Positions 1-64,000 of a stretch of DNA of 64,000 nucleotides are shown here, piece after piece. Origin of the DNA: Echinarachnius parma (Eukaryota > Echinodermata > Echinoidea > Clypeasteroida > Echinarachniidae); NCBI GenBank assembly GCA_037951105.1, contig JBAMJV010007134.1:62001-126000 (forward strand). Direction: 5' to 3'. Under the pieces are notes generated by a model. It ran no database searches and had not been told where the DNA came from. It saw nothing but the letters and a program-made list of their open reading frames with translations. The position numbers and the translations under genes were made by a program. Numbering within the stretch: the stretch's first letter is position 1; each line of letters opens with the position of its first letter.

Positions 1-995
1 TATTGATTTGTCTACCTGTATCTTTTTGTTGCAAAACAAAATTTGAGTCAATTGAGTGCCTTTTCAATGCCTTTTTAAAAATCCCCTTTTTATGATAGAA
101 AATTATATTCCATTTTTACTCTTGCATATTAAGTAATTTCTTTCTCCTTACATTTACATGTTCTCCACATTACCCCAAATGTTCAACAGAGGATTAAATT
201 CAACCTTGTGTTATAGAATTGTGTCAAATTACATCATTGAGTATTTTCATGAACTTAATTTAAACCACAGACTAAATTTGATAATACTGAACATGTGTTA
301 AATTTAAGCCAGGGGCTACTAAAATAACCTGGGGTTAAATTAAACCATATTTGGGCCTTTGGCTTTAATTTATAAACAAGGCACCAGGAGTTGTATCCCA
401 TCTGGTGCTCAGCGGACCGAGGCCATCAATCACATGGGGGTACAGAAGGTCACTCTGTCTACATTAGTACAAACATGTGCAAACACTGCTATCAATGCTA
501 TGTATCAACAACTTACACAGTAATGTATACATACACATCTACAGTATAGTCAATTAGCCATACTGTGCAACAGTGCAAGTGTGAATCTATGACCAACAGG
601 CAACAACAAATATTTAATATTCATTGAAATTGAAAACAACTCTTTCTGACAAGCTGAATCTCATTTTGGTTACAATGTTGGTAGCGCAAGAAGACCACAA
701 GTACTCTCGCTTCTCCTAAACTTACACATGTGTACGCATAATTGTTTGCAAAGGTAGTAATAATACATGATGGTTACCGTCACCACAGATCTTTATTTCA
801 CTGACTGCAAAAGCAAATCTGGTATGCTAATGGGATACATGTTTGTTCCTTAATTAACTATCCTCCTACATGTAGCTTCTAGAATTTTTCGGGCAAATTC
901 GATTCCAGCTCTGGAGGGAAAAAAAATGCCTTTCACAGGGCAAGGTCTCCTCTTTAGACACAATAGAAACTCGATCTGTTTATCATGTTTTTAAT
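1..995. other. No feature identified
   Basis: AT-rich DNA with no exon, tandem repeat or inverted repeat that I can support. Confidence 0.4.
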
Positions 996-1412
996 TTAAA
1001 GGGATCTAGTAACTTTGTTGACATGTGCAAATAGAGATGAATGGTTGAATGATACAATGTATATTGTTGTTATCTGATATGTCCACTGGGTATTGTGTGA
1101 AAATTTCAAGTTACAAAAATGGACGTTACATGTAATATGACGGAGTACCTAAAGCAAAAATGCAAAGTGATATTCACTAACTCATTGCACTGACTTTGTA
1201 CACGGTTTCGACTATCCAGTGGATAGTTTAACATCTGAACACTTCAATTGTAAATATTGGTTTAACGAAAGGGAAATTTGAAAAACCGAAACCTGTGCCA
1301 TGCTTCTTTTGTTATTTAATATGAACACAACAAGATGTGAGGGAACCGCTACAATTCCAATTAGATTTTGAGGATTTGGACAATGTTACTAATGTATGTA
1401 GATCCCTTTAAA
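996..1412. mobile_element. Interspersed TIR element, family T1 (TTAAAGGGATCTAGTAAC)
   Basis: It begins TTAAAGGGATCTAGTAAC and ends GTTACT...GATCCCTTTAA, about 415 bp, non-coding. Other copies are at 17261-17636, 18841-19221 (reverse) and partially at 11100-11390. It is probably a MITE. Confidence 0.7.
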
Positions 1413-1573
1413 CCATTCCTGTAAAACAAACTAAAGATTAATCTTTAGACTTTAGAGGGTCTTATTATACTGTAGTCATTTTGAGATTTCATGTGTCTAG
1501 TTCACCAGTGTACAACTTGACACTATAGTACCGGAGTATAAATTATCCCAGACCCAGACATGCAAGTAGCATG

Positions 1574-1974
1574 TACCGTATTTGCCGGTGTATAAACCGC
1601 ACCGGTATATTAACCGCACCCCCAACTTTTGGTTGTTATTGAAGGGGAAAAAAACAATTTCTATATAAAATTATGATAAAACTGTGCTTCAAATTATTGC
1701 AACATAATCAAACTATCATGCTTTCCCCCCTAACTTTTGTAAACTTTTAGTACACCTAGAACAACACAAATCACATACTTGTTACTGATTGGAGCACAAT
1801 TCATAACAGAAAAGCAATATCAAGCTTTTTACTTTACATCAACTGATATTACAGTCATGTGGTATTTTCAAGAAATATGTTTGTTTTTTTATCTCTGTGT
1901 ATAAACCGCTCCCCCCTTTTTGCGAGTTCTTCTTTGTGGAAAAACGTGCGGTTAATACACCAGCAAATACGGTA
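1574..1974. mobile_element. TIR element ending TACCGTATTTGC, about 400 bp
   Basis: The left end TACCGTATTTGCCGGTGTAT and the right end ATACACCAGCAAATACGGTA are inverted repeats, with further pairing (ATAAACCGC and GCGGTTAAT). TA lies at both ends, as in Tc1/mariner/pogo-type insertions. No transposase frame is present. Confidence 0.75.
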
Positions 1975-3492
1975 GGCGAGTACACACATGAATGTACATT
2001 GTATACAGTCATGTAGATCTCAAGTAAGTTTTCTAAATACCACTTTAAAAAGAAACGGCAAGTTATTACTGTAGTTTTTTTCTCAGACATGTAATACAAA
2101 TTCAGAGTAATTTAAGTTCATGAATAACTATGATTTGTAATAAGCTTAATAAGCTTGGTATGCTCACATCATTGCTCTGCCATTCCCATGCCAACAAACA
2201 TGGTAAAGTGGTAAACATATCCAAAGAACAATAGGAAAATGTCAAGCAGCATTAATTTGTCCAAGATAATTAGATTCTGGTATATAAAATTCATTCTCTG
2301 TAGACCCCAGCCCATGTAATTCAGAGACCCGTTCTAAACGGGTTAAATTGTTCATTACACCAGCCACGCTCATGTGCCGTGTTAGACACTTGCATATCAT
2401 AATCAAGCGTGCAGCAAGAATAAATCAGGAACTCACTCTTAGCTAGTCACGTTCATGTGCAATGTTTATGTCATAAAGTAGAAATGGTATGCAGGCTGAT
2501 AAGTGACTGACTACAGACGACGGATGAGGCCATTCTAATTTAGATGCAAGCCCATCAACTAAGTACTCCAATGAGCACACCTACAGTGCATGTGCAAGAA
2601 TGTCAAGAGACTTGTGCCAGTGCTTTACAGAGCCTATCCAAATGAGCAGAGTTGAAATAACAGAAAAGTTTTAAGAATTCAATACACCAGCACAACAATG
2701 TTTTCTTATGCTGCTCATGACATTAAAATAACATTGGTGAAGCCCATGTGATGTGCTAATGTCATAAATTGGATATATGAGTCAGGTGTGTATGTATGAG
2801 TATATGAGTTAACTGCACAGCTGCAAAGGCTATTCTTAGTATAAAACATTTATGCTTTTGAAATAACTAATTCAACAAGCAAACATTCATTGCATATTAT
2901 TGTACACATGTGCATGTAAAGAGGTATGTGCCATCACATTCCGTTTCTATCCAAATGAAAGGGGAAAGCAGTGGCATAGCTATGGGGGCAGATGCCAGAT
3001 GGGCACGGGGGGTTCTGTGCCCCCCAATAAATTTGTAAAAAACAATACAAAACATGAGGGGAACATTTTAGAAAAAAGAAATATGTAAGGTGTGGCCCTA
3101 ATCAGTCTGACCACACGCTACGCCACTGGAATAAATTAACATCAAGAATGTCTAAAAGAAAATCAATAGACTGCAATGAGTTTGTTTAATATTAAAGATT
3201 ATCTTACAAAAAATCCTTCCAATTGATACACATACATGTACAGTAAGCAACAGTGAAATGAACATGGTATATCATAATTTGGACTAAAAAGAGGTAACCG
3301 ATCTACACATGATGAGACCAGGCTGACAATATGTAATTGCAGGCTTCATTATTCAACTGGCAACCATTGTCGTAGACTTTTTACTGTTGTTTTAAATCTA
3401 AAGTTACTTATTTGTATAAAGATAAAGACAAGATTTGACTTGCCCGAACAGGCAAATAGAAAGAAAAAAATTTAGTGTGGAGGCTTGCATAC
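1975..3492. other. Unassigned DNA downstream of the MGN exon
   Basis: This would be intron 1 of the MGN gene. At 2968-3128 there is a repeat-like stretch with ends related to GTGGCATAGCTATGGGGG and CTACGCCACTGG, a common interspersed-repeat style. There is no further AMPK exon. Confidence 0.4.
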
Positions 3493-3666
3493 CAGAGAAC
3501 CAGTTGGCAAGTCAAAGCTGTCGTCCAATGAAGCCTGGTGGATGATGGGTACCTTGCCGCCAGACTTGAAATCAAAACTGCTAGAATCCTTGGTCGGTGA
3601 GAGGGGCGCACCATCCTTACCCTCCCGCTTCGCTCCCGCGTTGCCCATGTTGTTTTACGATTCAAC
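3493..3666 (-). CDS. First coding exon of an AMPK-beta-like gene (N-terminal 52 residues)
   Basis: The minus-strand acceptor TTAATTTGCAG precedes a short 5' UTR with an in-frame stop and then ATG at 3648. It encodes MGNAGAKREGKDGAPLSPTK, then DSSSFDFKSGGKVPIIHQ and ASLDDSFDLPTGSL, ending exactly at donor CTG|GTATGC in phase 0. MGN at the start is the N-myristoylation pattern of AMPK beta subunits, and the Lys/Arg/Ser-rich stretch with SPTKDSSSF and an acidic DD motif fits that region. The assignment rests on this short piece only. The remaining exons would lie beyond the left edge. Other myristoylated MGN proteins are possible. The giant gene on the same strand upstream carries an AMPK-beta-type CBM48. 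Confidence 0.5.
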
Positions 3667-3947
3667 CTGCAAATTAACATTTTAGTCAATATTTTAGTGG
3701 TGGCGTTTTTCATCGGAATGTCAGGTATGAATATCTGTACATGTTTATAGAGACCACAAATTATACATATCCATTTGGAGGCATAAGTTATAGATAGATT
3801 TGACTGTGGCGACTTGACCTCTTGTCTTGCATCGTGTACCAAAAATATCAATTGTTTGCATACAAAATTATCATTTTAGTAATTTCATGGTACTGTACAT
3901 GTATATGAAATCATGAGAACAAGAAAACAATTGGTGGGGTTTTGCTA

Positions 3948-4090
3948 CCTGTGGGTATGAGGCTACAAGAGTGGTTGGCCTGCAGTGAGGCACCTCCATT
4001 CACCAATATACAGGTACAATGTAAGTTGAGAAGATGATGGGTTATTCTATTGACCAATCACCATCTCCAGTTAAGTGTTGTTACATGCCT
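3948..4090 (-). repeat. Decayed tandem copy of the 4.2-kb candidate exon
   Basis: It shares the donor region (CCCACAG|GTAGCAAAA) and the NGGASLQANHSCSLIPT-like end with 4200-4344, but stops interrupt the rest. The unit of duplication is about 245 bp, including adjacent sequence GAAAAACAAGAAAACAATTG. Confidence 0.6.
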
Positions 4091-4199
4091 ATAGGAACTT
4101 ATTGTATGCATGCAAGATAATAATTGTTGTCGTATCATAGTACATGTAGATGATACCATGAAAAACAAGAAAACAATTGCTTTTAGACGATTTTGCTAC

Positions 4200-4344
4200 C
4201 TGTGGGTATGAGGGTACAAGAGTGGTTGGCCCTCGGTGAGGCACCTCCTGTCTTCCAGTCACAGGTGGGTTGAGTAGGTACGGTGACCACTGGCCACCTC
4301 CGGTCAAGCGTTGTGCTACAATGCGCCGTCGTGGTGACTGTCAG
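4200..4344 (-). other. Candidate exon upstream of the MGN exon, open but unassigned
   Basis: GC-rich relative to its surroundings. Acceptor TTGGTACAG and donor CCCACAG|GTAGCA bound 145 nt that are open in one frame (LTVTTTAHCSTTLDRRWPVV, then TVPTQPTCDWKTGGASPR and ANHSCTLIPT). The last part looks a little like the start of a kelch repeat, but that is weak. Joining it to the 3666 acceptor would give a stop, so if used it could be a 5' UTR exon of the MGN gene. A decayed copy follows at 3948-4090. Confidence 0.3.
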
Positions 4345-5459
4345 CTGTACCAAAGGCAAGAAGAAAAGAAAAAGTTAGCACAAGAGGCCTAACAAACTTT
4401 TTCCTTGTGGCCTAGTGGGGCAAGACAATATATTTATACAAAATGGATGCCCAATTAAGATTTGGGATTATTCATATTTTGATTGTTAGTGGCTCCACAC
4501 TAGCTGGCCAGTGCTTATTTAGAGCCCAGGCTATAACACATACACATGTACATGTACAACTGTGAGTAGGGATCATGGCTTGTATTAGCTGCCACATTTT
4601 GGTTTGTGGCCAACAAAAGCTGAGATTAATTTACCAGCCTGCTCAAATTGGGTAGTGCTCAGTAAAATAAATAATTTTGAGCCATGTTATTTAATTGAAT
4701 CATGTATACACAAAAATATGCATAATCTTAATAATTGAACAAAGTACATATTTATGATGCAACCAATCAAAATTCAGTACGTGATAGTATGCGGTGTACC
4801 TGTCCTGGATATATCATGAACATGAAGTCTTGTTATTGTATCATTTTTAATATCAGTATCTTGTAGTAAATCATGTGTAGGCAGGTTTTATGGGGTGAAA
4901 GTATGCACAGTGTACATCAACTCATTTGAATTTAATTTAATTCAAACTCATGACCTCAAAAAGGATATTTCAGTGGCAATGAAGGGCAACTACAATATAT
5001 ACATGTAGATGTTCAAACTAACAATGGCAGGATGCAAAAATAATATATTTTTAAGCCTCATCCATGACAGCAGTTCCAGTCGACAAAGGGAGTGCAATTT
5101 TAAATAGTAATCTATCAGCTTGTAAATGTTTGGGGCCAGACAAAATATGAGAGAAAATTCATTCACTTGCTTGAAAGAGTCATTGGCAAAAAACAAGACA
5201 TGACCATAAATTGTATTGGGGCCATTCTTAGTTACGTGTGTGACCTAAAATATGAACAATTTCAATGTAAAACATATCTCATGAAACTTTGGACATTGAT
5301 TTTTCCAAATATGGAACAAAACAAGCGGAATAAAAAACTTGATTTTTTAATTTTTATTAAAGGCTCACTTTACAAAGAATGGCACATTGACAGTATACAT
5401 GATACAGATGTAAAATGCACTTGTTTGCTATCAATTGTATTGTGATTTACAAACAAGCT

Positions 5460-7515
5460 GAAGCCTAGCAGGTTTCCAGGTGCTTGTTATTGCTTGCCAC
5501 AAGTAGCTACTAACAAACACTACTGCCTCTACCCTGGACCACTGGAAGGATTGCAGAAGAAATGGAGCCCTCATCAATTAGCATAAAAGTCAGGAACATA
5601 ATTGCACCCTGCAAGAAACTGATGCAACTATTTCCACTGTCTCGATAGAAAAATACAGTCAACTCCGCGTAAGTCGATCTTGATGGGACCGTGTGAAACA
5701 CGTCGACTTAGGCGATATTCGACTTGCGCGTAAATCGAAGATAATTCGACTTACAGTTACGTGTAAGTTGTACATAGACATCCCCGCCCCCGGCCCCTAC
5801 CCTATAGCTCAGGGACCGCGCGCAGGTAGCGGCCGACGGGATGTCAGTTATCGTTGCAGGTATCAGAAGAAAAAAAACTTTCACGTATACAGAACTCGAC
5901 TTCACACTCCTACTTGGACAAATATATGAGAATATACAAAATCATACTCGTTCAGTGATTAATTTTATTGTAGACATAAATAATCTTCGCTTACATGGTA
6001 CTTGTTATTATGTAAATTGCGTGGATCTATGCTTCTTTGAATTCTCCAGCCACACGCTACTATGCGCACTATACTACTGTAGTATACTGCATGTGCACGT
6101 ACGTACGTGGTACGTGTACGTATGTCTCCGTGACATTTATTATGCATTGAAGGACGGTACCGTACCTACGGTGTACATATATGGGGAGGGGGGGAAAGGG
6201 AGAGCAAGAGAGATAGAGAGAGATGCGATAAGAATTAGAACAGAGGAGCTTCAGATCAGTGCGTTGGCGCTGGCATGCAGTGCGTTGTAAACAAAAAATG
6301 CGGTGTGACCGTAATCGGTAACACAATGCGGTTTAGTTCGAGCAAGGAGTAAAAATAACTTCTTCGACTTACACGATGCAAATTTCATGTTTTGCTGTGA
6401 AAGTGTGCCCGGAATTTGATCGACTTAGGCGATAATTCGACTTACAAAAATCGACTTATGCAGAGGAATAACACACACAAGTGTATGACGATAAATCGGG
6501 ACTTTTTATAATCATCGACTTACGCGATTATTCGATATATGCGACTTCGACTTACGCGGAGTTGACTGTACATGGCATGCAGAGAACACTTATATAACAA
6601 GCCAGCTAGCAGGTCCCCATGTACTCATTGCTTGCCACAAGTGGCTACTAACAAACACTACTGGCACTATCCTGGACCACTGGGAGGATTGCCGAAGAAA
6701 TGGAGCCATCATCAATTAGCATAAAAGTCAGGAACATATTGCACCCTGCATGAAACTATTTCTATGGTCTTGATAGATGTATGATAAATGCATGGCATGC
6801 AAAGTAGAATGTGACAAGCCAGGTGGCAGGTCCCCATGTGCTTGTTAATGCTCTATTATTAGATGCCCCATGGCCCCATACTATGCGGATTATGCACATT
6901 TCTTTACTAAAAAACATGAACTACAGACATTTAGCTTTGAAATGATACCAAATTTGTTAATGCTAAAATGAAGATGAAATTCCACCATCAAAATCTAACC
7001 CTCAGTTAGTAAATGCACACAGGTCTACCATGGATTATGGAGTTACAGTGCAATAAAGTAGTCAGCATACTGTTAATCGTAATGCAAATTACTGTGGAAA
7101 TGCCCATAAAAGATGATAAATGCACACCATTGCTTCCCAGTGTCTACTAACAAGCACTTAATCTGCCTTTACCCTGGACCACCGAAAGGGATACACAACA
7201 GCAACACAGTGCTCATCTATCAGGAACATATATATTTGAACACCTACATGTACACGTACAAGTACAGTGTGAGACATACACAATCAATTATATTTTAATA
7301 CTGTACATGTACATTAAAAACAGACTTGCATGCTCAGTAGTAATGACTAATGTGATTCAAAGCAAGCTATGGGTTCCAAGGTGCTCGTTTGTTATTGCTT
7401 GCCACAAGTGACTACTAACAAGCACGAGTGGCTCTCCCATGGGCCACAGTCTGCAGTGCTCATTTATATCGGGAACATGTACATATTGCATCATTCTGGG
7501 ATCCACACTAATTTG
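5460..7515. repeat. Four diverged copies of a roughly 190-bp repeat
   Basis: Copies at about 5465-5645, 6600-6775, 7115-7230 and 7365-7510 share GCTTGCCACAAGTGGCTACT, ACAAACACTACTG, CCTGGACCACTGG and TCAGGAACATA. No frame is conserved between copies, so they are not treated as coding. A TIR element is inserted between the first and second. Confidence 0.65.
5654..6570. mobile_element. Non-autonomous Tigger/pogo-like TIR element, 917 bp
   Basis: Ends TACAGTCAACTCCGCGTAAG and its complement CTTACGCGGAGTTGACTGTA are a perfect terminal inverted repeat with TA at each edge. CGACTTA motifs recur internally. The CAGT...GTAAGTCGA-type end resembles Tigger/pogo termini. Open frames inside are short and unrelated to transposase. 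Confidence 0.8.
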
Positions 7516-7551
7516 CATTGCTAGTGGCCTGGTCGGACTGGTCAATCAAGT

Positions 7552-7630
7552 TAGATAGATAGATAGATAGATAGTTTATTTCAAAAATCATGATTCGCGC
7601 CATAGCCGAATTGTACATGATAAAAATACA
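7552..7630 (-). mobile_element. LINE/SINE-like 3' tail with GATA repeat
   Basis: On the minus strand the sequence runs CGGCTATGGCGCGAATCATG, then TTTTTGAAATAAACTATC and a (TATC)n tail, the style of a retroelement 3' end with microsatellite tail. Confidence 0.5.
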
Positions 7631-7859
7631 TTTAAAAACATCAAAATGGACAAAGTGCATCTTTTACAAAAGCAGTTGCTAACTAGCGACTGCTTGGTAA
7701 AAATACATACCAGTATACAATATATATGTGTACATCCTAGATCAATTTCTAGTGGGTCCAAATCATTTAAAGATTTGATGGCTCAGTCTAAAGTACATGT
7801 ACTCAAAAACTTATTCATCAAAAATGTGATCATAGAATTAGAAGAGGCTTGACTTGGAA

Positions 7860-8109
7860 GGATATACATTTTATCATTTCATGTATGGCATTCTTGATTT
7901 TTTCTGTATTTTGTATATAATTCCAATATTTATTTAATGCATATTTTATAAGGGCTAGACCAACTAGCATTTTGTGCTATTACTAGTTCCTTTTTTACCA
8001 ATAAGTTTTAATTTTGTGGAATCTTTGTATTATATTGTCAATGTTTTTTGTTGTTGTTGTTTCAATTGGTAAATAAATTTCATTTCATTTCATTTCATTT
8101 CATTTCATT
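7860..8109 (+). mobile_element. Retroelement 3' end with (TTTCA)n tail
   Basis: A T-rich 3' region ends TTGGTAAATAAATTTCATTTC followed by repeated ATTTC units, typical of LINE-type tails. No reverse transcriptase frame remains. Confidence 0.5.
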
Positions 8110-10519
8110 GTCAGTGTGACAATATAGTTGCCACTAAAATACATACTATACAAGTATGACTTCATGTTTGCAAGCCAGTGAAAGTGTTGAGCTCTGCTTT
8201 ATTCCTACATGTACATGTATCGCCCCCGAAATTCCAAAAAGAGCCCCCGCAAATCATAACAGACCCCCAATATTTGCAAAGAGTTCAATGCAAATAAAAT
8301 TTAAGGGTGTGATTTTCATGCAGGCAAGCTTGGAAAGTAGCCCCCGAAATATAAATTTATTTTTTCCCTGGAAAATTATTTCCAGTCTCAATCAATGAAT
8401 TCAGATGGAGTGAACAAAAAACAGATGCCTCAAAATGAACACAGTGTATCCATGGCACATGAACACATCATTTGCAGAGATTCCGTGTGCATAATGAATT
8501 ACAAGTCGCGCACACGTTTGATTAATGGCAAATGGCAAATCTAATTTATCAAATTTATACGAGACAAACAAGTCTTGGGCTATCGCTGAATACAACGTCT
8601 CGAGTCCAAATTCAACTATCATGAGAAGAATCTAGCATCAAACATACTGTTAGACCTACATGTAAATGTAGTCTATGAATAAAGACCTGCATGCACCAAA
8701 TGTTCCAGCAAGGCAGAAATATAAATGTACATGTAGACTGCTTGCTTGGAGTTGGAATGAAGTAAAATTTCAATGACTGTGCCTGGTATATACCATGTGA
8801 GTGTGATATGGTGTTTTAGTATTATTCTAGTGTTCAAGATGATCCAGTGAATATGATTTTGAATTTCTATCGCTTTAAAAAAAAAATTAATAATGGCCTC
8901 CAAGAAAAATCTAGTTCTTGATGTTGCAACAACCTTCTCTAGAATCTATACCATGACCATCTGAGAGAACAAGACTAGTATTGTTTACATCTAGATAGAC
9001 AATTTGTTTGTTATTATAACACACAGCATATTGTATGTACGCTATATATACTGTACCATGCTCACATGAGATGGCATGTACACTGTGCACTATGGTGCAA
9101 TATCATTTTCATGCTTTTTATTTACCAAAAATAGGGCTCAACACTAGCACTTGCTATATTGCCTGGGGCATGTAAAAATTGATATGGTAATGGGGCAAGT
9201 ACAATGTACAATTTCACAAATAGCCTAAAGATTTCTTCCTTTTTTTTCTTGTCTGACTTTTCAGTTTTCAACAATAATTTCATCAACTTATCATTGATTA
9301 TTGTCCCAAGATTTCCTCTTGAAATATCATATAATCATACAGAGTGATATTTTATACAGTACAATGTACTTGGCAAATTTTGTCATCATATAGCATCACA
9401 TATTTATGGAAAAGTAAGGACCAACTAATAATAGGATTCTCCTTTACATGTCAATGTACACATGTGCAACTCATCAGGCATTGGAAATAAATGTCAATGT
9501 GTCACAACTCCCAAGTCCGAGGCTTTACAACCAATCGTCCATGTTTTAGAATCTCAAGCAAGGTTTACGCCCGATTATTGATGTACTAGCACATCTGTCT
9601 TGTGCGGAAGTTATAAATCACACAACTCTTCCAACTAAAGCTGACCATTTCTGCCCCTTCAATAGCAAATATAGAGCGGTATTTTTGCAAGAATGCTACC
9701 CCTTTACTAAAGTTGATCATCTCTTTAGCTGTATTTACTACCCCATCCCCCTTTCTATTTACATGTAACAACAAATAATGTCCACAATTTTATTTTTAAC
9801 GGCTACTTTTTAAGCATGCTAGCATTTAACTTCGCACTCTGGAAAATTCTGTAAAATTAACTTTAATTAATACTTGAAACTTAGAAGGGGATCATTGATG
9901 ACTTTTAGGGGCTCTTTATAAACTTCTTTTAGATATTTCTGAGGCAAAATCAACCCAAACTCCCACATGTATGTTATACGCTGTCACTCCATAAACTTGA
10001 GGAATGTGCTATTCTCACACTGGGAGCCGCCTAACCTTACATCACAAACTTGCACCTGATGTGTGCATGTACCTCACCCAAACTGGAGGAGACATGCTAA
10101 GCAACCGACAGGTGCATTTTATTTCTGTTCAACTGGGTGGATTGGTGCTGGTTAATGAACACGCCTGTCAGTCGGTCAGTGGGGCCATTGAGCAATGCAA
10201 ACACTAAACATTGATAATCAGTTTGCATCATCTTCAAGACTTATCAAATGGTATCACAATGCTACAAATGAACTTTCTTGCCTTTTGGACCAGTCAGGGA
10301 AGAAAGAAAAAAAACTCTTGCTCGAAACCCGAGTGTGGTGGCCAAATAAAAATATGTAAAATTCTTTTTTTATTTGGTTGCCCATTCGGCTCAGTGGAAT
10401 ATAGCATCAATGAAATTTGGTGGCCTAAAGTTAAGATTTAGTTATATTTTTAGCATTGGATATCATGGATATATTTTGGGCCTTCAAATTTCCTCTATAA
10501 ATAAATTCAAAATAAAGTA
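8110..10519. other. Unassigned AT-rich DNA
   Basis: No supported gene, inverted repeat or tandem array. Short frames here have no splice context or recognisable composition. Confidence 0.4.
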
Positions 10520-10612
10520 AAACGTTGAACCCTGTCAATAGATGTACTGGGGGTGTTGCATAAAGAGTTACAATTAATTCTTCCTCACTGGTCCTGTCCG
10601 GCAAGTAAAATC
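10520..10612. repeat. Interspersed repeat copy shared with 12370-12455
   Basis: GTTGAACCCTGTCAATAGAT and CTTCCTCACTGGTCCTGTCC occur in both places. This copy additionally contains the TGCATAAAGAGTTAC motif of the family also seen at 25.5 kb. Confidence 0.65.
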
Positions 10613-11099
10613 AAGACTTGCAAATTTTGAGTCTGACATTTGACTTCCATGGCACAAAAGAAAGAAAAACATCACAAACTGTGCTAGATATTTTTGGCTA
10701 AGTTACCTACCCTTCAAGCACAATTTTGGTGGCCCAGGAAGAGTCTGGGTACTTTTCAAGCTCCCCTTGCATTCATATAACATTCTAAAGTTGGTTTTGC
10801 ATCGAACTCTATGCAAATTTATAGGGATCATCATCATTTATGATTATTTTATTTATTTTTTTTGGGGGGGGGGCTCTTTTGGGCAATTTGGGGGCTAAAT
10901 CGCCCAAAGCCCCCAGGCATCAGCCTGCCCGTCCCCCCTCGTGTGTTTTTTTTCCATGGTATGTATGTAGACATGTCCTTACCTTGAGATTCTAACTTCC
11001 AGGAACAGAGCTCTGAAGGCCAGCTGCTTTCCGTGCGATCACCACCCTGCCATTTCATGGAAGGAAGAAATACACTGTAAGTCAAAGAAACATAACTTA
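10613..11099. other. Unassigned DNA
   Basis: Contains a G-run at 10862-10871. No supported feature otherwise. Confidence 0.35.
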
Positions 11100-11390
11100 A
11101 AGGGATATACTAAGTCTTAACATTGTTGACATGTGCAAAAAGTGATGAATGTTTGATAAAAATGTGTATTGTTATTGACATGTCCACAGAGTAGTAGTAC
11201 TGTGGGAAAATTTCACGTTAAATGGATATCATGGCCAAGTAATGAGCGAAAATGCAAATTGATATTTGCTAACTCATTGCACTGACTTTGTTCACACAAC
11301 TTGTAACTTTCCAGTGGATAATTACAAATCTGAACACTTCAATCGTAAATATCTTTTTACCGAAAGGGAAATTTTAAATAACAAAACCTG
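11100..11390. mobile_element. Truncated T1-family element
   Basis: Matches the T1 element at 996-1412 over its first two thirds (AACATTGTTGACATGTGC, TGTCCACAGAGTA, TTTACCGAAAGGGAAATTT) and then diverges. Confidence 0.6.
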
Positions 11391-11599
11391 TTAAACCTGT
11401 AAGAACATATTTACATGTTACAAATAAGAGGTTTTCAAAGTAAAAAATTAAATTTAAAAATGCAACACTGACACTTTGGTGATGTGGATTTTAGCGAGCG
11501 TCACCCAAAAACTGTTTAGCTTGTTTGACGGAGTAGAAACGGGTTCATAAATAAACTAAGTAAAAGTAACTAGATGAAACAAATGTGCAAGACACATTT

Positions 11600-12150
11600 A
11601 TTACCACTTTCAAAGACAGTACATATTTTGTAAAGTGTCCAAATCCACGAAAATTACTTGGAGCTTCCTCGTTTCTCTTCTACCGTGTTGTTTAGCTTAA
11701 ATGGTAAGAGAAGAATAAAATAGGGTTTGATTTTTTCAAATGTCCCTTTAGTATGAAGATAATTATCATTGAAAATCATTATTTCTAAAGCGTTAATTAA
11801 CGCAATTGAAAAAAAGTACAATTGTTGTAGCTAATCGTGTCCGCATTGCAGCATGCGTGGGAACATTCCGGAGATTGAACTTTGAGCCGAGCGAGCAAAT
11901 TCCATGAATTCTGTACTACGTGTGTAAACATAGTCGGGTGCGAATATCTCAAACGGATCATTCATTACTGCGACAAAATGTATGGCAGACCATCAGTATT
12001 CGGTGATAAAATATGAACTCAATATTCGTTTTTTTCACTAGGTAAACAGTGTTCGTTTTCTTTCAAACTATCACAAATCTTTCAATTGTATTTTACAATG
12101 ATATTGATAAATGTAGGATTGAAGTCTCAAATGTCATTTTGTGCAATATC
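11600..12150. repeat. Interspersed repeat shared with 27330-27640
   Basis: Both loci share the order TTGTTTAGCTT/TTGTTTGGCTT, TTGATTTTTTCAAATGTC, TTTTTTCACTAGGTAAA and GATATTGRTA...TGAAGYCTCAAAT. It is non-coding. Confidence 0.55.
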
Positions 12151-12369
12151 TGACACTTTACAGGTATCACTTTAAACAGCTTGAATTGTAATGTAATTAC
12201 AACTAAAAATAACTTGGTTCTCTAACATAAAATCTACAAATTTTGTGAGAATCAGAAAATTATCCAAAGTGTACATTTCTTCAGCTTGCATTGAAAGTAA
12301 ACAGAATAGTCTTCAAATATTGTCTATGCAAATTTGCAGGCCTCTGCAAATACCCATTATTCTACACTG

Positions 12370-12455
12370 CAGGCAAAATGTTGAACCCTGTCAATAGATG
12401 TATTGGGGGTGTTGCAATTAATTCTTCCTCACTGGTCCTGTCCGGCAAGTAAAAT
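12370..12455. repeat. Interspersed repeat copy shared with 10520-10612
   Basis: Same GTTGAACCCTGTCAATAGAT to TGTCCGGCAAGTAAAAT sequence as the 10.5-kb copy, with a 14-base internal deletion. Confidence 0.65.
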
Positions 12456-12735
12456 TCACTGCAGGGCAGGGCAACACCCATGTCATAAATTTATTGGACA
12501 CTTTCAAATATAGCAGGTCTAAGTCGGATAAGATGAAAAATGAAAGGTATCATTAAAAATAGGAAAAGCTGCTGAGAACTGCTCACCCAATATAAAACAA
12601 GAGCCAATTATAGCGCAAGTTAAAATGAACTTAATGATGCCTGAACTTTTGACCCTAGCAGGATCTTTTTTTAAGGCAAATGGCAAGTAACACAACTAAA
12701 CATGCTACTACAGTCAAACCTGTGTATATAATGCA

Positions 12736-12957
12736 TACCGTAGAACACCATCGTCAAGCACCCCCCAAGCACCTATATGCATCTTGCTTTTAAAGAGCGC
12801 CCGCTCTCTGTCCAAACGGGAAACTTTAATCATGAATGCAAATAATGGCGAGGAATATTCATGAGGATAATAATGGAGGTGAATCTCATGGAAACGTCTT
12901 TAAAAGCAAGATGCGTATAGGTGCTTGGGGGGTGCTTGACGATGGTGTTCTACGGTA
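12736..12957. mobile_element. Long-armed inverted-repeat element, 222 bp
   Basis: The arms TACCGTAGAACACCATCGTC to CTTGCTTTTAAAG and the complementary right arm ending GACGATGGTGTTCTACGGTA pair over about 60 bases each. Such an RNA or single strand would form a long hairpin. Confidence 0.85.
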
Positions 12958-13056
12958 TAATGTACCTATTGACCTTTAAGGGAAACAAGAAAAGTGGCCT
13001 CTACAGACAGGTTCCATAACATTGTGTTCCTCTATCACTTTTGGTGGCCATATTAG

Positions 13057-13633
13057 TCCCGGGGGGGGGGGGGGGGGGGGGGGGGGTCTGTCCTCATTGA
13101 AAGGGGGGTATCATGCGTGACCAAGAAAACGAGTAATTAGGGTGTTTTTTTACGATCAAGCGAGATACTCGAGTATCTCGTTTAGGGTATCAAAATCACC
13201 CAAAATCAGGAAAAAGGGTATCTTTTTTAGGCTGATGAATTACTCGTTTAGGGTCTCAAAAAGATGAATTACTCATTTAGGGTCTCAAAAACTCAGCTTA
13301 CTTGCTTAGGATATCAAAAATAGTTATAACTTGCTTTTAATAGGGGTTTACAAAAAAAAGATTACTTGCTTAGGGTATCAAATATAGTTATAACTTGCTT
13401 AGGGGTTTACAAAATATTGATTACTTGCTTAGGGTATCAAAAATACTTGCTTAGGGGTTTACAAAAAATTGATTACTTGATTAGGGTATCAAATTACCGA
13501 AAATCATACTTACTTAGGGTGTATTTTTTGCACCACGCAAATACTCGTTTAGGGTGCTTTTGGCAAGTCCTTGGTCACGCATGATACCCCCCTTTCTATG
13601 AGGACAGACCCCCCCCCCCCCCCCCCCCCCCGG
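13057..13633. mobile_element. Inverted-repeat element with G/C-run ends and 7-bp target duplication
   Basis: Starts with a G run, then GTCTGTCCTCATTGAAAGGG and TATCATGCGTGACCAAG. It ends with the complement CTTGGTCACGCATGATACCC then CTATGAGGACAGAC and a C run. ATATTAG flanks both sides (13050-13056 and 13634-13640). The interior is tandem repeats of TTACTTGCTTAGGGTATCAA-type units. Confidence 0.85.
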
Positions 13634-13665
13634 ATATTAGTATCTGACTATAGGCAGGTTGACTG

Positions 13666-14052
13666 CTCTAGGCAGGTGGCCATATAGGTTTGACTGATAT
13701 CTAAAGAACAAGTAAGTGAAGGGATCATAAAACATGAACAGGCTGGAGTTTTTACAAGAGAAAAGGAGAGGACAAAGTAAGAAAGGAGCAGGCTAGAGTG
13801 AACAGTAACAAAATAAGTAAACAGATGTGGCTTGGCCTGGCACTGGACTATGAAGTACATAAATGTACATTAGACTTAGAGTCAAGGGCGAAGCTTGGAA
13901 TCTGGGGAATTAGAATAGTAATGAATGGGTAAGTAAAATGAGTAATAATTATCTCAATTCAAGTTGAAAGAGGATGGTTGTTCCCGAATCACACTTTGCG
14001 ATGGATCTCACATTCTGTAGTATGAACGCTAGAGTAAGGCAGCATTGCGCAT
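13666..14052. other. Unassigned DNA
   Basis: No supported feature. Confidence 0.35.
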
Positions 14053-14681
14053 GCGATCGCGTAGATCGACAAATCTAGCGCTTTCATGGCCTCTTTGACA
14101 TTATTACTGAAATATTTTACTGTCGGCCTTCTAGCGCTAGACTGACGCCCATCGTGCAGGCCAAGAACAGCTTGATCGTGATCTTCTGGTACCAGAAGTG
14201 TACCAGAAGATTACGGAATGGCAGTTACTGGCAGTCATACATACATGAAAATATGGGTTTTGCGCTTGTTATTACAGAAATATCAATATATCTCTGGCAA
14301 CTATGATACATAAACTCACGATCTAGTTTGCCCCCACTACATGACATGTCTTTTTGACGCTAATTTTGTTGTATTTAAAAACGCTTTTCAGCAAACGTTG
14401 CAAAACTTTTTGCACACAGCGTTCAAATGGTGGGTACGGTACAGTGACCAGTCGGGTCGCCCCGGCCCCCCATATCCATCCGGTCGCCCCCGTACGTACG
14501 CATTATGACTGCCAGTAACTAACTGCCATTCCGTAATCTTCTGGTACCAGAAGATCACGCTGTTCTTGGCCCGCACGACGGGCGTCAACGTAGCGTCTAG
14601 CGCTAGAAGGCCGACAGTAAAATATTTCAGTAATATGTCAAAGAGGCCATGGAAGCGCTATTTGTCGATCTAGCGATCGCG
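14053..14681. mobile_element. Large foldback inverted repeat, arms about 180 bp
   Basis: The left arm (about 14053-14240: GCGATCGCGTAGATCGACAA, ...ACAGTAAAATA-complement, ...TCTTCTGGTACCAGAAG) is complementary to the right arm (about 14505-14681). The spacer is about 265 bases. There is no coding frame. Confidence 0.85.
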
Positions 14682-15050
14682 CTGTTTATTGAAACCGGCA
14701 CCCCTCTACTGCCCATTGACAATGCATGCAACTAAAAAGCTACACTGCAACTTTGTGTGGGACATTGGCATCGTTTCTGAGTGGACAATGTCTAATTTCT
14801 ACTCAAAAGTTAACTGTGATCAGCGCCGTCCGTAGGACGGCGCTGTGAAGACGAAACGTTAAAAATTTTGTAGGAAATTTGCCGAAGGGTGGTTTCAAGA
14901 ACTTTCCATCTATTATTATTATTTTTTTTTTAGTTCTAGACATTAATTAAACATTCAACCTACCTTGCTTGCTATTTAAATTGTTGCAAAAGAATGATAA
15001 CTTAGCTCAAATTGATGATGATGATGATGATGACTATTATTTCCTTCGTC

Positions 15051-15191
15051 TTTGTTCGCTGCATGCAATGTCAGGTGACCGAAAACTCGTCGGCAATGCA
15101 TAGCGCATGCGCGGGGCGATCGGTTGATCGGGTACAGGGGGTGCATTGCCGACAAGTTTTTGATCACCTGATATTGCTTGCAGCGAACAAA
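15051..15191. mobile_element. Inverted-repeat element with TTTGTTCGCTGCA ends
   Basis: The arms TTTGTTCGCTGCATGCAATG to CGTCGGCAATGCA and the complementary TGCATTGCCGACAAG to CAGCGAACAAA pair with few mismatches around a GC-rich loop. The frames covering it on both strands are by-products. Confidence 0.8.
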
Positions 15192-16325
15192 TTCGGATAC
15201 CATTTTCGTCACTTCTGTAATCTTGCCAGTTTTATAGTAAATTTCAGGATAAATCAAACGAATGGAGCATCAGACGTTTTGCAATTTGGATCATTGATGT
15301 CCATGCATAACATAATTCGTAAGTATGAACCGAGATATGTTATTTAAAGTATGATATATATATTTTTTTTATAAGTGTGTTTGCCGTTAAAGCCTATCAA
15401 GTGTTACCATCACGGTATACACACCTCAGTATGCCAGGCGCCGTACTACGTACGGCGCCTGGTTAGGTTACTCAAAAGTTTGCCCAAAGCAGTTCTAATC
15501 GGAGGCCAGGGTAGCCGGCACATGCGCACAATAACACGAGCAATTTTTTACGAGCGCAAACAAGCATTTTACTCAGGGGGGCCAGTTAAAAAAAGCAGTG
15601 CCGATGGCGATGCATGTTAGTTGTTACACTGTCTTAGGTCATTTTCCATACTTGAATGTTCATGCAGTTTTTACTATTGGAAAGGTGTTTATCAACATTA
15701 ATGATTAAACATCATTTACTTTTTGAAGTTGAACAAAGTAAATTAAAAGTTAAACAAACAAGACTGTGTAAACTTAGCTCAATTAAATCTAAGTCCAAAA
15801 CAAATACGATTTAAAGCTCAGCCTCTAAATCATACATGCCGTAATATAATCAAGTTAGTCACCAAAATTTGATGTAAGAATCACTCCGTCAGAAAGTCAA
15901 CCCTGAATCCAAACTGCACTGCATGCAACTGAATGTGGATGGTCAATAGTGCCCGTCAGTGATGATTCTTGAGACGACTTGTTTACGCGCCTGCGGTGCG
16001 ATTTCGCGAAGACGTTTTCACTTTCTGTAAAATCTCCTGGTTGAAGAAACCAACATTTCTCACTTGTCCGTAGTTCAAAAGATGGTAAAATTAAACCATT
16101 CCTGTGTATTAAATTAGCGTGAACATTTGTTTACAAGCACATAACTTCAATATTTATATTCGTAGTCGAGATCTACTTCGTAAGGTCCCTTGCGTGCTAG
16201 CTGCGTTCGGATTTGCACGTATTCGATTCATTATGCGCTGCATGCATGCAATGCAGCATAATGCATACGGATCGGAATACAGTATAGTATGCACATGACA
16301 CGCGCTTTCCGTCGAGCGATCCCCG
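15192..16325. other. Unassigned DNA, partly CpG-rich
   Basis: CpG content rises at 15.95-16.32 kb just before the candidate start exon below. No other feature is supported. Confidence 0.4.
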
Positions 16326-16368
16326 ATGTCAACAAATATGGCGGAGTTACTGGCTACGTTCACTCTTG
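16326..16368 (+). CDS. Candidate first coding exon on the plus strand
   Basis: A CpG-rich upstream region leads to ATG at 16326 (and a second at 16338 in the context AATATGGCGGAG, which resembles a YY1 start-site element). It encodes MSTNMAELLATFTL and ends at donor CTTG|GTAGGT in phase 1. I cannot find the next exon, so this is a weak candidate for a separate gene. Confidence 0.25.
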
Positions 16369-17260
16369 GTAGGTGTACAATAAAAAAACATTATCACATA
16401 TTCATCAGTACATTTATTTAGAGATACAAAATATAGTATAACATGAAATATAAATCAATTTAAATTGAATTTACGTATTTTATATCTGATTTTGGTAATT
16501 AAAATCGTGTTATAATATTATAATTATCTACATTATAATAATTTCACCCTATCACAAAATAGAACATGCCACGCTGACCTATTTATAGCGCCAGGGGTGA
16601 AGAACCGTACCCACGGATGCTATGTCCTTACCCCTGCCCCTGGCCTTGAAGAATCCTGCAAGAAGGATGTTTTGGTCTGAAACTTCTTTTTCCCGACCTC
16701 GGACAACCCTTTGAGGTCTTATTCATTTTGCTCGTCTGAATAATATCGGGGGGGGGGGGGGGGGGGTGGTTGAAAATATATTAGTTATGCAGATTGCAGA
16801 AAGAGATGGTGGTGTCCACAAACTAGGCCTATTCCTGAATCTTGATAGCTTTACGGTTTGGCGCAAGAAGAGCAAACATTAATTTTTGAAGGGGCGTGGC
16901 AGGGGCGTCGTGGCACTAAGGATGCATGCCGCCGTTTGGACCTTGGTGAAGCCAGTGTGAAAACCATAGAGTAACTGAAAACAGTCAAATACAAAATCCC
17001 TCCAAAACGGTAGAGGATTCCTTTATACATGCAGCGCGTCACGACTGTCGCGGTTTTGAATATTTAGGCGAACGCGTTGCGCGTAGCGAGATGAGGTCTC
17101 CTCAAAAGTTTAGCAGTTTTGCTTAGATTTATGCAAAAACTGATTAGATATAAGTAAACTAGCATAAATCTAAGCACGAAAAGTTTTTGTAAAACTATAA
17201 CGTGAATGTATTCTCCGATTTTGAAATGTAGTTATCACTCAACCATGCTTGACCCGTGCT
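16369..17260. other. Unassigned DNA
   Basis: Includes a G-run at about 16750-16766. A stretch at 16.57-16.70 kb is less AT-rich, but I cannot support an exon. Confidence 0.35.
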
Positions 17261-17636
17261 TAAATGGCCTAGTAACTTTGTTGGCAAGTGCAAAAAGTGA
17301 TGAGTGGTTAATAAAATGTGTATTGGAGTGATCTGATATGTCCACAAAGTAATGTGTGAAAATGTCACGTTAATTGGATTTTTTTTGGCTGATATATAAG
17401 CCAAAATGCAAAGTGATATTCACTAACTCATTGTACACGCCTACACGGCATGAAATTATCCCGTAGACAATTTCACATCTGAACACTTCAAATATCTTTT
17501 GAACGAAATGGAAATTTGAAAAACCAAAACCTGTCCCGTGCTTTTATTGTTAATATGAATATGATAAGGTATGAGAGAACCACTAGAGTTCCAAGTAAGT
17601 GTTGAGGATTTGGACAATGTTACTAAGTCCCTTTAA
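17261..17636. mobile_element. T1-family TIR element
   Basis: TAAATGGCCTAGTAACTTTG to GTTACTAAGTCCCTTTAA, colinear with 996-1412. Confidence 0.65.
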
Positions 17637-18839
17637 GGGAGAAAATTAAAGTCAAGTCAGCCAGTATGCTTGCAGTAGTCTGCACATCTTATCATAAAAG
17701 ACAACAGACATTTTGCGCAAGTCTGTAGAAGATCCTGTTATTTGTTCTGTCGAGTTTCAACGCTTGATGAGATATTTTTTAGTTTTGTGAATGTTGAAAT
17801 AATGAAATTGATATTGGTGAATACCAATCTCTCATAATTCAAATCATTCAAATTTCAATCTCTCCCAAACTAGGATAGTTCACTTTTGGTATAGAGGGCG
17901 CTTCAAGAATTGCGATGTAATGAAAAACTGAGTGTCAAAGTTGAAAGAGCATACAATTTTAATGACAGAATAAAGTAACTTTATTTGATCAAAATCGGTT
18001 CAGAAACAGCTGAAATATCAATAGGCCTATAAATTATACGTATACATTATATCCGATCGGAATAATTCGATGATTTAAGAAAAAATATTTAACGGCTCTT
18101 TTTTATGGGCCGATATACTTTAAGTATTGATTACTTTATATTATTGTTTGTACATACAATGAAGGAAGACAATAATAGGCCTATATCAAATTCTCTCTAT
18201 ATATATATAAGATGATTAGATTGATTAACCGCTATTCTTATTGATATATACGCATTGTATTGTTGCCTTGTTGTAATTTTCTTATGTGTTTATTTTGTCT
18301 TGTGCCTGTCCTTCTTTCCTCCTGTTTCCTTCTGGCTGCTTAGCCTTTGTTCTCTTGTTTATATGTCTAGTCCTTTCTTGATGTTTTGTCTGTATTACCC
18401 AGTTTGTATCTATAAGGTTTTTGATAATGTTTTTTAAATAGGTGCTCTCGTTTCAAGCTGTGCTTTCGGAGATGTTCAACTCCAATTATATTGTTGCACA
18501 TTTTGTCAATGTATATGTTATTGAAAAGATTTGGAAATAAATGTTATATTGAACTGAACTGAAATGAACTGAAACAAATCATTGAATTTATTGTTTTATG
18601 TTCTTGCTTCATATATGCTGCTGTACATTGTAAGTTTATTTTGTAATAATGATGATTATAATCTTATTTGATCTGAATGAAAAATCAAATGTTGTATATT
18701 TATATTAATGAGGTGATTATTTTATGTATTGATTACTTTGTTATTATTTGTATGCAATGAATGAAGACAATCAATATTATTCAGTGGCGGATCTACGGGG
18801 CTGCCAAGTGAAAATGTGATGTGCATAGAAAAACGCCAT
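17637..18839 (+). other. Unassigned AT-rich DNA ending in a retroelement-like 3' tail
   Basis: At about 18455-18585 the sequence TTGGAAATAAATGTTATATT followed by GAACTGAACTGAAATGAACT resembles a LINE 3' end with a (TGAAC)n tail on the plus strand. The hydrophobic frame upstream is low-complexity T-rich sequence. Confidence 0.4.
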
Positions 18840-18840
18840 A

Positions 18841-19221
18841 CGTAACTGTCTAAATCCTCAAAATCCAATTGGAATTCTATAGCGGTTCCCTCATATACAT
18901 TGTTGTATTCGTATTAATAATAAAAGCATGGGACAGGTTCCGTTTTTTCAAATTTCCCTTTCGTTAAAAAGATATTTACGATTGAAGTGTTCAGATGTTA
19001 AATTATCCACTGGATCGTCGAAATCGTGTACAAAGTGAGTGCAATGAGTTAGTGAATATCACTTTGTATTTTTGCTCATTACTCGGCCATATAATGTCCA
19101 TTTAACTTGAAATTTTCACAGAACACCCAGTGGACATATCAGATAACAACAATTCCAACACATTGTATAAACCATTCATCACTTTTTGCACATGTCAACA
19201 AAGTTACTAGATCCCTTTAAT
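18841..19221. mobile_element. T1-family TIR element, reverse orientation
   Basis: Ends GTTACTAGATCCCTTTAA. The interior is the complement of the 996-1412 copy (TTGCACATGTCAACAAAG reversed relative to it). Confidence 0.65.
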
Positions 19222-19489
19222 AACCCTGGTCGGCTATAATGAAAAGGGTATCGGGAACTGTAAATTAGAACAAAATAAAATATAATTTTTTATTTTATAA
19301 CGCCATGGTAAATTTAGCATTTAGTAGTTTTAGTTAGGTAATAAATAAATAAAGGTAATATACGGTATTATGCGGGTTAGCGATCCTCAATTAAACATAT
19401 TGTTTATGAATATCGACCCCTTCATGGGATTATAAGAAGCGACCCTTTTCTTATAATAATGACCCCCTCATTAAAATTAGTGAGACTAG

Positions 19490-19670
19490 CAAATTTGGGC
19501 AAACCAAGACATGTTAGGACAAAATCATTCGGGCAAGCTAATGTCATAGATATTCGGGCAAACTGGTGTCGTATTCGGGCAGAATCACGGTCATTTGGGC
19601 AAAATTATGTCACCATTAGACAAAACAAACTTGCCATCTTCGAGCAAACTTTTTTTCGGGCAGCCTATAC
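19490..19670. repeat. Degenerate tandem repeat (TTCGGGCAAACT-type units)
   Basis: Six or so units of about 30 bp containing GGGCAAA separated by GTC(A/G)-rich bases. Confidence 0.55.
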
Positions 19671-19740
19671 TGAATGGCAAGGACCTCGATCTATCTCCCC
19701 GCCCTCTCTCTTTCTCCCTAATTTAGTACATTAAAGTCTT

Positions 19741-20729
19741 CTTACTTTTAAGTCAAAAAAAGCTTCTTTTTAATTCCAAGCAGGACTTGATCACTAAGCA
19801 ATTGATCCCTATCGATACTTTATGAGCAGCTATAGGGGATCGACGCACTCAATCTGCCATCGAAACTTTGCGATGAATATCAATGAACTGATCGACAAAG
19901 CGCTGTAATACTCTTCCCATTTTTATTGGGGGCGGTCCCCCAATACTGTTATTTTACTTTTAAATAATATGCATATAAATTGGCGGTTATTATTTTAATA
20001 CTTGTATACAACGTACCGGTGATATGAATACTTCCCAAGTCCCAAGATGTATATTATATCAACAAAATGTCATTTTCATACAAATTTGAATTATTGAATA
20101 TAACAAGATAAATAACCCTGGTAGAGATGAGTGGAATCAACACACCCAAAGAGGACAAACACCCGACAAACATGCATGTAGTGGCTTAGCCACGGGGGGG
20201 GGGGGGGGGGGGGGGGGCAACCCAGCAGTGACGTAGTGTGGTCGGAGCCGTCGGACTGAATGGGGGTGGGGCATGCTCTATGTATTTCTTTATTTTTTAA
20301 AGGATTTCCCCCCGATGATTTGTTATTATTTTTGTTACATTATTAGGGGGCACGTATACTCCCTCCATACCTCCGTATAGCTGTACATTGCAACCAAGTA
20401 TATATTTATGGGGCAAATAGGTGCGAGTAATTCAATCGGGAGGGGGTAGGCAACCGTAGCCCAATAATTGAATTGTTATTAAATTTAATGATGATTTATA
20501 TAGCGCCTAATAATTATAATACAATATCATCTCTAAGCGCTTTACAGTAATATATTAACACGGTCATTGGATACAATGCAAGCCTGCACACATTGTGCGC
20601 ACCATCTCCTCTCCCTGGGGAACTTTCCTTCCAAGTGGCTAATTTTTCTCTTCATTCGTTTCTTTTCAAGCAGGGATAAAGTGGGCATATATACATACAC
20701 AGTAGACACAAACGTACGCAAGACGCATG
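19741..20729. other. Unassigned DNA with a G-run
   Basis: A G-homopolymer lies at about 20195-20217. The sequence GATGATTTATATAGCGCCTA to CTCTAAGCGCTTTACAG near 20.49-20.55 kb is a SINE-like motif seen in many marine genomes. No gene is supported. Confidence 0.4.
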
Positions 20730-20763
<34 letters not shown>

Positions 20764-20806
20764 GACACACACACACACACACAGACACACACACACACTC
20801 ACACAA
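20730..20806. repeat. (CA)n microsatellite
   Basis: Imperfect CA dinucleotide run with interspersed AGACACAC. The Cys/Val and His/Thr frames across it are artefacts. Confidence 0.9.
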
Positions 20807-21649
20807 GTTTGCTAGTATCCAAAGAATTCTGAAATACTGGTATGCTTAACTAAGTTGCAGTACTCACAAATACTTTCTTAGACTTTAAAAGCCTTTCTTA
20901 GACTAAAAGCCCTTCTTAGACTTAAAAAGACTTTAAAAACCTGTAACCTGTCAAAAACTGATGAGTTCTAAGTACCAAGGTAAAATAAAAGACTAGGTAT
21001 AAGTATAATGACACACAAAATAAGACAAATTGAGTTATACTAATTATGAGATGAGCAAGAAATTTGTCATTTAATTACAGTGAATGAGCACATTAAAGAT
21101 GGCACACAGGGTTATATTGCATTGCAAGTCAAATTGAACATTGTACTGAGGCAAAAAATATACAAGACACAGATGAAATATTGCCAACAATAATCTTTTA
21201 GTATCTTTTATATAGTAAGTCACTTTTAGGCAATTGAAAATAGCCATTGGGAAGTTACACGCAAGTAGAAGAGGAAATCATAAAAAACAACTTCTACTGT
21301 AGATACCAAATTTAGTGTGATCTTGCGTTTTTTAGTCTTTGACATAACTGTTCTACATACAGTATGCCCAATCATTAATGGCACAATGTATGGGAACGAA
21401 CAAAGAATGTAGTAAGAGTAATGGAGAAAGCGTGTTCACAAGGTCGCAAAGAAAAGCATCATTGTATTTTTGTATGCAAGCTGAGTATTTTCAACCATAC
21501 AATACATAGTGGTACACATTACCTACTCATTGAAGTTTTCTACCTCATTAAATGAACATTTTAGATAGTACCAAATAATCAATCACTTGCATGCATTCTA
21601 ACTATACACTGAATTTAAATAATTGCATATACTGAACTTAAATTAAAGA

Positions 21650-21905
21650 TGGCATAATGAGTTGTTCAAGTTTGGCCAAGTGATACAGGCAATAACGACA
21701 ACAATGATAACGTATCAAAGGAAAGCTATACATACTAGAAAAAGAAAACATTAACAATAATGAGTTGTTCAAAGTTTTGCCACATGATACAAACATACAA
21801 TGGCAACACTAATAATGACAACTTATGTTATTTGTTTTTAAATTAAAGAAAATGAGTTGTTTAAATTTGGCCAAGTGATACAGGCAAATATGGCAATAAT
21901 ACACA
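21650..21905. repeat. Three-copy tandem repeat of about 85-110 bp
   Basis: Units share AATGAGTTGTTCAAGTTTGG followed by CCAAGTGATACAGGCAA and an ATGGCAATAATA-like end. Confidence 0.6.
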
Positions 21906-24900
21906 AATATAATCTATCTAAGCTTAAGTTTTGTTACTTTTCGTTGTACATTAGTCTCCACTTAATAGGGTAGCCTTTTGCAGGGCAATATTTATCCCTA
22001 AAACAGGAATACCTGATTTAAAAAAGTGGTAAAAGCTTTAGTCAAATCCAACCCCTTAATAACAGGAGTGCCCCTTTAAATGTTCCCCCATTATGCAGAG
22101 ACTACTCAAAGTTTAATTATTTTGTTATAAAACCACCCTGTTGAAAATGATGTAATTCCCTTTGTTGATATCCATACATGGCATTGCATTTTAATACGGA
22201 TAATATGTCATAACAAAAAAAAGCACCCTGTTTTTAAGTTAGCAAGTCCTGCAAGGCACACGGATGTGGACTGATCATTTTCAAGCAGCACAAGACGGAA
22301 AAGGCACAACATTAAATACAAAGGCATCGAAGGCTCTGTCGGAGTTTGCACGGTGCTAGGCTCCCTGAATCTACAGAGTACCGAAGTAGTAACATCACAT
22401 TTAATTGAGTAATAAATCTAAACCACTTAACCTTTGATTCTCTTGTTTGGTAGAGGGTTTGAGCTGGACCATTGCCTTCGTAGCAACTGCTAAAAATCTT
22501 GTGCTTGCCTGACATTGTTTAGAACCATTCATAATCTCTTATGTGAGTTAATGGAATTTCGACCTTATTATTTCAGTTTTGAAAAGATGTATATTTTGTA
22601 TTTATCCATTAATTTTTGGAAATTTGACTATTATGTTTGAATCAATCAATTTATTATTTATACATGTTTAATTTTTGATATTCAATGAATGTATTTCTTT
22701 ATCATTCGTATAATAACTTGTGAGATTATGTTAAAAATAAATTAATAAAATCAATCAAAATCATTCACGATGACAATAAATAGTTGTAGCGTCACACTTC
22801 CTTACTCTATAGATCATTGGGAAAAAGATAATTGGAGCTAGCACTAGGATAATTTAGCTCCCCACACATCCAAGAGAGCACCCTCCCCCAAAAATCGTGG
22901 GGGGAAATTTACATCGGAAATACTGATATAAACCCTTGAACCATTGGACGGCAACCTTATGTGGCATGCAGAATTTACTGCATGTACTAAAAAAAAATTA
23001 GTCCCTGTGAATATCCGCCACATTTGAGTATAAATAGTAGTATCAAACAAAAACAGCCCAATCTTTCAATCATAATCCCTAATACCTCAAATATGCTCAC
23101 AATCATGTGACAGTGAATGTTTAATGGGAAATGAATAATAAAATACTGTTACAGAAAAAAAATGTATCTATAATTAGCCTGGTAATACTGCCAAGATGAT
23201 GTGGATTAAAACAACAACTTTACTCTTGTCCTCGCTTTTGTTTCTATATTTCTACTGCCCCTTTTTTGCTTGAATTAAAGCAATCTGACTCAGAAATTAC
23301 TTGTATACAACATTGTGGGAAAAAAAATACTTCAGATAAACCACATTGTCGATACACACATCTTTGCATTTTTCCAGTTACTAAAATGTAACTAACTAAA
23401 TTCAACGCGAGGTTATCTTTCCCAGAATAACAAGTTGATATGATTTTTAGAATTAAAATATGATATAATATTGATAGCACATTGCAGGTTGGGGCGGAAT
23501 TTACCTTTTTTAAAGATTCACATTTTGTTGAAGAAAAAAAATCTGTTGGAAATTTAAAATAAAAGTATGCATGCTATATCCAAACAGGGTAATTTACAAT
23601 ATGTATACATTCAGATTTCTACATGCTACATAACCAGTATAAATTTTAAGCACTTCTTATAAATGAGATTATATATAATTAAATAATTGTCGTGCTGTAC
23701 AAGGTTTCTCATCAATTATAGTGGATTACAGTAAGGCTATGCATCAACCATATATAAAATTACACTAATTTACTACCATCATGATAAACAGAGACACAAA
23801 AAGAGAAGAAATATCATATACAACTTACATCAGTACCATAACTGACAGTACATACCATCAAATTGAATAATAACAATTATTTAATTGTGCAATTGTCCAG
23901 GTAACAGCAAATCTTTTGTTCAAATTAAAATTGGAGCTGCATGGCAAAAGTACTATACATGTACTATAGTACAGATTTAGTTTTGGTGCATTTATAAACA
24001 TGCAAAATCTGCAAATCATGGAATTTTACACCTCACAACTCATCACCATTATCCTAATAACTACAAATTAGGAACAAAAGTAAGATCTATCATGAACAGT
24101 AGTTTATTCCAAAAATAAGTTTAATACATTAAGCCAAACAACAGTATTGGGAAAGTTACGAAAACATTGGCAAAACGAATTGATCAATACTATTGAATTA
24201 GTATAAAAAAGGGCTTGTGTGGTAAAATCCAAACCTTAGTATTGTTAAATGCAGAAATATCGTTGGAACTTAAATTCTCGTTGTCAGCATGCCAGTTAGA
24301 TTTGGCCTAAATTCAACGTCCGTTCGTGCCGCTCCACTGGACTGGAAATCGGGTCGACAAGCCCGATAATGCCGTGCACTAGCTTTTGCTCACATAGCCT
24401 TGTGCACGCATCACATGCGGGTGAATTTCAAAATACAACCGTCAGCGATATCGATTTTTATACAAATCGTTTTCTAAAATTGCAAATATATCAATTAATA
24501 GGCAGTTTCTTGGCCAAATTGTTATAATCCCATATTAGTAAACATATATTTTTTCACACAGTTGGTGATAAGAGCGTACATTTCATTTTTTATGTTTGGG
24601 GCGTTTCCGATTACTGTTATTTGGCTTTAAGTTCACTTTTTGCTCCATTCATGTCAAACATGTATGTACACTTAGTTTTTATTTGTACGAGTCATCTTTA
24701 ACATAGCAATGCTAAATGCAATATATTACATGCTTTGCAAACATACCGATAAGCTTCATACAATGTATACATCAATGCAATTCAATGGAAAACTCACACT
24801 ATCCATAAGATTCGTCTATCTGATCAAAAGATCATCTAGCTATCGTCAACAAATTATGTAACTATGCTTGCAGACACTTCTATCCATTATCATTATCCTT

Positions 24901-25470
24901 CAACAGATATTCAAAAGTACTCAAGATATATATATGATTATATGCAAGGACATAATTTCTTTACAAGTCATACATATCAGTAGTTGTTTGATGTTAATTT
25001 CATTATGTTCATAATTTTTATTTATAGCTACAGATATACAGGAATGACTTTATAAGGCCAAAAGGATTAATTTTTGGATGAATTTTATTTACAATTTTTT
25101 TGAGCGGAGCATTAAAACAAATAAGTGAAACCTGAAGTGTATTTAATGACCAAAGACCTGGGGGGCGTTGCATAAAACTCAAAACGCAAAGTTGCGTTTG
25201 ATTTTCGACGCAAGTCACCAAACATCAAACGCAATATCCAAGAAATTCTGTTAGTGTAGCTCCATGCAACATCTTTTTCAGATGACAAGGCTAAGTATAA
25301 AGCAACAAGTAACCTTCTATTAAAGTTGCCAACTAATATCAGCTGAGTTGGTATCCTTGATGTTAGCCCCAGTTGCTATATATACAAAAACCTGCCTGTT
25401 GCATACTTAATGGCCTTATTATCCAAAATAGAGCAGGCATGAAAGTGAGCTTGCAGGATTTCAGGAGTAT
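21906..25470. other. AT-rich DNA downstream of the giant gene
   Basis: Possible 3' UTR near its right end and intergenic DNA elsewhere. A retroelement-like tail (AATAAATTAATAAAATCAATC) ends at about 22765. No supported coding exon. Confidence 0.45.
25084..25089 (-). promoter_or_regulatory. Candidate polyadenylation signal of the giant gene (AATAAA)
   Basis: AATAAA on the minus strand about 880 bases after the stop codon. A second copy lies at 25017-25022. If either is used, the 3' UTR is about 0.9 kb and contains the inverted-repeat element at 25.47-25.63 kb. A choice needs transcript ends. Confidence 0.35.
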
Positions 25471-25471
25471 A

Positions 25472-25631
25472 GGCCCAGAGGAGTGTTGCATAAAGAGTTG
25501 CAATTAATCGCAAGCCAGAAGCCAGAAAATGCGCCTAAATGCGCAAATCCGATTGGCTCAAGTGCGCATATATTTTCTGACTTGCGATCGATCACAACTT
25601 TGCAACTCTTTATGCAACACCCACCTGGGCC
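25472..25631. mobile_element. TGTTGCATAAAGAGTTGCAA-type inverted-repeat element
   Basis: The left end GGCCCAGAGGAGTGTTGCAT and the right end ATGCAACACCCACCTGGGCC are complementary, as are AAAGAGTTGCAATTAATCG and CGATCGATCACAACTTT more loosely. It lies in the putative 3' UTR of the giant gene. Confidence 0.8.
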
Positions 25632-25965
25632 CATATATTCCTGAACAAATGCTCGCTTAGTTGCTAGCTTAGCCTTTTTGGATGATAGGCAGCAAGTTAT
25701 TGTTTCAGATGCCCTTTCAAGTAAATCTAACAACCCAAGTTGGCAAGATTATCACTCTAGTTCACTTCTAAAATGTTCACTTGATGCCGCCATAGCCCTT
25801 TCATTTCATTATACCTGGTTACCATAATAGCAGGGTTCATTGAGGGGCCTAGTTATAATCATTATTGACATTTTTGATTGGATAATTTGAAACATGAATT
25901 GATTGCTAGTCCCGAAGCATGAGATGTTGACCATAGACCCAATCAGTATGGCATGTCCACCAGCT

Positions 25966-26016
25966 TCAACCGACGGTCAAGGTGTTGTTGGGACCAAACT
26001 CTCCATCAACGGTTGC
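25966..26016 (-). CDS. Giant gene terminal exon e35: end of CBM48 and stop codon
   Basis: Acceptor CTTATCAG|GCA at phase 0, then ATVDGEFGPNNTLTVG and TGA. The NN followed by a short beta strand matches the last strand of CBM48 domains (VNNIIQV in AMPK beta1, where an Asn contacts sugar). It continues in frame from both e34A and e34B. The protein therefore ends with the CBM48 domain itself. Confidence 0.82.
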   Translation of the reverse strand, partial: ATVDGEFGPNNTLTVG

Positions 26017-29000
26017 CTGATAAGGAACAAGATTGAAAGATATTAAATAATTTAAAATAAAATAAAGTCAAAGCAAAATGAAATCAAAGCTAATCAAATT
26101 TGAAATTTGTTATCTTAGGGTATATCCTTTCCATGTAAGGTTTGCTTAATGAGCATTGTTATAAAAAAACAAAAAATCTTTTTAAAATAACATATTATGT
26201 TTGGAATAAAATCAGAAAACTATTTAAACAATAAAGATGAAACAACAAAAATATATCAATTTAACTCATTGAGACAAAATAAATCATTTAGGAAATTACT
26301 TTCTCCTCCAAATTTCATGTTGGGAATATATAATATTTATTCTCTCAAGTCTTATCAGAAAACTTTTCTCAACTACTCAGAACAAATTTGCTGTGAAAAT
26401 ATTCAACTGATGAGCCAAAGAAAGAAGACGGCGGGGGAAAAAATGAGATGAATTGGTTTTTATAACTGGTAAAAAAAAAAAAAAAATCAAAGATGTGAAA
26501 TTGTACCGAATCTATACAAGAAATGCATTTTAAAAATTTGTATCACTATACAGTAACATAAAATGAACAAAAAAGGAACAATAACATGTATTTAAGAGCA
26601 AATAATATACATGTAAAGCAGTTAAAATATAACATCAGGCATTTCTCTACTACAAAGAATACATAAATGCAATATAACACTATTATCCTAACTACTATCA
26701 AAATGTAAACATGTAAATTACATACTATGAGTTACAACAACGGTTAGCATGTATGTATGTATACACTTTATATTCATATACTCTATATTTATCTGCACAT
26801 TGAAGCATAATCTACTGATTGATAAACAAACTAAATTTAATAATTCCTGCTTTTCAGGTTTCACAATGCCATAGCCGCAATAATTTGCAGAAGCACAAAT
26901 AAAAACATACATGAAGAAAAAAATTTGTTAATTTTCTCTTTTATTTTGGTTAGAATATACATCTGTAATTAATCATAGTGTTGCTTTGTGACAATGTGAC
27001 CGGCTACAGCAAAACCCTGCACTTGTGGGTAAAAATCAAAATGTAGATTTTCATACCATTAGAAAGGCCTCATCACAAGCTTTCATCTGATGCTTTGTTC
27101 TTACAAATTGGTCAATAATTAGTGAAGATATAATTGTTTCAATTTTACAATCATAAGTCTTTAACACACATTATGTGAACTTAAAATGCCAATTTCTTCA
27201 TAACATGAATTACAGACAAGTGCAGGGTTTTGCTATAGCCGGTCACATACATGTATACATGTACTATTATCTAATGAGCTAAATCATGCAAAAACAGATT
27301 AGCATTTTTTGACATTTATAGTAGCATTAAAGTGATCCATTAACTTTGTGAAAATTAAACCAAAATCACTTGCAGCTTTCACACTTCTCTTGTGCCTTGT
27401 TGTTTGGCTTGTGGTAACAGAAGGATTCAATGAGTTTTGATTTTTCAAATGTCTCCCTAATCATGGTGATATTTAAGATTGAATTTTGGATTCAAATTTG
27501 GATACTTCACGTGAATGATTGGGATAAAATCAGATATCTATTGACTATTTACTCTTTTTCACTAGGTAAAAGTTACTCCTTTTCTATGAAAATGTCACAT
27601 GATATTGGTATGATTGAAGCCTCAAATATCACATTGGGGGGAAAAAAATATAAAGTTAATGGACTAGAAAGGAATTCACCTAGAGACCTGCAGGAAATGG
27701 ATACATTCAGACCTGTCTTAGTGGCCAACTGTCTATAGCAGCCAACCTGCCTCCAGTAGTACAGAGTATAGTAGCCGCCAAAACTGATCCCCATCAGAGA
27801 AAAACAGTGTTATGGAACCGGTCTATACAGGTCACCTGTCTAAAGTGGCCACTTTACTCATTTCCCTAATACATGTAGTCACTATACGCAGGTTTCACTG
27901 TGCAAAGTAAATACTTTTAACGGTTCTGGGCCCCGTTGCAGAAAGCAGGCGCGCCGATTCCATCCGAAAACACAATGCATTGGGGGGGCAGAGCATTGTT
28001 CACAAACAATGCTCGCCCCCCCAATGCATTGTGTTTTCGGATGGAATCGGCGCCGGTGGCAGAAAGAGATACAATCGATTGTAAGTTACGATTGATTGTA
28101 AGTCAGAAAATTTGCGCGTTTCCACCAATCAGATTTGCGCATCAAGAACACATGACCAGACTTACAATTAATTGTAACTTACAATCGATCGTATCTCTTT
28201 CTGAAACGGGACCTAGGACTGATATCAAGGATCATTTTTGGTGGCTACTACTATACTGTACTCTGTAGGCAGGTTAGCTGTTAGGGCAGGATGGATGCTA
28301 GAGTAATACATGTTATACCAAAATCTATTTTTCCTAAACAGCTTTCTCTACTCACCTCCATTTCCTTATGTCCACTTGTTTTAACCCTTGCAAGACTATG
28401 GTATTTGTTTTTGGTATAACATATATTCTGCATAATTCCCAGCCTAAATGTAAGTATTTCCGCGCCAGTCCTCAATCAAAACCCATGTAAAAAAAAAGCT
28501 AATTATAACGCTAAGCATTCTAGATGAACACAAAATATACAAACATTGCTCAACTGACAATAAGCGAAGCACTAATTATGCACAGATACACTAATGATTC
28601 AAGATATTATAGGTACAACACATCTACACTATTCACTAATTTTAGAAGTTTTAAAATGATTCTTCATATGAAACACCAAGTAGATCTTGGTTTAAGTCGT
28701 ACCAAAAACTTTAAAAACGGTACCTACTGCCTTCTAGTCTGGCACTTGGCATTTATAGAATTGATAGAATTTATACATGCACATAACTATCAGAGGACTA
28801 GCCCTCTTTTGCAGCTTTCATTACTCGAGTGTAAACTAGGGCTACTCAAAACAAAAATAGGTGCTGCCATAAAAATGTACCAAATCGGCACAGGAAGGAA
28901 TTTCCCGTCATTTACAGCTTTGTTTGTATGGTGAACAAATGTCAAAATGATTCTTCATAAGAAACATCAACTGAAGAGCTCATATGAAGAAGCCAATAAA

Positions 29001-32000
29001 ACCATTTTTACCAATTCAAGATTAAACAAGCTGAAAAATATGAAAATAATAAGTTTATATGTCACATATAAACTTATCTCCCCAAACAACTTTGTTAAAG
29101 GGGACCACCAGCCAAAGAACAACACATAATTATATGTTTTGGAACCGTTTTGTGATATCAAATAGATACCCAACATTTTGCAAAGGGTTGTGTAATTCAT
29201 AAACAAAGCAATTAATTTCCACCACCTACGGAACCACTATTATTTCCTGGTTCTGTACGGGCCAAACGTTTGCGAGTGCGCCAATGCTATTCACGCGTAC
29301 ATTTGGAGACAATAGAATCCCGGACGATTCGTTCGCTCTGGACAAAGTAGTCTTCATACATGCAGACCCATGAACGCATGCTTTAGAATGGTGATGCGTT
29401 TTCCAATTTTTTTTTTTATTTTTTCTGGAAACATATTTTTGTGAATTTGTTGATGGAATGGACTACTAAAGATGTTACCTTTCATTTATAAGAATATTAT
29501 TTTTGGGTGGTGGTACCCTTTAAGCAATGGGTAAGGTATGATTTAAAAGACAATATTTTGTGTATACAATGGTACCCTTACCTTCAAAGTTATGAAAATG
29601 GCATTCTTCAGTTTTTATATATGAACTCTTCAACTACAGATGAACTAATAGCACCATTCTAATCATTTCACTTTGACTATAGGCAAAACAATATATATTT
29701 ATGCACAGTGTGAAACACCAAACATAGATGAACTTAGCATCATTATAATAATTTCACTTTGACTAGAGGCAGAACAATATAAATTATATACATGTATATA
29801 TACTGTAGGCAAACAAAATGTTACAAAAACACCGTAAGGAAACATAGTTTCTTTACGGTGTTTCCTCACGTGACATCCTCGGGTGTTTTTGTAACGTTTT
29901 TTTGCCTATTTCACTACATCAACGCAGACCAACTTTTTAAACTTACATGTATGAAACAGTGCTGAAACACCAAACATAGATGAACTTTTTAGCATCATAA
30001 TAATAATTTCACTTTGACTGAAGACAGAACGATATATATGCAGAGTGTGAATGCACTAGGCTCATGACATCCTCACCTTCTTGTTGTCTACCTTGTCCTC
30101 CCCATCCACTACAAACTTGTACGCGTAGTCTCCCGCCAGGAGATCCACTTTAACACTGAAGCAGCCATCACTGTAGGGTGTGTGGTAACAGGTTTTCATT
30201 CATCATCAAACAACTGGCATTGAGACTATGGCATACATTGGGATCAAGCTATCCGCAGTGCACGCACACCTAGTAGTTTACTTCAAACTTTTTTCCAAAC
30301 CTTTTAGCTTATAATGCAGCCTAATTTGATTTTGATTTTGTTTTATTCTCAAACTTGTCTATTATATACTGAAAAATGAGAATGTTAATACATGTAACTG
30401 AAAACTAGGTGTGATGTCTTGAAGATAGCTTGATTTCTTTCAAATAAAAAAAATACCAGTTTGCTCCCACACATGCCCTTTTCATTAAAATCATAATCCC
30501 TCTGAAGTTTTGGTATGAATATGGGTGAATTTTCTATCCCAGTCTGACAATGTAGGCTCAGACGCTATGATGTCACATTGTGAGTTGGTATGCATGCCTC
30601 ATACGCATATCGTCTCTCAAGTTGCAACATCCAATGTGATAATCAAGAATGCACATTTGGGCGATTCCGGCAACGGACAGGAGCAATGAACCAAGCCATG
30701 CAAGCACGTTTATCAAGCCCACCTCACAATATGGGATCCGATCTGTTTTGAAGACCAATTCAGGATCTGAACCAGACTACAAGCATTTAATAGGCACATC
30801 TTGCTTTAGTTCAGATATGCAGAAAATGTTCTTCGGATCACTGAATTGGATCCTGTAGAGTGCGATGAGTTTGAAACACTTGACATCATGATGCCTCAGT
30901 CCACATAGTCGACGTATGATCAAAATTGTCTCCAATGACAGATGAATAATGGTGACAAAAAAAAAGAGGACCCATAAACATGATCCGAGTGACCAGAGAA
31001 GAGCATGTATGAGGGTGAAGCAAACTGATAACAAGATGGATAATGAATATGACGACTGATTAACCCTCTCAGGACCAGAGTTATGTGAGGGCCATTAAAG
31101 CCATCACATATATCATGCCCCTAGGGTACTGGAAGGGTAATAGAAATACAGTCAAACCTGTCTTCGTGGCCACCAAAAGTGATCTCCTGTAGTGAAAAAC
31201 AATGTAATAGTACCTGTCTATAAAGGTCACCTGTCCACATTGACCACTTTTCCTTTTGGTGGCCACTATACACAGGTTTGACTGCAAATGTTTGACCGGC
31301 AGCCACGTTACCTGTCTCAGACTGGCCCTCCACTGCCCATCTACGACAAACTTGTATGTCCACACTCCGGGGTTGAGGAAGACTTTATGTGAGAACATTC
31401 CATCATCACTGCCTTCAGCAATAGCATTAGAGGGACAGTGGCACAGGGGTGATACATAGGAGGGTGGGGGTGGGGTGGGTGGAAGGGGTGAAAGGGGTAA
31501 TTGGGTGGTAAGAGTGTTGAGGTAGAAGGGGTGTGAGGGAAAGTTGAGTGGTATGAGGGGGGGGGGGGAGGGGGTAAGAGAAGGGGTGTAACGGATAGTT
31601 GAGTGGTAAGAGGGTGGGGGAGAAGGGGTGCAATGGGTAGTTGAGTGGTAGGAGGGTTTGAGGTAAAAGGGATGTCAGGGGTAGATGAGTAGTAGGAGGG
31701 TGGGAGGGGGTTGAAGGGGTGTAAGGTGTAGTTAAGTTGTAGGAGGTTGGGGGGGGGGGGGGGAGAGAAGGGGTGTAAGGGGTAATTGAGTGGTAGGAGG
31801 TTGGGGTGTAGTTAAGTTGTAGTAGGGTAGGGGTGTAAGGGGTAGTTGAGTGGTAGGAGGTTGGGGGTAGAAGTGGTAAGGGGTAGTTGAGTGGTAGGAG
31901 GTTGGGGGTAGAAGGGGTAAGGGGTAGTTGAGTGGTAGGAGGTTTGTGGTAAAAGGGAAGTAAGGGATAGGTGAGAGGTAGGAGGTTGGGGTAGAAGGGG

Positions 32001-35000
32001 TGTAAGGGGTAGTTGAGTGGGAGGAGGTTAGAGGTAGAAGGGATGTAGGGGGTAGTTGAGTGGGGTAGAAGGGTGTAAGGGGTAGTTGAAAGGTTGGGGA
32101 TGGGGTACAAGGGGTGTAAAGGGAAATCGAGTGGTAGGAAGTTGGGGGTAGAAGGGGTGAAAGAAGGTGGGGGGTAGAATTGGTGTAAGGGGTAAGTGGG
32201 TGGTAGGAGGGTGTTAGATTCAGCATTATAGCAATATAGTGAGATACAGGAATGACGTAGTAGGGGTTAAGTGGAGTTGGGGTCGGTGGGGTATATTAAG
32301 GTAGTTTAGGATAGCCAGGTAGAAGGAGTGGTGGTGGTGGTGGTGTTGGCAGTGTTGGGGTGGGGTTAGACAATAAGTGTAGGTGGTTGCCAGGAGAGGG
32401 TTATATAGATTATAGATAAGTGATGAGTGATTGAGCAAGATATAGCAATGCAACGAACAAATACAAGACAAAACAAGACAAGACCAGTTTGTAGACAAAT
32501 GAATATGATAATTTGAGTGTTGCGAAAATAGATATGTACCATCAAATTAAAATTGTCATATACATTGTTGTATGTGCATAAGTGTGTTGGTAGAAGGGTG
32601 TAGTAAATGTAATGAAGAATCAATATGTTGGGATGTAAATTTAAACAAAAAACAATGTAATATTACAAAGTAAATTAATGAGTTTGAATTACAATGATTT
32701 TAATATGGTGATGAGTTTTTCAAATTAAAAATGTCACAAGAAAATGTACGTACGAAACAAGTGAAAAGAATGAAATGAGTTTGAATTATGGAAGAATAGA
32801 GGAAATTGTCCATGAAACCATTTAAAGGAGGAGAGAAGCAAGAGAAGTACAACACAAAAAGAAGAAAAAAAGAAAACATAAACAAATTACACCACTGAGA
32901 AAAATATCAATGAACGTAAATTTAACTTATGAGCTCATGCAACATGCACAATGGACTTTGTGTACAAAACAAGCAACTACTTTTACTTGGCTTTTGCTTG
33001 GGGACAAATTCAAACAATAAATATTCTTCTACCACAGTTCGCCCCAAGCAAAATCCTTTTAAAAGCAATTGCCCTTTTTAAATGAACATGACCTAATGTC
33101 TAGTGTTTGAAAATTAATTTATGAGAACATTAAACAAATTTACGAATTGTGAGTAATGACAAACATGTAGTTTTTATATGGTGGTTATCAATGTTACTAG
33201 ATCTGTCAATGTTTATAAATGTTTTCTTTTCTTACTACTCTGTTTTCACATTGAATTATTGATTCGGCAACAATTGAAGCGTGCATTTGGTTATTTGGTT
33301 GCAGATTGCATGTTCTTCAGCCAATGTATTCATTCTTATTATTACACGTTTCTTATTAATAAAGCGTAGCGATATCTTGGCATGCATCATGCAGTTTCTG
33401 GTTGGCAAGAGGTGGCTTAACTTTATGATTACACATGAATACACTGGTTACTTTGGAGAGTGGACGTATTATAAAATTAGGAACATTTCAAATAATAAAT
33501 TATTCAATTGTCTCTGAATTCTACTCTAAGTGTAATAACTTAACAAACTTTTAAAAAATACGATGGCCAGTACCTCAATTGTTTAATCCCGACAAAACTT
33601 TCACCCCTCCCAAATCCCCTTAAAAATAGTAGGATTAGGTATTATTTTCATTAATGAAATTCATATATATTTTTTAATTTTCATACTGCAGTATTATTGG
33701 TAGAAACACTTTTTTAACACAATTTTAAAAGTATCCTTCTTTCACAGAAGTTGTAATCTATAGAAAATTTCTCCAATGATTTTTTCAAAATTTGCACCCC
33801 CCCCCCCCCAAAAAAAATGATAAACAGCAAAAAATTCTTATTTTTTCAGGTTCCATGAGTCATTTTCTTCATGGCAAGGCCAGGGAATTCCCCACTGACA
33901 TGGAGTACGCATGGAATGGATATACGTGTACGCACACTTGGTTGAGCTGTATCTGTTCTTTCCAGTCGTTGAAGCTCCCCGTCACAAACACCTCCTGCCC
34001 CCCTTCCTCCCAGCGGAACTCCACCGCCACCTTCCCTGCCGGTGCCTGCTCCCCCGATGGGCCGTCTGAGAAAGAAAACAAACGTTACATTTTATTGAAA
34101 AAAAATAACAGTGCGGTATTAAACACCCCCTTCCTCCAAGCGGAACTCTACCGCCACTAACAGTGCTGTATTAAACAAACACTTCATGACTTTTGCAAAC
34201 CTTTCTTAGTGGTCTCTGCTTCCCCCAAGGACTGTCTGAAAAAGAAAACAACAACTTCATTTGATCAAATTGATACATGCTTTTTTTCTTGTTTCTTTTA
34301 AGATCGCAGTAACAAACACTTCCGGTCCCAACTAAACTTTTCACGCTGGTGACTGTCCCCCAACCCTCCCCCCCCCCCCACCCACAAACCATCTACAAAC
34401 AACAGAGAAAACAACCAGTGCGGTAGGAACAAAAAAATATTGTACAAATAATGTAGGAAAAAAATGATGTCATGATCTTTCCTTTCAGCAAATGAAGTTC
34501 TTGTCAGAAACACACCCTTTCCTCTTTCCTCACAACGGAACTCCACGCAAGACTGTTCTGCCGTTGTCTGTTCCCTCTGTGGTCCATTTCAAAACAAAAA
34601 TAAAAGCTATTTTCTTTGAAAAAGTGCAACTAAATATTCTACTATCAATCAAAACATCATACACAATTTATCTTTGTATGTGGACATCCACCCCACCCCC
34701 CCCCCCCAACAAATTTTTTTTTTTTTAATTTTTTTTATTGGTGTTACCCGCCCACTCTTAACATTTCCCAACTCATTGTGTGCTAACAAAAGCTTGGCAG
34801 ACATCTTTAGGCATTGTGACCCTAGTAGCCTAAAGGTCACAGCGAAGATTGAAAAGTAGTCTTCAAAAATCAGTATTTTTCCTTTTATAATACAAACAAG
34901 ACAAATATTTTTGAATAAAAATGAGGCTCAATACATGACCCCAATAATTCTTGGCATAGATTCCTGGCATTTTTTGACAAACAAAAATTGGCTTTTGTAG

Positions 35001-38000
35001 TCTGTTCCAAATAAATAAAACAAACTGTAAGACTGTAAGAAAAAACAGCAACACTGACGATATATCATAGCGATTTATGGAAATTCCTCTGTCACCTTTC
35101 GATGCCCCTTTTCATTACTCATCAAATTCAGGTTTAGTATTTCCCTCTTTGATGATTCTAATTGGCAGAGGACTGAGCCTGAGAAATCCCTGGCTGGAAT
35201 CTAAGGAAAATCTTTTACCATTCAACATCATTATATAGAATTTGTTTCAAACTGGGATCGTGACAGTCAGAACTATCAACCTCAAAAAACTCTGTGCTAT
35301 AAAACTCACACATGCAGCCTGAATATATATAACAGATCCATAACAGGTCAATTTCTCAAAGCATCTAACATATTTAGTGCACCATTTCAATGATGTTGGA
35401 CTCAAATTAAAGGGTATCACATTTTTCTTCCAAAGCAGAAATCTGAATCGGAGTAATGTTACATATAATGAACAGGAATATTACGATGTATTATAAACTC
35501 TTTTTCTTGAGTTGCATTGCCCTTTAAAGTACTCACCCTGCCCCTCAAAAAGTAAACAAGAAAAAAGAGCATCTAAAGCTTTTTTCCTAATGTTGGAGCA
35601 CTCTAAAGTTCTAATGCATGGAACATGATTCAGATTCAGTGTGTAAATTTACTGGAGACAAAAATTAGCAAGTTTATATTCTTGTCCTCACTAGTGACTG
35701 CTAATTTGTCAATGTATAAAACATGATTTATAACAATTGTGGCAATTTTAAGCTGTCAGAATTACTAACCCCCCACAAATTTGTTTATTAAATGAGCAAT
35801 TTTCCCCTAGTTCTCACTCGTGACTGCTGGTGTGCTATCGTCAGCCTCCTTGGTTTCCACGGTGACTGCTTCCTTTGGTGCGGCGGGATCCTCTGCGGCA
35901 GGAGGAGCATCTCTGTTGGCTGCAGGGGCAGAGGGCTCTTCAGCGGGCTTCTCAGTTGTTGGGGTAGCCTCTTCAACAGCAACCTGCTCAGGCTGGGGCA
36001 CTGCCTCCTCCACTGGCGCTGCTTCTGTCTGAACTACTGGCTCTGGTTCAACTGGAGCCTAGTTGGAAAAGAAAGAACAGAAACAGGTTTCCTTAACACT
36101 TTCATTCATTTTGGGTAATCGTTTTTCATGATGTCAGTGGTTCAGAGAAAGTTGACTAGGACGACTCTTCAACCGCAACCTGCTCAGGCTGGGGCACTGC
36201 CTCCTCCACTGGGACTGCCTTTGTCTGACATACTTACTGGCTATGGTTCAACTGGGGCCTATAGTTGGATAGGAGAGGATGGGAACAGGTTTGTTTTATT
36301 TATTACACTTTGATTAGTTAGTGTTAGCTGTTAAATTAAAGTTGGCTATGAATACACCTTCCAACAGCGCGACCTGCTAGGGAACCGGCCTGTACCACTG
36401 GGGCTGCCTCTTTCTCTATTATACTGGCTCTTGTTCTACTGAAGCATGTAGTAATGATAAGAGAGGATTGAAAAGGGTTTTCTTAACACTTATATTTATA
36501 ATTGTTACTATTTTTAAACATTTGTTTAAATGGAGCCTGTCAAATTTGCATAAAGTTCTGTATCAGTGCCAACTAGTGGCGGCTCAGGATCATATTGTGC
36601 CTGTTTGTCAAACAAGCCAGAATATTGTGACCTTCCAATTTGTAAGGCTCAAACACAGCTTGAAAAGGACAAAATCTGAAAGAAACACAGCAAACTCTAG
36701 TACAATACCTCAGGTGCCTGTTCCTGTGAGGGTTCATTTGCCACAGATGGAGTTTCCTCCACTGCATCATACGTTTCTGCAGAGGCCTACAGTGAGCAAG
36801 AGGAAAGAAAGTGCTAGGGTGTCTTCTAGGAAACATCGTCGACCAAAACTTGTCTGGTCTTCATATTTCTCAAAATAAAAAATATATCACTATGGAAACC
36901 TTCCTCGCTTACAACTACTCTTTTCAAAACCAGTGAAAACAAATAGAATATTCATTCTGATAACCAGGTCATGGACTTTGAAATAAAATATGGAGAAACA
37001 TGGAAAGCAGCTTTAAAGAACACAGCAATCTCAGGCAAAATAACTCATGTGCCTGTTCCTGTGAGGGTTCTGTTGTCACAGGTGGAGTTTCCTCCTCAGC
37101 ATCAGGGGTTTCTGCAGATGGAGCTTCAATGGCATCATGTGTTTCTAAAGATGGAGGATCCTCTACTGGATTAGGAGTTTCTGAAAATGGAGTTTTCTCC
37201 ACTGCATCAGGTGAATCTGCAGATTTCCTCTACTGCATCAGGCTTTTCTTCAAGTGGAGTTTCCTCCACTGCATCAGGGGTTTCTGCAGATGGAGTTTCA
37301 CCCACTGCATCAGGTGTTGTTTCTGAAGATGGAGTTTCCTCCACTGCATCAGGGGTTTCTGAAGATGGAGTTTCCTCTACTGCATCAGTCTTTTCTTTGG
37401 ATGGAGTTTCCTCCACTGTATCAGGGGTTTCTTCAGATGGAGTTTCCTCAACTGCATCAGGCTTTTCTTCAGATGGAGTTTCCTCCACTGTATCAGGGGT
37501 TTCTTCAGATGGAGTTTCATCCACTGCATCAGGTGTTTCTGCAGATGGAGTTGCATCCACTGCATCAGGCTTTTCTGTAGATGGAGTTTCCTCGACTTCA
37601 TCAGGTGTTTCTGCAGATGGAGTTTCCTCTACTTCTGCAGATGGAGTTTCCTCCACTGCATTAGGCGTTTTTGCAGGGGCCTTAAATGGGCAAGGAGAGA
37701 AATTGCTAGGGTTTCTGTACAGAACCACCATCAACTATAACATTTATTCATGAGACCTTTCAGAAAAGTGTATTTATCTTCATTGAAACTTGATAAAACT
37801 ACAAACATTTCTCTCTTCAAAACTGGCCCTCAATTTAATAATCAACACATGCAAGCAGACAAGAGTTCTGGATCATGTAAATATAAAGAAATTTACCAAA
37901 ATTAGATCATCGTAATACGTAATAAACCATGAAAAACAATGGAACAAAATGATATTAATTTTTAAAAAAGACATGGAACTTAAAATAAAATGTGGCAATA

Positions 38001-41000
38001 CATGGAATTCTCCTGAACATAAAACACAGCAAACTCAGGCAAAATTCCTCAGGTGCCTGTTGTGGGGGTTCTTTTGCCACAGATCGAGTTTCCTCCACTG
38101 CATCAGACGTTTCTGCAGGGGCCTAAAATATTCAAGAGGGCAGAAACAAGAAGTGTCTTCACAGAACCAACAACAACAACAACTTTAGCTTCAGTAATCA
38201 GGACAATGAGTCGGTTCTTCTTAGCAACCATCTTATTCAAAAGGAAGAATATCTTCTACGTTGAAAACCTTCATGGACTTCAAATATTTCTGTTTAAGAA
38301 TCCATTTTAACAATAAACACATGCAAGCAGACAAGTGTTCGGGATGATGAAAAAGGAAAGAAATTCCATGACTTGAGGTCAGAAGATGGAGAAATAAAAT
38401 TGTTAGAAAAACTAACAACGAAAATCAATGAAATTAAAAAAAACTTCAGTTGAATAACATAGACATAAAACTTGTAAAAACAATATTGAAGAACATGGAA
38501 TGTGCCTTTACAGAACACAGCAAACTCAGGCAAAATACCTCAGGTGCCTGTTCCTGTGTGGGTTCTGTTGTCACAGGTAAAGTTTCCTCCACCTCATCAG
38601 GGGTTACTTCAGATGGAGTTTCCTCCTTTGCATCAGGCGATTCTACAGATAAAATTTCCTCCACTGCATCAGTCTTTTCTTCGGATGGAGTTTCCTCCAC
38701 TGCATCAGACGTTGCTTCTGAAGAAGGAGTTTCCCCAACTGCATCAGGGGTTTCTGCAGATGGAGTTCCCTCTACTGCATCAGTCTTTTCTTCGGATGGA
38801 GTTTCTTCCACTTCATTAGGGGTTTTCGCAGATAGGGTTTCTTCCACTGCATCAGTCTTTTCTACGGTTGGAGCTTCCACCACTACATCATCGGTTGGAG
38901 TTTCCTCCACTGCATCAGGCATTTCTACAGAAGGAGTTTCCCCAACTGCATCAGGGGTTTCTGCAGATGGAGTTTCCTCTACTGCATCAGTCTTTTCTAC
39001 GGTTGGAGTTTCCTCCACTGCATCAGGCGTTTCTACAGAAGGAGTTTCCTCCTCTGCATTAGACATTTCTGCAGGGGCCTTAAAAGATCAAGAGAGCAGA
39101 AGGGACAGGTGTCTTCAGAGAACCAACATCAACAAAAAAATTCAGTTATCAGAACAATGATTTGTTTCTTCTTAGCAACAATCCTAATCGAAAGGAAGAA
39201 TATCTTCCACGCTAGAAACCTTCATGGACTTTAATTCTGTTTTAGAACCCACTTGATTTTAACAATGAACACATGCAAGCAGGCAAGTGCTATTGATGAA
39301 AAAGGAAAGAAATTAAATGGCTTGAGGTCAGAATATGGAGAAATAAAACTAGAAAAACTAACAATGAAAATCTATGAAATCAAAGAGATCTTCACTTGAA
39401 TAACACAGACATGAAATTTGTAAAACCAACATTGAAGAACATGGAATAGGCCTTTACAGAACACAGCAAAATACCACAGGTGCCTGATCATGTGAGGGTT
39501 CTGTTGTCACAGGTTCTGTTGTCATAGGTAAAGTTTCCTCCACCTCATCAGGGGTTTCTGTGGAAGGAGCTTCTTCCAATGCATCAGGCGATTCTACAAA
39601 TAAACTTTCCTCCACTGCATCAATCTTTTCTTCAGATGGAGTTTCCTCCACTGCATCAGGCGTTGCTTCTGAAGGAGTTTCCCCAACTGCATCAGGGGTT
39701 TCTGCAGATGGAGTGTCCTCTACTGCATCAGTCTTTTCTCCGGATGGAGTTTCCCCAACTGGATCGGAGGTTTCCGCAGATGGAGTTTCTTCAACTGCAT
39801 CATTCTTTTCTACGGTTGGAGTTTCCTCAACTGCATCAGGAGTTGTTGCTGGAGATGGAGTTTCACAAACTGCATCAGGCGTTTCTGTGAATGGAGTTTC
39901 CTCCACTGCATCAGGCATTTGTACAGAAGGAGTTTCCTCCAGTGCATCAGGGGTTTCTGCAGATGGAGTTTCTTCTACTGCATCAGTCTTTTCTTCGGAT
40001 GGAGTTTCCTCCATTGCATTAGGGGTTTCTTCCACTGCATCAGTCTTTTCTACGGTTGGAGCTTCCTCCACTACATCAGTCTTTTCTTCGGTTGGAGTTT
40101 CCTCCACTTCATCAGGCGTTTCTACAGAAGGAGTTTCTTCCACTGCATCAGACGTTTCTGCAGATAGAATTTCCTCCAGTACAATAGGCGTATCTGTAGG
40201 TGCCTAAAATGGGCAAGGAGAGAAAGTGCTAGGGTGTCTTCACAGAACCACTATCAACTATAACATTTAGTCATGAGACCTTCAAACAAACCCCCCCCCC
40301 CCAAACAAAAACAAAAACAGAAACTTTACAAAGCTATGAATATTACTCTTTTCAAAGTGAGGAGTCAAAGTAAGCAGACAAGAGTTCAGGATCATGGAAA
40401 TATAAAGAAATTCACCAAAATTATATCATTATTTTATAAAACCATGAAAAACAATAGAACAAAAAGATATTTGAAAATTAAACGAGATATGGAACTTGAA
40501 ATAAAATATGGCAAGACATGGAATTCTTCTGAACAAAACACAGCAAACTCAGGCAAAATACCTCAGGTTCCAGTTGTGGGGATTCTGTTGCCACAGACGG
40601 AGTTTCCTCCACTGCATCAGTCGTTTCTGCAGAGGCCTAAAATGATCAAGGACATAAAGGACTGGTGTCTTCAGGAAACCAACATCAACAACAACTTTAG
40701 CTTCAGTAATCAGGACAATGAGTCGTTTCTTCTTAGCAACCATATTATTCAATAGGAAGAATATCTTCCACGCTGAAAACCTTCATGGACTTCAAATATT
40801 TCTGTTTAAGAACCCATCTTGATTTTAACAATGAACACATGCAAGCAGGCAAGTGTTCCGGATGATGAATAAGGAAAGAGATTCATTGGCTTGAGGTCAG
40901 AATATGGAGAAATAAAACTAGAAAAACTAACAACAAAAATAAATGAAATCAAAAAGATCTTCACTTGAATAACAAAGGCTGTGTACAAAACACTTGTAAC

Positions 41001-44000
41001 TTGTAAAACAACATTGAAGAACATGGAATGGGCCTCAGGCAAAATACCTCGGGTGCCTGTTCCTGTGAGGGTTCTGTTGTCACAGGTAAAGTTTCCTCCA
41101 CCTCATCAGGGGTTAGTTCAGATGGAGTTTCCTCCTTTGCATCAGGCGATTCTACTGATGGAGCTTCCACCACTGCATCAGGCGTTTCTGCAGATGGAGT
41201 TTCATCTACTTCATCAGTCTTTTCTAGGGTTGGAGCTTCCTCCACTACATCAGTCTTTTCTTCAGATGGAGTTTCCTCCACTGCAATAGGGGTATCAGCA
41301 GATGGAGTTTCTTCCACTGCATCAGTTTTTTCTTCGGATGGAGTTTCCTCAACTGCATCAGGAGTTGTTGCTGAAGATGGAGTCTCCCCAACTGCATCAG
41401 GTGTTTCTACAGAAGAAGTTTCTTCCACTGCATCATTCTTTTCTACGGTTGGAGCTCCCTCCACTACATCAGTCTTTTCTTCGGTTGGAGTTTCCTCCAC
41501 TGCATCAGGCATTTCTACAGAAGGAGTTTCTTCAACTGCATCAGACGTTTCTGCAGATAGAGTTTCCTCCAGTACACTAGGCGTATCTGTAGGTGCCTAA
41601 AATGGGCAAGGAGAGAAAGTGCTAGGGTGTCTTCACAGAACCACTATCAACTATAACATTTAGTCATGAGACCTTTAAACAAAACCCCCTAAAAAAAATT
41701 GAAACTTTGCAAAGCTTTGAATATGACTCTTTTCAAAGTGAGGAGTGAAAGTAAGCAGACAAGAGTTCAGGATCATGGAAATATAAAGAAATTCACCAAA
41801 ATTATATCATTATAAAACCATGAAAAACAATAGAACAAAAAGATATTTGAAAATTAAACGAACATGGAACTTGAAATAAAATATGGCAAGACATTGAATT
41901 CTTCTGAACAAAACACAGCAAACTCAGGCAAAATACCTCAGGTGCCAGTTGTGAGGGTTCTGTTGCCACAGTTGGAGTTTCCTCCACTGCATCAGTCGTT
42001 TCTGCAGAGGCCTAAAATGATCGAGGACAGAAAGGACAGGTGTCTTCAGGAAACCAACATCAACAAAACTTTAGCTTCAGTAATCAGGACAATGAGTCGT
42101 TTCTTCTTAGCAACCATATTATTTAAAAGGAAAGAATATCTTCCACGCTGAAAACCTTCATGGAATTCAAATATTTCTGTTTAAGAACCCATCTTGATTT
42201 TAACAATGAACACATGCAAGCAGGCAAGTGTTCCGGATGATGAATTAGGAAAGAGATTCATTGGCTTGAGGTCAGAATAGAAAAACTAACAACAAAAATA
42301 AATTAAATCAAAAAGATCTTCACTTGAATAACAAAGACTGTGTACAAAAAAACTTGTAACTTGCAAAACTACATTGAAGAATATGGAATGGGCCTTTACA
42401 GAACACAGCAAACTCAGGCAAAATACCTCGGGTGCCTGTTCCTGTGAGGGTTCTGTTGTCACAGGTAATGTTTCCTCCACCTCATCAGGGGTTAGTTCAG
42501 ATGGAGTTTCCTCCTTTGCATCAGGCGATTCTACTGATGGAGCTTCCTCTACTGCATCAGGTGTTTCTGCAGATGGAGTTTCCTCTACTTCATCAGTCTT
42601 TTCTAGGGTTGGAGCTTCCTCCACTACATCAGTCTTTTCTTCGGATGGAGTTTCCTCCACTACATCAGTCTTTTCTTCGGATGGAGTTTCCTCCACTACA
42701 TCAGTCTTTTCTTCGGATGGAGTTTCCTCAACTGCATCAGGCGTGGCTTCTGAAGAAGGTGTTTCACCAACTGCATCAGGGGTTTCTGCAGATAGAGCTT
42801 CCTCCACTACATCAGTCTTTTCTTCGGTTGGAGTTTCCGCCACTGCATCAGGAGTTGTTGCTGAAGATGGAGTTTCCCCAACTGCATCAGGTGTTTCCAT
42901 GGATGGAGTTTCCTCCACTGCATCAGGCGTTTCTACAGAAGAAGTTTCTTCCACTGCATCAGTCTTTTCTACAGTTGGAGCTCCCTCCACTACATCAGTC
43001 TTTTCTTCGGTTGGAGTTTCCTCCAATGCATCAGGCGTTTCTTCGGTTGGAGCTTCCTCCACTGCATCAGGAGATGTTTCTGAAGATGGAGTTTCACCAA
43101 CTGCATCTGGTGTTTCAGTGGAAGGTGTTTCCGTGGATGGAGTTTCCTCTACTTCATCAGTCTTTTCTAGGGTTGGAGCTTCCTCCACTACATCAGTCTT
43201 TTCTTCGGATGGAGTTTCCTCCACTACATCAGTCTTTTCTTCGGATGGAGTTTCCTCCACTACATCAGTCTTTTCTTCGGATGGAGTTTCCTCAACTGCA
43301 TCAGGCGTGGCTTCTGAAGAAGGTGTTTCACCAACTGCATCAGGGGTTTCTGCAGATAGAGCTTCCTCCACTACATCAGTCTTTTCTTCGGTTGGAGTTT
43401 CCTCCACTGCATCAGGAGTTGTTGCTGAAGATGGAGTTTCCCCAACTGCATCAGGTGTTTCCATGGATGGAGTTTCCTCCACTGCATCAGGCGTTTCTAC
43501 AGAAGAAGTTTCTTCCACTGCATCAGTCTTTTCTACGGTTGGAGCTCCCTCCACTACATCAGTCTTTTCTTCGGTTGGAGTTTCCTCCACTGCATCAGGC
43601 GTTTCTTCGGTTGGAGCTTCCTCCACTGCATCAGGAGATGTTTCTGAAGATGGAGTTTCACCAACTTCATCTGGTGTTTCAGTGGAAGGTGTTTCCGTGG
43701 ATGGAGTTTCCTCTACTGCATCAGGCGTTGCTTCTGAAGAAGGAATTTCTGCAGATGGAGTTTCCTCTACTGCATAAGTCTTTTCTAGGGTTGGAGCTTC
43801 CTCCACTACATCAGTCTTTTCTTTGGATGGAGTTTCCTTCACTGCATCAAGAGTTTTTTCTGAAGATGGAGTTTCCCCAACTGCATCAGGTGTTTCCATG
43901 GATGGAGTTTCTTCCACTGCATCAGGCGTTTCTACAGAAGAAGTTTCTTCCACTGCATGAGATGTTTCTGCAGATATAGTTTCCTCTACTGCATCAGTCT

Positions 44001-47000
44001 TTTCTTCGGTTGGAGCTTTCTCCACTGCATCAAGAGATGTTTCTGACGATGGAGTTTCACCAACTGCATCTGGTGTTTCAGTGGAAGGTGTTTCAGTGGA
44101 AGGCATTTCCGTGGATGGAGTTTCCTCTACTGCATCAGGCGATGCTTCTGAAGAAGGAGTTTCCCCAACTGCATCAGGGGTTTCTGCAGATGGAGTTTCC
44201 TCTACTGCATAAGTCTTTTCTTCGGTTGGAGCTTCCTCCACTGCATCAGGAGATGTTTCTGAAGATGGAGTTTCCCCAACTGCATCCGTTTCAGTGGATG
44301 GAGTTTCCTCCACTGCATCAGACGTTGCTTCTGAAGAAGGAGTTTCCCCAATTGCATCAGGGGTTTCCTCTAGTGCATCAGTCTTTTCTTTGGATTGAGC
44401 TTCCTCCACTGCATTAGGGGTCTCTGCAGATGGAGTTTCTTCCACTGCATCAGTCTTTTCTATGGTTGGAGGTTCCTCCACTGCATAAGGAGTTGATTCT
44501 GATGGAGTTCCCGCAACTGCATCAGGCGTTTCTGCGGATGGAGTTTCCTCCACTGCATCAAGAGTTTCTACAGAAGTAGTTTCTTCCACTGCATCAGACC
44601 TTTCTGCAGATGGAGTTTCCTCCACTGCATCAGGTGTTTCAGCAGATGGAGTTTCCTCCACCGCATCAGGTGTTTCTGCAGATGGAGATTCTTCCAGTAC
44701 AATAGGCGTATCTGCAGGTGCCTAAAAATGGGCAAGGAGAGAAAGTGCTAGGGTGTCTTCACAGAACCATTATCAACTATAACATTTAGTCATGAGACCT
44801 TTAAACAACCCCCCCCCCCCCCCCACTCCAAACCATAGAAACTTTACAGAGCTATAAATATTACTCTTGTCAAAGCGAGGAGTCATTTTAATAACCAACA
44901 CATGTAAGCAGAGGAGAGTTCAGGATCATTGATATGTAAAGAAATTCGCCAAAAGTAGATCATTATAATGCTAAATAAACCGTGAAAAATAATAGAACAA
45001 AAAGATTTTAAAAACTAAACGATACATGGAACTTGAAATGAAATATGGCAAGACATGGAATTCTTCTGAACAAACCACAGCAATTTCAGGCAAAATACCT
45101 CAGGTGCCTGTTGTGGGGGTTCTGTTGCCACAGATGGAGTTTCCTCCACTACATCAGACGTTTCAGCAGGGGCCTAAAAAAACAAGAGGGTAGAAAGGAC
45201 AGGTGTCTTCAGAGAACCAACATCAACAAAAACTTCAGCTTCAATACTCGGAACAATGATTTGTTTCTTCTTAGCAACAATCCTATTAGAAAGGAAGAAT
45301 ATCTTCCATGCTGGAAACGTTCATGGACTTTAATTCTGTTATAGAATCCATCTTGACTTTAGCAATGAACACATGAAAGCAGGCAAGTGTTCCGGATGAT
45401 GAAAAAGGAAAGAAATTCAATGAAATAAAAAGATCTTCACTTGAATACAAAGACATAAAACTTGTAAAATCAACATTAAAGAACATGAAAAGGGCCTTTA
45501 CAGAACACAGCAAACTCAGGCAAAGTACCTCAGTTGCCTGTTCCTGTGGGGGTTCTGTTGTCACAGGTAAAGTTTCCTCCACCTCATCAGGGGTTACTTC
45601 AGATGGAGTTTCCTCCTTTGCATCGGGCGATTCTACAGATGAAATTTCCTCCACTGCATCAGTTTTTTCTTCGGATGGAGTTTCCTCCACTGCATCAGGC
45701 GTTGCTTCTGAAGAAGGAGTTTCCCCAACTGCATCAGGGCTTTCAGCAGATGGAGTTTCCTCTACTGCATCAGTCATTTCTCCGGATGGAGTTTCCTCCA
45801 CTGCAATAGGGGTTTCTGCAGTTGGAGTTTCTTCCACTGCATCAGTCTTTTCTTCGGATGGAGTTTCCTTCACTGCATCAGGAGATGTTTCTGAAGATGG
45901 AGTTTCACCAACTGCATCTGGTGTTTCAGTGGAAGGTGTTTCCGTGGATGGAGTTTCCTCTACTGCATCAGGCGTTGCTTCTGAAGAAGTAGTTTCTGCA
46001 GATGGAGTTTCCTCTACTGCACAAGTCTTTTCTAGGGTTGGAGCTTCCTCCACTACATCAGTCTTTTCTTCGGATGGAGTTTCCCCAACTGCATCAGGTG
46101 TTTCCATGGATGGAGTTTCCTCCACTGCATCAGGCGTTTCTACAGAAGAAGTTTCTTCCACTGCATCATTCTTTTCTACGGTTGGAGCTCCCTCCACTAC
46201 ATCAGTCTTTTCTTCGGTTGGAGTTTCCTCCACTGCATCAGGCATTTCTACAGATAGAGTTTCCTCCAGTACACTAGGCGTATCTGTAGGTGCCTAAAAT
46301 GGGCAAGGAGAGAAAGTGCTAGGGTGTCTTCACAGAACCACTATCAACTATAACATTTAGTCATGAGACCTTTAAACAAACCCCCGTAAAAAACCAGAAA
46401 CTTTACAAAGCTTTGAATATTACTCTTTTCAAAGTGAGGAGTGAAAGTAAGCAGACAAGAGTTCAGGATCATGGAAATATAAAGAAATTCACCAAAATTA
46501 TATCATTATAAAACCATGAAAAACAATAGAACAAAAAGATATTTGAAAATTAAACGAGACATGGAACTTGAAATAAAATATGGCAAGACATGGAATTCTT
46601 CTGAACAAAACACAGCAAACTCAGGCAAAATACCTCAGGTGCCAGTTGTGGGGGTTCTGTTGCCACAGACGGAGTTTCCTCCGCTGCATCAGTCGTTTCT
46701 GCACAGGCCTAAAATGATCAAGGACATAAGGACAGGTGTCTTCAGGAAACCAACATCAACAACAACTTTAGCTTCAGTAATCAGGACAATGAGTCGTTTC
46801 TTCTTAGCAACCATATTATTCAATAGGAAGAATATCTTCCACGCTGAAAGCCTTCATGGACTTCAAATATTTCTGTTTAAGAACCCATCTTGATTTTAAC
46901 AATGAACACATGCAAGCAGACAAGTGTTCCGGATGATGAATAAGGAAAGAGATTCATTGGCTTGAGGTCAGAATATGGAGAAATAAAACTAGAAAAACTA

Positions 47001-50000
47001 ACAACAAAAATAAATGAAATCAAAAAGATCTTCACTTAAATAACAAAGGCTGTGTACAAAAAAACTTGTAACTTGTAAAACAACATTGAAGAACATGGAA
47101 TGGGCCTCAGGCAAAATACCTCGGGTGCCTGTTCCTGTGAGGGTTCTGTTGTCACAGGTAAAGTTTCCTCCACCTCATCAGGGGTTAGTTCAGATGGAGT
47201 TTCCTCCTTTGCATCAGGCGATTCTACTGATGGAGCTTCCACCACTGCATCAGGCGTTTCTGCAGATGGAGTTTCCTCTACTTCATCAGTCTTTTCAAGG
47301 GTTGGAGCTTCCTCCACTACATCAGTCTTTTCTTCGGATGGAGTTTCCTCCACTGCAATAGGGGTATCAGCAGATGGAGTTTCTTCCACTGCATCAATTT
47401 TTTCTTCGGATGGAGTTTCCTCAACTGCATCAGGAGTTGTTGCTGAAGATGGAGTCTCCCCAACTGCATCAGGTGTTTCTACAAAAGAAGTTTCTTCCAC
47501 TGCATCATTCTTTTCTACGGTTGGAGCTCCCTCCACTACATCAGTCTTTTCTTCGGTTGGAGTTTCCTCCACTGCATCAGGCATTTCTACAGAAGGAGTT
47601 TCTTCAACTGCATCAGACGTTTCTGCAGATAGAGTTTCCTCCAGTACACTAGGCGTATCTGTAGGTGCCTAAAATGGGCAAGGAGAGAAAGTGCTAGGGT
47701 GTCTTCACAGAACCACTATCAACTATAACATTTAGTCATGAGACCTTTAAACAAAACCCCCTAAAAAAAATTGAAACTTTACAAAGCTTTGAATATGACT
47801 CTTTTCAAAGTGAGGAGTGAAAGTAAGCAGACAAGAGTTCAGGATCATGGAAATATAAAGAAATTCACCAAAATTATATCATTATAAAACCATGAAAAAC
47901 AATAGAACAAAAAGATATTTGAAAATTAAACGAACATGGAACTTGAAATAAAATATGGCAAGACATGGAATTCTTCTGAACAAACCACAGCAATTTCAGG
48001 CAAAATACCTCAGGTGCCTGTTGTGGGGGTTCTGTTGCCACAGATGGAGTTTCCTCCACTACATCAGACGTTTCAGCAGGGGCCTAAAAAAACAAGAGGG
48101 TAGAAAGGACAGGTGTCTTCAGAGAACCAACATCAACAAAAACTTCAGCTTCAATACTCGGAACAATGATTTGTTTCTTCTTAGCAACAATCCTATTAGA
48201 AAGGAAGAATATCTTCCATGCTGGAAACGTTCATGGACTTTAATTCTGTTATAGAATCCATCTTGACTTTAGCAATGAACACATGAAAGCAGGCAAGTGT
48301 TCCGGATGATGAAAAAGGAAAGAAATTCAATGAAATAAAAAGATCTTCACTTGAATACAAAGACATAAAACTTGTAAAATCAACATTAAAGAACATGAAA
48401 AGGGCCTTTACAGAACACAGCAAACTCAGGCAAAGTACCTCAGTTGCCTGTTCCTGTGAGGGTTCTGTTGTCACAGGTAAAGTTTCCTCCACCTCATCAG
48501 GGGTTACTTCAGATGGAGTTTCCTCCTTTGCATCGGGCGATTCTACAGATGAAATTTCCTCCACTGCATCAGTTTTTTCTTCGGATGGAGTTTCCTCCAC
48601 TGCATCAGGCGTTGCTTCTGAAGAAGGAGTTTCCCCAACTGCATCAGGGCTTTCAGCAGATGGAGTTTCCTCTACTGCATCAGTCATTTCTCCGGATGGA
48701 GTTTCCTCCACTGCAATAGGGGTTTCTGCAGTTGGAGTTTCTTCCACTGCATCAGTCTTTTCTTCGGATGGAGTTTCCTTCACTGCATCAGGAGATGTTT
48801 CTGAAGATGGAGTTTCACCAACTGCATCTGGTGTTTCAGTGGAAGGTGTTTCCGTGGATGGAGTTTCCTCTACTGCATCAGGCGTTGCTTCTGAAGAAGT
48901 AGTTTCTGCAGATGGAGTTTCCTCTACTGCACAAGTCTTTTCTAGGGTTGGAGCTTCCTCCACTACATCAGTCTTTTCTTCGGATGGAGTTTCCCCAACT
49001 GCATCAGGTGTTTCCATGGATGGAGTTTCCTCCACTGCATCAGGCGTTTCTACAGAAGAAGTTTCTTCCACTGCATCATTCTTTTCTACGGTTGGAGCTC
49101 CCTCCACTACATCAGTCTTTTCTTCGGTTGGAGTTTCCTCCACTGCATCAGGCATTTCTACAGATAGAGTTTCCTCCAGTACACTAGGCGTATCTGTAGG
49201 TGCCTAAAATGGGCAAGGAGAGAAAGTGCTAGGGTGTCTTCACAGAACCACTATCAACTATAACATTTAGTCATGAGACCTTTAAACAAAACCCCCTAAA
49301 AAAAATTGAAACTTTACAAAGCTTTGAATATGACTCTTTTCAAAGTGAGGAGTGAAAGTAAGCAGACAAGAGTTCAGGATCATGGAAATATAAAGAAATT
49401 CACCAAAATTATATCATTATAAAACCATGAAAAACAATAGAACAAAAAGATATTTGAAAATTAAACGAATATGGAACTTGAAATAAAATATGGCAAGACA
49501 TGGAATTCTTCTGAACAAAACACAGCAAACTCAGGCAAAATACCTCAGGTGCCAGTTGTGAGGGTTCTGTTGCCACAGTTGGAGTTTCCTCCACTGCATC
49601 AGTCGTTTCTGCAGAGGCCTAAAATGATCGAGGACAGAAAGGACAGGTGTCTTCAGGAAACCAACATCAACAAAACTTTAGCTTCAGTAATCAGGACAAT
49701 GAGTCGTTTCTTCTTAGCAACCATATGATTTAAAAGGAAAGAATATCTTCCACGCTGAAAACCTTCATGGAATTCAAATATTTCTGTTTAAGAACCCATC
49801 TTGATTTTAACAATGAACACATGCAAGCAGGCAAGTGTTCCGGATGATGAATTAGGAAAGAGATTCATTGGCTTGAGGTCAGAATATGGAGAAATAAAAC
49901 TAGAAAAACTAACAACAAAAATAAATTAAATCAAAAAGACCTTCACTTGAATAACAAAGACTGTGTACAAAAAAACTTGTAACTTGTAAAACTACATTGA

Positions 50001-53000
50001 AGAATATGGAATGGGCCTTTACAGAACACAGCAAACTCAGGCAAAATACCTCGGGTGCCTGTTCCTGTGAGGGTTCTGTTGTCACAGGTAAAGTTTCCTC
50101 CACCTCATCAGGGGTTAGTTCAGATGGAGTTTCCTCCTTTGCATCAGGCGATTCTACTGATGGAGCTTCCTCCACTGCATCAGGTATTTCTGCAGATGGA
50201 GTTTCCTCTACTTCATCAGTCTTTTCTAGGGTTGGAGCTTCCTCCACTACATCAGTCTTTTCTTCGGATGGAGTTTCCTCCACTACATCAGTCTTTTCTT
50301 CGGATGGAGTTTCCTCAACTGCATCAGGCGTGGCTTCTGAAGAAGGTGTTTCACCAACTGCATCAGGGGTTTCTGCAGATAGAGCTTCCTCCACTACATC
50401 AGTCTTTTCTTCGGTTGGAGTTTCCTCCACTGCATCAGGAGTTGTTGCTGAAGATGGAGTTTCCCCAACTGCATCAGGTGTTTCCATGGATGGAGTTTCC
50501 TCCACTGCATCAGGCGTTTCTACAGAAGAAGTTTCTTCCACTGCATCAGTCTTTTCTACAGTTGGAGCTCCCTCCACTACATCAGTCTTTTCTTCGGTTG
50601 GAGTTTCCTCCAATGCATCATGCGTTTCTTCGGTTGGAGCTTCCTCCACTGCATCAGGAGATGTTTCTGAAGATGGAGTTTCACCAACTGCATCTGGTGT
50701 TTCAGTGGAAGGTGTTTCCGTGGATGGAGTTTCCTCTACTTCATCAGTCTTTTCTAGGGTTGGAGCTTCCTCCACTACATCAGTCTTTTCTTCGGATGGA
50801 GTTTCCTCCACTACATCAGTCTTTTCTTCGGATGGAGTTTCCTCCACTACATCAGTCTTTTCTTCGGATGGAGTTTCCTCAACTGCATCAGGCGTGGCTT
50901 CTGAAGAAGGTGTTTCACCAACTGCATCAGGGGTTTCTGCAGATAGAGCTTCCTCCACTACATCAGTCTTTTCTTCGGTTGGAGTTTCCTCCACTGCATC
51001 AGGAGTTGTTGCTGAAGATGGAGTTTCCCCAACTGCATCAGGTGTTTCCATGGATGGAGTTTCCTCCACTGCATCAGGCGTTTCTACAGAAGAAGTTTCT
51101 TCCACTGCATCAGTCTTTTCTACGGTTGGAGCTCCCTCCACTACATCAGTCTTTTCTTCGGTTGGAGTTTCCTCCACTGAATCAGGCGTTTCTTCGGTTG
51201 GAGCTTCCTCCACTGCATCAGGAGATGTTTCTGAAGATGGAGTTTCACCAACTTCATCTGGTGTTTCAGTGGAAGGTGTTTCCGTGGATGGAGTTTCCTC
51301 TACTGCATCAGGCGTTGCTTCTGAAGAAGGAGTTTCTGCAGATGGAGTTTCCTCTACTGCATAAGTCTTTTCTAGGGTTGGAGCTTCCTCCACTACATCA
51401 GTCTTTTCTTCGGATGTAGTTTCCTTCACTGCATCAAGAGTTTTTTCTGAAGATGGAGTTTCCCCAACTGCATCAGGTGTTTCCATGGATGGAGTTTCTT
51501 CCACTGCATCAGGCGTTTCTACAGAAGAAGTTTCTTCCACTGCATGAGATGTTTCTGCAGATATAGTTTCCTCTACTGCATCAGTCTTTTCTTCGGTTGG
51601 AGCTTCCTCCACTGCATCAAGAGATGTTTCTGACGATGGAGTTTCACCAACTGCATCAGGCGCTTCGGTGGATGGAGTTTCTTCCACTGCATCATGCATT
51701 TCTACAGAAGAAGTTTCTTCCACTGCATGAGATTTTTCTGCAGATGGAGTTTCCTCTACTGCATTAGTCTTTTCTTCAGTTGCAGCTTCCTCCACTGCAT
51801 CAGGCGATGCTTCTGAAGAAGGAGTTTCCCCAACTGCATCAGGTGTTTCCATGGATGGAGTTTCCTCCACTGCATCAGGCGTTTCTACAGAAGAAGTTTC
51901 TTCCTCTGCATGAGATGTTTCTGCAGATGGAGTTTCACCAACTGCATCTGGTGTTTCAGTGGAAGGTGTTTCAGTGGAAGGCGTTTCCGTGGATGGAGTT
52001 TCATCTACTGCATCAGACTTTTCTAGGGTTGGAGTTTCCTCCACTACATCAGTCTTTTCTTTGGATGGAGTTTCCTCCACTGCATCAGGAGTTGTTTCTG
52101 AAGATGGAGTTTCCCCAACTGCATCAGGCGTGTCCATGGATGGAGTTTCTTCCAGTGCATCAGGCGTTCCCACAGAAGAATTTTCTTCCACTGCATGAAA
52201 TGTTTCTGCAGATGGAATGTCCTCTACTGCATCAGTCTCTTCTTCAGTTGGAGCTTCCTCCACTGCATCAGGAGATGTTTCTGAAGATGGAGTTTCCCCA
52301 ACTGCATCTGGTGTTTCAGTGGAAGGCGTTTCAGTGGATGGAGTTTCCTCCACTGCATCAGACGTTGCTTTTGAAGAAGGAGTTTCCCCAATTGCATCAG
52401 GGGTTTCCTCTAGTGCATCAGTCTTTTCTTTGGATGGAGCTTCCTCCACTGCATTAGGGGTCTCTGCAGATGGAGTTTCTTCCACTGCATCAGTCTTTTC
52501 TACGGTTGGAGGTTCCTCCACTGCATAAAGAGTTGATTCTGATGGAGTTCCCGCAACTGCATCAGGCGTTTCTGCGGATGGAGTTTCCTCCACTGCATCA
52601 AGAGTTTCTACAGAAGTAGTTTCTTCCACTGCATCACACCTTTCTGCTGATGGAGTTTCCTCCACTGCATCAGGTGTTTCAGCAGATGGAGTTTCCTCCA
52701 CCGCATCAGGTGTTTCTGCAGATAGAGTTTCTTCCAGTACAATAGGCGTATCTGCAGGTGCCTAAAATGGGCAAGGAGAGAAAGTGCTAGGGTGTCTTCA
52801 CAGAACCATTATCAACTATAATATTTAGTCATGAGACCTTTAAACAACCCCCCCCCCCACTCCAAACCATAGAAACTTTACAGAGCTATAAATATTACTC
52901 TTGTCAAAGCGAGGAGTCATTTCAATAACCAATACATGTAAGCAGAGGAGAGTTCAGGATCATTGATATTTAAAGAAATTCGCCAAAAGTAGATCATTAT

Positions 53001-56000
53001 AATGCTAAATAAACCGTGAAAAATAATAGAACAAAAAGATTTTAAAAACTAAACGAGACATGGAACTTGAAATGAAATATGGCAAGACATGGAATTCTTC
53101 TGAACAAAACACAGCAATTTCAGGCAAAATACCTCAGGTGCCTGTTGTGGGGGTTCTGTTGCCACAGATGGAGTTTCCTCCACTGCATCAGACGTTTCAG
53201 CAGGGGCCTAAAAAAACAAGAGGGTAGAAAGGACAGGTGTCTTCAGAGAACCAACATCAACAAAAACTTCAGCTTCAATACTCGGAACAATGATTTGTTT
53301 CTTCTTAGCAACAATCCTATTCGAAAGGAAGAATATCTTCCATGCTGGAAACGTTCATGGACTTTAATTCTGTTATAGAATCCATCTTGACTTTAGCAAT
53401 GAACACATGAAAGCAGGCAAGTGTTCCGGATGATGAAAAAGGAAAGAAATTCAATGAAATAAAAAGATCTTCACTTGAATACAAAGACATAAAACTTGTA
53501 AAATCAACATTAAAGAACATGAAAAGGGCCTTTACAGAACACAGCAAACTCAGGCAAAGTACCTCAGTTGCCTGTTCCTGTGAGGGTTCTGTTGTCACAG
53601 GTAAAGTTTCCTCCACCTCATCAGGGGTTACTTCAGATGGAGTTTCCTCCTTTGCATCAGGCGATTCTACAGATGAAATTTCCTCCACTGCATCAGTCTT
53701 TTCTTCGGTTGGAGCTTCCTCCACTGCATCAGGCGATGCTTCTGAAGGAGTTTCCCCAACTGCATCATGTATTTCCATGGATGGAGTTTCCTCCACTGCA
53801 TCAGGCATTTCTACAGAATAAGTTTCTTCCACTGCAGGAGATGTTTCTGCAGATGGAGTTTCCTCTACTGCATCAGTCTTTTCTTCGGTTGGAGCTTCCT
53901 CCATTGCATCAGGAGATGTTTCTGAAGATGGAGTTTCTCCAACTGCATCTGGTGTTTCAGCGAAAGGTGTTTCAGTGGAAGGCGTTTCCGTGGATGGAGT
54001 TTCATCTACTGCATCAGGCGATGCTTCTGAAGAAGGAGTTTCCCCAACTGCATCAGGGGTTTCTGCAGATGGAGTTTCCTCTACTGCATCAGACTTTTCT
54101 AGGGTTGGAGCTTCCTCCACTTCATCAGTCTTTTCTTTGGATGGAGTTTCCTCCACTGCATCAGGAGTTGTTTCTGAAGATGGAGTTTCTCCAACTGCAT
54201 CAGGCGTGTCCATGGATGGAGTTTCCCCAACTGCATCTGGTGTTTCAGTGGAAGGCGTTTCAGTGGAAGGCGTTTCAGTGGATGGAGTTTCCTCCACTGC
54301 ATCAGACGTTGCTTTTGAAGAAGGAGTTTCCCCAATTGCATCAGGGGTTTCCTCTAGTGCATCAGTCTTTTTTTTGGATGGAGCTTCCTCCACTGCATTA
54401 GGGGTCTCTGCAGATGGAGTTTCTTCCACTGCATCAATCTTTTCTACGGTTGGAGGTTCCTCCACTGCATAAGGAGTTGATTCTGATGGAGTTCCCGCAA
54501 CTGCATCAGGCGTTTCTGCGGAAGGTGTTTCCGTGGAAGGCGTTTCCATGGATGGAGTTTCCTCTACTGCATCAGGCGATGCTTCTGAAGAAGGAGTTTC
54601 CCCAACTGCATCAGGGGTTTCTGCAGATGGAGTTTCCTCTACTGCATCAGTCTTTTCTAGGGTTGGAGCTTCCTCCACTACATCAGTCTTTTCTTTGGAT
54701 GGAGTTTCCTCCACTGCATCAGGAGTTGTTTCTGAAGATGGAGTTTCCCCAACTGCATCAGGCGTGTCCATGGATGGAGTTTCTTCCACTGCATCAGGCG
54801 TTTCTACAGAAGAATTTTCTTCCACTGCATGAAATGTTTCTGCAGATGGAATTTCCTCTACTGCATCAATCTCTTCTTCAGTTGGAGCTTCCTCCACTGC
54901 ATCAGGAGATGTTTCTGAAGATGGAGTTTCCCCAACTGCATCTGGTGTTTCAGTGGAAGGCGTTTCAGTGGATGGAGTTTCCTCCACTGCATCAGACGTT
55001 GCTTTTGAAGAAGGAGTTTCCCCAATTGCATCAGGGGTTTCCTCTAGTGCATCAGTCTTTTCTTTGGATGGAGCTTCCTCCACTGCATTAGGGGTCTCTG
55101 CAGATGGAGTTTCTTCCACTGCATCAATCTTTTCTACGGTTGGAGGTTCCTCCACTGCATAAAGAGTTGATTCTGATGGAGTTCCCGCAACTGCATCAGG
55201 CGTTTCTGCGGATGGAGTTTCCTCCACTGCATCAAGAGTTTCTACAGAAGTAGTTTCTTCCACTGCATCAGACCTTTCTGCTGATGGAGTTTCCTCCACT
55301 GCATCAGGTGTTTCAGCAGATGGAGTTTCCTCCACCACATCAGGTGTTTCTGCAGATGGAGTTTCTTCCAGTACAATAGGCGTATCTGCAGGTGCCTAAA
55401 ATGGGCAAGGAGAGAAAGTGCTAGGGTGTCTTCACAGAACCATTATCAACTATAACATTTAGTCATGAGACCTTTAAACAACCCCCCCCACTCCAAACCA
55501 TAGACACTTTACAGAGCTATAAATATTACTCTTGTCAAAGCGAGGAGTCATTTTAATAACCAACACATGTAAACAGAGGAGAGTTCAGGATCATTGATAT
55601 TTAAAGAAATTCGCCAAAAGTAGATCATTATAATGCTAAATAAACCGTGAAAAATAATAAAACAAAAAGATCTTAAAAACTAAAAGAGACATGGAACTTG
55701 AAATGAAATATGGCAAGACATGGAATTCTTCTGAACAAAACACAGCAATTTCAGGCAAAATACCTCAGGTGCCTGTTGTGGGGGTTCTGTTGCCACAGAT
55801 GGAGTTTCCTCCACTGTATCAGACGTTTCAGCAGGGGCCTAAAAAACAAGAGGGTAAAAAGGACAGGTGTCTTCAGAGAACCAACATCAACAAAAACTTC
55901 AGCTTCAATACTCGGAACAATGATTTGTTTCTTCTTAGCAACAATCCTATTCGAAAGGAAGAATATCTTCCATGCTGGAAACGTTCATGGACTTTAATTC

Positions 56001-59000
56001 TGTTATAGAATCTATCTTGACTTTAGCAATGAACACATGAAAGCAGGCAAGTGTTCCGGATGATGAAAAAGGAAAGAAATTCAATGAAATAAAAAGATCT
56101 TCACTTGAATACAAAGACATGAAACTTGTAAAATCAACATTAAAAGAACATGAAAAGGGCCTTTACAGAACACAGCAAACTCAGGCAAAGTACCTCAGTT
56201 GCCTGTTCCTGTGAGGGTTCTGTTGTCACAGGTAAAGTTTCCTCCACCTCATCAGGGGTTACTTCAGATGGAGTTTCCTCCTTTGCATCAGGCGATTCTA
56301 CAGATGAAATTTCCTCCACTTCATCAGTCTTTTCTTCGGATGGAGTTTCCTCCACTGCATCAGGTGTTGCTTCTGAAGAAGGAGTTTCCCTAACTGAATT
56401 AGGGGTTTCTGCAGATGAAGTTTCTTCTACTGCATCTGTCTTTTCTTCGGTTTGAGCTTCCTCCACTACATCAGTCTTTTCTTCGGTTGGAGTAACCTCC
56501 ACTGCATCAGGAGTTGTTTCTGAAGATGGAGTTTCCCTAACTGCATCTGGCATTTTAGTGGAAGGCATTTCCATGGATGGAGTTTCCTCCACTGCATCAG
56601 GCGTTTCTACAGAAGGAGTTTCTTCCACTGCATCAAACGTTTCTGCAGATAGGGTTTCCTCCAGTACAATAGGCGTATCTGTAGGTGCCTAAAATGGGCA
56701 AGGAGAGAAAGTGCTAGGGTGTCTTCACAGAACCCCTATCAACTATAACATTTAGTCATGAGACCTTTAAACAAAACCCCCCTAAAAAACAGAAACTTTA
56801 CAAAGCTATGAACATTACTCTTTTCAAAGTGAGGAGTGAAAGTAAGCAGACAAGAGTTCAGGATCATGGAAATATAAAGAAATTCACCAAAATTATATCA
56901 TTATAAAACCATAAAAAACAATAGAACAAAAAGATATTTGAAAATTAAACGAGACATGGAACTTGAAATAAAATATTGCAAGATATGGAATTCTTCTGAA
57001 CAAAACACAGCAAACTCAGGCAAAATACCTCAGGTGCCTGTTGTGGGGGTTCTGTTGCCACAGATTGAGTTTCCTCCACTGCATCAGTCGTTTCTGCAGA
57101 GGCCTAAAATGATCAAGGACAGAAAGGACAGGTGTCTTCAGGAAACCAACATCAACAAAAACTTTAGCTTCAGTAATCAGGACAATGAGTCGTTTCTTCT
57201 TAGCAACCATCTTATTCAAAAGGAAGAATATCTTCCACGCTGAAAAGCTGCATGGACATGCAAGCAGGCAAGTGTTCCGGATGATGAATAAGGAAAGGAA
57301 TTCATTGGCTTGAGGTCAGAATATGGAGAAATAAAACTAGAAAAACTAACAACAAAAATCAATGAAATCAAAAAGACCTTCACTTGAATAACAAAGACTG
57401 TGTACAAAAAACTTGTTACTTGTAAAACAACATTGAAGAACATGGAATGGGCCTTTACAGAACACAGCAAACTCAGGCAAAATACCTCGGGTGCATGTTC
57501 ATGTGAGGGTTCTGTTGTCACAGGTAAAGTTTCCTCCACCTCATCAGGGGTTACTTCAGATGGAGTTTTCTCCTTTGCATCAGGCGATTCTACAGATGGA
57601 GCTTCCTCCACTACATCAGTCTTTTCTTCGTATAAAGTTTCCTCCACTGCATCAGGCATTGCTTCTGAAGAAGGAGTTTCACCAACTGCATCAGGTGTTC
57701 CTTCAGATGGAGCTTCCTCCACTACATCAGTCTTTTCTTCGTATGTAGTTTCCTCCACTACATCAGGCATTGCTTCTGAAGAAGGAGTTTCACCAACTGC
57801 ATCAGGTGTTCCTTCAGATGGAGCTTCCTCCACTATATCAGTCTTTTCTTCGGATGGAGTTTCCTCCACTGCATCAGGAGTTGTTTCTGAAGACGGAGTT
57901 TCCCCAACTACATATTGCGTTTCAGTGGAAGGTGTTTCCGTGGATGGAGTGTCCTCCACTGCATCAGGCGTTGCTTCTGAAGAAGGCGTTTCCACAACTG
58001 CATCAGGGGTTTCCTCTAGTGCATCAGTCTTTTCTTCAGATGGAGCTTCCTCCACTGCATTAGGGGTTTCCGCAGATGAAGTGTCTTCCACTGCATCAGT
58101 CTTTTCTTTGGATGGAGTTTCCTCTACTGCATCAGTCTTTTCTAGGGTTGGAGCTTCCTCCACTATATCAGTCTTTTCTTCGGATGGAGTTTCCTCCACT
58201 GAAATAGGGGTTTCTGCAGATGGAGTTTCTTCCACTGCATCAGTTTTTTCTTCGGACGGAATTTCCTCCCCTGCATCAGCCGTGGCTTCTGAAGAAGGAG
58301 TTTCACCAGCTGCATCAGGGGTTTCTGCATGTGGAGCTTCCTCCACAACATCAGTCTTTTCTTCGGTTGGAATTTCCTCCACTGCATCAGGAGTTGTTTC
58401 TGAAGATGGAGTTTCCCCAACTGCATCAGGCGTTTCCGTGGAAGACGTTTCCGGGGATGGAGTTACCTCCACTGCATCAGGCGTTTCTAAAGAAGAAGTT
58501 TCCTCCACTGCATCATTTTTTTCTTCAGATGGAGCTTCCTCTACTGCATCAGTCTTTTCTTCGGTTGGTGCTTCCTCCACTACATCAGTCTTTTCTTCAG
58601 TTGGAATTTCCTCCACTGCATCAGGAGTTGTTTCTGAAGATGGAGTTTCCCCAACTGCATCAGGCGTTTCCGTGGAAGACGTTTCAGTGGATGTAGTTTC
58701 TTCCACTGCATCAGGCGTTGCTTCTGAAGAAGGAGTTTCCACAACTGCATCAGGGGTTTCTTCTAGTGCATCAGTCTTTTCTACGGTTTGATTTTCCTCC
58801 ACTGCATCAGGAGTTGTTTCTAACGATGGAGTTCCCCCAACTGCATCAGGGGTTTCTGTGGATGAAGTTTCCTCCACTGCATCAGACGTTTCTGCAGATG
58901 TAGTTTCCTCCACTGCATCAGGTGTTTCTGCAGATGGAGTTTCTTCCAGGACAATAGGCTTATCTGCAGGTGCCTAAAATGGGCAAGGAGAGAAAGTGCT

Positions 59001-62000
59001 AGGGTGTCTTCACAGAACCATTATCAACTATAACATTTAGTCATGAGACCTTTAAACCCCCCCCCCCCCAAAAAAAAAAAAAAAAAAAAAAAATGTATAG
59101 AAACTTTACAGAGCGAGGAGTCATTTTAATATGGAACACATGTAAGCAGACAAGAGTTCAGGATCACGGAAATATAAAGAAATTCACCAAAATAAGATCA
59201 TTATAATGCAAAATAAACCATGAAAAACAATATAACGAGACATGGAACTTGAAATAAAATATTGCAAGACATGGCATTCTTCTGAACAAAACACAGCAAA
59301 CTCAGGCAAAATACCTCAGGTGCCTGTTGTGGGGGTTCTGTTGCCACAGATGGAGTTTCCTCCACTGCATCAGACGTTTCAGCAGGGGCCTAAAAAAAAC
59401 AAGAGGGCAGAAGGGACAGGTGTCTTCAGAGAACCAACATCAACAAAAACTGAAGCTTTAGTAATCAGAACAATGATTTGTTTCTTCTTAGCAACAATTC
59501 TATTCGAAAGGAAGAATATTTTCAATGCTGGAAACCTTCAAGGACTTTAATTATGTTTTAGAACCCATCTTGATTTTAACAATAAACACAAGCAAGCAGG
59601 CAAGTGTTCCGGATGATGAATAAGGAAAGAGATTCATTGGCTTGAGGTCAGAATATGGAGAAATAAAACTAGAAAAACTAACAGCAAAAATCAATGAAAT
59701 CAAAAGGATCTTCACTTGAATAACAAAGACATAAATCTTGTAAAGACAACACTGAAGAACATGGCATGTGCCTTTACAGAACACAGCAAACTCAGACAAA
59801 GTACCTCAGGTGCCTGTTCCTGTAAGGTTTCAGTCATCACTGATGGAGTTTCCTCTATTGCATCAGAAGTTTCTGCAGGAGCCTGAAATTAGCGAGAGGA
59901 AAGTAAGTACAAGGATGTCTCCGAAGAATCAACATCAACAAAACTTTTATAGTCTTCAGACCTCTCAGACATACAATATCAATTACTATGCTAAATTTCC
60001 TTGACTCTACTGTAAATATTACTCTTTTCAAAACCGATAAAAACAAAAAGCATATACATTCTGATAACCCACACATGGTATTTGTAATGGAGAAACATGG
60101 AATGTGCCTTTACAGGACACGGCAAACTCAGGCAAAATACCTCAGGTGCCTTTTCCTGTGAGGCTTCTTTCACCATGGATGGAGTGCACTCTACTGCATC
60201 AGTCTTTTCAGCAGATGGAGTTTCCTCTACTACATCAGGCTTTTCTGTAGATGGAATTTCCTCAACTAGATCAGGCATTTCAGTAGATTGAGTTTCCTCC
60301 ACTGCATCAGGTGTTTCAACAGATGGAGTTTCCCCAACTGCATCAGTCTTTTCTTCGGAAAGAGCTTCCTCCAATGCATCAGGCGTTACTTCAGATGGAG
60401 TTTCCTCCTTTGCATCAGGCATTTCTGCATATAAAGTTTTAACTGCATCAGTCATTTCTTCAGATGGAGTTTCCTCCACAGCATCAGGTGTTTCAACAGA
60501 TGGAGTGTCCTCCACTGCATCTGGTGTTTCTGCAGATGGAGTTTCCTCCACAGCATCAGGTGTTTCAACAGATGGAGTGTCCTCCACTGCATCAGGGGTT
60601 ACTGCAGATGGAGTTTCCTCTACTGCATGAGTCTCTTCTTGAAATGGAGTTTCCTCCACTTGATCAGGGGTTTCCGCAGATGGAGTTTTCTCCACTGCAC
60701 CAGGTGTTGCTTCTAAAGAAGGAGTTTCCCCAACTGCATCAGGTGTTTCTTCGGAAAGAGCTTCCTCCAATGCATCAGGTGTTACTTCAGATGGAATTTC
60801 CTCCTTTGCATCAGGCATTTCTGCATATAAAGTTTTCTCAACTGCATCAGTCATTTCTTCAGATGGAGTTTCCTCTACTGCATGAGTCTCTTCTTGAAAT
60901 GGAGTTTCCTCCACTTGATCAGGGGTTTCCGCAGATGGAGTTTTCTCCACTGCATCAGGTGTTGCTTCTAAAGAAGGAGTTTCCCTAACTGCATCAGGGG
61001 TTTCTGAAGATGGAGTGTCCTCTACTGCATCAGGGGTTTCTGCAGATGGAGTTTCCTCTACTATATCAGGTGTTTCTGCAGTTGGAGCTTCCTCCACTAT
61101 ATCACGTGTTTCTGCAGATGGAGTTTCCTCCAGTACAATAGGCGTTTCTGCAGGGGCCTAAAATATGCAAGGAGAGAAAGTGCTAGGGTGTCTTCACAAA
61201 ACCACCATCAACTATAACATTTAGTTATGAGACCTTTAAAACAAAATCAATCAACATAGAAACTTCAAATATTACTCTTTTCAAAACTGGCTGTCATTTT
61301 AATAACTAGGACAAAGAAGTTCACCAAAATTAGGTCATATGGCAAAATAAAACCATGAAAAAAAATTGAACAAAAAGACCTTAATTTTAAAGCAAGACAT
61401 GGAAGTTGAAATACAATTTGGAAAGACATGGAACTCTTCTGAACAAAACACAGCAAATTCAGGCAAAATACCTCAGGTGCCTGTTGTGGGGGTTCTGTTG
61501 CCACAGATGAAGTTTCCTGAACTGTAATGGGTGTTTCTTCCACTGCAACAAGCCTTTCTGGAGGGGCCTAAAAGGAGCAATTGGAAATAGGTCAGGAGGT
61601 ATGGGTGAACCCACACTAACAATTTCAAAGAGCTTTGTCTTTGCAATCCATTCCAACAAAAGTAAATAAAGATCAGTTTTAGTATTCCTTTCTACCATAA
61701 TCATATTAAAAATGTGTTTCCACAAATGTTTTCAATCATGAAAACCATACAGGAAACTAAGACAATACACGTCATAGATAAAAGACAGAAATAGATCTGG
61801 TTCGATGAGTATAGTGACCCGAGTCAACCGCGGCATGGCACTCAGAGAGTTAAACAGAATAAAGATGAGCAAAGAAAAGACTTAAAACCTGCAACTGAGT
61901 TGCCAGCTAAGTCTGTGATAGATAGGGTAAGTGAAGCTTACAAGAAGTATGTTAGTTGCTAACTAGGGTTAACTCAGTTTTACTGTGGTTTTAAATGTAG

Positions 62001-63601
62001 TTAACCAAGCTACCTTTTGCTTACTAAACTAATATCAACAAGCAACATGGCAACTGGACATTAGGTTCACAGGGTTTGGGTGAAAGAGGAGAAGAAGATG
62101 TAGAAAAAGAAGCATATTTGAAATAAAATATGGAAAACATGGAATGCTGCATTAAAGGAACACAGCAAACTCAGGCAAAGTACCTCGGGTGCCTGTTCCT
62201 GTTGTGGGGGTTCTGTTGCCACAGCTAGAATTTCATCCACCATAATGGGTGTTTCTTCCACTGCAACAAGCTTTTCTGCAGCGACCTTAAAGGAGCAAGA
62301 GGGATTAGGACAGGAGGTATGAGTGAACCAACACCAACAATGTCAAAGAGCTTCGTCTTTGCAATCTATTCCAACAAAAGTAATTAAGGATTTGTTTCAG
62401 TAATACATTTAAAAACGTGTTTCCACAAATGTTTTCAAACTTGAAAACCATAATAGAAAACAGATACCCCATTCACCACTTATCTATTAATTAATCTACA
62501 TTAAGGGAACATCAGTAGATCAGGTTCAATGAATATTGTGACATGAGTCTAAACGGAACAAAGTTGAGCGAAGAAAATTGGACTTTGGCAAGACTCAAAA
62601 CCAGCAACTGAGTTGCCAGCTAAGTCTGTGATAGATAGGGTTAGTGAAGCATACACAAAGTACACTAAGGTTTAATTAGTTGCCAACCAGGGTTAACTCA
62701 GTTTTACGGTGGTTTTCAATGTGGTTAACCAAGCTACATACTGCTTACTGAACCAATATCAACAAAATAAAGCTTAGATGGAAATTGGACAAGCTCACAG
62801 GGAAAAACAAGGAATGTTCCTTTATAAAACACAGCAAATTCAGGCAAAATACCTCAGGTGCCTGTTGTGGGGGTTCTGTTGCCACAGATGGAATTTCCTC
62901 CACCTTAATAGGCATTTCTTCCACTGCAACAAGCTTTTCTGCAGATGGAGTTTCCTCTATTATATTAGGGTTTTCTGCAGCGGCCTAAATTGAGCAAGGA
63001 GAGAAAGTGCTAGGGTTTCTACAAGAACCAACATCAATGATCAAACAAACTCTCAAAGAAAGTTTATCGATTACCATAGGAACTTTCCAAATCTACAATT
63101 ATTACTTTCTTTTTTTAAACTGGTCATTATATTAATAACCAACACATTCAAGCAGACTAGTATTCTAGATCATGAAGAAAGACATTTTTATAACCCAGAC
63201 AGGGAACTTGAAATAAAATATGAAAAGACATGGAAATGTCCTGAACATAACACAGCAAACTCAGGCAAAATACCTCAGGTGCCTGTTGTGGGGGTTCTTT
63301 TGCCACAGATGAAGTTTCCTGAACTGTAATGGGTGTTTCTTCCACTGCAACAAGCCTTTCTGCAGCGGCCTAAAAGGAGCAAGTGGAATTAAGTCAGGAG
63401 GTATGTTTGAATCAACACCAAGTGTTAGTAATCCATTCTATCATAACACGATAACTACTGGTCATGACAAGTAAAGAAGAAAAGGATCTTTCATGTGAGT
63501 CTTACCTGTGCTGGTGCATCTTCAGGAGTCGACTCGATGACAGGGGCTACCTCGGAGGACTCGGTGGAAGCAGGCTCCACTGACTCTGGTGCTTGAGGCT
63601 C
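25966..63601 (-). CDS. Giant repeat-array gene with C-terminal CBM48 domain (gene-level entry; 5' end outside window)
   Basis: Gene model assembled by following GT/AG splice sites on the minus strand. The order is e1-e5 (diverged short exons), e6-e31 (alternating long and 75-78 nt exons), e32 (linker), e33 (CBM48 first half), e34A or e34B (CBM48 second half) and e35 (end and stop). Without the broken e29 and e30, and with one e34 version, lengths sum to 15,684 nt (5228 codons with stop). All joins are in phase: 0/0 through the array, then 1, 2 and 0. The repeat is rich in E, T, P, S, V, D and A with almost no hydrophobic clusters, so it is predicted disordered and strongly acidic. CBM48 domains of the AMPK beta type bind glycogen. 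No signal peptide can be judged because the start is missing. I do not recognise an orthologue by name. The closest functional analogy is a PEVK-like spacer, which is inference. Confidence 0.85.
26996..27246. mobile_element. TIR element GTGACCGGCTA...TAGCCGGTCAC
   Basis: The ends GTGACCGGCTACAGCAAAAC CCTGCACTTGT and ACAAGTGCAGGG TTTTGCTATAGCCGGTCAC are inverted repeats with one mismatch. About 250 bp, non-coding, in the last intron of the giant gene. Confidence 0.85.
27708..27900. mobile_element. CAGTCAAACCTGT-family element, diverged
   Basis: CAGACCTGTCTTAGTGGCC at the left and ACTATACGCAGGTTTCACTG at the right, with internal GTGGCC motifs as in 31149-31284. Confidence 0.65.
27928..28213. 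mobile_element. GTTGCAGAAAGAG-type element interrupted by a perfect palindrome
   Basis: The outer ends GGGCCCCGTTGCAGAAAG and CTTTCTGAAACGGGACC are inverted repeats, with ACAATCGATTGTAAGTTACG and TGTAACTTACAATCGATCGT further in. A 103-bp hairpin insertion (27951-28053) sits just inside the left end. Confidence 0.8.
27951..28053. mobile_element. Hairpin insertion, near-perfect palindrome
   Basis: The arms GCGCCGATTCCATCCGAAAA to GAGCATTGTT and the complementary AACAATGCTC to CGGATGGAATCGGCGC pair across about 49 bases with a 4-5 base loop. GCAGAAAG occurs on both sides, a possible target duplication. Confidence 0.85.
29638..30050. repeat. Diverged tandem repeat in the last intron
   Basis: Three copies of AACATAGATGAACTTAGCAT to TTTCACTTTGACTAGAGGCA with spacing disturbed by an inserted inverted-repeat element. 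Confidence 0.6.
29807..29907. mobile_element. Small inverted-repeat element, 101 bp
   Basis: The outer arms AGGCAAACAAAATGTTACAA and TTGTAACGTTTTTTTGCCT pair. An inner hairpin AAACACCGTAAGG / CTTTACGGTGTTT is also present. Confidence 0.75.
30077..30170 (-). CDS. Giant gene exon e34B: alternative CBM48 second half lacking the second Trp
   Basis: A 94-nt exon, acceptor CACCCTACAG|T, donor AAG|GTGAGG, in phase 2 and out phase 0, the same phases as e34A. It encodes DGCFSVKVDLLAGDYAYKF followed by VVDGEDKVDNKK. The Lys of YKF is present but the GQW of e34A is replaced by GED. If spliced after e34A it would read a stop within a few codons (phase 0 into phase 2), so it is an alternative to e34A, not its continuation. 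No separate first-half exon is visible between the two. Confidence 0.83.
31149..31284. mobile_element. Intact CAGTCAAACCTGT-family MITE, 136 bp
   Basis: Perfect ends CAGTCAAACCTGT and ACAGGTTTGACTG, with complementary GTGGCCACCAAAAGT and CTTTTGGTGGCCAC further in. It lies 28 bases downstream of the e34A donor in the transcript direction. Confidence 0.88.
31312..31408 (-). CDS. Giant gene exon e34A: CBM48 second half, Trp-containing version
   Basis: A 97-nt exon, acceptor GAAGGCAG|T, donor CAG|GTAACG, in phase 2 and out phase 0. It encodes DDGMFSHKVFLNPGVW followed by TYKFVVDGQWRASLRQ. The family motif YKFxVDGxW is complete, giving the Lys and second Trp that contact oligosaccharide in AMPK beta (K126, W133). 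It joins in frame to e35. It sits about 45 bases downstream of a huge pyrimidine-rich repeat and about 30 bases upstream of an inverted-repeat element. Confidence 0.85.
31455..32218. repeat. G-rich minisatellite, pyrimidine tract on the gene strand
   Basis: Degenerate units of roughly 35-45 bp of the type GTAGTTGAGTGGTAGGAGGTT followed by GGGGTAGAAGGGGTGTAAGG fill this stretch. On the transcribed minus strand this is almost entirely C and T with ACTC and CTTCT motifs. It starts about 45 bases upstream of the e34A acceptor. Runs of G on the plus strand could form quadruplexes. The long Pro/Thr/Leu/Tyr reading frames in it are artefacts of the repeat. Confidence 0.9.
32219..33935 (-). other. 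Rest of the intron between e33 and e34A
   Basis: AT-rich intron sequence. It continues as weak G-rich repeat to about 32.4 kb (including a GTGGTGGTG run near 32.33 kb), then holds nothing I can support as coding. A C-run lies at about 33798-33810. Confidence 0.6.
33936..34065 (-). CDS. Giant gene exon e33: first half of a CBM48 (AMPK-beta-type) domain
   Basis: A 130-nt exon with acceptor TTTCTCAG|AC, in phase 1 and out phase 2. It encodes GPSGEQAPAGKVAVEFRW, then EEGGQEVFVTGSFNDW and KEQIQLNQ. The pattern FRWxxGGxEVxxxGSFNxW matches the start of AMPK beta carbohydrate-binding modules. The Trp of FNDW corresponds to the first sugar-contacting Trp (W100 in mammalian beta1). The best in-phase donor is CAAGT|GTGCGT, which is a weak donor. 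A CAA|GTGTGC alternative would put a stop immediately after the junction with either e34. Confidence 0.88.
34124..34157 (-). pseudogene. Fragment of CBM48 first-half exon
   Basis: The minus strand reads GCGGTAGAGTTCCGCTTGGA and onward, giving AVEFRLEEGG, a direct copy of the e33 core AVEFRWEEGG with Trp to Leu. Flanking AACAGTGCGGTATTAAACA-like sequence occurs on both sides, consistent with a small tandem duplication. Confidence 0.6.
34180..34235 (-). pseudogene. Relic copy of CBM48 first-half exon (acceptor retained)
   Basis: The acceptor TTTTTCAG is followed by sequence translating DSPWGKQRPLRKVCK and then SHEVFV and a stop, a shortened counterpart of e33 (DGPSGEQAPAGKVAV, QEVFV). It is internally deleted and cannot encode the fold. 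A further match, TTCCGGTCCC near 34320, may be another fragment. Confidence 0.6.
34481..34585 (-). pseudogene. Relic copy of CBM48 first-half exon (most complete)
   Basis: Minus-strand translation GPQREQTTAEQSCVEFRCEE then RGKGVFLTRTSFAERKD aligns along the length of e33 (GPSGEQAPAGKVAVEFRWEE, GGQEVFVTGSFNDWKE). Both domain tryptophans are lost (to Cys and Arg), and the AG acceptor is gone. It is a dead duplicate of e33. Confidence 0.7.
34590..35817 (-). other. Intron sequence between e32 and e33, upstream part
   Basis: AT-rich, with homopolymer runs at about 34.69-34.74 kb. I see no further exon or inverted-repeat element here. Confidence 0.5.
35818..36058 (-). CDS. Giant gene linker exon e32: Pro/Glu/Ala-rich, 80 codons
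   Basis: A 241-nt exon with acceptor CCAACTAG|GCT and donor ACGA|GTGAGA, in phase 0 and out phase 1. It begins APVEPEPVVQTEAAPVEE, runs through EKPAEEPSAPAAN and ends DDSTPAVT plus one base. It is higher in GC than the array and not built of VEETPS units, so it looks like conserved unique sequence joining the spacer to the CBM48 domain. The split codon joins to e33 to give Asn. Confidence 0.85.
36168..36267 (-). pseudogene. Relic partial copy of linker exon e32
   Basis: The plus strand CAACCTGCTCAGGCTGGGGC and following bases repeats the e32 segment at 35.98-36.06 kb together with its acceptor region (minus strand AACTATAG|GCCCCAGTTGAACC). In the e32 frame it reaches a stop after APVEP. A third, more decayed copy is at 36365-36450. 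Confidence 0.65.
36365..36450 (-). pseudogene. Second relic copy of linker exon e32
   Basis: The plus strand GCGACCTGCTAGGGAACCGG and following CCACTGGGGCTGCCTC resembles the same e32 segment with more substitutions. It is too decayed to code. Confidence 0.45.
36709..36786 (-). CDS. Giant gene mini-exon e31, 26 codons
   Basis: A 78-nt phase 0/0 exon beginning ASAETYDAVEETPS and ending PSQEQAPE, donor GAG|GTATTG. It is the last array exon before the C-terminal region. Confidence 0.8.
37044..37680 (-). pseudogene. Giant gene long exon e30 with frameshift and destroyed donor
   Basis: This is a long repeat exon copy with an intact acceptor (ATTTAAG|GCC) beginning APAKTPNAVEET. Near 37215 five bases are missing inside a repeat unit (the GGAGT of GCAGATGGAGTTTCC), so the frame runs into a stop, and the copy is 637 nt, which is not a multiple of three. 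Restoring the length by five would give 642, a multiple of three. The donor is GAG|TTATTT instead of GAG|GTATTT. Two independent lesions suggest a dead exon that is spliced around. Confidence 0.75.
38048..38122 (-). pseudogene. Giant gene mini-exon e29 with destroyed donor site
   Basis: This is a 75-nt mini-exon copy (APAETSDAVEETRS, tail AKEPPQQAPE) with an intact TTTTAG acceptor. Its donor reads GAG|GAATTTTG where every other array exon has GAG|GTATTTTG, so the obligatory GT is lost. The reading frame is still open. It is probably skipped, which does not disturb the frame because it is a 0/0 exon. Confidence 0.7.
38539..39078 (-). CDS. Giant gene exon e28: long repeat exon, 180 codons
   Basis: A 540-nt open phase 0/0 exon, acceptor TTTTAAG|GCC, beginning APAEMSNAEEETPS and ending PTQEQAPE. 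It directly follows e27 without a mini-exon between them, breaking the usual alternation. Confidence 0.87.
39475..40203 (-). CDS. Giant gene exon e27: long repeat exon, 243 codons
   Basis: A 729-nt open phase 0/0 exon beginning APTDTPIVLEEI and ending PSHDQAPV (donor GTG|GTATTTTG). The tail has a doubled TTEPVTTEPS. The units are more diverged than in e13-e25. Confidence 0.87.
40562..40636 (-). CDS. Giant gene mini-exon e26, 25 codons
   Basis: A 75-nt phase 0/0 mini-exon beginning ASAETTDAVEETPS and ending ESPQLEPE, with standard splice sites. The tail LEPE instead of LAPE is private to this copy. Confidence 0.83.
41048..41596 (-). CDS. Giant gene exon e25: long repeat exon, 183 codons
   Basis: A 549-nt open phase 0/0 exon beginning APTDTPSVLEET and ending PSQEQAPE. 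It is the duplicate of e19. Confidence 0.9.
41937..42011 (-). CDS. Giant gene mini-exon e24, 25 codons
   Basis: A 75-nt phase 0/0 mini-exon, ASAETTDAVEETPTV with tail EPSQLAPE. It is a copy of e16 and sits in the same order relative to a large repeat exon (e23 or e15). Confidence 0.85.
42427..44721 (-). CDS. Giant gene exon e23: long repeat exon, 765 codons
   Basis: A 2295-nt open phase 0/0 exon beginning APADTPIVLEES and ending PSQEQAPE. It is related to e15 over most of its length. A block of about 190 codons is repeated inside the exon (around 42.6-43.1 and 43.15-43.7 kb) with very few changes. Confidence 0.9.
45099..45173 (-). CDS. Giant gene mini-exon e22, 25 codons
   Basis: A 75-nt phase 0/0 mini-exon, APAETSDVVEETPS plus the common tail VATEPPQQAPE. 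It is the duplicate of e18. Confidence 0.85.
45529..46293 (-). CDS. Giant gene exon e21: long repeat exon, 255 codons
   Basis: A 765-nt open phase 0/0 exon beginning APTDTPSVLEET and ending PPQEQATE. It is the duplicate of e17. Confidence 0.9.
46634..46708 (-). CDS. Giant gene mini-exon e20, 25 codons
   Basis: A 75-nt phase 0/0 mini-exon beginning ACAETTDAAEETPS and ending EPPQLAPE. It is a copy of e26 at an offset of 6072 bp. The Cys is unusual in this otherwise Cys-free repeat. Confidence 0.83.
47120..47668 (-). CDS. Giant gene exon e19: long repeat exon, 183 codons
   Basis: A 549-nt open phase 0/0 exon beginning APTDTPSVLEET and ending PSQEQAPE. It is a near-identical copy of e25 at an offset of 6072 bp, with the same length and only scattered substitutions. 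Confidence 0.9.
48009..48083 (-). CDS. Giant gene mini-exon e18, 25 codons
   Basis: A 75-nt phase 0/0 mini-exon of the APAETSDVVEETPS subtype, identical to e22 and inside the same 2910-bp-offset duplicated block. Confidence 0.85.
48439..49203 (-). CDS. Giant gene exon e17: long repeat exon, 255 codons
   Basis: A 765-nt open phase 0/0 exon beginning APTDTPSVLEET and ending PSQEQATE. It is virtually identical to e21 at an offset of 2910 bp. The one difference I noticed is Ser versus Pro in the tail (EPSQEQ here, EPPQEQ in e21). Confidence 0.9.
49544..49618 (-). CDS. Giant gene mini-exon e16, 25 codons
   Basis: A 75-nt phase 0/0 mini-exon encoding ASAETTDAVEETPTV and ending EPSQLAPE. It is a copy of e24. 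Confidence 0.85.
50050..52761 (-). CDS. Giant gene exon e15: longest repeat exon, 904 codons
   Basis: A 2712-nt open phase 0/0 exon beginning APADTPIVLEET and ending PSQEQAPE. It is a near copy of e23 with extra internal units (904 versus 765 codons). It contains runs of identical 36-bp units such as consecutive ETPSEEKTDVV units and STETPSTETPSTETP runs. No stop or frame break occurs across the whole exon, which argues for selection on the frame or very recent expansion. Confidence 0.9.
53133..53207 (-). CDS. Giant gene mini-exon e14, 25 codons
   Basis: A 75-nt phase 0/0 mini-exon of the APAETSDAVEETPS subtype with the standard tail VATEPPQQAPE and the standard array splice sites. Confidence 0.85.
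53563..55395 (-). CDS. Giant gene exon e13: long repeat exon, 611 codons
   Basis: An 1833-nt open phase 0/0 exon beginning APADTPIVLEET and ending PSQEQATE. Blocks of several hundred bases recur within it (for example around 54.2-54.5 and 54.9-55.2 kb) and in e15, indicating unequal exchange between and within exons. Confidence 0.9.
55764..55838 (-). CDS. Giant gene mini-exon e12, 25 codons
   Basis: A 75-nt phase 0/0 mini-exon beginning APAETSDTVEETPS and ending ATEPPQQAPE. It belongs to the APAETSD subtype shared with e8, e14, e18 and e22. Confidence 0.85.
56194..56688 (-). CDS. Giant gene exon e11: long repeat exon, 165 codons
   Basis: A 495-nt open phase 0/0 exon beginning APTDTPIVLEET and ending PSQEQATE (donor GAG|GTACTTTG). 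It is the shortest of the long exons and includes an unusual MEMPSTKMPDAV stretch. Confidence 0.87.
57029..57103 (-). CDS. Giant gene mini-exon e10, 25 codons
   Basis: A 75-nt phase 0/0 mini-exon beginning ASAETTDAVEETQS and ending ATEPPQQAPE. It belongs to the ASAETTDA subtype shared with e16, e20, e24 and e26 (e20 as ACAETTDA). Confidence 0.85.
57486..58973 (-). CDS. Giant gene exon e9: long repeat exon, 496 codons
   Basis: A 1488-nt open phase 0/0 exon beginning APADKPIVLEE and ending TTEPSHEHAPE. It is built from 12- and 13-residue units of the TPDAVEETPSSE and KTDVVEEAPSEE types. It includes a tandem pair of about 40 residues near the 3' end (around 57.6-57.85 kb) differing at only a few positions. 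Confidence 0.88.
59315..59389 (-). CDS. Giant gene mini-exon e8, 25 codons
   Basis: A 75-nt phase 0/0 exon with the standard signature (TTTTTTAG|GCC and GAG|GTATTTTGCC). It encodes APAETSDAVEETPS followed by VATEPPQQAPE. It is the prototype of the mini-exon: one repeat unit plus the common tail. Confidence 0.85.
59805..59882 (-). CDS. Giant gene mini-exon e7, 26 codons
   Basis: A 78-nt phase 0/0 exon, acceptor TTTCAG|GCT, donor GAG|GTACTTTG. It begins APAETSDAIEETPS and ends TLQEQAPE. It is one of two consecutive mini-exons (e7, e8) with no long exon between them. Confidence 0.8.
60141..61157 (-). CDS. Giant gene exon e6: long repeat exon, 339 codons
   Basis: A 1017-nt uninterrupted phase 0/0 exon beginning APAETPIVLEET and ending KEASQEKAPE. 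The units are less uniform than in later exons (DQVEETPFQEETHAVEE, DAKEEIPSEVTPDALEEALSEE). A segment of several units occurs twice in tandem within the exon, showing growth by internal duplication. Its divergence suggests it is older than e13-e25. Confidence 0.85.
61472..61567 (-). CDS. Giant gene exon e5: diverged array-type exon, 32 codons
   Basis: A 96-nt phase 0/0 exon beginning APPERLVAVEETPITV and ending ATEPPQQAPE, nearly identical to e2. It is the last of the older short exons before the expanded array begins. Confidence 0.8.
62184..62285 (-). CDS. Giant gene exon e4: diverged array-type exon, 34 codons
   Basis: A 102-nt phase 0/0 exon beginning VAAEKLVAVEETPIMV and ending PPQQEQAPE. 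The acceptor is TTTAAG|GTC. The EQ insertion before APE matches the tail of the long exons. The flanking introns share sequence with those around e3 and e5 (for example the AGTTGCCAGCTAAGTCTGTG block near 61.9 and 62.6 kb). Confidence 0.8.
62853..62984 (-). CDS. Giant gene exon e3: two-unit array exon, 44 codons
   Basis: A 132-nt phase 0/0 exon beginning AAAENPNIIEETPSAEKL and ending ATEPPQQAPE. It contains two to three VEE-type units, an intermediate between the single-unit mini-exons and the long exons. It is useful evidence that length grows by internal unit addition. Confidence 0.8.
63274..63369 (-). CDS. Giant gene exon e2: diverged array-type exon, 32 codons
   Basis: A 96-nt phase 0/0 exon with the array splice signature (acceptor TTTTAG|GCC, donor GAG|GTATTTTGCC). 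It begins AAAERLVAVEETPITV and ends AKEPPQQAPE. It is nearly the same as e5, so e2 to e5 are themselves duplicates. Only one VEETP unit is present. Confidence 0.8.
63506..63601 (-). CDS. Giant gene exon e1: Glu/Pro/Ser/Ala-rich, 32 codons
   Basis: Acceptor TTAAAG and donor CAG|GTAAGA bound a 96-nt phase 0/0 exon that begins EPQAPESVEP and ends TPEDAPAQ. It lacks the VEETPS repeat and has a different donor context from the array exons, so it looks like part of the older unique N-terminal region. Further 5' exons must lie beyond the right edge. Confidence 0.75.
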
Positions 63602-64000
63602 CTTTAATCATCACACACAAAAATCTAATTTAGAAGCTTTTCAATAATGTTATATCATGTTACCCAAAATCAATTATGCCAATCAGATAGTCATGTATTC
63701 ATGCAGTATCAAGAATCAATAAATGACAAAATAATCATTCATACTGACATTCATTCAAAGTTGTAAAATAGTCTTACACATTTTTCCAAGTAAATATGCG
63801 TACCTGCAAATGTACACAGTCATGTACTTGTTGCCTTAAAAAATAAGATTTGACATTCTTTTGGAAGACAGTATTTTGAGAAATTAGATGTGTAGGCTGC
63901 CTTTAGACTTCACAGTGGGAATTTAGAAAATTACGATCAAGTTGTATCAAAATATTATCAACATACAAATACAAGTGGTCAAGCAGTACTTGATTCATTC
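63602..64000 (-). other. Intron upstream of e1
   Basis: AT-rich, no supported exon. The gene continues off the window. Confidence 0.5.

Follow-up and report, generated by a model that had tools for sequence, protein, structure and literature searches.

Can one exon that encodes the first half of a carbohydrate-binding domain be joined to two alternative second halves? The question arises from a long, acidic, repeat-built gene on the minus strand of an Echinarachnius parma contig, whose product carries a C-terminal AMPK1_CBM (CBM48) domain and which adjoins an AMPK-beta gene. We analysed a window of 64,000 nucleotides (contig C7125, positions 62001-126000) from an assembly of 1.2 Gb in 14790 contigs; within it, the exons of interest follow one another on the minus strand, 5' to 3', as e32, e33, e34A, e34B and e35 (Table 1). 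A preliminary description had read e34A and e34B as mutually exclusive exons, and the coordinates and lengths that it gave for them (97 and 94 nt) are correct. The pair itself is confirmed by our analysis; what had been overlooked are the decayed copies of e33 that lie nearby. We consider it likely that e34A and e34B represent an alternative, effectively mutually exclusive pair that arose by tandem exon duplication, is enforced by the reading frame and tunes glycogen binding.

Table 1. Features of the repeat gene, the neighbouring AMPK-beta gene and the surrounding repeats. Positions are those of the window unless a contig or locus is named.
Feature	Position	Strand	Description
e32	35818..36058	-	Final repeat-type exon ahead of the CBM exons; Pro/Ala/Glu-rich; phase 0 in, phase 1 out
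e33	33936..34065	-	First half of CBM48/AMPK1_CBM; carries the W100 equivalent; donor CAAGT/gtgcgt, phase 2
e34A	31312..31408	-	Second half of CBM, 97 nt; DGQW kept (W133 equivalent)
e34B	30077..30170	-	Alternative second half of CBM, 94 nt; DGED where e34A has DGQW
e35	25966..26016	-	Last coding exon: final CBM strand (ATVDGEFGPNNTLTVG) and stop
Decayed e33 copy	34475..34587	-	Identity 81/116 columns; four 1-nt gaps; acceptor AG lost; 2/3 frames interrupted by stops
Second decayed e33 copy	34126..34236	-	Fragmentary and rearranged; 35/43 identical at 34168-34126
C-rich minisatellite, ~42-nt unit	31456..32158	-	Transcript strand 78% pyrimidine; array ends 47 nt before e34A
Foldback (MITE-like) repeat	31145..31287	-	First arm begins ~27 nt past e34A, on either contig
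AMPK-beta CBM exons 2 and 3	C7125:61609-60903	-	PF16561 matches
AMPK-beta AMPKBI exons, two	C7125:55681-55601, 53940-53869	-	Above the AMPKBI cut-off
AMPK-beta CBM and AMPKBI region	L006 9711-5281	-	PF16561 and AMPKBI searches

Exon layout, reading frame and domain match

Each of the two exons begins needing two bases and ends in phase 0, with the borders AG/T GAT GAT ... AGA CAG/GTAACG for e34A and AG/T GAT GGC ... AAG AAG/GTGAGG for e34B (slashes mark exon borders). The spliced reads e32-e33-e34A-e35 and e32-e33-e34B-e35 are both open and reach a common stop in e35, in agreement with the earlier claim that both exons start in phase 2, end in phase 0 and continue in frame into e35. The use of both exons or of neither had been said to shift the frame, and the spliced reads bear this out: e34A followed by e34B gives TGA at the junction, as the first codon of e34B and 91 nt upstream of the last junction, while the omission of both shifts the frame into a stop within e35. 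In the mechanism that we propose, e33 would be spliced to e34A or to e34B and then to e35, yielding two complete C-terminal CBM48 domains with the first half and the last strand in common; transcripts including both exons would be predicted to undergo mRNA decay, and those skipping both would encode half a domain. The letters strongly indicate that e34A and e34B are both intact and each code for the same half-domain; their alternative use is likely, and mutual exclusivity through the frame is plausible.

Both isoforms exceed the curated cut-off of the Pfam family AMPK1_CBM (PF16561, 26.8 bits) by a wide margin, at 77.8 bits (E 7.3e-22) for isoform A and 80.9 bits (E 8.1e-23) for isoform B, which upholds the earlier statement that the two align to one part of the AMPK-beta CBM48 fold; their best PDB matches are AMPK beta-2 and beta-1. 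With a profile built only from AMPK beta-1 and beta-2, the frame of e34A takes first place (E 0.0014) and that of e34B second (E 0.0038) when all 3103 six-frame segments in the window are ranked; the segment in third place has E 1.4. The two encoded proteins are identical at 15 of 31 residues, compared with a mean of 2.2 and a maximum of 8 in 2000 column shuffles. At the DNA level, 56 of 93 columns agree, and the score of 126 stands against shuffled maxima of 115 (e34A as query) and 111 (e34B as query), obtained from 12 queries shuffled in three-base blocks; since the DNA sequences are barely alike, kinship rests on the protein comparison.

The first half of the domain appears to be common to both versions. 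A profile including e34A and e34B detected in the window neither a second intact first-half exon for e34B nor a third second-half exon; it returned one intact first half and two weak, decayed ones, the high scores of the window's own exons being a matter of construction. Across the whole assembly, with 12 of 12 candidates scored, PF16561 gave 11 matches: five exons (AMPK-beta exons 2 and 3, e33, e34A and e34B) on two contigs each and one weak match (E 2.74). The two first halves scored above the cut-off as single exons (36.6 and 38.8 bits), as did AMPK-beta exon 3 (40.3 bits), which also exceeds e34A (26.1 bits) and e34B (25.0 bits); the latter two fall below the cut-off, so a much more divergent exon could escape this search. 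Within that sensitivity, e33 is the sole intact first half found for e34A or for e34B. The proposal that one first-half exon serves two second halves is thus matched by a genome in which PF16561 detects just one further first half, that of AMPK-beta, and two situations named beforehand as contrary to it, an e34B with its own first half and a joining of e34A to e34B through an unseen exon, find no sequence support in the window profile or the genome search.

The frame argument is most vulnerable at the donor of e33, since it requires the phase-2 site CAAGT/gtgcgt and this site is weak. Were an overlapping donor two bases earlier (CAA/gtgtgc, phase 0) used instead, translation into e34A or e34B would meet a stop, and an untrained splice-site matrix scored the phase-2 site (AGT/gtgcgt) at -0.68 and the phase-0 site at 0.54. 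The homologous intron of AMPK-beta is in phase 2, which points to the phase-2 donor in e33.

Upstream of these exons, the gene consists of acidic repeat exons. We counted 33 acidic, repeat-like open segments in the window and 50 kb beyond it (63369-36058, minus strand, and beyond the right end); in 21 of them the automatic donor pick was GAG/gtatt or GAG/gtact, in phase 0. Some lie in near-identical blocks, for instance the 335-residue segments at 49203-48199 and 46293-45289. Exons of the type at 37734-36972 (minus strand) start and end in phase 0 and might be skippable, and this one shows a frame break and a lost GT donor on both contigs that carry the locus; its part at 37260-36960 is identical on the two, which makes a sequencing slip hardly an explanation. 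Upstream of e32, at 36435-36155 (minus strand), two partial, decayed copies of that exon, interrupted by in-frame stops, are seen by eye. Near C7125 position 171830 (minus strand, locus L022) lies a possible first exon, beginning MGKVFSKKSQGYDMGG. Like AMPK-beta, it opens with MG, and its donor is in phase 0; to link it to repeat exons ~42 kb away is a guess.

The adjacent AMPK-beta gene and other exon copies

The AMPK-beta gene lies directly downstream of the repeat gene on the same strand. Its spliced CBM exons match AMPK1_CBM at 118.1 bits, and in the whole genome AMPKBI scores above the cut-off only in this gene (two exons on two contigs), three other matches being sub-threshold. An exon starting MGNAG at about 3650-3480 of the window (minus strand) resembles what we take to be AMPK-beta exon 1; no Pfam family was found in this putative N-terminal exon. 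The intron between exons 2 and 3 is in phase 2 (AAA AG/gtcagt ... cag/T CAT GGT GAT), exon 3 is 94 nt long and ends in phase 0 (CGC CAG/gtaaga), and exon 4 begins in phase 0.

The exons e33, e34 and e35 match AMPK-beta exons 2, 3 and 4 in order, in position and in phase (2, then 0). The CBM48 cassette of the repeat gene would accordingly correspond to exons 2-4 of AMPK-beta (PRKAB), with which it has the domain family, the intron positions and the phases in common, e34B also sharing the 94-nt length of the middle exon. Unlike AMPK-beta, the repeat gene has two middle exons, places a long acidic repeat region ahead of the CBM and ends its protein with that domain, e35 closing the frame directly after it, so that the AMPKBI (ASC) domain is absent. 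Over the 31 residues compared, e34A and AMPK-beta are identical at 14 and e34B and AMPK-beta at 10, next to the 15 identities between e34A and e34B. We suggest that the middle exon of a three-exon cassette was duplicated in tandem to give e34A and e34B.

Other duplicates at the locus have decayed. The better-preserved e33 copy (34475-34587) scored 233, compared with a maximum of 154 for 12 shuffled queries, again in three-base blocks. The second is weaker, its piece at 34168-34126 scoring 143, below the top shuffled query. A possible third piece at 34363-34268 (minus strand; 69 of 123 columns, score 135) lies inside the shuffled range. Similarly, AMPK-beta exon 2 has three decayed fragments nearby, at L006 9979-9916, 9826-9758 and 9414-9334, with 58/64, 59/69 and 57/81 identical positions and scores of 258, 255 and 187, compared with a shuffled maximum of 130 (three-base blocks, 15 shuffles). 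Exon duplication as such is thus ordinary at this locus, a circumstance that tempers the finding; e34A and e34B are the copies that have stayed intact.

Possible constraint on e34B and competing readings of the pair

A second contig, C6917, was taken as the other haplotype of the locus, AMPK-beta included. It carries both e34A and e34B, and no difference between the contigs affects the AG or GT of e32, e33, e34A and e34B or the AG of e35. An assembly artefact or a pair of allelic duplicates was rejected as the origin of the two exons, given that both occur on both contigs and differ strongly from each other. Between contigs, e33 differs at 1 of 130 positions, e34A at 0 of 97, e34B at 2 of 94 and e35 at 0 of 51, the three changes being without exception synonymous; in e32, 5 of 241 positions differ, and 2 of the differences are amino-acid changing. 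A single-base change in e33 or e34B has a probability of about 20% of being synonymous, so the chance of three out of three is near 0.01, assuming that all changes are equally likely (about 0.04 for the two in e34B). We regard this synonymous-only pattern as modest evidence for constraint on the CBM exons.

Of 7794 aligned non-coding bases surrounding the exons, minisatellite left out, 157 differ (2.0%), and e34B changes at nearly the same rate (2.1%). With its 20-nt flanks, e34A is identical on C6917 over all 137 bases, for which the chance at the intron rate is about 0.06. This invariance says little when taken alone, since the identical run around e34A (186 bases) is exceeded by two runs in introns (265 and 226 bases) and the decayed e33 copies, with 3/113 and 2/136 differences, change no more than introns do. 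Two stretches of ~0.9 kb each on C6917 (8645-9497 and 16620-17541; L003 and L004) have no collinear counterpart in the window among the matches listed, and part of the first matches window 29523-29095 in inverted orientation.

Between e34A and e34B, 42 of 93 sites differ, giving a distance of 0.69; dS is 1.48 and dN 0.58, and the resulting dN/dS of about 0.4 comes from a small sample of 31 codons with dS near saturation. In a simulation of neutral drift from e34A (n=20000; indels assumed at 0.08 per substitution, a fifth of them frame-keeping), the frame, the splice sites and an e34B-like profile score were all kept in 3.98% of runs at a distance of 0.2, in 0.05% at 0.35 and in none at 0.5 or 0.69. 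A cruder and less severe simulation from e34B, scoring only frame and splice sites and allowing indels to cancel, left survivors in 5.6-7.0% of runs at 0.3, a share that fell to 2.3-2.4% at 0.5, to ~1% at 0.74 and to 0.2-0.3% at 1.48. The locus offers its own yardstick: the less diverged e33 copy (34587-34475; JC 0.35) already has four gaps and a lost acceptor. These models suggest that neutral decay seldom leaves an exon like e34B. A search for protein homologues returned one candidate and none at E 1e-6.

Against this background, we weighed three other readings of the pair. That e34A is constitutive and e34B a duplicate, rarely or never spliced in and yet to decay, is unlikely in our judgement. 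Such a reading would suit a locus where the e33 copies, the AMPK-beta exon 2 fragments and the repeat exon at 37734-36972 have all decayed, and where e34A, which retains W133, does not differ between contigs while e34B changes at the intron rate. It is hard to reconcile, however, with an A-B divergence (15/31 residues, dS ~1.5) that exceeds the divergence of the decayed e33 copy and at which e34B has nonetheless kept its frame and splice sites, with a family score near that of e34A in the genome search, with a donor that is the strongest of the five scored, and with simulations in which an intact e34B is an uncommon outcome. The unchanged 137 bases of e34A and its retention of the ligand Trp common to AMPK-beta argue in turn against a reading in which e34B is mainly used and e34A, confined between the minisatellite and the foldback repeat, is used poorly. 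We hold this second reading to be quite improbable, even though e34B has the length of AMPK-beta exon 3, a stronger donor (6.88, compared with 3.46, on the untrained matrix) and a better pyrimidine tract (0.7, compared with 0.5, or half of 20 bases, for the weak tract of e34A), and despite the C-rich array upstream and the hairpin repeat just downstream of e34A.

A third reading would have e34A and e34B used together, in a poison or regulatory arrangement: including both would truncate the protein or destine the mRNA for decay and thereby set the protein level. The intron between the two exons is 1141 nt long and all sites are GT-AG, so neither spacing nor spliceosome type forbids their joining, and no steric or U2/U12 block on joint inclusion is apparent; the stop at the first codon of e34B, at its distance from the last junction, would serve such an arrangement. 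In a survey of human mutually exclusive exons, joined reads are reported for 83 (22%) of 377 frame-incompatible clusters (PMC5740500), which, by the same figures, leaves most such clusters without them. A poison arrangement would also leave unexplained why e34B retains a CBM-coding frame, AMPK-like residues and changes that are only synonymous, and we judge it highly improbable.

In the preferred reading, an alternative pair held apart by the frame, the choice between e34A and e34B might involve elements around e34A. The minisatellite upstream differs in length between contigs, and an RNA hairpin is predicted downstream at 31130-31311 (-68.9 kcal/mol, z -5.64). Competing RNA structures were considered as a mechanism of choice; the hairpin by e34A belongs to a repeat that is found genome-wide in high copy, with at least 43 matches (40 of 1448 candidates scored). 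Inverted repeats occur in 29900-34100, with 34 pairs, 25 of them among the matches listed, and a further foldback (MITE-like) copy is seen by eye around 27640-27890.

Predicted glycogen binding and relation to known systems

The residue numbers of AMPK beta-1 used here are those that we take to correspond to the letters of the two isoforms. In rat AMPK beta-1, W100, K126, W133, L146 and T148 were suggested as carbohydrate contacts from the crystal structure, and their mutation is reported to have markedly cut glycogen binding (PMC2642990); for W133L, partial disruption of glycogen binding is ascribed to earlier work (PMC6274970). In our alignment, W100 (from e33) and K126 (from either second half) are present in both isoforms, whereas W133 is present in isoform A, within DGQW as in AMPK-beta, and replaced by Asp in isoform B (DGED). 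The L146 position, encoded by e35, is Phe in both isoforms, as in the animal's own AMPK-beta. T148 is missing from both (FGPNN in e35, compared with FGTVNN in AMPK-beta), so even isoform A may bind weakly. On these residues, isoform A should bind glycogen, perhaps weakly, and isoform B should bind it less or not at all; exon choice would then lower, abolish or change the glycogen binding of the long acidic protein.

Mutually exclusive exons arising by tandem duplication are a well-known class. Among human clusters of such exons, 377 (60%) are reported to contain exons not divisible by three, whose combined inclusion is described as giving non-functional transcripts (PMC5740500). As in the examples described there, e34A and e34B are homologous neighbours, alike in length and equal in phase, that encode one protein region twice; they differ from that set in being known from the genome only and in encoding one half of a carbohydrate-binding domain, the other half being common to both (PMC5740500). 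A close invertebrate parallel is the exon 10 pair of the alternative oxidase of the oyster Crassostrea virginica, which is reported at the mRNA level and to shift upon air exposure (PMC5589949). There too, a tandem-duplicated exon is described as having one copy that is better conserved among taxa and another altered near key functional sites, with splicing making the choice; the oyster exon is the last of an enzyme, while e34A and e34B are internal, belong to a binding domain and are read from genome sequence (PMC5589949). A narrow literature search on CBM exons and alternative splicing returned no half-CBM48 swap with gain or loss of a ligand Trp beside AMPK-beta.

With its likely parent, AMPK-beta, lying adjacent and having the same exon borders, the pair offers at one locus a record of origin and duplication, of the decay of sister copies and of divergence in function. 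Each CBM comprises ~90 residues, and the functional claim is thus directly testable with two recombinant domains. If the pair is used, splicing would exchange exactly half of a small carbohydrate-binding fold together with a residue needed for full glycogen binding. More tentatively, and with some doubt, we raise the possibility that a CBM cassette copied from AMPK-beta allows splicing to turn glycogen binding on (e34A) or off (e34B) in a giant acidic protein, and in this way to set whether this scaffold resides on glycogen.
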